DNA of 39,393 nucleotides. It comes from Betaproteobacteria bacterium (GTDB lineage Bacteria > Pseudomonadota > Gammaproteobacteria > Burkholderiales > SHXO01). A program made the position numbers and the translations under genes. The stretch spans positions 1-39,393 of the forward strand of contig SHXO01000017.1 of assembly GCA_009693245.1 (NCBI GenBank), given 5' to 3'. How positions within the stretch are numbered: position 1 is the stretch's first letter; every line of letters starts with the position of its first letter. The notes beneath the pieces were generated by a model. It did no database searches. It was given only the letters and a program-made list of their open reading frames with translations, and had not been told where the DNA came from. Below, one piece after another: positions 1 through 39,393 of this stretch.

Positions 1-676
1 GGTGGGTTGAGGCTGAGATCACGATTTCGTCTGCTGAGGCTAATCCCTGCAGCCGCGCCGCAAGGTTAGGGGTTTCCCCGACAGCAAGCTTGGGTATGGA
101 GGCATCGCCGCCACCGGTTTCGCCCACCACGACCGGGCCGGTGGCGATGCCAACGCGCACGCAAAGTGGGGCTGGCGCCGCGGCTTTCTTCACCGCACCC
201 ACGATCTCCAACGCCGATCTCACCGCCCGCTCCGCATCGTCCTCATGCGCGCGCGGAAATCCGAAGTAGACCATCAACCCATCGCCCAAATACTGCGTCA
301 CGTGGCCTTCGTACTTCTCGATAACGCTTCGGCACGCCTGCTGGTACTGCTTCATTAAGTCGCGCAACGCCTCCGGATCGAGCTGCTGCGCGAGCGCGGT
401 CGAGCCGACCAAGCCGCAGAACATGATTGTGAGCTGGCGGCGTTCGGCTTCGGCAATGACTTCGTTCATCGCCGGATCGAGTGCGGGCGGAGCGCCGAGC
501 GTTTCCACCGCTTCGAGAAATCGCTTGCGATGGCCTAAAGTCAGACCGAGATCTTTAAGATCCGCCTCGGTCAGCTTGCGCGCCACCGCGAAGTCAACAT
601 CATTCTCGGCGAACACGGACGCGTATTGCTCTAGGCCGTATTGGCGCAGCCAGTCCGCGAAAGACGACACCACCAC
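1..676 (-). CDS. SAM-domain / class III adenylate-guanylate cyclase, 3' end cut by window edge
   Basis: I translated this by hand from a GTG at 676-674, preceded by GGGAG. Residues 1-60 resemble a sterile alpha motif (DWLRQYGLEQYASVF, then LTEADLKDLGL). From about residue 80 a class III nucleotide cyclase domain follows (RRQLTIMF, YLGDGLMVYFGFPRAHEDDA, GIATGPVVVGE, PNLAARLQ). Such proteins usually continue into an AAA ATPase and TPR repeats, which here would lie outside the window. They are soluble and would make cAMP or cGMP. The first metal-binding aspartate, normally in FCDLVGST, is glycine (FCGLVGST; codon GGC at about 403-405). The second aspartate (LGDG) and the N-x3-R pair are present. 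Catalysis is therefore doubtful. The family call is firm, the activity is not. Confidence 0.85.
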   Translation of the reverse strand, partial: MVVSSFADWLRQYGLEQYASVFAENDVDFAVARKLTEADLKDLGLTLGHRKRFLEAVETLGAPPALDPAMNEVIAEAERRQLTIMFCGLVGSTALAQQLDPEALRDLMKQYQQACRSVIEKYEGHVTQYLGDGLMVYFGFPRAHEDDAERAVRSALEIVGAVKKAAAPAPLCVRVGIATGPVVVGETGGGDASIPKLAVGETPNLAARLQGLASADEIVISASTH

Positions 677-780
677 TGTTCTCCCGAAAGTGTCGTACGT
701 GCCGGCGCACCGCTTCGCCGGGACCCATGTTCGCTAGAGTACGGCAGCGACCACAGGGTGTGGAACTTCTTCTCGTACCG

Positions 781-1104
781 TCACCGCCCTCGGTAGCCAG
801 CCTCCCGCTGATGACGAATGGAGACTACGCGAACCAACTTTTCCACCTGCGAGTATTCGTAGAGCGCGACGTATCCTGTCTTGCCTTGCGAAATAACCAA
901 CTCTCGGAGCATTGGGCGAGGCCGGCCAGCGGCTGCGCCGCCCACGCTACGAATAAGCCGGCCAATCTGGGGATGCTGCTCCAGGACGAGTGTCGCGGTT
1001 CGAATGTTTTCTACGTGGTCCAGGGCCGTTTCCGGATCGCGCTCGAAGTTGAATTCGAAGATGCGCTCTATATCGGCCAGCGCTTCTTCGGCAAAGACGA
1101 TCAC
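781..1104 (-). CDS. ParE/RelE-superfamily toxin
   Basis: This 107-residue protein has the size and pattern of the ParE/RelE toxin fold: an N-terminal helix (AEEALADIERIFEFNFERDP), a second helix (ALDHVENIRTATLVLEQHP), the P-x-I-G-R turn (HPQIGRLIR), and C-terminal strands with RELVISQGKTGYVALYEY and VVSIRHQREAGYRG. ParE proteins poison gyrase; RelE relatives cleave mRNA on ribosomes. The sequence does not decide between them, but the RHQREAGY tail is more ParE-like. The ATG overlaps the stop of the upstream antitoxin by 4 bp (ATGA), so the two are probably translationally coupled. Confidence 0.85.
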   Translation of the reverse strand: MIVFAEEALADIERIFEFNFERDPETALDHVENIRTATLVLEQHPQIGRLIRSVGGAAAGRPRPMLRELVISQGKTGYVALYEYSQVEKLVRVVSIRHQREAGYRGR

Positions 1105-1379
1105 GGCAGTTTGCGTGGCTTTGGCCTTACGGGAGTTTCGCCCTTTGCCAGGCGCGAAAAATACTCAAAGACCTCCTTTGCGGGAATACCTACTCCCGCC
1201 TTCTTCATCTTGGCCAGTCTGCGAGCGGCTTCAGCCTGAAATACGGCGCGCGCTTCTTCATCCTCTATCTTCTCGCGGATCGCTTCGAGCATGAAGGCGT
1301 GCGGGGTAACCTCGCGAGCTTTGGCTAGTTTGGCGATACGGGTCTTTACGTCTTCGGGAACTCGCAGGGAAATTGCCAT
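1101..1379 (-). CDS. ribbon-helix-helix (CopG-type) antitoxin
   Basis: This is a 92-residue protein from the ATG at 1379. An upstream in-frame extension to 1409 (MYLKCNTILF) lacks family character, so I rejected it. The N-terminus (MAISLRVPEDVKTRIAKLAK, then TPHAFMLEAIREKIEDEE) is a ribbon-helix-helix: one beta strand and two helices that dimerise to bind operator DNA. The charged C-terminal half (residues 45-92, VFEYFSRLAKGE) would wrap the toxin. It precedes and overlaps the ParE-like gene, the usual autoregulated order. The 90 bp upstream is AT-rich for this genome and probably carries the promoter, but I could not assign clear hexamers. Confidence 0.82.
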   Translation of the reverse strand: MAISLRVPEDVKTRIAKLAKAREVTPHAFMLEAIREKIEDEEARAVFQAEAARRLAKMKKAGVGIPAKEVFEYFSRLAKGETPVRPKPRKLP

Positions 1380-1469
1380 GAAAAGAATAGTATTACATTT
1401 GAGATACATGAAATCGTACTACCCGCTATCGCAGGTGGTCAAGTCCGCGAATGGAAGGGGCGGGACCCG

Positions 1470-2699
1470 CTACGACACCGGCCGAATACCCCACGCAATC
1501 CGAATTCCGGCCAGCGTGCAGGCCACCGCGATCAAACCCACCACCCAGTAGCGCGTGAGGGCGCCGGTGTCAGTGTGGCAGACGATGAATCCCCCGCAGA
1601 GCGAGGCCAACCCTGATGAGAAGTGTTGGAGGGCCGTATTAAAACTCATCAAGCTGCCGCGCATGCTCGGTTGCGCGCTGGCGTTCACCAGCGCCATGGC
1701 CGGGACGAAGCGGCCGGAGACGAATATGAAAAACAAGGTGCTGCTGCAAAGCATGAGCCAAAGCGGCACGGGAGGAAGATTGGTGACCGTCACCAGCGGG
1801 ATTAGCGAGAGGATAGCAACGACGGCGAATACTTCGCGCTTGCCATGACGGTCCGACAGGCGGCCGATGAAGCGCGAAGTGAAAGCGGTGGCCAGCCCGC
1901 CGAAAAAGTAGATGTAGGGCAAGTCGCTCTCCTTGATCCCGACGTTGCTCACCGCATATGGGCTCAAGAACGGGATGACGGAAAATCCCCCGAACACGAG
2001 CATGGCGGGCAACGCCAAGGCGCGGCGGTGATTCGCATCCGCGAACACGGTGCGCATTTGTTGCAAGGCTTTTGTGGCGGACCTTCCCTCCCGCATATGC
2101 GCACGCATTTGCGGGACGGTCCTCCACACGCCGAACAGGACGAGCGAGGACACGGCGGCGAGAAACAGAAAAGGGGCGCGCCACTGGAACTGGTTGGCGA
2201 GGAAGAGCCCGGTGGGAACTCCCGCGACGGCGGCGATGGAGAATGCGGACATCACCGCGCCGGTGGCGGCGCCGCGCCTTTCTTGCGGAATAGCGTCTCC
2301 GAGGATGGCATGGACCACCGCACCCGCCACGCCGCCAAAGGCGCCGGCGACGATGCGCGCGGCCAGCAACGTCCCATAACCAGCAGCAAAACCGCATAGC
2401 AGTGTGGACACCACGAATCCGGCGTAAAGAAAGAGCAAGGCTCGCTTGCGATCGAAGCGGTCTATGTAGAACGCCGTCAGCAATGCCGAGAGCGCCGCGC
2501 TCAAGGTATAGGCCGCCACCAAGAAACCGAATTCGCGCGCGCCGATGTGAAGCACGCGCATCAACTGCGGGCCCAGGGGCATCAGCACCATGAAATCCAT
2601 GATGTGCGTGAACTGGACACTCGCCAAGATGACGACGAGAAGGCGCTCGCTGATGACGTGGTTTTTCAAGTTATAAACTTCACTGCGCGGACGCGGCAC
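1470..2699 (-). CDS. MFS transporter (drug:H+ antiporter-1 type)
   Basis: The protein has 409 residues and about 12 hydrophobic segments, typical of major facilitator exporters. The N-terminal helix carries the pattern VQFTHIMDFMVLMPLGPQLM; the loop between helices 2 and 3 is YIDRFDRKRALL, the MFS motif A region. Helices 4-5 read AARIVAGAFGGVAGAVV and AFSIAAVAGVPTGLFLA, as in DHA1-type efflux proteins. The substrate cannot be told. The GTG at 2699 gives an extra N-terminal MPRPRSEVYN; a TTG at 2669 is an alternative that fits homologue lengths better. It is the last gene of the long minus-strand run, 15 bp after the membrane hydrolase. Confidence 0.85.
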   Translation of the reverse strand: MPRPRSEVYNLKNHVISERLLVVILASVQFTHIMDFMVLMPLGPQLMRVLHIGAREFGFLVAAYTLSAALSALLTAFYIDRFDRKRALLFLYAGFVVSTLLCGFAAGYGTLLAARIVAGAFGGVAGAVVHAILGDAIPQERRGAATGAVMSAFSIAAVAGVPTGLFLANQFQWRAPFLFLAAVSSLVLFGVWRTVPQMRAHMREGRSATKALQQMRTVFADANHRRALALPAMLVFGGFSVIPFLSPYAVSNVGIKESDLPYIYFFGGLATAFTSRFIGRLSDRHGKREVFAVVAILSLIPLVTVTNLPPVPLWLMLCSSTLFFIFVSGRFVPAMALVNASAQPSMRGSLMSFNTALQHFSSGLASLCGGFIVCHTDTGALTRYWVVGLIAVACTLAGIRIAWGIRPVS

Positions 2700-2714
2700 G
2701 GAGGGTAAGATACT

Positions 2715-3251
2715 TCAAAAATCTCTCTTGCGATGGCGCACGGCGCAGAAGGCGATGATCAGGGCACTGGGTATTCCTACCCAGACTAGTTCGCTGTAAA
2801 TCGTCTCCAAACCGCGATCGGAAAAAAATCCCGCGCCGATGGGCGAGACTTTGATGGGCGTGACCGGAAAGAAATAACGTCCGTGATCGATGGGCCAGAA
2901 AAACGCCACGCCCAACCCTCCGTTGGTGAGCGCATCGAGCACACCATGGAAAGCCACGCACAGCAGCAGAAATGCGCAGAGACTCCGCCGGTAGCGCGCC
3001 CACATGGGTTCCCGGTAGAAAACCCATAGCGCGGCGAAGGCCAGCAGCGCCGCGAATACGAGGGAATGGGTAAACCCCCGGTGCCCGAACGGGTGCGAGT
3101 AAGGAATGCCCAGCGAAAAGGCGAGCACATCGAGGTCGGGAATGATGGCGCACGTCATGCCGATAAGGACAGGTTTGATGCCGAGGCCACGCGGTAATAC
3201 CGCAGTCCCGATGGCGGCGCTCGCCAAGACGTGAGAAAAAATAGTGGGCAT
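2715..3251 (-). CDS. inner-membrane metal-dependent hydrolase (YdjM/DUF457 family)
   Basis: The ATG at 3251 gives 178 residues beginning MPTIFSHVLASAAIG. The family pattern is visible: the N-terminal histidine (FSHVLASAAIG), IPDLDVLAF near residue 37, GHRGFTHSLVFA near residue 55, and HGVLDALTNGGLGVAFFWP near residue 100, whose His/Asp residues are thought to bind metal. At least four membrane helices are present. This family resembles LexA-regulated YdjM; its reaction is not known to me. An in-frame upstream extension to 3413 is low-complexity shadow sequence. The gene sits 7 bp after the M15 peptidase gene. Confidence 0.85.
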   Translation of the reverse strand: MPTIFSHVLASAAIGTAVLPRGLGIKPVLIGMTCAIIPDLDVLAFSLGIPYSHPFGHRGFTHSLVFAALLAFAALWVFYREPMWARYRRSLCAFLLLCVAFHGVLDALTNGGLGVAFFWPIDHGRYFFPVTPIKVSPIGAGFFSDRGLETIYSELVWVGIPSALIIAFCAVRHRKRDF

Positions 3252-3258
3252 GGATGCG

Positions 3259-3990
3259 CTACGCCGCGGGCTGGGGTGAAATGTGAGCGAGTACGGTGGC
3301 CGAAGGTTGCGCCACGTTCGCCACGTATTGGCGCATGAGAGCGGGCAAGGATCGCAGAACCAAATCCAGGCCCAGGAGATCCGCCGCCTGGAGGGCTTGC
3401 GCCACCACGTCACCGGTTAGAGCAGCTTGCGCGAGCGTGGAAGCCGGCGCGTAGCTGATGTGCCAGGGCTCGGGCGATATGCCGCCGCGTTCCTGGTCGT
3501 AAGGGCGAAAGAAACCGAAGCGATCCAGATTCGCGCCAAGCCATTGCGAGAGCCTGCCGAATATTCCGTCAGGCGCATACTCTTCGGGAATCAATTGCAC
3601 GCGGTAGGATTCGGGCATGGAAGCATGGTCGTACACGTCTATTTCCGTACCCCAGTGATGCCGGCTGGTGCCGGGCAGCGCTGACCAGACGAGGATCGCA
3701 TCGATCTTCTGCTCATCTGTAAGCGCCGAGGCGTCCATGACTTGCCCGTCACGGCTATAAAGCGTGCGCTCGCCGCGAAACTTGCGATTCCAGATCAGCA
3801 CCTGGGTATCGAAGTCACGAAAGCTGCTATAGGGGCGCAAGTCAATACCCTCCCGCGCGGCTTCGGCGCGCATCGCCAGGAAAGGTTGGACCACGCCGTG
3901 ATGCAAGGCGCAGCGCGGCTCATCGAGTTGCGTGATGTGCGTGCGGGCACGCCCGGTGAGTTCGAGTTCGTTCAGTGCCGCAGGACGCAT
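3259..3990 (-). CDS. D-alanyl-D-alanine carboxypeptidase, peptidase family M15 (VanY-like)
   Basis: This 243-residue protein has the M15B zinc-peptidase signature: YSSFRDFDTQVLIWNRKFRG, then SRHHWGTEIDVYD (His and Asp zinc ligands in H-x6-D), and EPWHISY (catalytic Glu, third zinc His). Family members trim the terminal D-Ala from peptidoglycan stem peptides. No convincing signal peptide is seen at the N-terminus (MRPAALNELELTG), so its location is unclear. Its start lies inside the last 19 bp of the FAD oxidoreductase gene, which implies co-transcription. The VanY-like label is by motif only; no vancomycin-resistance genes are nearby. Confidence 0.88.
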   Translation of the reverse strand: MRPAALNELELTGRARTHITQLDEPRCALHHGVVQPFLAMRAEAAREGIDLRPYSSFRDFDTQVLIWNRKFRGERTLYSRDGQVMDASALTDEQKIDAILVWSALPGTSRHHWGTEIDVYDHASMPESYRVQLIPEEYAPDGIFGRLSQWLGANLDRFGFFRPYDQERGGISPEPWHISYAPASTLAQAALTGDVVAQALQAADLLGLDLVLRSLPALMRQYVANVAQPSATVLAHISPQPAA

Positions 3991-5303
3991 TTTTCAAAAA
4001 GACCGGGAAGTAAGCGCACTGGATCGTAGCGCGATTTGAGTTGCTCGTAGGCGTGGCGGTCGTAGCTCCGCCAAAACTCCTCTTCGGTGAAGTAGATGTC
4101 CGAGTACAAGGACTTGATGCTGTCTAGACGCGCCACTTCGCCCTCGATCAAACGGTTGTGGTGCCCGTGCGCAAACGGCTCGCGCGTGCGCACCACGTCC
4201 CAGAAGCCGAAATTCACGTAGGTGACGCCCGCTTGCATGGGAAACAGCGGGTAGCGGCGGCGGGAATCGTACACCCGGACGGGGCATATCCAGACGGGCA
4301 GGATGCCGGTCTCTTTCATCAAGAAGGCGAGAAACTCCGCGCAATGTTCCAAGGGGATATCCACGTCTTGGATGACGGATTCGCGGTGCATGCCCGTCAG
4401 ACGATCCAAGCGCTGAGTCACGCGCCAGCGGCTGTTCCAGCGCATGACCTGGGTGTAGAAACGCGAATTCAAGCGCCGGCGGCCCAGCAGCCGGCGCACT
4501 AGGGGTTGCTGGGCGCCAAAATTCTTCGAGCACCAAAACCAATCCGTGTCCCAGCGCCAAAGGTAATCCTCGGTGCGCAAGTAGTCCTCTTCGCGGTTTA
4601 GCAAGGAGCGGTAGTAGATGTGCTCGAAGGTGTAATCGCTGCTGTAGGGAGCCTGCTCGCAAAAGCGGCCCCTGCACAGCACCATTTCACTGCCGCCGAA
4701 CACCACGCCATCGAGGAAATCGGTGTCTTCTTGGCATGCGGCTCCCAGGTCGCGAAAGAAATGTTCCGAATCTTGGTAGCGGCGGTATTCGGTGCGCACG
4801 AAAGCCTTCACGGGAACCGCCTTCGCGCGCACCCGCAACGCATACCCCAGGGTCCCGTAGGAGTTGGGCAGCCCAAGGAAGAGGTCGCGATGCTCGTTTT
4901 CTGGCGTACATAGCACGACCTCGGCATTGGATAGCAACACGTCCATTTCCTGAACTGTTTCATGCACCAAACCGTACTTGAAGGCCGAGGACTCGATGCC
5001 CACGCCTGCCACGGCACCGCCCAAGGTGATGGATTTGAGTTGCAGCACCACGGCCGGCATCACGCCTTGGGGGAGGCTCGCGGCCACGAGAGCATCGTAA
5101 GGGGTCATGCCTTCCGCCTCGATCCAGCCCTCCTCCTTGTTGACCCCGAGAACGTGATGAAAGTCGCGCACGTCCAAACGGTGCTTGCTCGCTGCCGCGC
5201 GGTCGCGGAAAAGATTGGGGGTTCGTTTATCGAGGCCCACGGGCCCGCGGGCCGCCACCATATCGCGCACCAATCGCTCCCGGCGTTGGGCGTGGGAGGT
5301 CAC
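3972..5303 (-). CDS. FAD-binding oxidoreductase, DWARF1/UfaA1-TmsA-like
   Basis: The start is GTG at 5303, whose GTGA overlaps the TGA of the methyltransferase gene; this gives 443 residues. Sequence further upstream is shadow of that gene. The N-terminal half has the FAD_binding_4 (PCMH) pattern: HHVLGVNKEEGWIEAEGMTPYD, LKSITLGGAVAGVGIESSAF, KYGLVHETVQEMDVLL. The C-terminal half (LYSDIYFTEEEFWRSYD) resembles DWARF1/Delta24-sterol-reductase relatives. In actinobacteria a homologous FAD protein (BfaA/TmsA) is paired with a cyclopropane-synthase-like methyltransferase (BfaB/TmsB): the methyltransferase methylates oleoyl phospholipid and the FAD enzyme reduces the 10-methylene group to 10-methyl. 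The same pair, overlapping, is seen here, so that role is inferred. Confidence 0.85.
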   Translation of the reverse strand: MTSHAQRRERLVRDMVAARGPVGLDKRTPNLFRDRAAASKHRLDVRDFHHVLGVNKEEGWIEAEGMTPYDALVAASLPQGVMPAVVLQLKSITLGGAVAGVGIESSAFKYGLVHETVQEMDVLLSNAEVVLCTPENEHRDLFLGLPNSYGTLGYALRVRAKAVPVKAFVRTEYRRYQDSEHFFRDLGAACQEDTDFLDGVVFGGSEMVLCRGRFCEQAPYSSDYTFEHIYYRSLLNREEDYLRTEDYLWRWDTDWFWCSKNFGAQQPLVRRLLGRRRLNSRFYTQVMRWNSRWRVTQRLDRLTGMHRESVIQDVDIPLEHCAEFLAFLMKETGILPVWICPVRVYDSRRRYPLFPMQAGVTYVNFGFWDVVRTREPFAHGHHNRLIEGEVARLDSIKSLYSDIYFTEEEFWRSYDRHAYEQLKSRYDPVRLLPGLFEKCVLRH

Positions 5304-6562
5304 TTCGCGGTTGCCTCTTCCGGAACGGGCGCATGGGAGGAAGCAGTATCTTCGGCGTACAAAAAGAAACGGCTCATGGGATAGGCGTTGCGCGCGACAT
5401 TGCCTTTGCTGAATACGATCTGGAACAGACCGGTGTTGCTGCGCGGAGATCTGAACATCTCCGCGCACGAGTACAAGTACGTGCGCCACACGCGGCGAAA
5501 ACGCTCATTGAACCGCCGCGTGTTGAGCGCCTGAATTCTCGGCCAGTGGCTATCGAAGCGTTCGGCCCAGGCATCGAGGGTATGGGCGTAGTGCCGCCGT
5601 AAATTCTCCACGTCCAGCACTTCCAGTCCGCAGGCCTCCATGGCCGCCAGGGTTTCGGACAAGCTGGGGATCCAGCCGCCCGGAAACACATGCTTCCGGA
5701 TGTAGAACTCCGTATCCCGAACGCCCACGTGACCGATGAAATGGAGCATTCCGAGGCCGCCGCGTTTAAGAAACCGCGCGTGCGCCTGCACCACTTCCTC
5801 CAACTGGTCGCGGCCGGCGTGTTCCAGGACGCCGATGGAAACGACTTTGTCGTACTCTTTATCCACCTCTCGAAAATCCGCTTCGCGCACGCTCAGGGAA
5901 TCGTTCATCCCGCGGCGGGAGATTTCATCGCGCAGCCAAGGTACTTGCTCGCTGGCGTTGTTCAGGCCCGTGACCCGCGCGCCGTGATGTTGGCGCGCGT
6001 GAAACATGAAGCCGCCAAAGCCGCAGCCGATATCCACCACGCTGTCCCCCGGCCGCAACCGCACCTTCTTGCACACATGCTCCCCCTTGTTGCGCTGGGC
6101 CTCTTCCAGGTTCGTGGCGCCTTCCTTCCAATAGGCGCAGGTGTACATCATGAGATCCCGGTCTAGCCATTGACCGTAGAAATCTTCTCCCAAGCAGTAG
6201 TGAAAGCGCGCATTGTTCTTGGCTTGTTTCATCCGGCGGTTCGAGTACCGCAACTCGTGCCACTGGTTGCGTATCCACACCAGGGGATTGCGCCGGCTTT
6301 CGAACCCGCTCTCGAAGGCGATGCGAAAGGGCAGCGCGAAGTCTCCGTCCACATCGAGCTGGCCGTCGAAATAGGCCTCCAGGAATCCCACATGACCTTG
6401 GGCTAGCGCACGCAATTCTCCGAGCAGGGAGTTGAATCGCAACTTCAGCGCGTGGTCTTCCGCGCGGTTACGATGGACCGAACCGTCGGCGAAAGTAGTT
6501 TCGAACGACAACGCCGTGCGCGTCCCGAGCGATGAAATAAGCGGTCTGAGCGGTGAGGCCAC
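5300..6562 (-). CDS. cyclopropane-fatty-acyl-phospholipid synthase family SAM methyltransferase
   Basis: The protein has 420 residues. An N-terminal substrate-binding region (residues 1-130; AYFDGQLDVDGDFALPF is typical) is followed by a SAM-binding Rossmann domain with motif I VVDIGCGFGGFMFHAR and the family motif SIGVLEHAGRDQLEE (SVGMFEHVG in E. coli Cfa). Other family marks are FYGQWLDRDLMMYTCAYW and FIRKHVFPGGWIPSL-like text (YIRKHVFPGGWIPSLSE). It transfers a methyl group from SAM to the double bond of membrane phospholipid acyl chains. The overlap with the FAD oxidoreductase gene suggests that a methylated or methyl-branched acyl chain is the product rather than a plain cyclopropane. 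It is 35 bp downstream of the 2OG oxygenase gene. Confidence 0.92.
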   Translation of the reverse strand: MASPLRPLISSLGTRTALSFETTFADGSVHRNRAEDHALKLRFNSLLGELRALAQGHVGFLEAYFDGQLDVDGDFALPFRIAFESGFESRRNPLVWIRNQWHELRYSNRRMKQAKNNARFHYCLGEDFYGQWLDRDLMMYTCAYWKEGATNLEEAQRNKGEHVCKKVRLRPGDSVVDIGCGFGGFMFHARQHHGARVTGLNNASEQVPWLRDEISRRGMNDSLSVREADFREVDKEYDKVVSIGVLEHAGRDQLEEVVQAHARFLKRGGLGMLHFIGHVGVRDTEFYIRKHVFPGGWIPSLSETLAAMEACGLEVLDVENLRRHYAHTLDAWAERFDSHWPRIQALNTRRFNERFRRVWRTYLYSCAEMFRSPRSNTGLFQIVFSKGNVARNAYPMSRFFLYAEDTASSHAPVPEEATAK

Positions 6563-6597
6563 GTATTCCTCCTGCGATGGACGGATGGGGACTGGCG

Positions 6598-7203
6598 CTA
6601 AGCACGTACTTTAAACCACCCCGTGAAGCTCCAGCGTTCGCGCGTGGCGGGAAGCACTTCGTGATGGATGCGGCCGCTCAGAAAAGCCACCAGCGTGCCA
6701 CCTTCTGGCAACACATCCACGCAGTCATCCTGTTCGCGGCCTGGATACATCCGCAGTTGGCCACCATCGGCTGGCTGCCACGCTTCGTTGAGATAAAGAA
6801 TGCACGATACAACATGCGCGGAGCCATCGCTGAAGCGGTCCAGGTGGCGGGCGTAATGAGCACCCGGCGCGTAGCGGGTGAGATGCGCTTCGAATTCAAA
6901 CAGCCCGAGGTAGAGCTGTTCGTTAAGCGCGAGCCGTAGAGTCTCGAACCCGGAGAACAGCGAACTCAGCGCTGGTTCGTCCGCGTCCACCCAGCAGATG
7001 GAGTCTGCGCGCACGGACGCGTTGGCTTCCCGCTTGCGCCCGATACCTCCCGCCGTGAAGGCCCCGGTTTGCCAGCGCTCGCGGGCGTAGGTTCTTAGCT
7101 GCTCCACTTGCTCTGACGGCATGGCCGACGGCACGACGCACCATCCCTGGCCATACAGGGCCGCGCTTAAGCGTTGTATCCGCGAGGGTGAAAGATCCAG
7201 CAA
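6598..7203 (-). CDS. 2-oxoglutarate/Fe(II)-dependent oxygenase, prolyl-4-hydroxylase-like
   Basis: This is a 201-residue double-stranded beta-helix oxygenase. Iron ligands are visible in HYARHLDRF (H-x-D spacing) near residue 118 and the distal His in GRIHHEVLP near residue 180; the 2OG-binding Arg is in RERWSFTGWF. SCILYLNEAWQPADGGQLRMY is the usual core strand pair of the P4Hc family. The target is unknown: protein side chains or small molecules are both possible. The only plausible start is TTG at 7203, four bases after the glgP stop; an in-frame stop at 7222 rules out a longer protein. It lies between glgP and the lipid methyltransferase on the same strand. Confidence 0.85.
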   Translation of the reverse strand: MLDLSPSRIQRLSAALYGQGWCVVPSAMPSEQVEQLRTYARERWQTGAFTAGGIGRKREANASVRADSICWVDADEPALSSLFSGFETLRLALNEQLYLGLFEFEAHLTRYAPGAHYARHLDRFSDGSAHVVSCILYLNEAWQPADGGQLRMYPGREQDDCVDVLPEGGTLVAFLSGRIHHEVLPATRERWSFTGWFKVRA

Positions 7204-7207
7204 CGGA

Positions 7208-9766
7208 TTACAACCAGCGCATCATTCCCATTTCGAAGGGATTGGCGAGCAACTCATGGTGAGGGTACACGCGCACACTGTATTCCAGCTTGCCGCACAT
7301 GCCAGGCGTGAAATCGAACCTGAAGCGGTGTTCGCCGCGATCGGTGGTTCCTTCCAGGCATGTCAGCGGGTAGCCGCTCTTGACTTGCAGGTGCGCTTCG
7401 GAGGTATCGCGTTGAACCATGACTTCCACCGTCACGTCCTCGGGCCGCAACCCATTGAGTTGCACGGCCACTTCCATGGACATGGATTCGCTGAACCAGA
7501 TGTTGCGCCGTGGCGTATCCAGGCGGCGAATTTGCACGTCTGACCAGCCCTTGCGCACCCTCGCCTTCCAGGCGGCGAGTTCCTTCGCGCCCTGAAAATC
7601 GCCGCCATGCAGGAGCGCGCCCTGCCGTGTGGCGGGGACGTAGAAGTTTTGCAGGTACTCCGTCAGCATGCGCGTGGAACTGAAACGCGGCATGAGGGTC
7701 GCCATGGAGCGCTTGGCCATGCGTACCCAGTTAGGCGAATAGCCCATGTCGTTGCGGCCGTAATAGGTGGGAATGACCTGGTCTTGCAGCAGCTCGTAAA
7801 GGGATTTCGATTCCTCCGCGTTGCGCTTGGCTTCGTCCGCGTTCTCCGCGACGGGCTTGATGGCCCATCCGTTATGGCCGTCGTAACCTTCATCCCACCA
7901 GCCATCGAGCACGCTGAGGTTCAAGGTGCCGTTGATGCCCGCCTTCATGCCGGAAGTACCGCTTGCCTCCAGGGGATAGACCGGGTTATTGAGCCACACG
8001 TCCACCCCCGAGACCAGGAAGCGGGCGAGCCGCATGTCGTAGTCTTCCACCAGAAGCATGCGGCCCTCGAACTCCGGGTGCTTGGAGATCTCCGAGATGC
8101 GGCGAATGATGTCCTGCCCTGGCCGGTCCGCGGGGTGAGCCTTGCCGGCAAAAAGGAAAAGAACGGGTTTTTCGTCGTTGCACAGGATCTGGCGTAACCA
8201 ATCCAGGTTCTCGAAGATGAGACCGGCGCGCTTGTAGGTAGCGAAGCGGCGCGCGAATCCGATGGTGAGAACCTTCGGATGGTCCATATCCGCGAACTTG
8301 AGCAAGCGGTCCAGGTGCGCCTGCGAGCCCCGGTTGCGCAGATGCTGGCTGGTGATTCGCTGGCGGACGACCTTGAGCATCTGCGCTTTCAGCGTTTGGC
8401 GCACGCTCCAAAACAACTGGTCGGGGATGGCATCGATACGCTCCCAGAATTCCGGATCGGTCAGGTGGCGGGTCCAGTCGAATCCCAGGTACTTCTCGAA
8501 CTGGTCCGCCCATTCCTGCGCCAGCCAAGTCTGCACGTGCACCCCGTTGGTGACGTAACTCATGGGGTTGTCTTTCGCATCGATCTGCGGCCAATGGCCC
8601 GCGCAGATATTTGACGACACGACGCCATGTATGCGGCTCACACCGTTGTGAAAGCGCGAGCAATTGATGGCGAGCGCGGTCATGTTGAAATCGTGCACGT
8701 TGTGGACTCGCCCCAAGTCGCGCAATTCGTCGCGCGACATGTTCATCTGCCCGCACAGTTTTTCGAAGTAATGCCACATGACGTCTTGCGCGAAATAATC
8801 GTGGCCCGCGGGCACGGGCGTGTGGGTGGTGAAAACCGAGTTCGCCGCGACGGCCTCCAGCGCGCCAGGCAGGTCCATGCCCAGGCTGGCCATTTGCCGC
8901 ATGCGCTCAAGCACCAGGAAGGCGGCGTGCCCTTCGTTCATATGCCATGCCGTGGGCTGAATGTTCAGAGCTTCCAGTGCCCGCACTCCGCCTATGCCGA
9001 GAATGATCTCCTGCTCGATGCGCATGGTCCGATCGCCCCCGTACAACTGGTGGGTAATGTGGCGGCTGTGCTCGTCGTTCTCCGGAAGATCCGTGTCGAG
9101 GAGATAAAGGTTCACATGCCCGCAGCGTGCCCGCCATACCTTGCACGATACCTGGCGCCCAGGAAAATCCACGGCGATCTTGAGTTCGGCGCCGTTGGTG
9201 GCGAGGACGGGCGTGACTGGCAAGGCCTCGAACTCGGAATAGGGATACACCGCTTTTTGCACGCCTTCCGAATCGATGGTCTGCGTGAAATAGCCTTGGC
9301 GGTAGAGCAAGCCCACGCCCACGAAGGGTAAATGCAGATCGCTTGCCGTCTTGCAGTGATCTCCCGCCAAGATACCCAAGCCGCCAGAATAAATGGGGAA
9401 ACTTTCGTGGAATCCAAACTCCGCGCAGAAGTAGGCGATGAGATCGTCGCGCCCCAGGGCTTCCGTGGTGGACTTGGGCGCGGCCTCGCCGTGATAGGCA
9501 TCGTAGGTGGAGAGCACGCGCTGGTAATTGCGCAGAAACACCGGATCCTCGGCGGCTTCGTTCAGCCGCCTCTCGTCCAGCCGCCGCAAAAAGGCCTTCG
9601 GGCTGTGGCCTATGGCATCCCACAAGCCAGGGTGAAGCCGGGCAAACATGGTTCGCGTGGGCCGGTCCCAGCTATACCAGAGGTTGTTCGCCAACTCTTC
9701 TAGCCGCGCGAGTTTGCGCGGCACACGCGGGTTGACTTCGAGATGATAAGTTTGTCGTTCCTGCAT
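7208..9766 (-). CDS. glgP: alpha-glucan (glycogen/maltodextrin) phosphorylase
   Basis: The 852 residues fit the alpha-glucan phosphorylase subfamily that has a distinctive N-terminus (RLEELANNLWYSWDRPTRTMF). It releases glucose-1-phosphate from alpha-1,4-glucans using pyridoxal phosphate. Visible marks are CAEFGFHESFPIYSGGLGIL (residues 110-130), AWHMNEGHAAFLVLER, TTHTPVPAGHD, RFATYKRAGLI, and the PLP-lysine region EASGTSGMKAGINGTLNLS near residue 620. The enzyme is cytoplasmic. It is the first gene of the minus-strand run reaching to 1470. No other glycogen gene lies in the window, so the tie to the lipid genes downstream is positional only. Confidence 0.95.
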   Translation of the reverse strand: MQERQTYHLEVNPRVPRKLARLEELANNLWYSWDRPTRTMFARLHPGLWDAIGHSPKAFLRRLDERRLNEAAEDPVFLRNYQRVLSTYDAYHGEAAPKSTTEALGRDDLIAYFCAEFGFHESFPIYSGGLGILAGDHCKTASDLHLPFVGVGLLYRQGYFTQTIDSEGVQKAVYPYSEFEALPVTPVLATNGAELKIAVDFPGRQVSCKVWRARCGHVNLYLLDTDLPENDEHSRHITHQLYGGDRTMRIEQEIILGIGGVRALEALNIQPTAWHMNEGHAAFLVLERMRQMASLGMDLPGALEAVAANSVFTTHTPVPAGHDYFAQDVMWHYFEKLCGQMNMSRDELRDLGRVHNVHDFNMTALAINCSRFHNGVSRIHGVVSSNICAGHWPQIDAKDNPMSYVTNGVHVQTWLAQEWADQFEKYLGFDWTRHLTDPEFWERIDAIPDQLFWSVRQTLKAQMLKVVRQRITSQHLRNRGSQAHLDRLLKFADMDHPKVLTIGFARRFATYKRAGLIFENLDWLRQILCNDEKPVLFLFAGKAHPADRPGQDIIRRISEISKHPEFEGRMLLVEDYDMRLARFLVSGVDVWLNNPVYPLEASGTSGMKAGINGTLNLSVLDGWWDEGYDGHNGWAIKPVAENADEAKRNAEESKSLYELLQDQVIPTYYGRNDMGYSPNWVRMAKRSMATLMPRFSSTRMLTEYLQNFYVPATRQGALLHGGDFQGAKELAAWKARVRKGWSDVQIRRLDTPRRNIWFSESMSMEVAVQLNGLRPEDVTVEVMVQRDTSEAHLQVKSGYPLTCLEGTTDRGEHRFRFDFTPGMCGKLEYSVRVYPHHELLANPFEMGMMRWL

Positions 9767-9801
9767 GGCCAGGGCCTATTCTATGGATATACCTTTCGGG
9801 G

Positions 9802-9817
9802 CATGGCATTCGCCATG
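9802..9817 (-). terminator. small hairpin between hslU and glgP
   Basis: CATGGC-ATTC-GCCATG forms a perfect 6-bp stem with a 4-base loop, just after the hslU stop. No T-run follows on the minus strand, so factor-independent termination is doubtful. Confidence 0.3.
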
Positions 9818-9824
9818 ACAGCCC

Positions 9825-11168
9825 TTACAAGACGTACCGTGCAAGGTCCTCGCTGCTCGCGAGAGCCTTGAGACGGCCATCCACATAATCGGCATCGAGT
9901 TTGACGGCTTGAGCTTGGAACTTCGAGACATCGAAGGACACTTCCTCCAGCAGCTTTTCCATCACCGTGTAAAGGCGGCGCGCTCCTATGTTCTCGGTCT
10001 TCTCGTTCACTTGCCAGGCGATTTGGGCAAGGCGTTTGATACCTCCGGATTGAAAATCGAGCTTGACCCCTTCGGTCTCCAACAGCGCCTCGTACTGGCG
10101 CGTCAAGCAGGCATCGGTGCTGGTGAGAATGCGCTCGAAATCTTCCACCGACAACGGGTTCAACTCGACGCGAATGGGAAAGCGGCCCTGTAGTTCTGGA
10201 ATGAGATCCGAGGGCTTGGATAGGTGAAAGGCGCCGCTGCCGATGAACAAGATGTGATCGGTCTTGATCATGCCGTACTTGGTGGAGACGGCGGTGCCCT
10301 CCACCAGCGGCAGCAAATCGCGCTGTACGCCTTGGCGCGACACATCGGCACCATGGCTTTCGGAGCGGCTGGTGATCTTGTCGATCTCGTCGAGAAAGAC
10401 GATGCCGTTTTGTTCCACGTTGCGCAGCGCTTGCGACTTCAAATCCTCGTCGTTGACCAGCTTGGCGGCTTCTTCGTCGGTGAGCATCTTGAGCGCATCG
10501 CGGACCTTGAGCTTGCGCGCGCGCCGCCGCTGGCCGCCGATATTCTGGAACATGGATTGAATCTGCGTGGTCAGCTCCTCCATGCCGGGAGGCGCCAGAA
10601 TCTCCATGTGCGGGCTCACGGCCGCGACTTCTATCTCGATATCGCGTTCATCCAATTCGCCCTCGCGCAGCTTCTTGCGAAACTTCTGCCGCGTGGGGTT
10701 CTCCGCGGCGGACTCATCGCGAGCCTCGGCACTTTCGAATCCGCCATCGCGCGCGGGCGTCAATAACAAGTCGAGGATGCGCTCCTCGGCCACATCCTCC
10801 GCGCGGCGGCGCACCTTCTTGGTTTCCTGCTCGCGCGCCTGCTTGATGGCGGACTCCACCAAATCGCGAATGATGGTATCCACGTCCCGGCCCACGTAGC
10901 CGACCTCGGTGAACTTGGTGGCTTCCACCTTGATGAAAGGCGCGTTGGCGAGCTTGGCCAAACGGCGCGCGATCTCGGTCTTTCCCACACCCGTGGGACC
11001 GATCATCAAGATGTTCTTCGGCGTGATCTCCTGGCGCAGTGGCTCGGGGACCTGCTGGCGGCGCCAGCGGTTGCGCAGCGCGATGGCCACCGCGCGCTTG
11101 GCAGCCGTTTGGCCAACGATGTGTTTGTCCAGTTCATGGACGATTTCCTGGGGGGTCATTTCCGACAT
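9825..11168 (-). CDS. hslU: HslU, ATPase subunit of the HslUV protease
   Basis: The ATG at 11168 gives 447 residues starting [20 protein letters not shown], the normal HslU N-terminus; upstream in-frame sequence to 11237 is repeat-derived and was rejected. Walker A is [17 protein letters not shown], followed by the pore GYVGRDVD loop; Walker B is [12 protein letters not shown], sensor sequence GRFPIRVEL. The intermediate (I) domain spans about residues 110-230. The C-terminus ends DLARYVL, the tail that docks into HslV. HslU unfolds proteins and feeds them to HslV in the cytoplasm. It lies 79 bp downstream of hslV, and the gap is filled by an inverted repeat. Confidence 0.97.
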
Positions 11169-11183
11169 GGATGTCTTTTGTAA

Positions 11184-11259
11184 AGGCGTGAGACGTGAAG
11201 CGTGAGACGTGATGCGCGGGGGTGTTTCACCCTTCACGCTTCACCTTTCACGCCTCACC
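11184..11259. repeat. imperfect inverted repeat of GTGAAGCGTGA units between hslV and hslU
   Basis: The left arm (from 11184, AGGCGTGAGACGTGAAGCGTGA) and the reverse complement of the right arm (11221-11259) share AGGCGTGA, GTGAAGCGTGA and GTGA blocks separated by 3-base differences. It would fold into a long stem in the hslVU message. The right end supplies the hslV stop codon (GGTGAGGCGTGA). Confidence 0.7.
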
Positions 11260-11793
11260 GAGTTCTTCAATGACATGCGACTGATTCGTATAGATGCAAA
11301 TATCTCCCGCTATCTCCAGCGATTTCTTGACGATGTCGGCGGCGCGCAGCGTGGTATTTTCCAGCAATGCTCGCGCGGCGCTTTGGGCGTAGGCGCCGCC
11401 GCTGCCTATGGCGACGATGCCAAGCTCGGGTTCCAGCACGTCGCCGCTGCCGGTGATGATGAGGGAATTCTCGGCGTCGGCCACGGCGAGCATGGCTTCG
11501 AGCCGGCGCAATATGCGGTCCGTGCGCCAGTCCTTGGCAAGTTCCACGGCGGAGCGCAGCAAATGGCCTTGGTGCTTCTCCAACTTTCCTTCGAAGCGTT
11601 CGAACAAGGTAAAGGCGTCCGCCGTGCCGCCAGCGAAGCCCGCGAGAATTTTTTCGTGATACAGGCGCCGCACCTTGCGGGCACTGGCCTTCAACACGAT
11701 GTTGCCCAAGGTCACTTGGCCGTCTCCGCCCAAGGCCACATTGCTACCGCGCCGGACGGACAAGATGGTGGTGCCGTGCATGATTTCGCTCAC
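11248..11793 (-). CDS. hslV: HslV, proteolytic subunit of the HslUV protease
   Basis: This 181-residue protein has an N-terminal-threonine protease core. After a short propeptide (MSEIMHG) the mature chain would begin at the catalytic threonine of [40 protein letters not shown] and [16 protein letters not shown] are family signatures. A second possible start is the internal Met five residues in. HslV forms two stacked hexameric rings in the cytoplasm that degrade unfolded substrates delivered by HslU. It follows the double-STAS-like gene by 5 bp and precedes hslU. Its last codons GGT GAG GCG TGA lie in a dispersed repeat also found at the end of two other genes here. Confidence 0.97.
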
Positions 11794-11798
11794 GGGGA

Positions 11799-12836
11799 TT
11801 ATTTCCCAGCCTTCACGGCGGTGGAGTTACTCTTGGTGATCGCGGTTAAGGTGACCATCGGATTGATTTCCAATAATCGCAATAGCGTCATGATCAAACT
11901 ATGCTGGCGCAGCAGGCGAACGACCTTTCCTTGCGCGACGAGAGCGTCGCACACATTGACGAAGGAGCGCGCAGCCGCCACGTCCATGCGGTGCAAGTGT
12001 GACATGTCCACATTCACATATTTGCCGGAGAGCGCGAACATTTGCAACTCGGCCAGATGAAAAACTTTCGCTCCCAGAAGCGTTCCACCGAGGCGAAGGA
12101 TCTCCGGCCCCGCCTGGTAACGCGGCTCGCCGCGCTTTTCCTTGATTTCCGGAACGCCAACGACTGGGCTCACCAGGGGCTCCCACTCCGCCGGCCAGGC
12201 GCCAAATGCCAAGAAATACTCCTTCGCCACGCGCGTGTGCTCCTGCTCGTCCCCGTTGATGCGGGCGAGCAGCAAGAGCAACCCCCACGCCGGGCGGTAA
12301 TCCGCGTCGTGGGCGATCAAGCCTCTATGGCAGTGGACCAATCGCGCCACTCCGGTCAGGTATATACCGATCCCCCCTTCAATCATCCGGTTCAGCGTAT
12401 CGAATAGAACGCTGCACGCTTGCCGGTCGAGCGTTCGTAAACAGGTCGCGTCGACCCTGATGACCGCGGAACGCTCCATGGAGCCCCCGCGGTTCAGCGC
12501 GATGGCGGAGGTGAGGTCCATGTCGCCCCCCAGTTCCACGCAAGCCTTCGCGCCCAGGCGCAGGTCGGGAAGTAACTTTGCCTCATCCACCAAGGGATCC
12601 CAAGGAGGCGGTTCGGACGCAAACTCCGCCTTCCAGCGCTTGGCTAGATGCTGGAAGGCTTGCTTATCCGCGCGCAAGCGAAACAGGTCCAGCGCCATGC
12701 GCCATAAGTCTTCACCAGATTTCCCGGCTATGCCATGGGTCAAGAGCGCTTGCACTTCGTCCAACCGGTCCTCGGCGAAAAGCACCGCAGCCTGTTCGGC
12801 GGGAGAGAGCGATCGGGATAAAAGGGTGTCGGCCAC
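11799..12836 (-). CDS. conserved protein with two STAS/MlaB-like segments
   Basis: The protein has 345 residues with no signal peptide or membrane helix. Two segments resemble STAS-type NTP-binding-like folds: about residues 115-170 ([20 protein letters not shown], then [20 protein letters not shown]) and about residues 280-330 ([20 protein letters not shown], then [19 protein letters not shown]). The N-terminus ([20 protein letters not shown]) is helical. Comparable genes stand before hslV in betaproteobacteria, from memory; the function is unknown. The start is a GTG at 12836 with no clear ribosome binding site. It is 5 bp ahead of hslV, so it is likely co-transcribed with the protease. Confidence 0.75.
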
Positions 12837-12920
12837 GGGGCGGCGGTAATCAGTGCGGGAACGAGGATACCGAGTCTACTGGAATAGCGGACGAAACCAC
12901 GCCGGGTTAAGGACTGGACA

Positions 12921-13682
12921 TCATCCCCGCGCCGGCCTCGCCCCGCAAAGGCTGCTATACGCGATTCCCGTCAGGGCCAAGGCCCATACGATCACGGCAC
13001 CCGTTGGCAAATCCGAGGCGGCGGACACGGCGAGCCCCAAGGCATAGCCGGCAACGCTCACGGCATAGGTTTTAAGCATGCGGCGATGCGGGGTATTACG
13101 CGTGGCGAGCGCCGGAATGATGAGCGTGGCAAACACCAGATAGATCCCAACCATCTGCACGGATGCGGTAACCGCAAGCCCGAATAGCACGTAAAAACCG
13201 ATGCGTCCCACGCGCGCCTCGCCGAGGGCGAACCACACGCCGCACACGGCCACCGTGAGCGCCGCGACGCCAGTGAGCTGCGCAGGGCTCACCCATAGAA
13301 TTTGGCCGATCAGCAATTCCCGCAGATGCTCTCCGGCGTGCGGATTGCCCGCGAGCAACAAGATCTCCAGCGTCGCGGCGAGCACGAACACGCAACCGAT
13401 GATGGCTTCCTGCGCATCGGGCCAGCGCTTCTCCGTCCATGTGAGAAAAAAGGCACCTAGCAGCGCGGCCCCCAAGGCGGCAAGTTGCACGGCATACCCT
13501 TGGTGCTCCCAACCGAATAGGTCGGCGGCGATCACGCCTGCCCCGGCGATCTGGGCGATGGCGATGTCGATGAACACGATGCCGCGCGCGAGCACTTGCA
13601 TGCCCAGGGGCACATGGGTCGCCGTGACAAGCAGTCCGGCGAGGAGCGCCGGTGCCAGAATCGTGAGATCGATGGTGTTCAC
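12921..13682 (-). CDS. metal ABC transporter permease (ZnuB/MntB family)
   Basis: The 253 residues contain about 8 membrane helices. Family marks are VPLGMQVLARGIVFIDIAIAQIAGAG (early cytoplasmic coupling region, about residues 24-50), EAIIGCVFVLAATLEILLLA, and VGIYLVFATLIIPALATRN near residue 180. These permeases import Zn2+, Mn2+ or Fe2+ through the inner membrane, powered by a separate ATPase. No ATPase gene is present in this cluster. The gene lies 3 bp after the binding-protein gene. Confidence 0.88.
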   Translation of the reverse strand: MNTIDLTILAPALLAGLLVTATHVPLGMQVLARGIVFIDIAIAQIAGAGVIAADLFGWEHQGYAVQLAALGAALLGAFFLTWTEKRWPDAQEAIIGCVFVLAATLEILLLAGNPHAGEHLRELLIGQILWVSPAQLTGVAALTVAVCGVWFALGEARVGRIGFYVLFGLAVTASVQMVGIYLVFATLIIPALATRNTPHRRMLKTYAVSVAGYALGLAVSAASDLPTGAVIVWALALTGIAYSSLCGARPARG

Positions 13683-13685
13683 GGT

Positions 13686-14594
13686 TTATTTCCCGGCGGC
13701 TTTGCGCAGGCGCGCGAGAGTGTCGTCGAAGAGGCTGAACAAATCCTTGGCCCCTGGGGTGCCACCAACCGTGAAGGGCAGCTCCACGACGGGGAGTTTG
13801 GTGCGCTCGGCCAGCCATTGCGGCGCCTTGGGATCGTTATACGCCATACGCAGAATCATGTCGGCGCCTTGTGTTTTCAGATTCTCCAGCAGTTCCGATA
13901 AATGCCCGGCGGTGGGCGGGATGCCAGGTTTGGGCTCCAGATTCATGACCTCCTTCATGCTCAGCCAATGCAGGAGATAGCTCGCGCCCTTGTGGTAACC
14001 GACCACGCGCAGCCCTTTCAGGCCGGATGCATCTTGTTCCCAGCGCTTGACGGCTTGCGCCCAGCGCTGCTGAAAATCCGCGCCGCGTGCCGTGTAATAG
14101 GCTGCATTGGCGGCATCGATTCGTGCCAGCCGCTTGGAAAGCTCCTGCGCGACCTTGGCGATGTTATGCGGGTCAAGCTGGATGTGGGGATTTCCCTCGG
14201 GGTGTATGTCGCCTTGCGCGCGGTCGAGGCGGGTGGGAATTTCCAGCTTGTCCGCGAACGCGGCGGCGAGGAAATGCCCAGGCTGCCCGGCCAGCACTTT
14301 GCGGTTGCCCGCGGTTTGCAACAACACCGGCAGCCAGCCCGCTTCCAAGTCCGCGCCCGTGCAGGCCACCAGATCCGCGTTGCGCATGCGGGCCACGAGG
14401 CTAGGCCGTGCTTCCACCCGGTGGGGGTCCTGTAAAGCGGTGGTGGCTTGATACACCGATACCTTGTCACCGCCCAGTTCCTGAACCAATGCCGACCATT
14501 CCGGGACGCAGGCGAAGACGTTCACCGCGGCCCTGGCGGCATGAATTGGGGCCAGGGCGACGATGAAAACAACGACATGAAGACTTCTAAACAT
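13686..14594 (-). CDS. periplasmic metal-binding protein of a Zn/Mn ABC importer (ZnuA-like)
   Basis: This is a 302-residue protein with a signal peptide (MFRSLHVVVFIVALAPIHA, cut near ARA). The cluster A-1 (TroA/ZnuA) fold is shown by VNVFACVPEWSALVQELGGD, the metal-ligand His in TALQDPHRVEARPS, GNPHIQLDPHNIAKVA, and VVGYHKGASYLLHWLSM. A long central helix (residues 150-185) fits this class. The acidic/His-rich loop of typical ZnuA is short (RAQGDIHPEGNPH). It would deliver zinc or manganese to the permease encoded next. It follows the outer-membrane-protein gene by 12 bp, suggesting one operon for passage across both membranes. Confidence 0.88.
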   Translation of the reverse strand: MFRSLHVVVFIVALAPIHAARAAVNVFACVPEWSALVQELGGDKVSVYQATTALQDPHRVEARPSLVARMRNADLVACTGADLEAGWLPVLLQTAGNRKVLAGQPGHFLAAAFADKLEIPTRLDRAQGDIHPEGNPHIQLDPHNIAKVAQELSKRLARIDAANAAYYTARGADFQQRWAQAVKRWEQDASGLKGLRVVGYHKGASYLLHWLSMKEVMNLEPKPGIPPTAGHLSELLENLKTQGADMILRMAYNDPKAPQWLAERTKLPVVELPFTVGGTPGAKDLFSLFDDTLARLRKAAGK

Positions 14595-14606
14595 TGGGGA
14601 TCTCCG

Positions 14607-15869
14607 TTAGAACTTGTGGGCGCCGTGGGCACCCAGGCTCATGATGTACTGAAGCACGATCTGGTTGTCGGTTTCGCCGAAACGCGATTGGTCGCGCGCG
14701 AACTGCAAGCGCAGGCGCGAGAATTCCGAGGGCGAGAAGTCCGCCATGAGGCTCACCCGCCTGGGATCGTGGGCCGCAAGGACGGGAAAATCGGCGGCCG
14801 AGAGCGTGCCGTTGTTCACCATCCCGATGGCAACCTCGCCGCTGTCGAGTTGGTCGTATCGCGCCCCCACCCGCCAACGCGGCATGAACTGATACACAGC
14901 TTGCGCGTTCCAGCCCGATTGCTTGCTTTCGTAAGAAGCGCCCCGCCCGGCGTTGAGCGTGTCGAAGGCGAGATCTCCGCTTTCCTTGCGCTGGAAATAT
15001 TCCGCCTGAAATTTGAAGTTATGCGCGCTCGGGTCGCCGTTGGGCGCCCACTTCCACACGAAGTCCGCGCCCCACAGCTTGCTCTTGCCAGAGAATGCAT
15101 TCGTGACAGCCGTGCCGGCGGAATCCGTGTCCCTGTACGCACGATCCTTGGCCCGCACTTGCCTGAAGGAAAGTCCGGCACGGTAGCTGTGGCCCACGCC
15201 AACATCGCCGCCTATATGAACAAAGGCGCCCGCGCCGTTGCCGCCATTTTTTCTCTGGTCAGAACCGGGAAATCCCGAACCGCGGCCGCCCTCGATTCCG
15301 ATCTCCAAGAAAAGCAGTGTAGGGGCCAGGTAGCGCACCTGAATCCCGTCGTCGGAGTACTGCCCTCCGAAAAACGCTTGGTGAAGCAAGGGCAGATCGC
15401 TGAAATCCCAGGCGTGGGCGTGTTGCTCGTTTTGGTATCCCAGCGAGGTGAAGAAACGCCCGAACTTGATGGTTAATCCCGGTAGTGCCCCGGCATTTTG
15501 GATATGGGCCTCCTCGACTGAAACTTGTTCGTCTGGGGAGAGGGCTACCGCCACATAACCGGAAAAGTACGGGTCGATGTTCGCGGACAAAGTGAGTTCT
15601 GATTCGCCGATACCGAAACCGCGCTCACCCGGCCCTGTTTCTTCTCCGCCGGGAATGAACCCGCCCAATTGCCAGGTGGCGGGATCCTTGGACAGATAGC
15701 GGTACTTGCCATCCAGGATGAGCGAGATGGCGGGATTAAAGGCGGAAGCACCCGTACGGACGGTATTCGTAACGGCGGGGTTCGGTCTGGGCTCCGCGTC
15801 CTGCGCGTTGCCGGTCAATGGAAAGCAAAGTGAGATGGCGGAAGCCATCGCGATGAGTCTGTAATTCAC
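14607..15869 (-). CDS. outer-membrane beta-barrel protein linked to metal uptake
   Basis: The 420 residues start with a signal peptide (MNYRLIAMASAISLCFPLTG, cut after NAQ). Alternating hydrophobic strands with aromatic ends run throughout, and the chain ends in phenylalanine (GAHGAHKF) as outer-membrane barrels do. Segments such as ESELTLSANIDPYFSGYVAV and LTIKFGRFFTSLGYQNEQHA look like porin or zinc-regulated TonB-independent barrels. Several His residues (EQHAHAW, GAHGAHKF) might bind metal. Position directly before the binding protein and permease supports a metal-related role; the substrate is an inference. Confidence 0.75.
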   Translation of the reverse strand: MNYRLIAMASAISLCFPLTGNAQDAEPRPNPAVTNTVRTGASAFNPAISLILDGKYRYLSKDPATWQLGGFIPGGEETGPGERGFGIGESELTLSANIDPYFSGYVAVALSPDEQVSVEEAHIQNAGALPGLTIKFGRFFTSLGYQNEQHAHAWDFSDLPLLHQAFFGGQYSDDGIQVRYLAPTLLFLEIGIEGGRGSGFPGSDQRKNGGNGAGAFVHIGGDVGVGHSYRAGLSFRQVRAKDRAYRDTDSAGTAVTNAFSGKSKLWGADFVWKWAPNGDPSAHNFKFQAEYFQRKESGDLAFDTLNAGRGASYESKQSGWNAQAVYQFMPRWRVGARYDQLDSGEVAIGMVNNGTLSAADFPVLAAHDPRRVSLMADFSPSEFSRLRLQFARDQSRFGETDNQIVLQYIMSLGAHGAHKF

Positions 15870-15898
15870 GGTGAGTCTCCTCTAGACCAAGAAGAATA

Positions 15899-15928
15899 GG
15901 CACGCCCATGCCAAAGGCACGGGCGCTG
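15899..15928 (-). other. hairpin ahead of the outer-membrane-protein gene
   Basis: GGCACGCCCATGCC and GGCACGGGCGCTG pair across AAA with one mismatch in the core. It lies in the 69-bp gap between the small membrane gene and the barrel gene, where it could tune expression. No T-run follows. Confidence 0.35.
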
Positions 15929-15938
15929 TGGCGGCCAG

Positions 15939-16259
15939 CTAGAGGAAATCAGGTGGTGCGCGCGAGGAGAACGGAGGAAGAGTGCACGCCCGGAATACCG
16001 AGTCGTTCTGTACAGGCGGCACCTCGAAACATGGCGCCGCGAAGAAGACGAAGGCCGCAGGCGGCATGCCCGTGCCAAGATTGGAAGCCTGGTTACATTG
16101 CTCGCATATCAAAGTGTGGGGCAGAGCCGGGTCTTCTCCGGCAGCCAGCGCCGCGACGTGCGCAACTCCATGGCCCAGCGCGACAAGCTGCGCCACCACC
16201 AGTATCACGGCCAGCAACAAGGCCTGAAGCGAGCGATTCCGATGAATGCGCGGGAACAT
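15939..16259 (-). CDS. small membrane or exported protein with a Cys pair (DUF2946-like)
   Basis: The ATG at 16259 gives 106 residues: a short basic N-terminus, then a hydrophobic helix (LLLAVILVVAQLVALGHGVA), followed by HVAALAAGEDPALPHTLICE and a C-x2-C pair (CEQC). The pattern of a helix followed by H and C-x2-C near metal-transport genes resembles DUF2946-type small proteins; that match is tentative. An alternative ATG at 16322 overlaps the end of the phosphatase gene and would add 21 residues. It stands just upstream of the barrel/ABC genes on the same strand, so a part in metal handling is possible. Confidence 0.6.
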   Translation of the reverse strand: MFPRIHRNRSLQALLLAVILVVAQLVALGHGVAHVAALAAGEDPALPHTLICEQCNQASNLGTGMPPAAFVFFAAPCFEVPPVQNDSVFRACTLPPFSSRAPPDFL

Positions 16260-16311
16260 GAGGTGCAGTCTAACGCGGTTCGCCAGGCGGGCCAATACCG
16301 AGAAGCCAGAC

Positions 16312-16965
16312 TTAGAAATCATCCAACGCCGCATCGCGCGTGAGGTGAGAGATGTCTCCCCATTGCAACTCTGACCAGACGCCACTGGCACAGGCCACGC
16401 GGTTGATACTGGCGTTGAACACGGGGAAGTCGCGGGGCTTGTCAAGCGGAATGCCGCGAACGAAACGATGCAGCGCATCGAGAATGCCGCCGTGAGTGAT
16501 GACCACGATACGCTGCCCCTCGTGCCGAATGGAAAGCCCCGTGAAGAAATCCGACACCCTCTTGACCATCTGGCGAATGCTCTCGCCCCGCGGCACTTCG
16601 TGGTCAGGATCGCGGGAATGGAAGCGGCGGTAGTCCTCCGGATATCTGCGCTCGCACTCCGCGCCCGTCAAGCCTTGAAAGATCCCCAGATGGCGCTCGC
16701 GCAATTCCGCGCGGAGCGTAGGACGCTTCCCGCTATGGTCAGCCAGCGGCTGGGCGGTCTGCCGCGTGCGGCCCAGATCGCTGCAATAGAAGGCATCGAA
16801 TGCCTCTCGCCTCAACCGTTCCCCGACGAGAATCGCTTGAGCCAGCCCCTCCTCATTGAGCGGGCTGTCCAAATGCCCTTGGATGCGCCCTTCGGCATTC
16901 CACGCGGTCTCGCCATGGCGCACCACGATGAATTCAGTCTGGCCTTTCGCCGGCTCGGTGCTCAC
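16312..16965 (-). CDS. histidine phosphatase family protein (GpmB/CobC-like)
   Basis: The protein has 217 residues with the RHG catalytic motif FIVVRHGETAWNAEGRIQGH at residues 12-31, CSDLGRTRQTAQPLA near residue 60 (second Arg), the acidic ERHLGIFQGLTGAE motif, and VVITHGGILDALHR (second catalytic His). Such enzymes hydrolyse phosphoesters through a phosphohistidine. The substrate may be a phosphosugar, phosphoglycerate or a cobalamin intermediate; nothing nearby decides it. The start is GTG at 16965. Confidence 0.92.
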   Translation of the reverse strand: MSTEPAKGQTEFIVVRHGETAWNAEGRIQGHLDSPLNEEGLAQAILVGERLRREAFDAFYCSDLGRTRQTAQPLADHSGKRPTLRAELRERHLGIFQGLTGAECERRYPEDYRRFHSRDPDHEVPRGESIRQMVKRVSDFFTGLSIRHEGQRIVVITHGGILDALHRFVRGIPLDKPRDFPVFNASINRVACASGVWSELQWGDISHLTRDAALDDF

Positions 16966-17148
16966 ACTTTACCCTTTGCTTGAAGATGCTTAATCGTACA
17001 CTTCTGAGAGGGGCTACTAATTCGGAAAGCGCAATTAGCGAATAAGCGGGCGAGGCTAGCCCTGCCCTCGCACGGATTAAAGTATGGGCCTTGGGAGGTT
17101 GTCCGGTTTGCCGGCCACGAAATGGATAGTCATAAATGGAATTTGATT

Positions 17149-17256
17149 ATGGCAAAGAGACTTAAACGCTCTCTGCTTTCCAGCTTATTGGTCAGCGGCA
17201 TTTTTGTTGATTCGAAGTTGGCGGACGGCGTGACCCTAAGAGAAAAAAGGCGTTAA
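17149..17256 (+). pseudogene. possible signal-peptide remnant cut by a repeat
   Basis: A 35-codon frame reads MAKRLKRSLLSSLLVSGIFV, a basic start and hydrophobic core like an export signal. It ends in TAA supplied by the inverted repeat that begins at 17253. It may be the 5' stub of a secreted-protein gene, or chance. Confidence 0.25.
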
Positions 17257-17325
17257 CCACGGAATACACGGAAAGTGCCTCGTTGTTTTTTGCCTCTTCC
17301 GTGTATTTCGTGTGTTCCGTGGTAA
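17253..17325. repeat. inverted repeat TTAACCACGGAATACACGGAA / TTCCGTGT...GTTCCGTGGTAA
   Basis: The arms TTAACCACGGAATACACGGA (17253-) and CCGTGTATTTCGTGTGTTCC plus GTGGTAA (ending 17325) form an imperfect inverted repeat around a T-rich centre. Sequences of this style are dispersed in many environmental bacterial genomes, from memory. They could act as a bidirectional terminator. Confidence 0.65.
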
Positions 17326-17342
17326 TAAAGGTTTTGCAGCCC

Positions 17343-17491
17343 GGTAGGTTGGGCTGAATGTAATGAAGCCCAACGGCAACGCAAGGTTTCCTTTGTGCCC
17401 TCTCAGGCGCTCTTCGCGATTCTTCGTGGCGGAAGATTTTGGCGGAGACAAAATCGTTGGGCTTCACGTGATACGTTCAGCCCAACCTACC
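17343..17491. repeat. 149-bp element with nested perfect inverted repeats
   Basis: Outer arms GGTAGGTTGGGCTGAA (17343-17358) and TTCAGCCCAACCTACC (17476-17491) are a perfect 16-bp inverted repeat. Inner arms TGAAGCCCAACG (17364-17375) and CGTTGGGCTTCA (17455-17466) are a perfect 12-bp inverted repeat. The 79-bp core encodes nothing evident. The architecture is like a non-autonomous transposon or a structured dispersed repeat. Confidence 0.75.
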
Positions 17492-17625
17492 ATCACTGGC
17501 AACCGCCAACAGTCAGGCATAAACTTTCCAGTCGTTCGAACTTGAATCGCCGAACTGATTAGCTTTCCCACTCGTTTGCCCGAAGCGTTCGAAGGTTTTT
17601 ACGAGTTTCAAGGTCCGCGCGCCCC

Positions 17626-18516
17626 TCACCCCTCACCCCGCACCCCTCCCTTCTTCTTAGCTCTGGGATGAGCGGCGTCGTAAACATTCGCGAGATGTTG
17701 GAAATCCAAATGCGTATACACCTGCGTGCTCGAAATACTGGCATGGCCCAGCATCTCTTGCACGGCGCGTAGATCGCCGCTTGACTGCAACACGTGGGAA
17801 GCGAAGGAGTGGCGCAGCATGTGCGGGTGTACGTGGCGGCCGAGCGCGGTTTGCTTTGACCAGTAGGCCAGCCGCGCTTGGACGGTGCTGGGGCTGATGC
17901 CCTTGCCTCTCAAACCTAAAAATACGCACCGGGTTTCTGTTTTCAAAAAACGCGGCCGGATGACCAGCCAATCTCGAAGAGCGCTTTGAGCTTGCGTGCC
18001 CACGGGGACAATACGCGTCTTATTGCCCTTGCCTATGACGCGAACAATGCCTTCGTCCAATCCAAGTTGGTCGAGGGTGAGCGAGGTCAGCTCCGACAAA
18101 CGCAGTCCCGAGGAGTAGAACAATTCAAGCATGGCCCGGTCGCGGATGGCTACGTCATCGCCCGCTTCGATTTCCATCAGGCGGCTCGCTTCGTCTGGAG
18201 AAAGGGATTTGGGCAGGCGCTTGCCGGCCTTGGGCGCGCGCAGGCCCTGGCAAGGATTGCGCGTAAAACCGTGGTCGCGGATCAGGTAGCGAAAGAAGGT
18301 TCGCCATGCCGAAAGGGTTCGCGCCATGCTTCGTGGGGCCAGCTGTTGCGAGCGCAGTCGGCCCAGGAATAGGCGTATATGTTGGGTGGCGACCTCCCTG
18401 AGGTCCATGCCGCCGGCCAGCTTGTATAGCTTCTCGATATCGCGGCCGTAGCTCTCTTGCGTGTGCGGGCTTAAAGCACGCTCGTGGGCGAGGTGGGCGA
18501 GAAACAGCTCGCGCAA
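17626..18516 (-). CDS. xerC: XerC site-specific tyrosine recombinase
   Basis: The 296 residues form a SAM-like N-terminal core-binding domain (residues 1-90, LAHERALSPHTQESYGRDIE) and a catalytic domain with the tyrosine-recombinase set: Arg in SGLRLSEL, Lys in GKGNKTRIVPV, HMLRHSFASHVL, GHASISSTQVYTHLD with the nucleophile Tyr. With XerD it resolves chromosome dimers at dif. It follows DUF484 and dapF, as in many proteobacteria. The only usual start is TTG at 18516. The frame is open up to the DUF484 stop, and an ATT at 18540, nine bases after GGAG, would restore the usual N-terminal length. The tail VRGEG lies in a dispersed repeat. Confidence 0.95.
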   Translation of the reverse strand: MRELFLAHLAHERALSPHTQESYGRDIEKLYKLAGGMDLREVATQHIRLFLGRLRSQQLAPRSMARTLSAWRTFFRYLIRDHGFTRNPCQGLRAPKAGKRLPKSLSPDEASRLMEIEAGDDVAIRDRAMLELFYSSGLRLSELTSLTLDQLGLDEGIVRVIGKGNKTRIVPVGTQAQSALRDWLVIRPRFLKTETRCVFLGLRGKGISPSTVQARLAYWSKQTALGRHVHPHMLRHSFASHVLQSSGDLRAVQEMLGHASISSTQVYTHLDFQHLANVYDAAHPRAKKKGGVRGEG

Positions 18517-18543
18517 GGCAGTGTTCGGTACTTCCGAAATTAT

Positions 18544-19194
18544 CTAGAACTCCAGAAAGCGGCGCAGGGCCATGCTGACTAATTCGCCCAGACGCTGGAT
18601 GTAGAGCGTGCCCATGTCAGGAGTGAAGCGTGCGGGATCTTTACTCGCCAACACCATCATGCCGAAAGGCTCTTCGGCGCGTAGCGGCACGTAGGCATAG
18701 GAGGCCAGTTCGGCGGCTTTGCCGCCGAACCAGAGCGACGTCTCGAACAAGGGTTGAGCACTTAATTGGGGGCCCTTGAGGCTTTCGCCAAAAACCACGG
18801 CCTGCTCGTTTGCACTGTCCTGCTCCGTCACGATGGAGCCTTCTCCGCCTCCCCACACTCGCACGGCGCTCGCGTCAAGACCAAAGTCTTGCTGCAGGTG
18901 AGTGTCGATGATTTGCAGCAACGAGATCATGTTCGGCGCGGCCAGCATGGCCAGGGTCATGCGATGCATGCGCTCCGATGCGAGATCGTTCTGCTCTCCA
19001 AAATTAACCAAGTCGCGCAACGCGCCTTCGAGTTTGTGGCTCTTATCGCGCAGGTTCATGACTTGCCGTTCCACGAGCGGAATGGCACGCCCAACACCCG
19101 GATGCTTGAGCTTGATGTTGGAGAGCAATTCCATATGCTCTTCGAAGAACTCGGGATGCTCCGCCAGATACTGTGCGACTTGCGCTGCGTTCAT
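18544..19194 (-). CDS. DUF484 family protein (YigA-like, GAF fold)
   Basis: The 216 residues open with MNAAQVAQYLAEHPEFFEEH and LKHPGVGRAIPLVERQVMNL, the DUF484 signature. The middle is a coiled helix (residues 45-80), and the C-terminal half looks GAF-like (SLLQIIDTHLQQDFGLDASA, YAYVPLRAEEPFGMMVLASK). The function is not established. It stands between dapF (10 bp upstream) and xerC, its conserved place in beta- and gammaproteobacteria. Confidence 0.9.
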   Translation of the reverse strand: MNAAQVAQYLAEHPEFFEEHMELLSNIKLKHPGVGRAIPLVERQVMNLRDKSHKLEGALRDLVNFGEQNDLASERMHRMTLAMLAAPNMISLLQIIDTHLQQDFGLDASAVRVWGGGEGSIVTEQDSANEQAVVFGESLKGPQLSAQPLFETSLWFGGKAAELASYAYVPLRAEEPFGMMVLASKDPARFTPDMGTLYIQRLGELVSMALRRFLEF

Positions 19195-19203
19195 GGGTGT
19201 TCC

Positions 19204-20034
19204 TTAAAGATCGATCTCGCCCTCGAAAACGGTTTCCGCGGGCCCCGTCATCATAACGGGCGCGGTTGCACCACTCCATGCGATGCAAAGCACGCCTCCG
19301 CGGGTGCTTACTTCCACGGGACTATCCAGCAGGCCGCGCTGAACGCCGGCCACCACGGCCGCGCAGGCGCCCGTGCCACAAGCCAAGGTTTCGCCCGCCC
19401 CGCGTTCGTGAACGCGTAACCGGATGTGGTGGCGGTCCACGATCTGCATGAAGCCCGCATTGACGCCTCTGGGAAAGCGCGCATGGCGCTCGATCAACGG
19501 CCCTTGGATTTCCACCGGCGCCGTGTCCACGTTCGCAATCACCTGGACCGCGTGCGGGTTACCCATGGACAAAGCACTGATTTCCACCAGTGTCCCGCCC
19601 ACATCGAGCGGATAGGTCCTCGCCATGCGCTCGGCCACGAAAGGGACGAGACTGGGATCGAATACCGGAGCCCCCATGTCCACGGTCACTTGCTCATGAT
19701 CCGCCAGTTTAGGCACGATGATTCCGTTGGCCGTCTCCACGCGAATCTCGGTCTTGGTGGTGAGGCCCTTGTCACGCACGAAACGCAGGAAACAGCGTGC
19801 CCCGTTGCCGCAGTGCTCGACTTCCGCGCCCGAGGAGTTGTAAATGCGATAGAAGAAATCCGTTCCGTCCAAGCGCGGCGGCTCGATGAGAAGTATTTGG
19901 TCGCAGCCTACACCGAAGTGCCGGTCCGAGATGCGGCGAACGGTTTCGGCCGTGAGGGAGATTTTCTGGCGCACGGCGTCAAACACGACAAAATCGTTGC
20001 CCACGCCCTGCATCTTGGTGAATTTGATTTTCAC
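19204..20034 (-). CDS. dapF: diaminopimelate epimerase
   Basis: The 276 residues match DapF along the full length: [20 protein letters not shown], the first catalytic Cys in [12 protein letters not shown] near residue 74, [19 protein letters not shown], and the second catalytic Cys in [16 protein letters not shown] near residue 218. It converts LL- to meso-diaminopimelate in the cytoplasm for lysine and peptidoglycan synthesis. Mpl, which reuses meso-DAP tripeptide, is also in this window. A GCCTCAC tandem repeat fills the gap to the upstream GNAT gene. Confidence 0.97.
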
Positions 20035-20069
20035 CGCGGATTCCTCGCGCGGAGGATGGAGGGTTTTAC

Positions 20070-20099
20070 GCCTATCGCCTCACGCCTCACGCCTCACCC
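20070..20099. repeat. tandem CGCCTCA heptamer repeat
   Basis: CGCCTATCGCCTCACGCCTC continuing into ACGCCTCACCC is a run of 7-base units, the first imperfect. On the minus strand it reads GGTGAGGCGTGAGGCGTGAGG and supplies the stop of the GNAT gene. The same motif ends hslV and, as a variant, xerC. Confidence 0.75.
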
Positions 20100-20596
20100 A
20101 CCCGCTTTTCCATCACATGATCGTCCATCACGAACCCATTGCCGATTTCGAAGGCCGCGGACTCTCGCACCGCGTAGCCATTACGTTCGTAAGCTCGAAT
20201 GGCGAGTGTGTTGTTCTTGTTCACTTGTAGATATATCGTATGGCAATGTCGCGAAAGAGCGAGATCCTCGGCGATACGCAACAACCGGGAGCCGTATCCC
20301 CGGCCATGCAGGTCTTGGTGTACGTAGAGTTTGTCCAGCTTCATCTCGCCAGGTTTCTCCGACAACTCGCAGGCGGAAAACGCGATCATGGCATCATCGA
20401 GCAAAAGCTTATGCCACCAATATCCTTCCGATTCCAATTGGCGGCGAATCGCGTCCGCATCGTAGCGCTGGGCGAGCATGTATTCTATCTGCTCAACCGA
20501 TATGATATTCGGATAGTGCGCGTACCAGATCGCGCGCGCTAAACGCACAAGTTCAGGAATGTCCGCATGCTGCAAGGGCAGTATTTGGACGCTCAC
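20087..20596 (-). CDS. GNAT family N-acetyltransferase
   Basis: The 169 residues show the GNAT fold: N-terminal MSVQILPLQHADIPELVRLA, the acetyl-CoA-binding P-loop motif DLHGRGYGSRLLRIAEDLAL (Q/R-x2-G-x-G/A type) near residue 90, and IYLQVNKNNTLAIRAYERNG near residue 120. The substrate, an amine of a protein or small molecule, is unknown. The GTG at 20596 shares its first base with the TAG stop of the acyltransferase gene upstream, so it is likely part of the acyltransferase operon. Confidence 0.88.
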   Translation of the reverse strand: MSVQILPLQHADIPELVRLARAIWYAHYPNIISVEQIEYMLAQRYDADAIRRQLESEGYWWHKLLLDDAMIAFSACELSEKPGEMKLDKLYVHQDLHGRGYGSRLLRIAEDLALSRHCHTIYLQVNKNNTLAIRAYERNGYAVRESAAFEIGNGFVMDDHVMEKRVGEA

Positions 20597-21465
20597 TAAT
20601 AGATCCTCGGTTCACCCGGCGGGCGGGTCTTGAACCGCTTGTGCATCCACAGATATTGTTCGGGCATCTCGCGGATGCGTTCTTCGATGAAGGTATTCAT
20701 ACGTCGCACGTCCGCCTCCACGTCATCCGTCGGATAGTCCTCCCAGGCGGGATACACCTGCACCTTATAGCCCTTGCCCTTTGGGAGCTGGCGTACGACC
20801 ACCGGCACGATGGCCGCGCCAGTGAGTTTCGCCATGCGAGGCAAGGCAGTGACCGTGGCCGCGGGGAATCCAAAAAACGGGACGAACAATGAATCCTTCG
20901 GCCCCAGGTCCATGTCGGGCGAGATCTGTAGATAATGGCCATCGCGAAATCCGCGCAGAATCGTCTTGACGCCATCCTGCCGCGAGATCATCCGGGTCCC
21001 TGGGAAGCGCGTGCGCACCCGCAGTAGGAACCGGTCGAAGGTCCTGTTCTTTTGGTGCGCGTAGATCCCCATACCTTTTCGGTCCGTGCTCATGCGAATT
21101 CCAAGGTGCTCGATCCCCGCAAAATGCGGGACGAGCCCAATGCTGCGCTTTTCACCCAAGGCCCCAAAGTGTTCTTCTCCCTCGACCTGAACCAGACGTT
21201 GAATACGCCGCGCCGAGCCCCACCAGACTATGCCGGCTTCCAGCACGGCCCGCCCGAAAATCCGGTAATGCTTTCGCATGATTTGGTTGCGGGCGCTCTC
21301 GGTCATCTCGGGAAAGCACAAGCGCAGGTTAGCGCGCGTCACTTGGCGGCGCTCTCTTCCCAGCAGCAGGAACAACAATCCGCCCCCTTGTCCTATGGGA
21401 TTGAGTATGCGAAGGGGCAGAAAATGCAACAGCCACAGGAGGCCCAGGGCGATACGAGTCAGCAT
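20596..21465 (-). CDS. LpxL/HtrB-family lipid A acyltransferase, second copy
   Basis: The ATG at 21465 gives 289 residues; the long open frame farther upstream is shadow of the neighbouring gene. Marks of the family are an N-terminal membrane helix (IALGLLWLLHFLPLRILNPI), LRLCFPEMTESARNQIMRKHY, the H-x4-D/E catalytic motif in VPHFAGIEHLG, and SPDMDLGPKDSLFVPFFGFP. These enzymes add a secondary acyl chain to lipid A precursors at the inner membrane from acyl-ACP. It is 29 bp downstream of a paralogue, so the pair may add the two secondary chains. Which position each acylates is not shown by sequence. Confidence 0.88.
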   Translation of the reverse strand: MLTRIALGLLWLLHFLPLRILNPIGQGGGLLFLLLGRERRQVTRANLRLCFPEMTESARNQIMRKHYRIFGRAVLEAGIVWWGSARRIQRLVQVEGEEHFGALGEKRSIGLVPHFAGIEHLGIRMSTDRKGMGIYAHQKNRTFDRFLLRVRTRFPGTRMISRQDGVKTILRGFRDGHYLQISPDMDLGPKDSLFVPFFGFPAATVTALPRMAKLTGAAIVPVVVRQLPKGKGYKVQVYPAWEDYPTDDVEADVRRMNTFIEERIREMPEQYLWMHKRFKTRPPGEPRIY

Positions 21466-21494
21466 TCGGAAAGAGATAAACGCGAGCGCGGATT

Positions 21495-22352
21495 CTACTC
21501 GGGGGGTAATGGGGCTCCGGCGGGATGCTTGTACCGGTTGTAGCTCCACAGGTATTGCGCGGGGCAGCGGCGCACCGTACGCTCGATGACCAGGTTCATG
21601 GCCAAGATGCCGGCTTCTCCGCGCAGATCGTCTTCCACACGCGTGAGCTCGACGTCGTAGCCTTCGCCTCGCGGCAAGCGCCTGCAAAAGGCGATGTACA
21701 CCACCGCACCGGTGGCCTCGATCAACCGGCCCACCAGCGACATGGTGTAGGCCGGGCGGCCAAAAAACTCCACCCAAACGCCTTCTCCGGCGCCGGGTGC
21801 CTGATCGGGCAGGATGCCAATGGCTTCCCCGTTGCGCAGCGCGCGAAAGAGCGCGCGCACACCGCTGAGGTCCGCGGGAGCGAGCCGTTCCTGTCCCCGT
21901 TCCCGGCCAGCGACAATGAGCTTTTCCAGCCAAAGCATTCTGGATTTCTTGTAGAGCACCGTTAGAGGAACAAAGCGCGCTAATTCGGCGGCGGTAGCCT
22001 CGAAGCAACCTAGATGGGGCGTTAGGAGGATCACGCCCTTGCGGGCCGTATGCAATGCGATGACCTCCTCGACGCCGGCGAACCGCTTGATCAAGGGGGC
22101 CACTTTTTCTGGGCGCCGAAACCATACCGGTATCATCTCTAAAGCTCCCCGCCCGGTTTCCGCTATACATTGCTTCAACAGCGCTTCATACTCTTCCGGC
22201 GATGACCACACTTTGCTGCGAAGCAGGTTCTCGCGTAAGCGCTGGGCGTACACCTTGGATGACAGGTACGCCACCCAGCCTAGCACGCCGCCCAGTGCGT
22301 GAAACCAGCGCAACGGTAGCCTGGCAACCAGACGCAGGATGAGAATTAGCAT
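21495..22352 (-). CDS. LpxL/HtrB-family lipid A acyltransferase, first copy
   Basis: The 285 residues begin with a membrane helix (MLILILRLVARLPLRWFHAL). Family motifs are RENLLRSKVWSSPEEYEALL, the catalytic H-x4-E in LTPHLGCFEATAAEL near residue 113, and GILPDQAPGAGEGVWVEFFG near residue 180. It is the first gene of the minus-strand acyltransferase-GNAT-dapF-DUF484-xerC run and is divergent from metK; the 90 bp between them must hold both promoters. It acts at the inner membrane in lipid A acylation; donor and position are unknown. Confidence 0.88.
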   Translation of the reverse strand: MLILILRLVARLPLRWFHALGGVLGWVAYLSSKVYAQRLRENLLRSKVWSSPEEYEALLKQCIAETGRGALEMIPVWFRRPEKVAPLIKRFAGVEEVIALHTARKGVILLTPHLGCFEATAAELARFVPLTVLYKKSRMLWLEKLIVAGRERGQERLAPADLSGVRALFRALRNGEAIGILPDQAPGAGEGVWVEFFGRPAYTMSLVGRLIEATGAVVYIAFCRRLPRGEGYDVELTRVEDDLRGEAGILAMNLVIERTVRRCPAQYLWSYNRYKHPAGAPLPPE

Positions 22353-22442
22353 GCCCAGGGGCGCCGAGCCGCGGACTTCTGGGCGGCATGCTTATTTGTT
22401 ATCCTCGCAACCTTTTCAAGTTTCCAATAAGGCGAACCAGGC

Positions 22443-23624
22443 ATGAGCGAGTACTTGTTTACGTCGGAGTCGGTGTCGGAAGGGCATCCGGACAAAGTGG
22501 CGGATCAAATTTCGGACGCGGTGCTGGACGCGATCTTAGCTCAGGACCCTACCTCCCGGGTAGCCGCCGAAACGCTGGTCAACACCGGATTGGTGGTGAT
22601 GGCGGGCGAAATCACCACCAATGCCGTGGTGGATTTCCAGCAAGTGGCGCGCGATACCATCAAGCGCATCGGTTACGACAACACGGAATACGGCATCGAC
22701 TACAGGGGCTGTGCCGTACTGATAGCCTACGACAAGCAATCGCCGGACATCTCCCAGGGCGTCACCGAAGGGCAAGGTCTCAACCTCGAACAAGGGGCGG
22801 GCGATCAAGGCTTGATGTTTGGCTACGCCTGCGACGAGACGCGGGTCTACATGCCCATGGCCATTTACCTGGCGCACCGCTTGGTCGAACGCCAGTCCGA
22901 ATTGCGCCGCGATGGGCGCCTACCGTGGCTTAGGCCGGACGCCAAGTCCCAAGTGACGCTGCGCTATGTGGATGGCAAACCCGAGTCCGTGGATACCGTG
23001 GTGCTCTCCACCCAGCACGCGCCGGAGATGCAGCACAAGCAGATCGAAGAGGCGGTTATCGAGAACATCATCAAACCGGTGCTGCCCAAGAACCTCGTCA
23101 AAGGCAATATCCGCTATCTGGTGAATCCAACGGGCCGTTTTGTCATCGGCGGACCGCAAGGTGATTGCGGTCTCACGGGGCGCAAAATCATCGTCGACAC
23201 CTACGGTGGCGCGGCTCCCCATGGCGGTGGCGCCTTCTCCGGAAAAGATCCGTCCAAGGTGGACCGCTCCGCCGCCTACGCCGCGCGCTATGTGGCCAAG
23301 AACATCGTGGCCGCGGGATTGGCCACCAAGTGCCAGCTTCAAGTGTCCTACGCCATCGGCGTGGCCAAACCCACCAGCGTGATGGTAACGACCTTTGGCA
23401 CCGGCAAGATCCCCGATGAGAAAATTGCCCAGCTCGTGGACAAACATTTCGATCTGCGTCCCAAGGGCATCGTGCAAATGCTCGACCTGCTGCGCCCCAT
23501 CTATCTCAAGACAGCCGCCTACGGCCACTTCGGCCGCGATGAACCGGAGTTCACTTGGGAGGCGATGGATAAGGTCGAGGCGCTGAAGGCCGATGCGGGA
23601 GTCAAGGAAGCCGTGACGACGTAA
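22443..23624 (+). CDS. metK: S-adenosylmethionine synthetase
   Basis: The protein is 393 residues and full length: [20 protein letters not shown] (ATP/methionine site His), [24 protein letters not shown] near residue 118, and [20 protein letters not shown] (P-loop) near residue 258. It makes SAM from methionine and ATP in the cytoplasm. SAM feeds the methyltransferases in the window (cyclopropane-synthase-like, MidA-like), and the by-product SAH is cleared by ahcY downstream. AAGG lies about 9 bases ahead of the ATG. Confidence 0.98.
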
Positions 23625-23667
23625 CAGACTTACCTTCCGGTAGGATGTAAGGCCAGAATCGTATTTT

Positions 23668-23752
23668 CCCTCACCCTCGGCCTTCTTCCAGCGGGCGAGG
23701 GAAACCGGAGCACCCTTCTCCCCTCGGGAGAAGGGCCGGGGATGAGGGAGAA
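23668..23752. repeat. REP-like nested inverted repeat after metK
   Basis: The inner stem CCCTTCTCCC (23713-23722) and GGGAGAAGGG (23726-23735) is perfect with loop CTC. Outer arms CCCTCACCCTCGGCC (from 23668) and GGCCGGGGATGAGGG (to about 23750) pair imperfectly. The style is that of repeats scattered in betaproteobacterial genomes. It may double as the metK terminator and marks the left boundary of the insertion that holds the cyclase relic. Confidence 0.7.
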
Positions 23753-23773
23753 GCGCTCCGAAGCGTCAACGTA

Positions 23774-25406
23774 AACGGGCTGGCGCCGGTGAAGGAAGTG
23801 GCGCAGACTGGGGCGTGCATAGGCCGGGAGTTCAGCTACGAACTACTGGCGGCCATCTCGCCCATGAGCGAGCGAATCCTGGATGAGGCGCTCAAGCAAT
23901 TGGTGCTCTCTCAATTAGTCTACCAACAAGGAGCCGCGCCCCAAGCCACCTACACCTTCAAGCACGCGCTGGTGCAAGACGCCGCCTACGGCTCGCTGCT
24001 CAAGAGTAGGCGGCAAGTGCTACACCAGAACATCGCGGAAGTCCTTGAGAGACGCTTCCCCGAGCGCGTGGCCAATGAACCGGAAGTCGTGGCCCATCAC
24101 TACACCGAGGCAGGACTCGATGAACAAGCGACGGACTTCTGGTTGAAGGCGGGGCAGCGAGGTATCGAGCGCTTCGCCAATGCGGAGGCGATCGCGCATT
24201 TGAACCGCGGACTCAAAACCCTTGAGGCGTTACCGGCCGGGAAAGAGCGAGATCAAAGAGAACTCCTCCTGCAAATAAATCTGGGCACCGCGTTGGGTGC
24301 ACTGAAGGGATATTCTCCCCCCCGAAGTCGGTGAGGCCTTCTCGCGCGCAAGAGAACTCTGCGAGAGTTTGGGCGAGACGCCGCAGATGTTCCCAATACT
24401 GTTTGGGCTCTGGATGTTCTACGGTATGCGTGCCGATCATTCGTCCGCCGAGCGCTTTGCCAATCAGTTATTGAAGCTGGGTGAATCAACGGGAGATCCC
24501 GATAACTTGGTGGCTGGGCGCCAATGTGTTGCGGGTACGGCGTTCTTCATGGGCAAATTCCAGATCGCCCGAGAATACGGTGAATCGGGGTGTGACGCCT
24601 ATGAGCAAGCTGGATCTCCGCCTCTGGGACGCGTCTACGGCTTCGATCCAGGCGTTCTATGTCATGAATGGTATTCGTGGGCGCTTCTTGGACTGGGCTA
24701 TCCAGATTGCTCTAGAAGTATATACACGCGCGGCATTCGAACCGCTTACCGCCACGGCGACCCGCTGACCGTGGCAACCACTAAAGTGCACATCGCGATT
24801 TATGATGCACTGCGCGAGGATCCCGCAGCCGCATTGAAAACCGCCCATGACGCCGTTGCCTTCTGCAAGGAGAACCGAATTCTGCTTCGCCAAGCGGAAG
24901 CCGAAATCGTGGAAGGATGGGCCATGGCGGAGTTAGGAGACGCGGAGAAGGGAGTGAGCATTACCCGGCCCGCGATTGAGCTTTGGTCTCAGTTAGGCGC
25001 GCGGATTTGGGACCCCGGCTGGTATTCCTATCTGGCCCGAGCCTATGCCAGGGCGGGCCAAATGCAGAATGCTCGAGAGGCTTTGCAGGAGGCTTTCGAT
25101 GCCGCCCACAAAAACGGAGAGGGCGCTTATCTTGCCGAGTTACATAGAATGGACGGAGACCTGGGGCTCTTCGTGGAGGGCGCGGATGCCGAATCGTGCT
25201 ACCGCAAAGCCATCGGCGTATCGAAGAAGCAGGAGGCAAAATTGTGGGAACTTCGAGCCAGTGCTGCATTGGCCCGATTGTGGCATTCCCTGGGCCGGCG
25301 GGACGAAGCGCTCTCGCTTCTCAAGCCGGTATACGACTGGTTCACCGAAGGCTTCGATACGCGTGACCTCAAGGAGGCGAAAGCGCTGCTCGATGCGTTG
25401 GCGTAG
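23774..25406 (+). pseudogene. 5'-truncated, frameshifted SAM/cyclase/AAA/TPR regulator relic
   Basis: Recognisable sequence starts abruptly at NGLAPVKEVAQTGACIGREF, the end of the AAA-type ATPase module in multidomain class III cyclases, and continues with FKHALVQDAAYGSLLKSRRQ and TPR-like helices to the end at 25406. The cyclase and ATPase core are missing. At 24317-24323 a run of seven C breaks the frame: with six C the protein reads through as GYSPPEVGEAFSRARELCE. The second part (24324-25406) holds further TPR repeats (YLARAYARAGQMQNAREALQ). It may be a real pseudogene; the single-base slip could also be a sequencing error, but the missing 5' half cannot. It belongs to the same family as the gene at the left edge. 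Confidence 0.8.
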
Positions 25407-25440
25407 TCGTGCCTCGCCGAATCCTGGCTGGATCTTCCCG

Positions 25441-25662
25441 TTACGCCTGCATCGACAATCCGAAGGCCGTCTGAGTCGCGCCAAACCGGGCGGGAGTGCC
25501 AGGGGTCACTAGCAAGTCCAACTGCGTGCGAAACTGTGCTGCCGGGTGTACGCTGGTTGGCGCGGCTTTTGGGCCAAGGGCGGCGACAACCAGCAAAACG
25601 GCGGCGGCGAGAAGCGCTACGACGACTTCGATTCCGAGGTCCATTTCCTTGAGTGCCGGCAT
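25441..25662 (-). CDS. small single-helix membrane protein, unknown function
   Basis: The ATG at 25662 is preceded at 8 bases by AGGAGA, a good ribosome binding site, and gives 73 residues. After MPALKEMDLGIE comes one hydrophobic helix (VVVALLAAAVLLVVAALG), then a polar tail of about 40 residues with no motif I recognise. It is convergent with the cyclase relic and points away from the VapBC pair. I favour a real gene because start site, helix and length agree, but homology is unknown. Confidence 0.5.
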   Translation of the reverse strand: MPALKEMDLGIEVVVALLAAAVLLVVAALGPKAAPTSVHPAAQFRTQLDLLVTPGTPARFGATQTAFGLSMQA

Positions 25663-25869
25663 GATGTTTTCTCCTGGGTTGTGGGTTGCGTTGGAGTGAA
25701 GTATCGGCCTGGTAACCATTGGAATCGCGTGAGGATTGCCGGGGACCGTGTGAAGTATTCACCCTATCGAGAACGTCGCGGGCCGGATTGAGCTTCAGCC
25801 CGCCGGGAACTCAAATCTACTGATGGATCGCGAGGGCAAGGCGCTCCGCGAAATGAATGTCAACATGCC

Positions 25870-26277
25870 CTAGGCAAGTATTTCCACGGGCGGAAGCGTT
25901 TTCAACTTCCTTGCCCGGCTGGCTAGACGCCGGTCGAACGTGGTGAACCCGGCAGCCCGGTGGCTGAGCGCCAAATGCAACGCATCGGCAAAGTCGAGCC
26001 CTTTATCGAAACCGTCGAGCGCAGTGTGTATCGCGTCGCGGTTTTCCAAAGTTACGTGCTCAATGCCCGACAGGGCACGGAGTACTTTGGAAATCTCCCC
26101 GCGCGGCAGAGCATAAAAGCCTCGCATGACCCACTCGAATTCCAGCAAGACCGTAACCGAAACAAGAACGCGCTGCGACATGGCCTGCGTTGCAAGGGGG
26201 CGCTGCAAGGCCGCTTGTTCATCGTCGGCATCGTCGATAAAGAACCTCGCCAATACATTCGTATCGAGCGCTCTCAT
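25870..26277 (-). CDS. VapC-type PIN-domain toxin
   Basis: The 135 residues have the four acidic positions of PIN nucleases: Asp in MRALDTNVLARFF, Glu in LLEFEWVMRGFY, Asp in GLDFADALHLALS, and Asp in FTTFDRRLA. VapC toxins cleave tRNA or rRNA. The ATG overlaps the antitoxin stop by 4 bp. The pair lies in the segment that separates metK from ahcY and is probably part of transferred DNA. Confidence 0.9.
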   Translation of the reverse strand: MRALDTNVLARFFIDDADDEQAALQRPLATQAMSQRVLVSVTVLLEFEWVMRGFYALPRGEISKVLRALSGIEHVTLENRDAIHTALDGFDKGLDFADALHLALSHRAAGFTTFDRRLASRARKLKTLPPVEILA

Positions 26278-26501
26278 TTCTTTCCTTGGGCTCTCCGGGC
26301 CAGCAATGACGAGGGGTCGAAGTCCTCTAGGCGCCGCGGCACTCCCTTGGAAGGAGCGCGGATCATTCCCGCAAGCCGGGTGACATCCTCCTTCGGTACG
26401 GTTCGTAGAACTCGAAGCTTCAAGCCATCCCGTTCTTCGATAATTTCCAGCCTGGTGCCCGCGCCAAGTCCCAGGCGCCGCCTGATGGCGGCCGGCAGCA
26501 C
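26274..26501 (-). CDS. AbrB/MazE-type swapped-hairpin antitoxin (VapB partner), start uncertain
   Basis: From GTG at 26501 the protein has 75 residues: LPAAIRRRLGLGAGTRLEII, then EERDGLKLRVLR, the AbrB swapped-hairpin fold, and a C-terminal toxin-binding tail (RRLEDFDPSSLLARRAQGKK). Family homology clearly extends upstream (ILVSSKGQVVLP) to an ATT at 26528, and the frame stays open to 26570 without ATG, GTG or TTG. So either ATT is the start, or the original start was lost next to the ahcY promoter. It overlaps vapC by 4 bp and would normally repress the pair. Confidence 0.75.
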   Translation of the reverse strand: MLPAAIRRRLGLGAGTRLEIIEERDGLKLRVLRTVPKEDVTRLAGMIRAPSKGVPRRLEDFDPSSLLARRAQGKK

Positions 26502-26553
26502 GACCTGCCCTTTGGAGGAAACAAGAATCGTATATTCGGAATGTTCCGGTGGC

Positions 26554-26581
26554 TTGGAAGATCTACACTAGCCTATATAAT
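26554..26581 (+). promoter_or_regulatory. sigma70-type promoter for ahcY
   Basis: TTGGAA (26554-26559) and a perfect TATAAT (26576-26581) are 16 bases apart. Transcription would begin near 26588, just at the 5' side of the SAH riboswitch. Confidence 0.7.
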
Positions 26582-26583
26582 CC

Positions 26584-26660
26584 CGCCCACTGAGGAGCGT
26601 TGCGACCCTGCTGGTGAAACGGCCGGGGCCAGGCTCGGCGATTCAAGAACGGCGCTCACC
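26584..26660 (+). promoter_or_regulatory. SAH riboswitch upstream of ahcY
   Basis: The conserved core GAGGAGCGTTGC (26592-26603), then CCAGGCTCGGCG (to 26640) and AACGGCGCTCACC (to 26660) match the SAH riboswitch known from beta- and gammaproteobacterial ahcY leaders. GAG/CTC and CGCC/GGCG can form P1. GAGCG (26595-26599) can pair with CGCTC (26653-26657) as the pseudoknot. The element senses S-adenosylhomocysteine and raises expression of the gene that removes it. Assignment is by remembered consensus, not by a covariance search. Confidence 0.88.
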
Positions 26661-26716
26661 AACCCGTAACCGGATTGGCGCGCCGTTTTCAATGGGAGCG
26701 CGTCGTCCATTGCCCT

Positions 26717-26722
26717 AAGGAG
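26717..26722 (+). promoter_or_regulatory. ahcY ribosome binding site, likely masked by the riboswitch
   Basis: AAGGAG stands 7 bases before the ahcY ATG. The overlapping GAGCGC (26720-26725) is complementary to GCGCTC (26652-26657), the 3' strand of the riboswitch pseudoknot, so SAH binding would free this site. A second copy of GGAGCGCGTC starts at 26695. Confidence 0.6.
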
Positions 26723-26729
26723 CGCGTCC

Positions 26730-28151
26730 ATGTCCGCAGTGCTAAAACCAAGCCCTTCCTTCACCGATTACAAGGTCGCCGACCTTTCCTTGGCCGGCTG
26801 GGGCCGCAAGGAAATCAGGATCGCTGAGACGGAGATGCCTGGCCTCATGGCGATTCGCGAGGAATACGCGGCCACCCAGCCGTTGCGGGGGGCACGCATC
26901 ACAGGCTCCTTGCATATGACCATTCAAACGGCGGTGCTGATCGAAACGCTACGCGCCCTGGGCGCGGAAGTGCGCTGGGCGTCTTGCAACATCTACTCGA
27001 CTCAGGATCACGCCGCCGCCGCCATCGCCGTGAGCGCCGTTCCGGTCTACGCCTACAAAGGCGAGTCCTTGACCGAGTACTGGGACTACACCCATAAGAT
27101 TTTCGAGTGGCCCGACGGCGATTACTCCAACATGATTCTGGACGATGGCGGCGATGCGACCTTATTGCTGCATCACGGCGCGCGTGCGGAGACGGACGCT
27201 TCCCTCTTGAACCACCCTGGCAGTGAAGAGGAAACCGTGCTGTTCGCCTCGATCAAGGCGAAACTCGCGAAGGAGCCCAAGTGGTATTCCACCAGGTTAG
27301 CCAAGATCAAGGGAGTCACCGAGGAAACCACGACGGGCGTGAAGCGCTTATACCAAATGGCCAAGGACGGCACGCTCAAATTCCCCGCCATCAACGTCAA
27401 CGACTCGGTGACTAAGAGCAAGTTCGATAACTTATACGGTTGCCGCGAGTCCCTGGTGGATGGCATCAAGCGCGCCACCGACGTCATGGTGGCGGGCAAG
27501 GTCGCCGTGGTCGCGGGTTATGGCGACGTGGGCAAGGGTTCGGCTCAGGCGCTGCGAGCGCTCTCCGCGCAAGTTTGGGTGACGGAGATCGATCCCATCT
27601 GCGCGCTGCAAGCAGCCATGGAAGGCTACCGGGTCGTCACCATGGATTACGCGGCTGATAAAGCCGACATCTTCGTCAGCGCCGCCGGAAACTTTCATGT
27701 GATCACCCACGAGCACATGAAGAAGATGAAGGACCAAGCCATTGTGTGCAACATCGGCCATTTCGATAACGAGATCGACATCGCGGCGTTGAAGCAATAC
27801 CAGTGGGAGAACATCAAGCCGCAGGTGGATCACGTGATCTTCCCCGGCGGCAAACGCATCATCTTGCTGGCCGAAGGCCGCTTGGTGAACCTGGGCTGCG
27901 GCACTGGCCATCCTTCCTACGTGATGAGCTCTTCCTTCGCCAACCAAACCATCGCCCAGATCGAGTTATTCAACAACCCCGAGCGCTATCCCATCGGTGT
28001 CTACGTTTTGCCGAAGCACCTCGACGAAAAGGTCGCGCGCCTGCAATTGAAGAAGCTCAACGCGCAGTTGACCGAGCTGACCGACGCCCAAGCGCGTTAT
28101 ATCGGCGTGAGCAAGTCGGGGCCGTATAAGGCGGAGCACTATCGGTATTAG
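26730..28151 (+). CDS. ahcY: S-adenosylhomocysteine hydrolase
   Basis: The 473 residues match Sah[65 protein letters not shown], the NAD-binding [16 protein letters not shown] near residue 270, and the C-terminal [12 protein letters not shown] that closes the NAD site. It splits SAH into adenosine and homocysteine, relieving inhibition of methyltransferases. An SAH riboswitch and strong promoter precede it. The 3' end abuts a GGGAGGAG purine tract that may have been the metF ribosome binding site before the S23 element arrived. Confidence 0.98.
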
Positions 28152-28599
28152 GGAGGAGAGAGGGGGGAGGGGGGAGGAGTAGGGCAGTGTCGCGTGATCA
28201 TCATCGATTGCTTGCATGGCAAAAGACAATGGAGTTGGTTACCGAGGTCTATAAGATAAGCGCGGTATTTCCAAGAGAAGACCTCTACGGATTGACCTCG
28301 CAGATTCGGCGGGCCGCTGTATCCGTTCCAAGCAATATCGCGGAAGGCGTGGCCCGCCAAGGAAGCAAGGAGTACCTGCATTTTCTGACGGTGGCTCGTG
28401 GCTCTCTAAGTGAACTAGAGACTCAGTTGTTGGTGGCGCGCAATCTTGGGTACCTTCAAGAAGACTCCGCCATCTTTACAAGGGTGGAAGAGGTGTTTGC
28501 CTTATTAGGGGGTCTCATCAAAGCAATTCGTGGACGAGTGAAGCCGCAGGATTCTAGATGACCGACTTTCTCCTCTCTCCTCCCCCCCTCCCTCCTCCC
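28151..28599. mobile_element. S23/IVP-type element with purine/pyrimidine inverted arms, between ahcY and metF
   Basis: The left arm (28151-28180) is all purine (GGGAGGAGAGAGGGGGG and more); the right arm (28567-28599) is all pyrimidine and ends CCCCCCCTCCCTCCTCCC. The first 17 bases of the left arm match the reverse complement of the right arm at 16 positions. The enclosed gene is an S23-type four-helix-bundle protein. In rRNA, intervening sequences with this kind of gene also sit on long paired arms. Mobility is inferred from placement between two normally adjacent genes. Confidence 0.55.
28187..28561 (+). CDS. four-helix-bundle protein, 23S rRNA intervening sequence (S23/IVP) family
   Basis: The 124 residues begin with GTG at 28187, 8 bases after AGGAG. 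The family pattern is clear: LLAWQKTMELVTEVYKISAV, FPREDLYGLTSQIRRAAVSV, PSNIAEGVARQGSKEYLHFL and ARGSLSELETQLLVARNLGY. Members form pentameric four-helix bundles and are related to Avd of diversity-generating retroelements; their cellular role is not settled. The gene normally lies in 23S rRNA intervening sequences or is free-standing. Here it lies in the ahcY-metF gap, flanked by complementary arms, and its TGA overlaps a metF ATG (ATGA). Confidence 0.9.
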   Translation: MSRDHHRLLAWQKTMELVTEVYKISAVFPREDLYGLTSQIRRAAVSVPSNIAEGVARQGSKEYLHFLTVARGSLSELETQLLVARNLGYLQEDSAIFTRVEEVFALLGGLIKAIRGRVKPQDSR

Positions 28600-29442
28600 A
28601 AAATGAACTCCTTACGCCTCACGTTTTCCTTCGAATTCTTCCCCCCTCAAACCGAGGAAGGCGCGCAAAAACTGCGTGTGGCGCGCACACAGCTTGCGCA
28701 GTTGAAACCGGCCTTCTTCTCGGTGACCTACGGCGCTGGCGGCTCCACGCAAGAGCGCACCATCAGCACCGTGCTCGAAATCAATTCAGAAGGCCTTGAG
28801 GTCGCGCCTCACATGTCTTGCGTGGGAAGCAGCAAGGCCAAGGTGCGCGAGATCGTTGACCACTACCGCGAGGCTGGAATCCGCCGCGTGGTGGCCTTGC
28901 GCGGCGATCTTCCTTCGGGCATGGTCGAGGCGGGAGAGTTTCGCTACGCCATCGATCTGGTGGCTTTTTTGCGGGAAAGCTACAGTGAGGATATCCATAT
29001 CGAAGTGGCGGCTTATCCTGAGTACCACCCGCAGGCGCGTAGCGCGCAAGAGGATTTACTTAACTTCAAGCGCAAGGTTGACGCCGGCGCGAATACCGCG
29101 ATCACCCAGTATTTCTACAACCCCGACGCTTATTTCGCCTTCGCCGACGAATGCCAGGCGATGGGCATCAGTATCCCCATCATTCCGGGCATCATGCCCA
29201 TCACGCGCTTCTCTCAACTCGCTCGGTTTTCCGACGCTTGTGGCGCGGAAATTCCCCGCTGGATTCGCCGCAAGCTGGAGGGCTATGGGGACGACCTGGA
29301 TTCCATCCGGTCTTTTGGTTTGGATGTAGTCACCGATCTATGCGACCGGCTCCTGCAAGGCGGTGCCCCCGGATTGCACTTCTATACGCTCAACCAGGCG
29401 GGACCGGCGTCGACCATATGGCAAAGACTCGGGCTGAGCTAG
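28558..29442 (+). CDS. metF: 5,10-methylenetetrahydrofolate reductase
   Basis: The core from residue 16 on is a standard MetF TIM barrel: LTFSFEFFPPQTEEGAQKLR, VTYGAGGSTQERTIS, APHMSCVGSS, VALRGDLPSG, EVAAYPEYHP and ITQYFYNPDAYFAF. It reduces methylene-THF to methyl-THF with FAD and NAD(P)H, for methionine regeneration. The ancestral start is probably ATG 28603 (MNSLRLTFSFEFF), which now has no ribosome binding site. An in-frame ATG at 28558 overlaps the S23 stop, has AGGA five bases upstream, and would add TDFLLSPPPLPPPK, coded by the element's right arm. I give the longer form; the true start needs testing. Confidence 0.93.
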   Translation: MTDFLLSPPPLPPPKMNSLRLTFSFEFFPPQTEEGAQKLRVARTQLAQLKPAFFSVTYGAGGSTQERTISTVLEINSEGLEVAPHMSCVGSSKAKVREIVDHYREAGIRRVVALRGDLPSGMVEAGEFRYAIDLVAFLRESYSEDIHIEVAAYPEYHPQARSAQEDLLNFKRKVDAGANTAITQYFYNPDAYFAFADECQAMGISIPIIPGIMPITRFSQLARFSDACGAEIPRWIRRKLEGYGDDLDSIRSFGLDVVTDLCDRLLQGGAPGLHFYTLNQAGPASTIWQRLGLS

Positions 29443-29448
29443 CCGATC

Positions 29449-29585
29449 TAAGGAAACGCTGAATGAGACTTCCGTTCGTGGTGAGCTTGTCGAACCATGG
29501 ACGGAAGACTTCATTACATCTACGTATTGCGTAGAGTGCCCTTCGACAAGCTCAGGGCGAACGTATTTGATCAGCGTTTTCCTAA
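29449..29585. repeat. nested palindromic repeat between metF and vapC
   Basis: Outer arms TAAGGAAACGCTGA (from 29449) and TCAGCGTTTTCCTA (to 29584) are an imperfect terminal inverted repeat. Inner arms CGTTCGTGGTGAGCTTGTCG (29473-) and TTCGACAAGCTCAGGGCGAA (29541-) form a second one. The inner motif is a widely dispersed bacterial repeat, from memory. The right arm supplies the TAG stop of vapC. The size fits a MITE-like element. Confidence 0.7.
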
Positions 29586-29995
29586 ACTGGACGCACCAGC
29601 GGAATGAGTTGGCGTCCGTTACGCCGGTAGTGTTCGAAATCGGAATCCAAGGTAAAAACGCGGCAGTCAGCGTAGCATTCCGAAAGCCGTACCATGCAGG
29701 CATCGGCCAGAGACATGGGAGTATCGTGATACCGGGTCAGTAGCGCTTCGATGCTGGCCGATTCCTTTGCCAGATCAATGCCAATTTTAAGCACTCCTTC
29801 GCTTACTTTTCTAACCAGATCTCCGGACCGCCCGCCGCCACGATGGATCAGGAAGCAGGCTTCGGTAATAACTGGCTCGCATGTCATCAAAGGTGCCGAG
29901 AACGTGCTCATTTGCTCGACGGCCCACTCATGCCAAGTGTCCCGGGAATTGAAGTACGCGACCAACGGACCTGTATCGGCGAGAATACGGGTCAC
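29582..29995 (-). CDS. VapC-type PIN-domain toxin (second system)
   Basis: GTG at 29995 overlaps the antitoxin TGA (GTGA) and gives 137 residues. PIN acidic residues are seen in TRILADTGPLVAYF, VITEACFLIHR, SLADACMVRLS, and VFTLDSDFEHYRR. The longer frame to 30061 is shadow of the antitoxin gene. It is likely a ribonuclease toxin. Its stop codon is provided by the neighbouring palindromic repeat, so the original C-terminus may have been slightly different. Confidence 0.88.
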   Translation of the reverse strand: MTRILADTGPLVAYFNSRDTWHEWAVEQMSTFSAPLMTCEPVITEACFLIHRGGGRSGDLVRKVSEGVLKIGIDLAKESASIEALLTRYHDTPMSLADACMVRLSECYADCRVFTLDSDFEHYRRNGRQLIPLVRPV

Positions 29996-30222
29996 TTGCC
30001 GAAGCCGTCCATGTGCTTTGGATTCGTCGAAAGATCCTTCGGACCCGGAACGCTCCCGCACACGTCGGCCATGAGATCGTGGCAGCTAACGCTCCCCGTC
30101 CCGCGCCGCGCTTGCTCGAGTGCCTCGCGAACGAGTTCGGACTGTGGCCGTCCTAATTGCTTTGCGCGGTAAGAAAGCCAAGATGCGAGCGTTTCGGGGA
30201 GTTTAACTGTCAGGGTCTTCAT
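29992..30222 (-). CDS. ribbon-helix-helix (CopG/Arc) antitoxin
   Basis: The ATG at 30222 gives 76 residues: MKTLTVKLPETLASWLSYRA and RPQSELVREALEQARR form the ribbon-helix-helix, followed by a short toxin-binding tail ending KHMDGFGK. Upstream in-frame residues (MPGLQFGITIRF) do not fit the fold. It pairs with the PIN toxin by a 4-bp overlap. Confidence 0.85.
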   Translation of the reverse strand: MKTLTVKLPETLASWLSYRAKQLGRPQSELVREALEQARRGTGSVSCHDLMADVCGSVPGPKDLSTNPKHMDGFGK

Positions 30223-30294
30223 GAAACGGATAGTAATACCGAACTGCAGGCCTGGCAATATCGCACCAGTGAGTCATCATGAAAGAGCTTCCAG

Positions 30295-30930
30295 ATGAAT
30301 AGCGAAAGATTCAAATCCGAGGTGCAAGAGGGCGAGGCTTTTCTCGTTCGCGCAGATCCCTTGCTGAAAAAACTAATCCGTGCTCACGGGCCTTGCACGA
30401 TGTGCCCCAATTGGAAGCGCTCGCCCTACGAAGCGTTGGTGCGGGCCATCATGTACCAGCAACTCAACGGCAAGGCGGCGGCCACGATCATGGCGCGCTT
30501 CATAGGATTGTTTCCCGGATCGCGCTTTCCCGTGCCGAACCTCGTATTGGCGAAGACCGACGAGCAGTTACGTTCAGCCGGATTGTCGCGGCAGAAAGTG
30601 ACCTACATACGCGACGTGGCCACCAAGGCGCTGGCGGGCGTAATACCCACCCACCGCCGGGGATTGATGAGCCGGGAAGACGAAGAACTCATCAAGACCT
30701 TCACCCAGGCCAAAGGCGTGGGCCGTTGGACCGTGGAAATGATGCTGATGTTTTCCCTCGGCCGCCTGGATATTCTGCCTGTGGACGACTTTGGTGTGCG
30801 CGCCGGATACAGCAAAGCGAAAAAGCTGGACGCGATGATCGCTCCGAGAGAACTAGGCCTCATCGGCCAGCGCTGGGCGCCTTACCGCTCCGTCGCGGCC
30901 TGGTATATGTGGCGCGCGACGGAGGCGTGA
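30295..30930 (+). CDS. DNA-3-methyladenine glycosylase, AlkA-like (HhH-GPD)
   Basis: The 211 residues form an HhH-GPD glycosylase: YEALVRAIMYQQLNGKAAAT near residue 45, the helix-hairpin-helix AKGVGRWTVEMMLMFSLGR near residue 140, and the catalytic aspartate in LPVDDFGVRAGY near residue 163. The family excises alkylated purines. It lacks the Fe-S cysteines of MutY/Nth. It is convergent with the aminotransferase gene, with a hairpin between. Confidence 0.92.
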   Translation: MNSERFKSEVQEGEAFLVRADPLLKKLIRAHGPCTMCPNWKRSPYEALVRAIMYQQLNGKAAATIMARFIGLFPGSRFPVPNLVLAKTDEQLRSAGLSRQKVTYIRDVATKALAGVIPTHRRGLMSREDEELIKTFTQAKGVGRWTVEMMLMFSLGRLDILPVDDFGVRAGYSKAKKLDAMIAPRELGLIGQRWAPYRSVAAWYMWRATEA

Positions 30931-30965
30931 TGAAACCAATAGCCATTACCCATGGCGACTGAGTG

Positions 30966-30985
30966 GCGGGAAGTCTCCTTCCCGC
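30966..30985. terminator. hairpin between convergent genes
   Basis: GCGGGAAG-TCTC-CTTCCCGC is a perfect 8-bp stem between the AlkA-like gene and the aminotransferase gene. No long T-run follows on either side, so it would be a weak bidirectional terminator. Confidence 0.55.
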
Positions 30986-31007
30986 ACTTCTTGGCAACCG
31001 TACCGTT

Positions 31008-32519
31008 TTAGGCCACCCGCTTCTTCAACTGCGCCGCGCTGGCGTGCATCTGGGCGTAGGCGTGGTGTGCCGCGGCTTCGGCTTCGCCCACGTGCAAGGG
31101 CAATCCCATGTCCATGAGCACCGAACCCAGCGCGGACAAGCACAGCATCACGTTCTCGGGTTTGCAGCTGTAACCCATGATGCCGACGCGCCAGATTTTC
31201 CCGGCCAGAGGGCCGAGGCCAGCACCGATTTCCAGATTGAATTCGCCGAGTAAGGTCTTGCGAACGTCCGCTTCGCGAGCACGGATTTGTTCGGGGATGT
31301 GTACGGCGTTCATCTGCGGCAGGCGGTAACCTTCCTTCACCAGGTACTTCAAGCCCATGGCTTCGAGCCCGGCCTTGAGCGCCAAGTGGTGGCGCTGGTG
31401 GCGTGCCCAGGAGTTTTCGATGCCTTCTTCGCGCAAGATCAGTAAAGCTTCGTGCAGCGCGTACAAGCTATTGGTGGGCGCGGTGTGATGATAGGTGCGC
31501 GTGGTGGCGCCCCAATAGCCCAGCAATAAATTCATGTCCATGAACCAACTATGGATCTTGTCCTTGCGCGCCTTGACGTAATCCACCACGCGGTCGCTAA
31601 AGGATACGGGGGACAAACCTGGCGTGCACGACAAGCACTTTTGGCTGGCGGAGTACACCGCGTCTACTTTCCATTCGTCGACCAACACGGGCGAGCCTGC
31701 CAGCGAGGTCACGGCATCCATGATGACCAGCGTGTCGTACTTGTGCGCGATTTCCACCAAGGTCTTGGCGTCCGATTGCACGCCAGTGGAAGTCTCCGCG
31801 TGCACGAAGGCCACGACTCGAGCGTCCGGATTTTTCTTGATGGCCTCTTCCAGTTTGTTGGGATCCACGGGCTCGCCCCACTCGTTCTCGACGACGATGG
31901 CAGTGCCGCCGCAACGTTCCACGTTCTCGATCATGCGCCCGCCGAATACGCCGTTGCGGCATACGATGACCTTATCGCCAGGGGCGACCAGATTGACGAA
32001 GCAGTACTCCATTCCCACGGAACCGGGACCCGAGACAGGAAAGGTCAGCGAGTTCTTGGTTTGGTACACGTAGCGCAGCAAACCCTTGAGCTCTTCCATC
32101 ATTTCGACGAATACCGGGTCGAGGTAACCGATGGCGGGCAAACTCATGGCGGCCATGACGCGCGGATTAATTTCGGAAGGACCGGGGCCCATGAGTGTGC
32201 GCTGGGGCGGATGGAATGAGTGGATGCGCTTGGCGGGTACGTACGGGTTCATGGTGTCACTCCCAGATATTGATGATCCGAATAAACTGTCTTCTTCCCC
32301 GCGCGACTTCATGCGAATGGGTTTGCGAGCGTTGGCTTCGTTGAGGATTTCCGTGGCGCCGATCTGGCCGTCCGTCACATGCTCGATCTCCATTGCCCAG
32401 CGCGAAGGCACATACCCGCACTTCATCCAATGGTTGACCACGGCCCGGTCGATCTTGAGACGGCGAGATACCTCGGCTTGGCTGCCAAAGAGGGAAACGA
32501 GTCGCTCCGCGCAGTTCAT
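31008..32519 (-). CDS. YdaS-like HTH fused in frame to a class V aminotransferase (alanine/serine-glyoxylate type)
   Basis: One open frame of 503 residues. Residues 1-65 are a Cro/YdaS-like helix-turn-helix (LFGSQAEVSRRLKIDRAVVN, then HWMKCGYVPSRWAMEIE). Residues 66-89 are a polar linker. From Met 90 (codon at 32252) a complete alanine/serine-glyoxylate aminotransferase follows: GPGPSEINPRVMAAMSLPAI, AETSTGVQSD, the PLP lysine in YSASQKCLSCTPGLS, and YHHTAPTNSLYALHEAL. Met 90 has its own GGGAG seven bases upstream, so a normal 413-residue enzyme can be made separately. The 32519 start has no visible ribosome binding site. Either this is a fused regulator-enzyme, or a small HTH gene has lost its stop. 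A palindrome lies 35 bp upstream. Confidence 0.85.
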   Translation of the reverse strand: MNCAERLVSLFGSQAEVSRRLKIDRAVVNHWMKCGYVPSRWAMEIEHVTDGQIGATEILNEANARKPIRMKSRGEEDSLFGSSISGSDTMNPYVPAKRIHSFHPPQRTLMGPGPSEINPRVMAAMSLPAIGYLDPVFVEMMEELKGLLRYVYQTKNSLTFPVSGPGSVGMEYCFVNLVAPGDKVIVCRNGVFGGRMIENVERCGGTAIVVENEWGEPVDPNKLEEAIKKNPDARVVAFVHAETSTGVQSDAKTLVEIAHKYDTLVIMDAVTSLAGSPVLVDEWKVDAVYSASQKCLSCTPGLSPVSFSDRVVDYVKARKDKIHSWFMDMNLLLGYWGATTRTYHHTAPTNSLYALHEALLILREEGIENSWARHQRHHLALKAGLEAMGLKYLVKEGYRLPQMNAVHIPEQIRAREADVRKTLLGEFNLEIGAGLGPLAGKIWRVGIMGYSCKPENVMLCLSALGSVLMDMGLPLHVGEAEAAAHHAYAQMHASAAQLKKRVA

Positions 32520-32553
32520 GGCGAAAGGAAGTTGCTTAGAAAGGGGATAGGCT

Positions 32554-32580
32554 AGCTTATCAAATTGAATTTGACAAGCT
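32554..32580. promoter_or_regulatory. 27-bp palindromic operator candidate
   Basis: AGCTTATCAAATT-G-AATTTGACAAGCT matches its own reverse complement at 12 of 13 positions per half. It lies in the 78-bp gap between the ttcA stop and the HTH start. On the minus strand it contains TTGTCA, a possible -35. It is the natural site for autoregulation by the YdaS-like domain. Confidence 0.65.
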
Positions 32581-32597
32581 GCTATTGACTAATGGGG

Positions 32598-33485
32598 TTA
32601 TTGAACCGAACCAGTATGGATGGGAATGAATGAAACGACGCCGGGAGCAGGAGCTTCCTGGTCAAAGACTAGATCGCCGCCCGGATTTGGCAACCCGGTA
32701 GCTTCGAGTGCGGAGAAATCAAAGCGCTTGCGGTCCATCAAATGAGAAAGACGAACGTCGGACAAGCTGCGCAACATGTTCTCGATGCGCCCTGGGAATT
32801 GCTTTTCCCATAGTGCGATCATCTCCTTCATTTGCTTGCGTTGCAAAGTCTCCTGGGAGCCGCACAGGTCGCAGGGGATGATGGGAAATCGCCTGAGCGC
32901 TGAGTAGCGCGCCAAGTCCCTCTCGCGCACGTACGCCAGGGGCCGAATGACGATGTGGTGGCCATCATCGCTCACGAGTTTAGGGGGCATGGCTTTCAAC
33001 TTTCCCCCGAAGAACATGTTGAGGAAGAAAGTTTCCAACACGTCGTCCGCATGGTGCCCGAGTGCGATCTTGGTGGCGCCCAGATCCTTGGCCACCCGGT
33101 AGATGACGCCGCGCCGTAGCCGCGAGCACAAGCCGCACATCGTCTTGCCTTCCGGAATCACACGCTTGACGACGCTGTAGGTGTCTTGCGTTTCGATATG
33201 AAAAGGAATACCAAGGCCCTTTAGGTAATTGGGCAGAATCTCCTCTGGGTAACCTGGATGCCTTTGATCAAGGTTGAAGCCCAGTATTTCGAAGTCGATC
33301 GGGGCGTGGGTGCGCAGGCTGAGCAACACATCGAGCAACGCGTAACTGTCCTTGCCGCCGGAGAGGCACACCATCACTTTGTCGCCCTCTTCGATCATGC
33401 CGAAATCGCCGATGGCTTGGCCTGCCAAACTGCGCAGGCGCTTGGCGAGCTTGTTGTCTTCGTAGAGTTGTTTTTGAGGGTCCAT
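32598..33485 (-). CDS. ttcA: tRNA 2-thiocytidine synthetase
   Basis: The ATG at 33485 gives 295 residues. The PP-loop is [18 protein letters not shown], and the Fe-S cysteines are in [13 protein letters not shown] and PCDLCGSQE, the C-x2-C plus C-x2-C arrangement of Ttc[21 protein letters not shown] is also typical. It thiolates cytidine 32 of certain tRNAs. The start lies 2 bp after the folM stop; an in-frame extension to 33512 runs into folM and was rejected. Confidence 0.96.
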
Positions 33486-33486
33486 G

Positions 33487-34227
33487 TTAGAGATGAAGGC
33501 TGCGGCCGCCATCCACCGCTAGGATCTGGCCAGTGACGTATGGGGCATCGAAAACCAGGAAGCGGGCGGCTCGCGCGATATCTTCGGGTTCGCCCACGCG
33601 CTTGAGGAGCGTTTGATTGACGATGCGCTGGCGCGCCAGTTCGTCGCTCCAACGCTCGTCTTCGGGCCACAGGATGGGCCCTGGCGACAATCCATTAACG
33701 CGAATCTCCGGCCCCAACTCGGCGGCCAGCGAACGGGTGAGCGCCACCAATCCGCCCTTGGCCGTGCTGTACACCAAATGATTCTTCATGGGGCGGTCGG
33801 CGTGAATGTCGATGATGTTGATGATGCTGCCATTGGTCTTGCGCAAATGCGGCGCGGCCGCTTGCGAAAGAAATAATGGCGTCCTGAGATTGGTGCCGAT
33901 GAGATCGTCCCAGTTTTCCGCCGTGATTTCGCCCACCGGCGTGGGAAAAAAACTGGACGCGTTATTGATGAGTACATCCAAGCGGCCGAATCGATTGGCT
34001 GTTTCTTGCACCAAAGGCAGATGCGCCGCCGGGTTGAGGAGATCTGCTTGCACCAAGGCGACGGAGTCCGGGCGCGTTGCATTGAGTTCGGCCTGCAAGG
34101 CGCGCGCTTCCGTGGCCGAGCGCCGGTAATGGATCATGAGTTGCGCCCCGCCTGCGTGTAGCATTCGGCAAACGGCTGCCCCGACGCGGCGTGCGCCGCC
34201 CGTGATAAGCACTACCAACTCTTGCAT
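33487..34227 (-). CDS. folM: pteridine reductase / dihydromonapterin reductase-like SDR
   Basis: The 246 residues are a short-chain dehydrogenase with the pteridine-reductase form of the nucleotide motif, [15 protein letters not shown] (T-G-x3-R-x-G rather than T-G-x3-G-x-G), which favours [19 protein letters not shown], the catalytic Tyr/Lys in [16 protein letters not shown], and [10 protein letters not shown] complete the family. It likely reduces dihydromonapterin or dihydrofolate. It is followed by ttcA on the same strand. Confidence 0.88.
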
Positions 34228-34406
34228 GGGTACATGTTCGCTATGTTATTGAATACGATTCTACTCCAGCACTCCTTCTCGCCATCCTGAATCTCGCGTC
34301 ACTTCCTCAACCCGGCTCTGTCGCGCGCGCGCACTGCGAGCGGCTGGCCGCGCTCATCGAACGTGAAATCGAACGCGCGGGCGGCTGGATCTCCTTTGAG
34401 CGGTAC

Positions 34407-35438
34407 ATGGAGATGGCCCTCTACGCCCCAGAGTACGGGTACTACACTGGCGGATCGGCCAAGTTGGGCGGCGCGGGAGATTTCATTACGGCCCCCGAAC
34501 TCTCGCCTTTATTCGGCGCCACATTGGCGCGGCAGATCGCACAGGTGCTCGAATTCACGGGGGGCGATGTGCTCGAACTTGGCGCGGGTTCCGGCAGACT
34601 CGCACGCGATATTCTGCATTCCCTGGAAAAGGGAGTGTTGCCGGAGCGTTACAAGATACTGGACGTGAGCGGTGAGCTTGTCGAACGCCAGCGCGAACTT
34701 CTAGGGCAGCTACCAAAAACTCTTCAAACCCGGGTGGAATGGATATCGAGTCTTCCTTCTTCGATCACGGGCGTGGTGATCGGTAACGAAGTCATCGATG
34801 CCCTCCCCGTTCATCTCGTAACCTGGAGCGATGACGCCATACTGGAACGCGGTGTTGGGCTGCGACAAGGCCAGCTCGCCTGGGTGGATGCACCGGTGAG
34901 GAACTCGCACCTGCTTCAGCGCGCGCAAGCGGTGGCGGTGCCGCGACCTTATCTGAGCGAAATAAACATGCAAGCCACGGCGCTGATGGATGCGATTGGT
35001 CAACGACTGAAGCGTGGAGTAGTGCTATTTGCTGACTACGGCTTCGGCGCCGCCGAGTATTATCATCCGCAGCGCCGCCAGGGCACATTGATGTGTCATT
35101 ACCGGCACCGAGCGCACGACGATCCGTTTTTTTTGCCAGGCTTGCAGGACATCACCGCGCATGTGGACTTCAGCGCCCTGGCGCACACCGGCGTGGACGC
35201 CGGCCTCACACTGGCTGGATACACCACGCAAGCGCGCTTCCTCGCCAACTTGGGCATCACGGACATGCTCACTGGTATGGACACGGGTATGGCGGACTAC
35301 GCCAGGATCATCGCGCCCGTGCAAAAACTCCTGAGCCCCGCCGAGATGGGCGAGTTGTTCAAGACGATCGCCCTATCCAAGGGGATCAACCAACCTTTGC
35401 TGGGCTTTGCTTCCGGTGACTTGAGCCGCCTCTTGTAG
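34407..35438 (+). CDS. SAM-dependent methyltransferase, MidA/NDUFAF7 family (DUF185)
   Basis: From ATG 34407 the protein is 343 residues: MEMALYAPEYGYYTGGSAKL, FITAPELSPLFGATLARQIA, motif I in VLELGAGSGRLARDIL, NEVIDALPVHLV, and LFADYGFGAAEYYHPQR. NDUFAF7 methylates an arginine of complex I subunit NDUFS2 in mitochondria; the bacterial role is unclear. Family-like sequence continues upstream in frame (SLPQPGSVARAHCERLAALI, then GGWISFERY) back to about 34299, without ATG, GTG or TTG; CTG 34287 or ATT 34248 would have to serve. The annotated start is probably too short. Confidence 0.88.
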   Translation: MEMALYAPEYGYYTGGSAKLGGAGDFITAPELSPLFGATLARQIAQVLEFTGGDVLELGAGSGRLARDILHSLEKGVLPERYKILDVSGELVERQRELLGQLPKTLQTRVEWISSLPSSITGVVIGNEVIDALPVHLVTWSDDAILERGVGLRQGQLAWVDAPVRNSHLLQRAQAVAVPRPYLSEINMQATALMDAIGQRLKRGVVLFADYGFGAAEYYHPQRRQGTLMCHYRHRAHDDPFFLPGLQDITAHVDFSALAHTGVDAGLTLAGYTTQARFLANLGITDMLTGMDTGMADYARIIAPVQKLLSPAEMGELFKTIALSKGINQPLLGFASGDLSRLL

Positions 35439-35444
35439 AATCCC

Positions 35445-35603
35445 ATGCACATGGAATACTTGCGCACGCCCGAAAGCCGCTTCGGCAATCTTGCCGGCTT
35501 TGACTACATGCTTTGCTACTTCGCTCAGGAATGGGCGGCCCGTATCGCCGCCAATGGTCTTGCTCATTTCTACCCGTACCGATCATGCACATCCACATTC
35601 TAG
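35445..35603 (+). pseudogene. haloalkane-dehalogenase-like N-terminal remnant
   Basis: A 52-codon frame begins MHMEYLRTPESRFGNLAGFD, closely like the N-terminus of DhmA-type haloalkane dehalogenases (EYLRTPDxRFxNLPGY). After about 22 residues the likeness stops, and the frame runs into the start of mpl. It appears to be the leftover 5' end of a deleted alpha/beta-hydrolase gene. Recognition is by eye. Confidence 0.55.
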
Positions 35604-36928
35604 GTATCTGCGGCACCTTCATGGGCGGCATCGCCGTCATCGCTAAACAGTCGGGCCACCGCGTCACGGGTTGCGACACGAACGTTTATCCGCCCATGAG
35701 TACGCAACTCGAATCCCAAGGCATCGAGTTGATACAAGGTTGGGGCACGGACCAGATCCAACTCAAGCCGGATCTCTTCGTCACCGGCAACGTGGTATCG
35801 CGCGGCAACGCGCTGATGGAGGAAGTTCTCAACCGGCGATTGCACTTCATTTCCGGCCCTCAATGGCTATACGAGCAAGTCTTGCGAGACAAATGGGTGC
35901 TAGCCGTGGCCGGAACTCATGGAAAAACCACAACCACCTCCATGCTGGCGTGGATACTGGAGGATGCGGGGCTCGATCCCGGATTTCTCATCGGCGGCGT
36001 TCCAGTGAATTTCGGCATATCTGCCCGGGTCACGGATTCGCCCTTCTTCGCCATCGAGGCGGACGAGTACGACACGGCTTTTTTCGACAAGCGCTCCAAG
36101 TTCGTGCACTACCATCCGCGCACGGCGATCCTCAATAATCTGGAATACGATCACGCCGACATTTTCCCCGACTTGGCGGCGATCGAAACCCAGTTCCATC
36201 ACCTCGTGCGAACGGTTCCCTCCAATGGCCTAGTTCTCGCCAACGGCCAGGAAACGAGCATGAAGCGCGTCATCGAACGCGGGTGCTGGGCGCCGGTGGA
36301 ATACGTGGGAAATCGTGACGGCTGGCATGCACCCAAAACCCATGCGGATGGCTTCGATGTACATCTCAAGCAACAAGCCATCGGCACGGTACATTGGGAA
36401 TTGCTCGGCGAGCACAACACACATAATGCACTGGCCGCCATCGGCGCGGCCCAGCACGCGGGAGTGCCCGCTGAGAGAGCCATCGATGCTCTATCCCGCT
36501 TTCAAAACGTCAAACGCAGGATGGAGATCAAGGGAAGCGTGCGCGGCGTGACGGTGTACGACGATTTCGCCCACCATCCCACCGCCATCGAAACCACCGT
36601 CGCGGGATTGCGCGCGCGCGTAGGCAAGCAACGCATCCTGGCCGTGCTGGAGCCGCGTTCCAACACCATGAAACTCGGCGTAATGAAAGACGCTCTACCC
36701 GGTAGCCTGAAGAATGCCGATCTGGTCTTCTGCTACACCGGAGGCCTCGACTGGGATGCCGCCGCGGCCTTGGCTTCCCTGGGGGTGAAGGCGAAGTGTT
36801 ATTCCGATCTCGATAAGCTTGCCGGGGAGATCGCCAATATGGCGCAAGCGGGAGACCAGATTCTGGTGATGAGCAACGGCGGGTTTGGCGGCGTCCACGA
36901 CAAGCTTTTGGCGGGGTTGGCGCATTAG
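35585..36928 (+). CDS. mpl: UDP-N-acetylmuramate:L-alanyl-gamma-D-glutamyl-meso-DAP ligase
   Basis: The ATG at 35585 gives 447 residues: MHIHILGICGTFMGGIAVIA (nucleotide-binding N-domain), the ATP loop VAGTHGKTTTTSMLAWIL near residue 108, EADEYDTAFFDKRSKFVHY, LNNLEYDHADIFPD, GEHNTHNALAAIGAA, and VYDDFAHHPTAIETTV. Mpl differs from MurC by EADEYDTAFFDKRSKF. It attaches recovered tripeptide to UDP-MurNAc in cell-wall recycling. The 72 bp in frame upstream belong to a decayed gene and were not included. Confidence 0.96.
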   Translation: MHIHILGICGTFMGGIAVIAKQSGHRVTGCDTNVYPPMSTQLESQGIELIQGWGTDQIQLKPDLFVTGNVVSRGNALMEEVLNRRLHFISGPQWLYEQVLRDKWVLAVAGTHGKTTTTSMLAWILEDAGLDPGFLIGGVPVNFGISARVTDSPFFAIEADEYDTAFFDKRSKFVHYHPRTAILNNLEYDHADIFPDLAAIETQFHHLVRTVPSNGLVLANGQETSMKRVIERGCWAPVEYVGNRDGWHAPKTHADGFDVHLKQQAIGTVHWELLGEHNTHNALAAIGAAQHAGVPAERAIDALSRFQNVKRRMEIKGSVRGVTVYDDFAHHPTAIETTVAGLRARVGKQRILAVLEPRSNTMKLGVMKDALPGSLKNADLVFCYTGGLDWDAAAALASLGVKAKCYSDLDKLAGEIANMAQAGDQILVMSNGGFGGVHDKLLAGLAH

Positions 36929-36932
36929 CCAA

Positions 36933-37143
36933 GTGGCCGCATACAAATACCGCCTCCTCAAAGTTTTCGCGGAAAGTCCGCTGGCGGGTAATGCTCTGTG
37001 CGTGTTCGAGGACGCGCGCGGAATGAGCTATGATCTCATGCAAGCATTGGCCTTGCCGGCTACACCTCGACATCGGCGCGGAGCGCAACATATTTGTCGG
37101 CGGTAGAGTGACTGAAATAGGACGAGGAGAGGTGTGCTTGTGA
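36933..37143 (+). pseudogene. PhzF-family relic with internal deletion and frameshift
   Basis: From GTG 36933 the first 42 codons (AAYKYRLLKVFAESPLAGNA, then LCVFEDARGMSYDLMQALAL) match the N-terminus of PhzF-type isomerases. From about 37065 a different frame reads LDIGAERNIFVGGRVTEIGR and GEVCL and stops at 37143, like the C-terminus of the family. About 200 residues in between are missing, and the frames differ by one base. The remnant overlaps the exonuclease start by 10 bp. Confidence 0.65.
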
Positions 37144-37724
37144 CGAATCTGGCATACCTGTTCTTCGATACCGAAACGACGGGCATTCCGAGGAATTACA
37201 AGGCGCCGGCGTCGGACCTGAAGAACTGGCCGCGGTTGGTACAGATCGCATGGTTGATGACCAGCGCGGACGGCCAAGAGATCGCGAGCGCGGAGCATGT
37301 CGTAAAGCCAGAGGGTTTCGAGATTCCCGCCGATGCCGCGAGGATTCATGGCATCACCACTGAGATCGCCTTGGAGAGAGGGCAGGATGCAAGAGCGATA
37401 TTGAGTGCTATCGCCAAGGACATCGAAAAGGCGGGTGCCCTGGTAGCCCACAACATGCAATTCGATGAGAAGATCTTGGGTTCGGAGTTTCTGCGCACCG
37501 GATGTCCCAATCTCGTGGAAACCAAGAAACGCCTATGCACAATGCAGTCATCGGCACGGTATTGCGGCATCCATGGCCACTACGGATTCAAGTGGCCCAA
37601 GCTTCAGGAACTCCACATGAAGCTATTTCGCGAAGAGTTCCAAGGTGCCCACCGCGCCTTGGAAGACGTGCGTGCCTGCGCCAGATGCTTTTTCGAATTG
37701 AAGCGCCTCAGGGTCATGTCCTGA
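37134..37724 (+). CDS. DnaQ-like DEDDh 3'-5' exonuclease
   Basis: The 196 residues carry ExoI FFDTETTGIPRNY near residue 10, ExoII VAHNMQFDEKILG near residue 102, and ExoIII HRALEDVRAC with the catalytic His and Asp near residue 172. The enzyme would degrade single-stranded DNA or RNA ends; it is shorter and less like DnaQ epsilon than like free-standing exonucleases. GAGGAG precedes two possible starts, GTG 37134 and GTG 37140. It begins inside the decayed PhzF gene. Confidence 0.88.
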   Translation: MLVTNLAYLFFDTETTGIPRNYKAPASDLKNWPRLVQIAWLMTSADGQEIASAEHVVKPEGFEIPADAARIHGITTEIALERGQDARAILSAIAKDIEKAGALVAHNMQFDEKILGSEFLRTGCPNLVETKKRLCTMQSSARYCGIHGHYGFKWPKLQELHMKLFREEFQGAHRALEDVRACARCFFELKRLRVMS

Positions 37725-37839
37725 GTGATAGAGCGGAGTACCATTATTCTTGGTTTGGGCTGCCGGAAAAGACTGCCTTGGCGGCTTGAGCCTGCGCTAT
37801 TTGAACTCAAACAGGACGGTACAACCCAAGGAGGAGGCC

Positions 37840-38469
37840 ATGAAGATTTACGACTGGCATATCGCACCCAATCCGAGACGGCTTCACATCTACCTTGCTG
37901 AAAAGGGCATCAAAGTCGAGTTGGAAGAAGTAAGCGGCGAGAATTTCAGGCTCAAGCCTTCCTACATCACCAAGTATCCCCACGCGATGGTACCCATGCC
38001 GGAGCTGGACGATGGCACCTTGATCTGCGAAGCCATGGCGATCGCGCGTTATTTCGAAGAGCTTTATCCCAATCCACCCATGATGGGAACGGACGCCAAG
38101 GACAAGGCCATCGTGGAAATGTGGGAGAAGCGCGCCAACGAGGAAGGAATGCTGGCCGCCTCTGAATTATTCCGCAATACGCACGAGGCATTTGCCGAGC
38201 GCGGGCTGCCGGGATCGGCCCAACCCATTCCCCGTATTCCGGCTTTGGTGGACCGGGCCAAGGACCGGCTTGCCCGCTTTTTCAAGAAGGTCGATGCGCA
38301 ATTGGCCAACAACGAATTCGTAGCTGGCAAACGCTACGCCATCGCGGACGCTACTACGCTATGCGGAATCGATTTCGCCAAGTGGACGGATGTGGATATC
38401 CCGCTGGAGTGTAAGCATCTGCGCCGCTGGTATGAAGCCGTCTCCGCCCGGCCCAGCGCAAAAGCCTAG
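37840..38469 (+). CDS. glutathione S-transferase
   Basis: The ATG at 37840, preceded by AAGGAGGAGG, gives 209 residues. The N-terminal thioredoxin-like domain has MKIYDWHIAPNPRRLHIYLA, the cis-Pro region HAMVPMPELDDG, and the ED-equivalent LICEAMAIARYFEELYP. The all-helical C-terminal domain contains GKRYAIADATTLCGIDFAKW, the usual N-capping box region. The substrate is unknown. A longer frame from 37750 lacks family sequence. Confidence 0.92.
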   Translation: MKIYDWHIAPNPRRLHIYLAEKGIKVELEEVSGENFRLKPSYITKYPHAMVPMPELDDGTLICEAMAIARYFEELYPNPPMMGTDAKDKAIVEMWEKRANEEGMLAASELFRNTHEAFAERGLPGSAQPIPRIPALVDRAKDRLARFFKKVDAQLANNEFVAGKRYAIADATTLCGIDFAKWTDVDIPLECKHLRRWYEAVSARPSAKA

Positions 38470-38477
38470 AAACTAAA

Positions 38478-38505
38478 AGGCCTTCCCATTTTCGGGGGAA
38501 GGCCT
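38478..38505 (-). terminator. strong hairpin terminator between GST and the lysine-rich gene
   Basis: AGGCCTTCCC (38478-38487) and GGGAAGGCCT (38496-38505) are a perfect 10-bp stem with an 8-base loop. On the minus strand it is followed by TTTTAGTTT, so it best terminates the 38524-38712 gene; it may also stop GST readthrough. Confidence 0.8.
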
Positions 38506-38523
38506 GGCGGGGGCCGAAGCAAC

Positions 38524-38712
38524 CTACTTCTTCTTGCTCTTCTTCGACACGACTTGCTTATGTTCCGGATTCGCCGCAGCGGCTTTTGCCGCCGGCTTTT
38601 TCTTGCTGCTCATGAGCGTGCTTTTGGTGTTATGGCTGGCAGACTCGTAGGCGAAGCTGCTGGCGGCGGCGGACATCAAGACGGCGGCAATGACGATAGA
38701 GAGTTTGCGCAT
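38524..38712 (-). CDS. small lysine-rich exported protein
   Basis: The 62 residues begin with a signal peptide (MRKLSIVIAAVLMSAAASSF, likely cut after A21). The mature part is about 40 residues and very basic (SSKKKPAAKAAAANPEHKQV, ending SKKSKKK). AGGAG lies 6 bases before the ATG, and a terminator follows, so it is a complete single gene. The mature peptide would be a small polycation in the periplasm; no family is recognised. Confidence 0.75.
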   Translation of the reverse strand: MRKLSIVIAAVLMSAAASSFAYESASHNTKSTLMSSKKKPAAKAAAANPEHKQVVSKKSKKK

Positions 38713-38816
38713 CGATCGCTCCTGTGAAGGGTTTGTGAAAAATGTGGCCGCGGACCCGCGGCCTGACTGGCCTTAAAGCAAAGTCAGGTCCCTACAAAGA
38801 GCTTGCCAGCTAGGGG

Positions 38817-39230
38817 CTATCCAGCGTTTTGCCAGAGGCTCTTGGGTACTAGGCAGTGCACGCTCTTGCGATCCGCACCCGTGGCACCTACCCTCGCATC
38901 CATGGTCAGGCTGGCGAGGGAATAGGCGTCCAGGCGCGAGAGTCCGCGCTTTTCACTGAGCATGCCGATCATGGCGGAAGCAGCCTCGTCCATGGCTTTT
39001 TGCAGGTCTGGAGATGATGCCGTCGTGACGTAATTGCGTTGGGACTCGCGAACGGGATGGGCGGCCAGGCGAACTTTTTCTCCCCGCTTGGAGATGCGCG
39101 CGTAAACGCCTTTCACCTGGTTCACCACTTCCGCGATGCGCACATCGGCCACGTATAGCAGCAGCTTTTCCGCTTGCGATGCAGTGATCTTCCGCTGCTG
39201 AACCAGAAATTCCACGGCTTCGCCCTTCAT
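38817..39230 (-). CDS. acetamidase/formamidase-like C-terminal piece, probably 5'-truncated
   Basis: The 137 residues carry the C-terminal FmdA/AmdA pattern: YVTTASSPDLQKAMDEAASA, KRGLSRLDAYSLASLTMDAR, then VHCLVPKSLW. A similar stretch lies at residues 5-48 (EAVEFLVQQRK, YVADVRIAEVVNQVKGVYAR), so the family motif occurs twice. Full family members exceed 300 residues. Family-like codons (KALEI) continue above the ATG to about 39245, where sequence changes to what looks like a mobile-element end. GGAG lies just before ATG 39230, so a short protein could still be made. Activity is unlikely. Confidence 0.6.
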   Translation of the reverse strand: MKGEAVEFLVQQRKITASQAEKLLLYVADVRIAEVVNQVKGVYARISKRGEKVRLAAHPVRESQRNYVTTASSPDLQKAMDEAASAMIGMLSEKRGLSRLDAYSLASLTMDARVGATGADRKSVHCLVPKSLWQNAG

Positions 39231-39246
39231 GATCTCCAGGGCTTTA

Positions 39247-39393
39247 GGGCACCTCTAATAATCACTTTTCTACGACGGATCTCTTACCGCGTTAGCGAAA
39301 TGAGTTTCATTCTCGGCCAGGTGACCTTCAGCCGGGTTATTTCGCGCCTTTCAAGGCGTTTTGCGAGCCTCTTCACTGGCTTTGTATCCAACT
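39247..39393. mobile_element. possible insertion-sequence end running off the right edge
   Basis: From GGGCACCTCTAATAATC at 39247 the sequence no longer fits the acetamidase-like gene. It has the feel of an IS terminal region, and both strands stay open to the edge in one frame. No transposase motif is in the window, so identity is unproven. Confidence 0.35.

Follow-up and report, generated by a model that had tools for sequence, protein, structure and literature searches.

A BfaA-family FAD protein gene recurrently paired with a separate lineage of CFA-type methyltransferase in Burkholderiales: putative genes for mid-chain methyl-branched lipids

The products of two overlapping genes on a betaproteobacterial contig are likely to introduce mid-chain methyl branches into membrane fatty acids. 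The window, that is, the whole stretch of DNA analysed (39,393 nucleotides), contains on its minus strand a gene for a SAM-dependent methyltransferase of the cyclopropane fatty acid synthase (CFA) superfamily, here termed B (5300..6562, beta-type, 420 amino acids, GTG start; Pfam CMAS, E 1.5e-71), and a gene for an FAD-dependent protein of the BfaA family, here termed A (3972..5303, 443 amino acids, GTG start; FAD_binding_4, E 1.6e-9). In the proposed pathway B would act on an unsaturated acyl chain, methylating it to a 10-methylene intermediate, and A would use NADPH as electron donor to reduce the methylene group to a methyl branch; 10-methyl-16:0 is an example of the expected end products. 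We infer these reactions, as well as their substrates, positions and the activity as such, from sequence. What the sequences show directly is the families of the two proteins, the conservation of active-site residues in B, the kinship of A with BfaA and the recurrence of the B-A pair. In E. coli, BfaB alone gives a methylene chain, and BfaA plus BfaB give 10-methyl stearate (PMC5660069; also PMC7791843).

The pair lies within a run of genes that are all on the minus strand. Upstream are genes for a glgP-type alpha-glucan phosphorylase with a DUF3417 domain (7208..9766; TIGR02094, E 6.2e-254) and, 4 nt apart from it, a prolyl-hydroxylase-like 2OG-Fe(II) oxygenase (6598..7203; PF13640, E 2.2e-22), which is separated from B by 35 nt. 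B and A overlap by 4 nt, with the GTG start of A at 5303 inside the sequence GTGA. Downstream, A overlaps by 19 nt the gene for a VanY-type D,D-carboxypeptidase-like protein (3259..3990; PF02557, E 2e-29), followed after 7 nt by that of a YdjM-like inner-membrane protein (2715..3251; PF04307, E 2.6e-27 for the longer frame 2715-3413). Another 15 nt on, just beyond this run, is the gene for an MxcK-like MFS transporter (1470..2699; PF07690, E 1e-46), whose match to NF038077 (E 7e-108) is below the cut-off of that model. The spacings depend on our choice of gene starts, and that of A was set at 5303, near which homology begins, though the list of open reading frames has a longer frame from 5489. 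Profile matches thus bear out the original prediction as to the presence and strand of all the genes it named, and the measured spacings agree with its range of -19 to 35. Promoter and terminator scans were uninformative (three promoter-like sites with 3.3 expected, and 15 terminator-like sites with 10.4 expected).

The assignment of A to the BfaA family is supported by full-length sequence similarity. Its FAD_binding_4 score is 38 bits (cut-off 26.4), and it is 42-51% identical over the full length to the A proteins adjoining CFA-like genes in 14 actinobacterial loci, a set that leaves out one broken Prescottella locus. One of these proteins, from Tsukamurella (191 of 431 residues identical, 44% over 431 aa), is encoded in a neighbourhood of recR, YbaB/EbfC, N-acetylmuramoyl-L-alanine amidase, SRPBCC, FAD oxidoreductase, methyltransferase and DNA polymerase III genes, a context that corresponds to genes which Machida et al. 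list in the legend of their Figure 2 (PMC5660069). A tree of the 68 A rows that align along their length, confined to A-family proteins, contained an actinobacterial clade (support 99) and a proteobacterial clade (support 97). The motif WRWDTDW is present in 68 of 68 rows, 11 of which (the window, five plasmid records and five relatives) had not been found by that pattern. Among the solved structures found, the nearest relatives of A by sequence are cytokinin dehydrogenases, and the sugar and aldonolactone oxidases gave weak matches over a short stretch only. The predicted fold of A best matches DprE1 (Z 30.2), an enzyme that acts on a membrane lipid, and galactonolactone dehydrogenase comes near (Z 29.2). 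We did not accept a function for A from the cytokinin dehydrogenase or DprE1 sequence matches, nor from the fold match with galactonolactone dehydrogenase.

B was matched to the CFA synthase structure 5z9o (E 5.6e-61), and its predicted model has a pLDDT of 91.3. The E. coli Cfa residues C139, E239, H266, I268 and Y317, which we take to be those of the bicarbonate site, are all kept in B (C142, E247, H274, I276 and Y325). In the tree, the 29 beta-type rows form a clade with support 96 (30 rows and support 99 with locus L054), the 12 actinobacterial rows form another (support 100), and B falls outside both the BfaB clade and the E. coli Cfa clade. Forcing the B clade and actinobacterial BfaB together lowered the log-likelihood by 73.9 (AU p 0.0011); the corresponding test for the beta-type and gammaproteobacterial clades gave p 0.048, too near to decide. 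On this sequence comparison B and actinobacterial BfaB are not orthologues, and B belongs to a proteobacterial clade of its own. The original prediction that the pair mirrors BfaB/BfaA therefore stands for the family of A, the CFA active-site residues of B and the recurrence of the pair, but not for the lineage of B or the gene order, which is opposite. The likeness of B to BfaB may hold for function rather than orthology.

The two proteins of the window differ in how closely they keep to their families. Of the 97 columns at which 95% or more of the rows agree, A carries a substitution at six, more than any other of the 68 rows; one of the six is P87L in the AVVPQLK loop, where all 67 other rows have P. 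B is unchanged at all 110 fixed columns of its clade, or differs at one (K165 for R) when conservation is counted without the window. This would fit an incomplete pathway with a functional B and a drifting A, which would stop at the methylene-branched chain. We regard such decay as rather improbable, in view of the full length and intact frame of A and the presence of other rows that deviate equally or more at the 90% threshold, where the window ranks third among the 68; among the beta-type rows, one deviates more than the window at the 95% threshold and four at the 90% threshold.

The gene pair predicted originally, an overlapping CFA-like and FAD protein gene, is real, and since B is found upstream of A with related genes in many genomes, the pairing is more than chance. 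In 64 of 109 loci, the window among them, a beta-type B precedes A on the same strand at a distance of no more than 3 kb (the match to B is partial in six of the 64). No CFA gene was found near A on its strand in 17 of the 109 loci, and another three stop at a contig edge. Among 399 genomes of the order, that of the window included, 22 besides its own contain an A ortholog, and in 20 of these B lies upstream; no A ortholog was found in three searched genomes of the same genus, two of which are incomplete. Some A frames appear to be 800 residues or longer, but the candidate A-B fusion was rejected, as these loci carry the two as distinct genes that overlap. In all 14 actinobacterial loci A precedes B, whereas B precedes A in the window.

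The CFA genes beside A-family genes belong to four or more lineages, the fourth of which was seen in a single locus only. In Nitrospira and other phyla A is accompanied by methyltransferases that fall within the E. coli Cfa clade; the Nitrospira enzyme is 51% identical to E. coli Cfa. We judge the evidence evenly poised on whether the BfaA-type reductase is a wide module, joined repeatedly to different CFA-type lineages, and mid-chain methyl-branched lipids are far more widespread than the use of 10-methyl fatty acids as markers implies. Under that proposal its partners would be the beta-type (Burkholderiales and some Gammaproteobacteria), BfaB (actinobacteria), the gammaproteobacterial type, and an E. 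coli Cfa-like type (Nitrospira, Acidobacteria, Verrucomicrobia and some candidate-phylum MAGs).

Kinship does not settle whether B yields a methylene or a ring product, since B is equally far from BfaB (34-37% identity) and E. coli Cfa (35%) and lies outside the BfaB clade. The same equal distance would suit a cyclopropane synthase of a divergent clade, with A acting on another substrate, e.g. another unsaturated or cyclopropane lipid, and the pairing of A with Cfa-clade methyltransferases in Nitrospira and other phyla points the same way. Moreover, the second Cfa-like protein of the genome, C11, is nearer to BfaB than B is (42% identity to Tsukamurella BfaB) and groups with the actinobacterial clade in a set with support 99. 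Because C11 groups closer to BfaB than to E. coli Cfa, it cannot be assigned the ring-forming role that would leave B available for branching, and we have therefore given ring formation by B slightly more weight, and branching slightly less. On the other hand, the A-CFA pairing recurs across phyla, and bench-tested pairs of the A family lead to methylene and then methyl chains; ring formation by B is thus unlikely. A UfaM-type role for B, with furan or 11-methyl-12-ene fatty acids as products, is very improbable. UfaM likewise methylates phospholipid 18:1 chains with SAM (PMC7380195), but B is linked to an FAD protein of the BfaA type rather than to UfaD or UfaO. Neither ufaD nor ufaO was found among 13 window proteins scanned; the same paper places Rhodobacter ufaM itself outside the ufaD/ufaO operon.

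The preferred reading, methyl branching by B and A, can be set beside known systems. Actinobacterial BfaAB/TmsAB (Machida et al. 2017; Blitzblau et al. 2021) likewise consists of two genes, for a CFA-type methyltransferase and a FAD_binding_4 reductase of the same family as A, and a 4-nt overlap has been reported for M. chlorophenolicum and others (PMC5660069). It differs in its A-B order and in the clade of its methyltransferase. TmpBA of gamma- and deltaproteobacteria is proteobacterial, has a CFA-type methyltransferase and, as its name and text imply, the order B-A (PMC7791843); what sets it apart is TmpA, described as geranylgeranyl-reductase-like and not homologous to BfaA (PMC7791843), whereas the partner in the window is a BfaA-type FAD_binding_4 protein. 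No TmpA-like gene was recognised by eye in the flanking frames of 12 loci of the gammaproteobacterial CFA clade. E. coli Cfa shares with B the CFA domain, the SAM domain and the bicarbonate-site residues, but in E. coli MG1655 cfa has no adjoining FAD oxidoreductase gene. UfaM, UfaD and UfaO of Rhodobacter resemble the pair in the SAM-dependent methylation of monounsaturated phospholipid chains, and differ in partner enzymes other than the BfaA type and in the furan fatty acid end product (PMC7380195).

Genes for mid-chain methyl branches are known mainly from actinobacteria; here, very probably, the same kind of reductase is combined with a different methyltransferase branch. The marker table of one sediment study assigns 10Me16:0 to Deltaproteobacteria and Actinobacteria, assigns 10Me17:0 and 10Me18:0 to Actinobacteria, and lists none of the three for Betaproteobacteria (PMC4000199). 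If the Burkholderiales and Nitrospira pairs work, 10-methyl lipid markers would misassign both. The change of partner would offer a natural comparison set for methylene release versus ring closure by CFA-type enzymes, and the pairs would be new enzyme sources for branched-lipid engineering. A literature search that covered few subscription journals found no fatty-acid record or 10-methyl chains for proteobacterial carriers, and no paper naming both Nitrospira and 11-methyl-16:0; for bfa-like genes outside actinobacteria its relevant results were only the bfa and tmp papers and papers mentioning them.

For the remaining genes of the run, the neighbours of the pair, no sign of a common function was seen. 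The original prediction joined the glgP, VanY and YdjM genes to the pair in a wider operon, and the common strand and gaps of -19 to 35 nt would be compatible with a single pathway, from glgP to YdjM, to a hydroxylated methyl-branched lipid or envelope component. This we consider extremely improbable. None of the glgP, 2OG oxygenase, VanY, YdjM and MFS genes was found beside the pair in 85 other loci, several of them short, or in 23 loci of the order, five of which overlap with the 85. Clustering of the neighbour proteins left all but B single, and the wider lipid operon was rejected, B being the sole neighbour of A that was found beside it in the other loci. Furthermore, glgP is part of an hslVU-glgP block that is common to the window and two genomes of the same genus (G001 and G002), where none of the other genes of the run follows glgP within the stretch compared. 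The G+C content of the run is similar to that of its surroundings, and any transfer is therefore without a compositional sign.

The suggested hydroxylated lipid is likewise disfavoured by the prolyl-hydroxylase-like nature of the 2OG oxygenase. Residues 16-200 matched the catalytic domain in 4iw3/4j25, the best solved match (E 1.9e-46), and the H-x-D, H and R residues align; we take these structures to be the Pseudomonas prolyl hydroxylase PPHD. The protein is thus a putative relative of the Pseudomonas prolyl hydroxylase of EF-Tu and probably does not belong with the lipid pair. A search of three genomes of the same genus (two incomplete) did not find it. Two of five other carriers searched have the oxygenase, at a distance of at least tens of kilobases from the pair.

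On the reverse strand of the window, hslV (11248-11793) and hslU (9825-11237), named from their Pfam domains, are followed by glgP carrying DUF3417 (7208-9766), the gene of a 2OG-Fe(II) oxygenase (6598-7203), that of a methyltransferase of the CFA superfamily (B, 5300-6562) and that of an FAD protein (A, 3972-5303). Next come genes for VanY-type (3259-3990) and YdjM-type (2715-3251) proteins and for an MFS transporter (1470-2699). The coordinates and spacings of the original prediction proved correct on re-examination. B shares four bases (GTGA) with A, provided that A starts with the GTG at 5303; homologs of A start at about the same residue.

The sole Pfam domain of A was FAD_binding_4 (38 bits), and its one NCBIfam match, DprE1, scored 34.1, far under the cut-off of 500. 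The predicted model (pLDDT 91.0) matched DprE1 best (Z 30.2, rmsd 3.1, 364 aligned residues, 15% identity). Galactonolactone dehydrogenase scored Z 29.2, and the two likenesses are not separable by fold alone. Full-length relatives of A were found in other genomes. Compared with the Tsukamurella FAD protein, 191 of 431 residues were identical (44%), and identity was 44% to a Nocardia, 49% to an Actinomadura and 51% to a Nitrospira protein. The Tsukamurella proteins served as the BfaA/BfaB yardstick and were picked by gene context, as distinct from the bench-tested Mycobacterium or Thermomonospora proteins. Their record holds genes for recR, a YbaB/EbfC protein, an N-acetylmuramoyl-L-alanine amidase, a pseudouridine synthase, an SRPBCC protein, an FAD oxidoreductase, a methyltransferase and DNA polymerase III, and all of these except the pseudouridine synthase match gene names given by Machida et al. 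(PMC5660069) in the legend to their Figure 2.

The kind of pathway proposed for B and A is already known. In the work of Machida et al. (PMC5660069), BfaB alone in E. coli gave a methylene chain, and BfaA together with BfaB gave 10-methyl stearate. Blitzblau et al. (PMC7791843) report the same outcome with other species, several cloned operons that gave no product, and a separate TmpBA pathway. In the literature searched, we found no description of an occurrence in Burkholderiales, of the reversed gene order or of the separate methyltransferase lineage presented below.

Matches to A at E ≤0.001 were present in 12 of 60 genomes (the window's own and 59 relatives), namely its own, four with an ortholog at 60-62% and seven with weak matches, and were absent from three genomes of the same genus (68%, 100% and 78% complete). 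At E ≤1e-40, 24 of 399 genomes of the order matched, own counted: besides it, 22 had a 57-63% copy (one split) and one a 37% copy only. At E ≤1e-20, two of 398 genomes of the phylum matched, the window's genome among them. Scanning named genomes for the motifs WRWDTDW and NFGFWDV gave at least 591 confirmed relatives, the best 80 of which were used; by title, these 80 were mainly proteobacterial MAGs, then Nitrospira and candidate phyla, and included one acidobacterium, one verrucomicrobium and actinobacteria (Prauserella, Saccharopolyspora, Amycolatopsis, Actinomadura and others). A also has matches in six plasmid records, including those of Variovorax, Nocardia farcinica and Tsukamurella.

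CFA-type partners within 3 kb of A and on the same strand were typed by best-scoring query in 109 loci, which include some organisms reached twice (e.g. L031 and L174). A beta-type B, of the proteobacterial clade that holds the window B, lay upstream of A in 64 loci. In 14 the partner was an actinobacterial B, placed downstream of A. Partners resembling E. coli Cfa stood upstream in 8 loci and downstream in 2, and a gammaproteobacterial-clade B stood upstream in one, the only locus linking that clade to A. No CFA partner was found nearby in 17 loci, and the contig ended in three more. The 64 beta-type loci include six with a partial B match (L034, L046, L050, L076, L082, L180), three with a B-A gap of 1.2-1.5 kb (L078, L168, L171) and one, L181, whose A belongs to the divergent group at 37%. 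For the 22 genomes of the order that carry a 57-63% A, B was upstream in 20 (one partial), absent in one and at a contig edge in one. Genomes were searched for 15 of the 17 partnerless loci, mostly gammaproteobacterial (L025, L029, L032, L035, L037, L040, L047, L048, L053, L060-L063, L074, L077); all 15 had CFA-like genes elsewhere, and 13 had one in a single gammaproteobacterial clade. These pairing counts show that A stays constant and its methyltransferase partner varies. On an unrooted tree built by a quick method, such variation suggests partner change.

A divergent FAD subfamily, 36-37% identical to the window A, follows beta-type B in L168 (6041-7369) and L181 (5943-7260). In one of these genomes it separates B from the usual A, in the other it takes the place of A; it is possibly a second reductase. 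In Nitrospira/Nitrospirae MAGs (L080, L091, L072), A is paired with an E. coli-Cfa-like methyltransferase. The fatty acid 11-methyl-16:0 occurs in Nitrospira and could be the product of this pair; no paper naming it was found in the literature searched. A Prescottella plasmid (L106, 1979-7620) carries bfaA-like and bfaB-like fragments, found in either orientation and next to flanking genes that are duplicated.

B itself matches CFA synthases (5z9o, E 5.6e-61) and has C, E, H, I and Y where E. coli Cfa has its bicarbonate-binding residues C139, E239, H266, I268 and Y317. Blitzblau et al. (PMC7791843) describe this site as kept in their genes. In an unrooted tree of 82 rows, built by a quick method without bootstrap, the window B fell within a proteobacterial clade (29 rows, branch support 96; 30 rows including L054, 99). 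Three other clades stood apart from it: actinobacterial BfaB (12 rows, 100), the gammaproteobacterial CFA clade (14 rows, 100) and the clade of E. coli Cfa, which also contains the partners of Nitrospira type (15 rows, 99). Constraining beta-type and actinobacterial partners together was rejected (p 0.0011) and beta-type with the gammaproteobacterial clade was borderline (p 0.048), both with L054 and L055 dropped from the beta group after tree inspection; constraining all linked partners together was rejected (p 2e-5) with L054 alone so dropped. L054 was removed because its CFA gene sits on the other strand, and L055 because its CFA gene belongs to the gammaproteobacterial clade. Percent identity does not place B closer to BfaB (34-37%) than to E. 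coli Cfa (35%) or to the second Cfa-like protein of its own genome (36%). The latter, on another contig (C11, 40424-41245), shares 42% identity with Tsukamurella BfaB and joins the actinobacterial BfaB clade (16 rows, support 99), nearer than the window B. The proposed likeness to BfaB/BfaA holds for A, a full-length BfaA relative; for B, which lies in a separate clade, it may hold in function but not by orthology; compared with the actinobacterial pair, the window has the reversed gene order and a methyltransferase of separate lineage.

In a tree of 68 rows, proteobacterial A proteins came together (47 rows, support 97, including one MAG labelled Deltaproteobacteria), as did actinobacterial ones (12 rows, 99). 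The window A sits in a group of 27 betaproteobacterial-type rows without a marked support value, and its end branch measures 0.54 against a median of 0.27. Among the 97 columns with ≥95% conservation across rows, it departs at six (residues 29, 87, 107, 127, 395 and 436; window 3975-5303), more than any other row (next 4, median 1); two rows exceed it at a 90% threshold and, among beta-type rows only, one at 95% and four at 90%. Across the 110 columns conserved in this way within its own clade, the window B shows no change, or a single one when the conservation count excludes the window.

The 2OG, glgP, VanY, YdjM, MFS and HslU proteins had no tblastn match in 85 other A loci, several of them short, and none above 45 bits in 23 order loci, five of which re-fetch loci of the 85-locus set. 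The hslV-hslU-glgP part (7208-11793) is common to two same-genus genomes, and a third has as much of glgP as its contig covers; no other window gene followed glgP in the stretches retrieved from them (8.0, 6.4 and 3.8 kb). The best solved match of the oxygenase was 4iw3/4j25, the Pseudomonas prolyl hydroxylase PPHD. PPHD acts on EF-Tu (PMC5701443). The window oxygenase thus more probably hydroxylates a protein than serves as a lipid enzyme. Elsewhere in the window, a ParE-type toxin gene and an upstream ribbon-helix-helix gene (781-1409) are likely to form a toxin-antitoxin pair.
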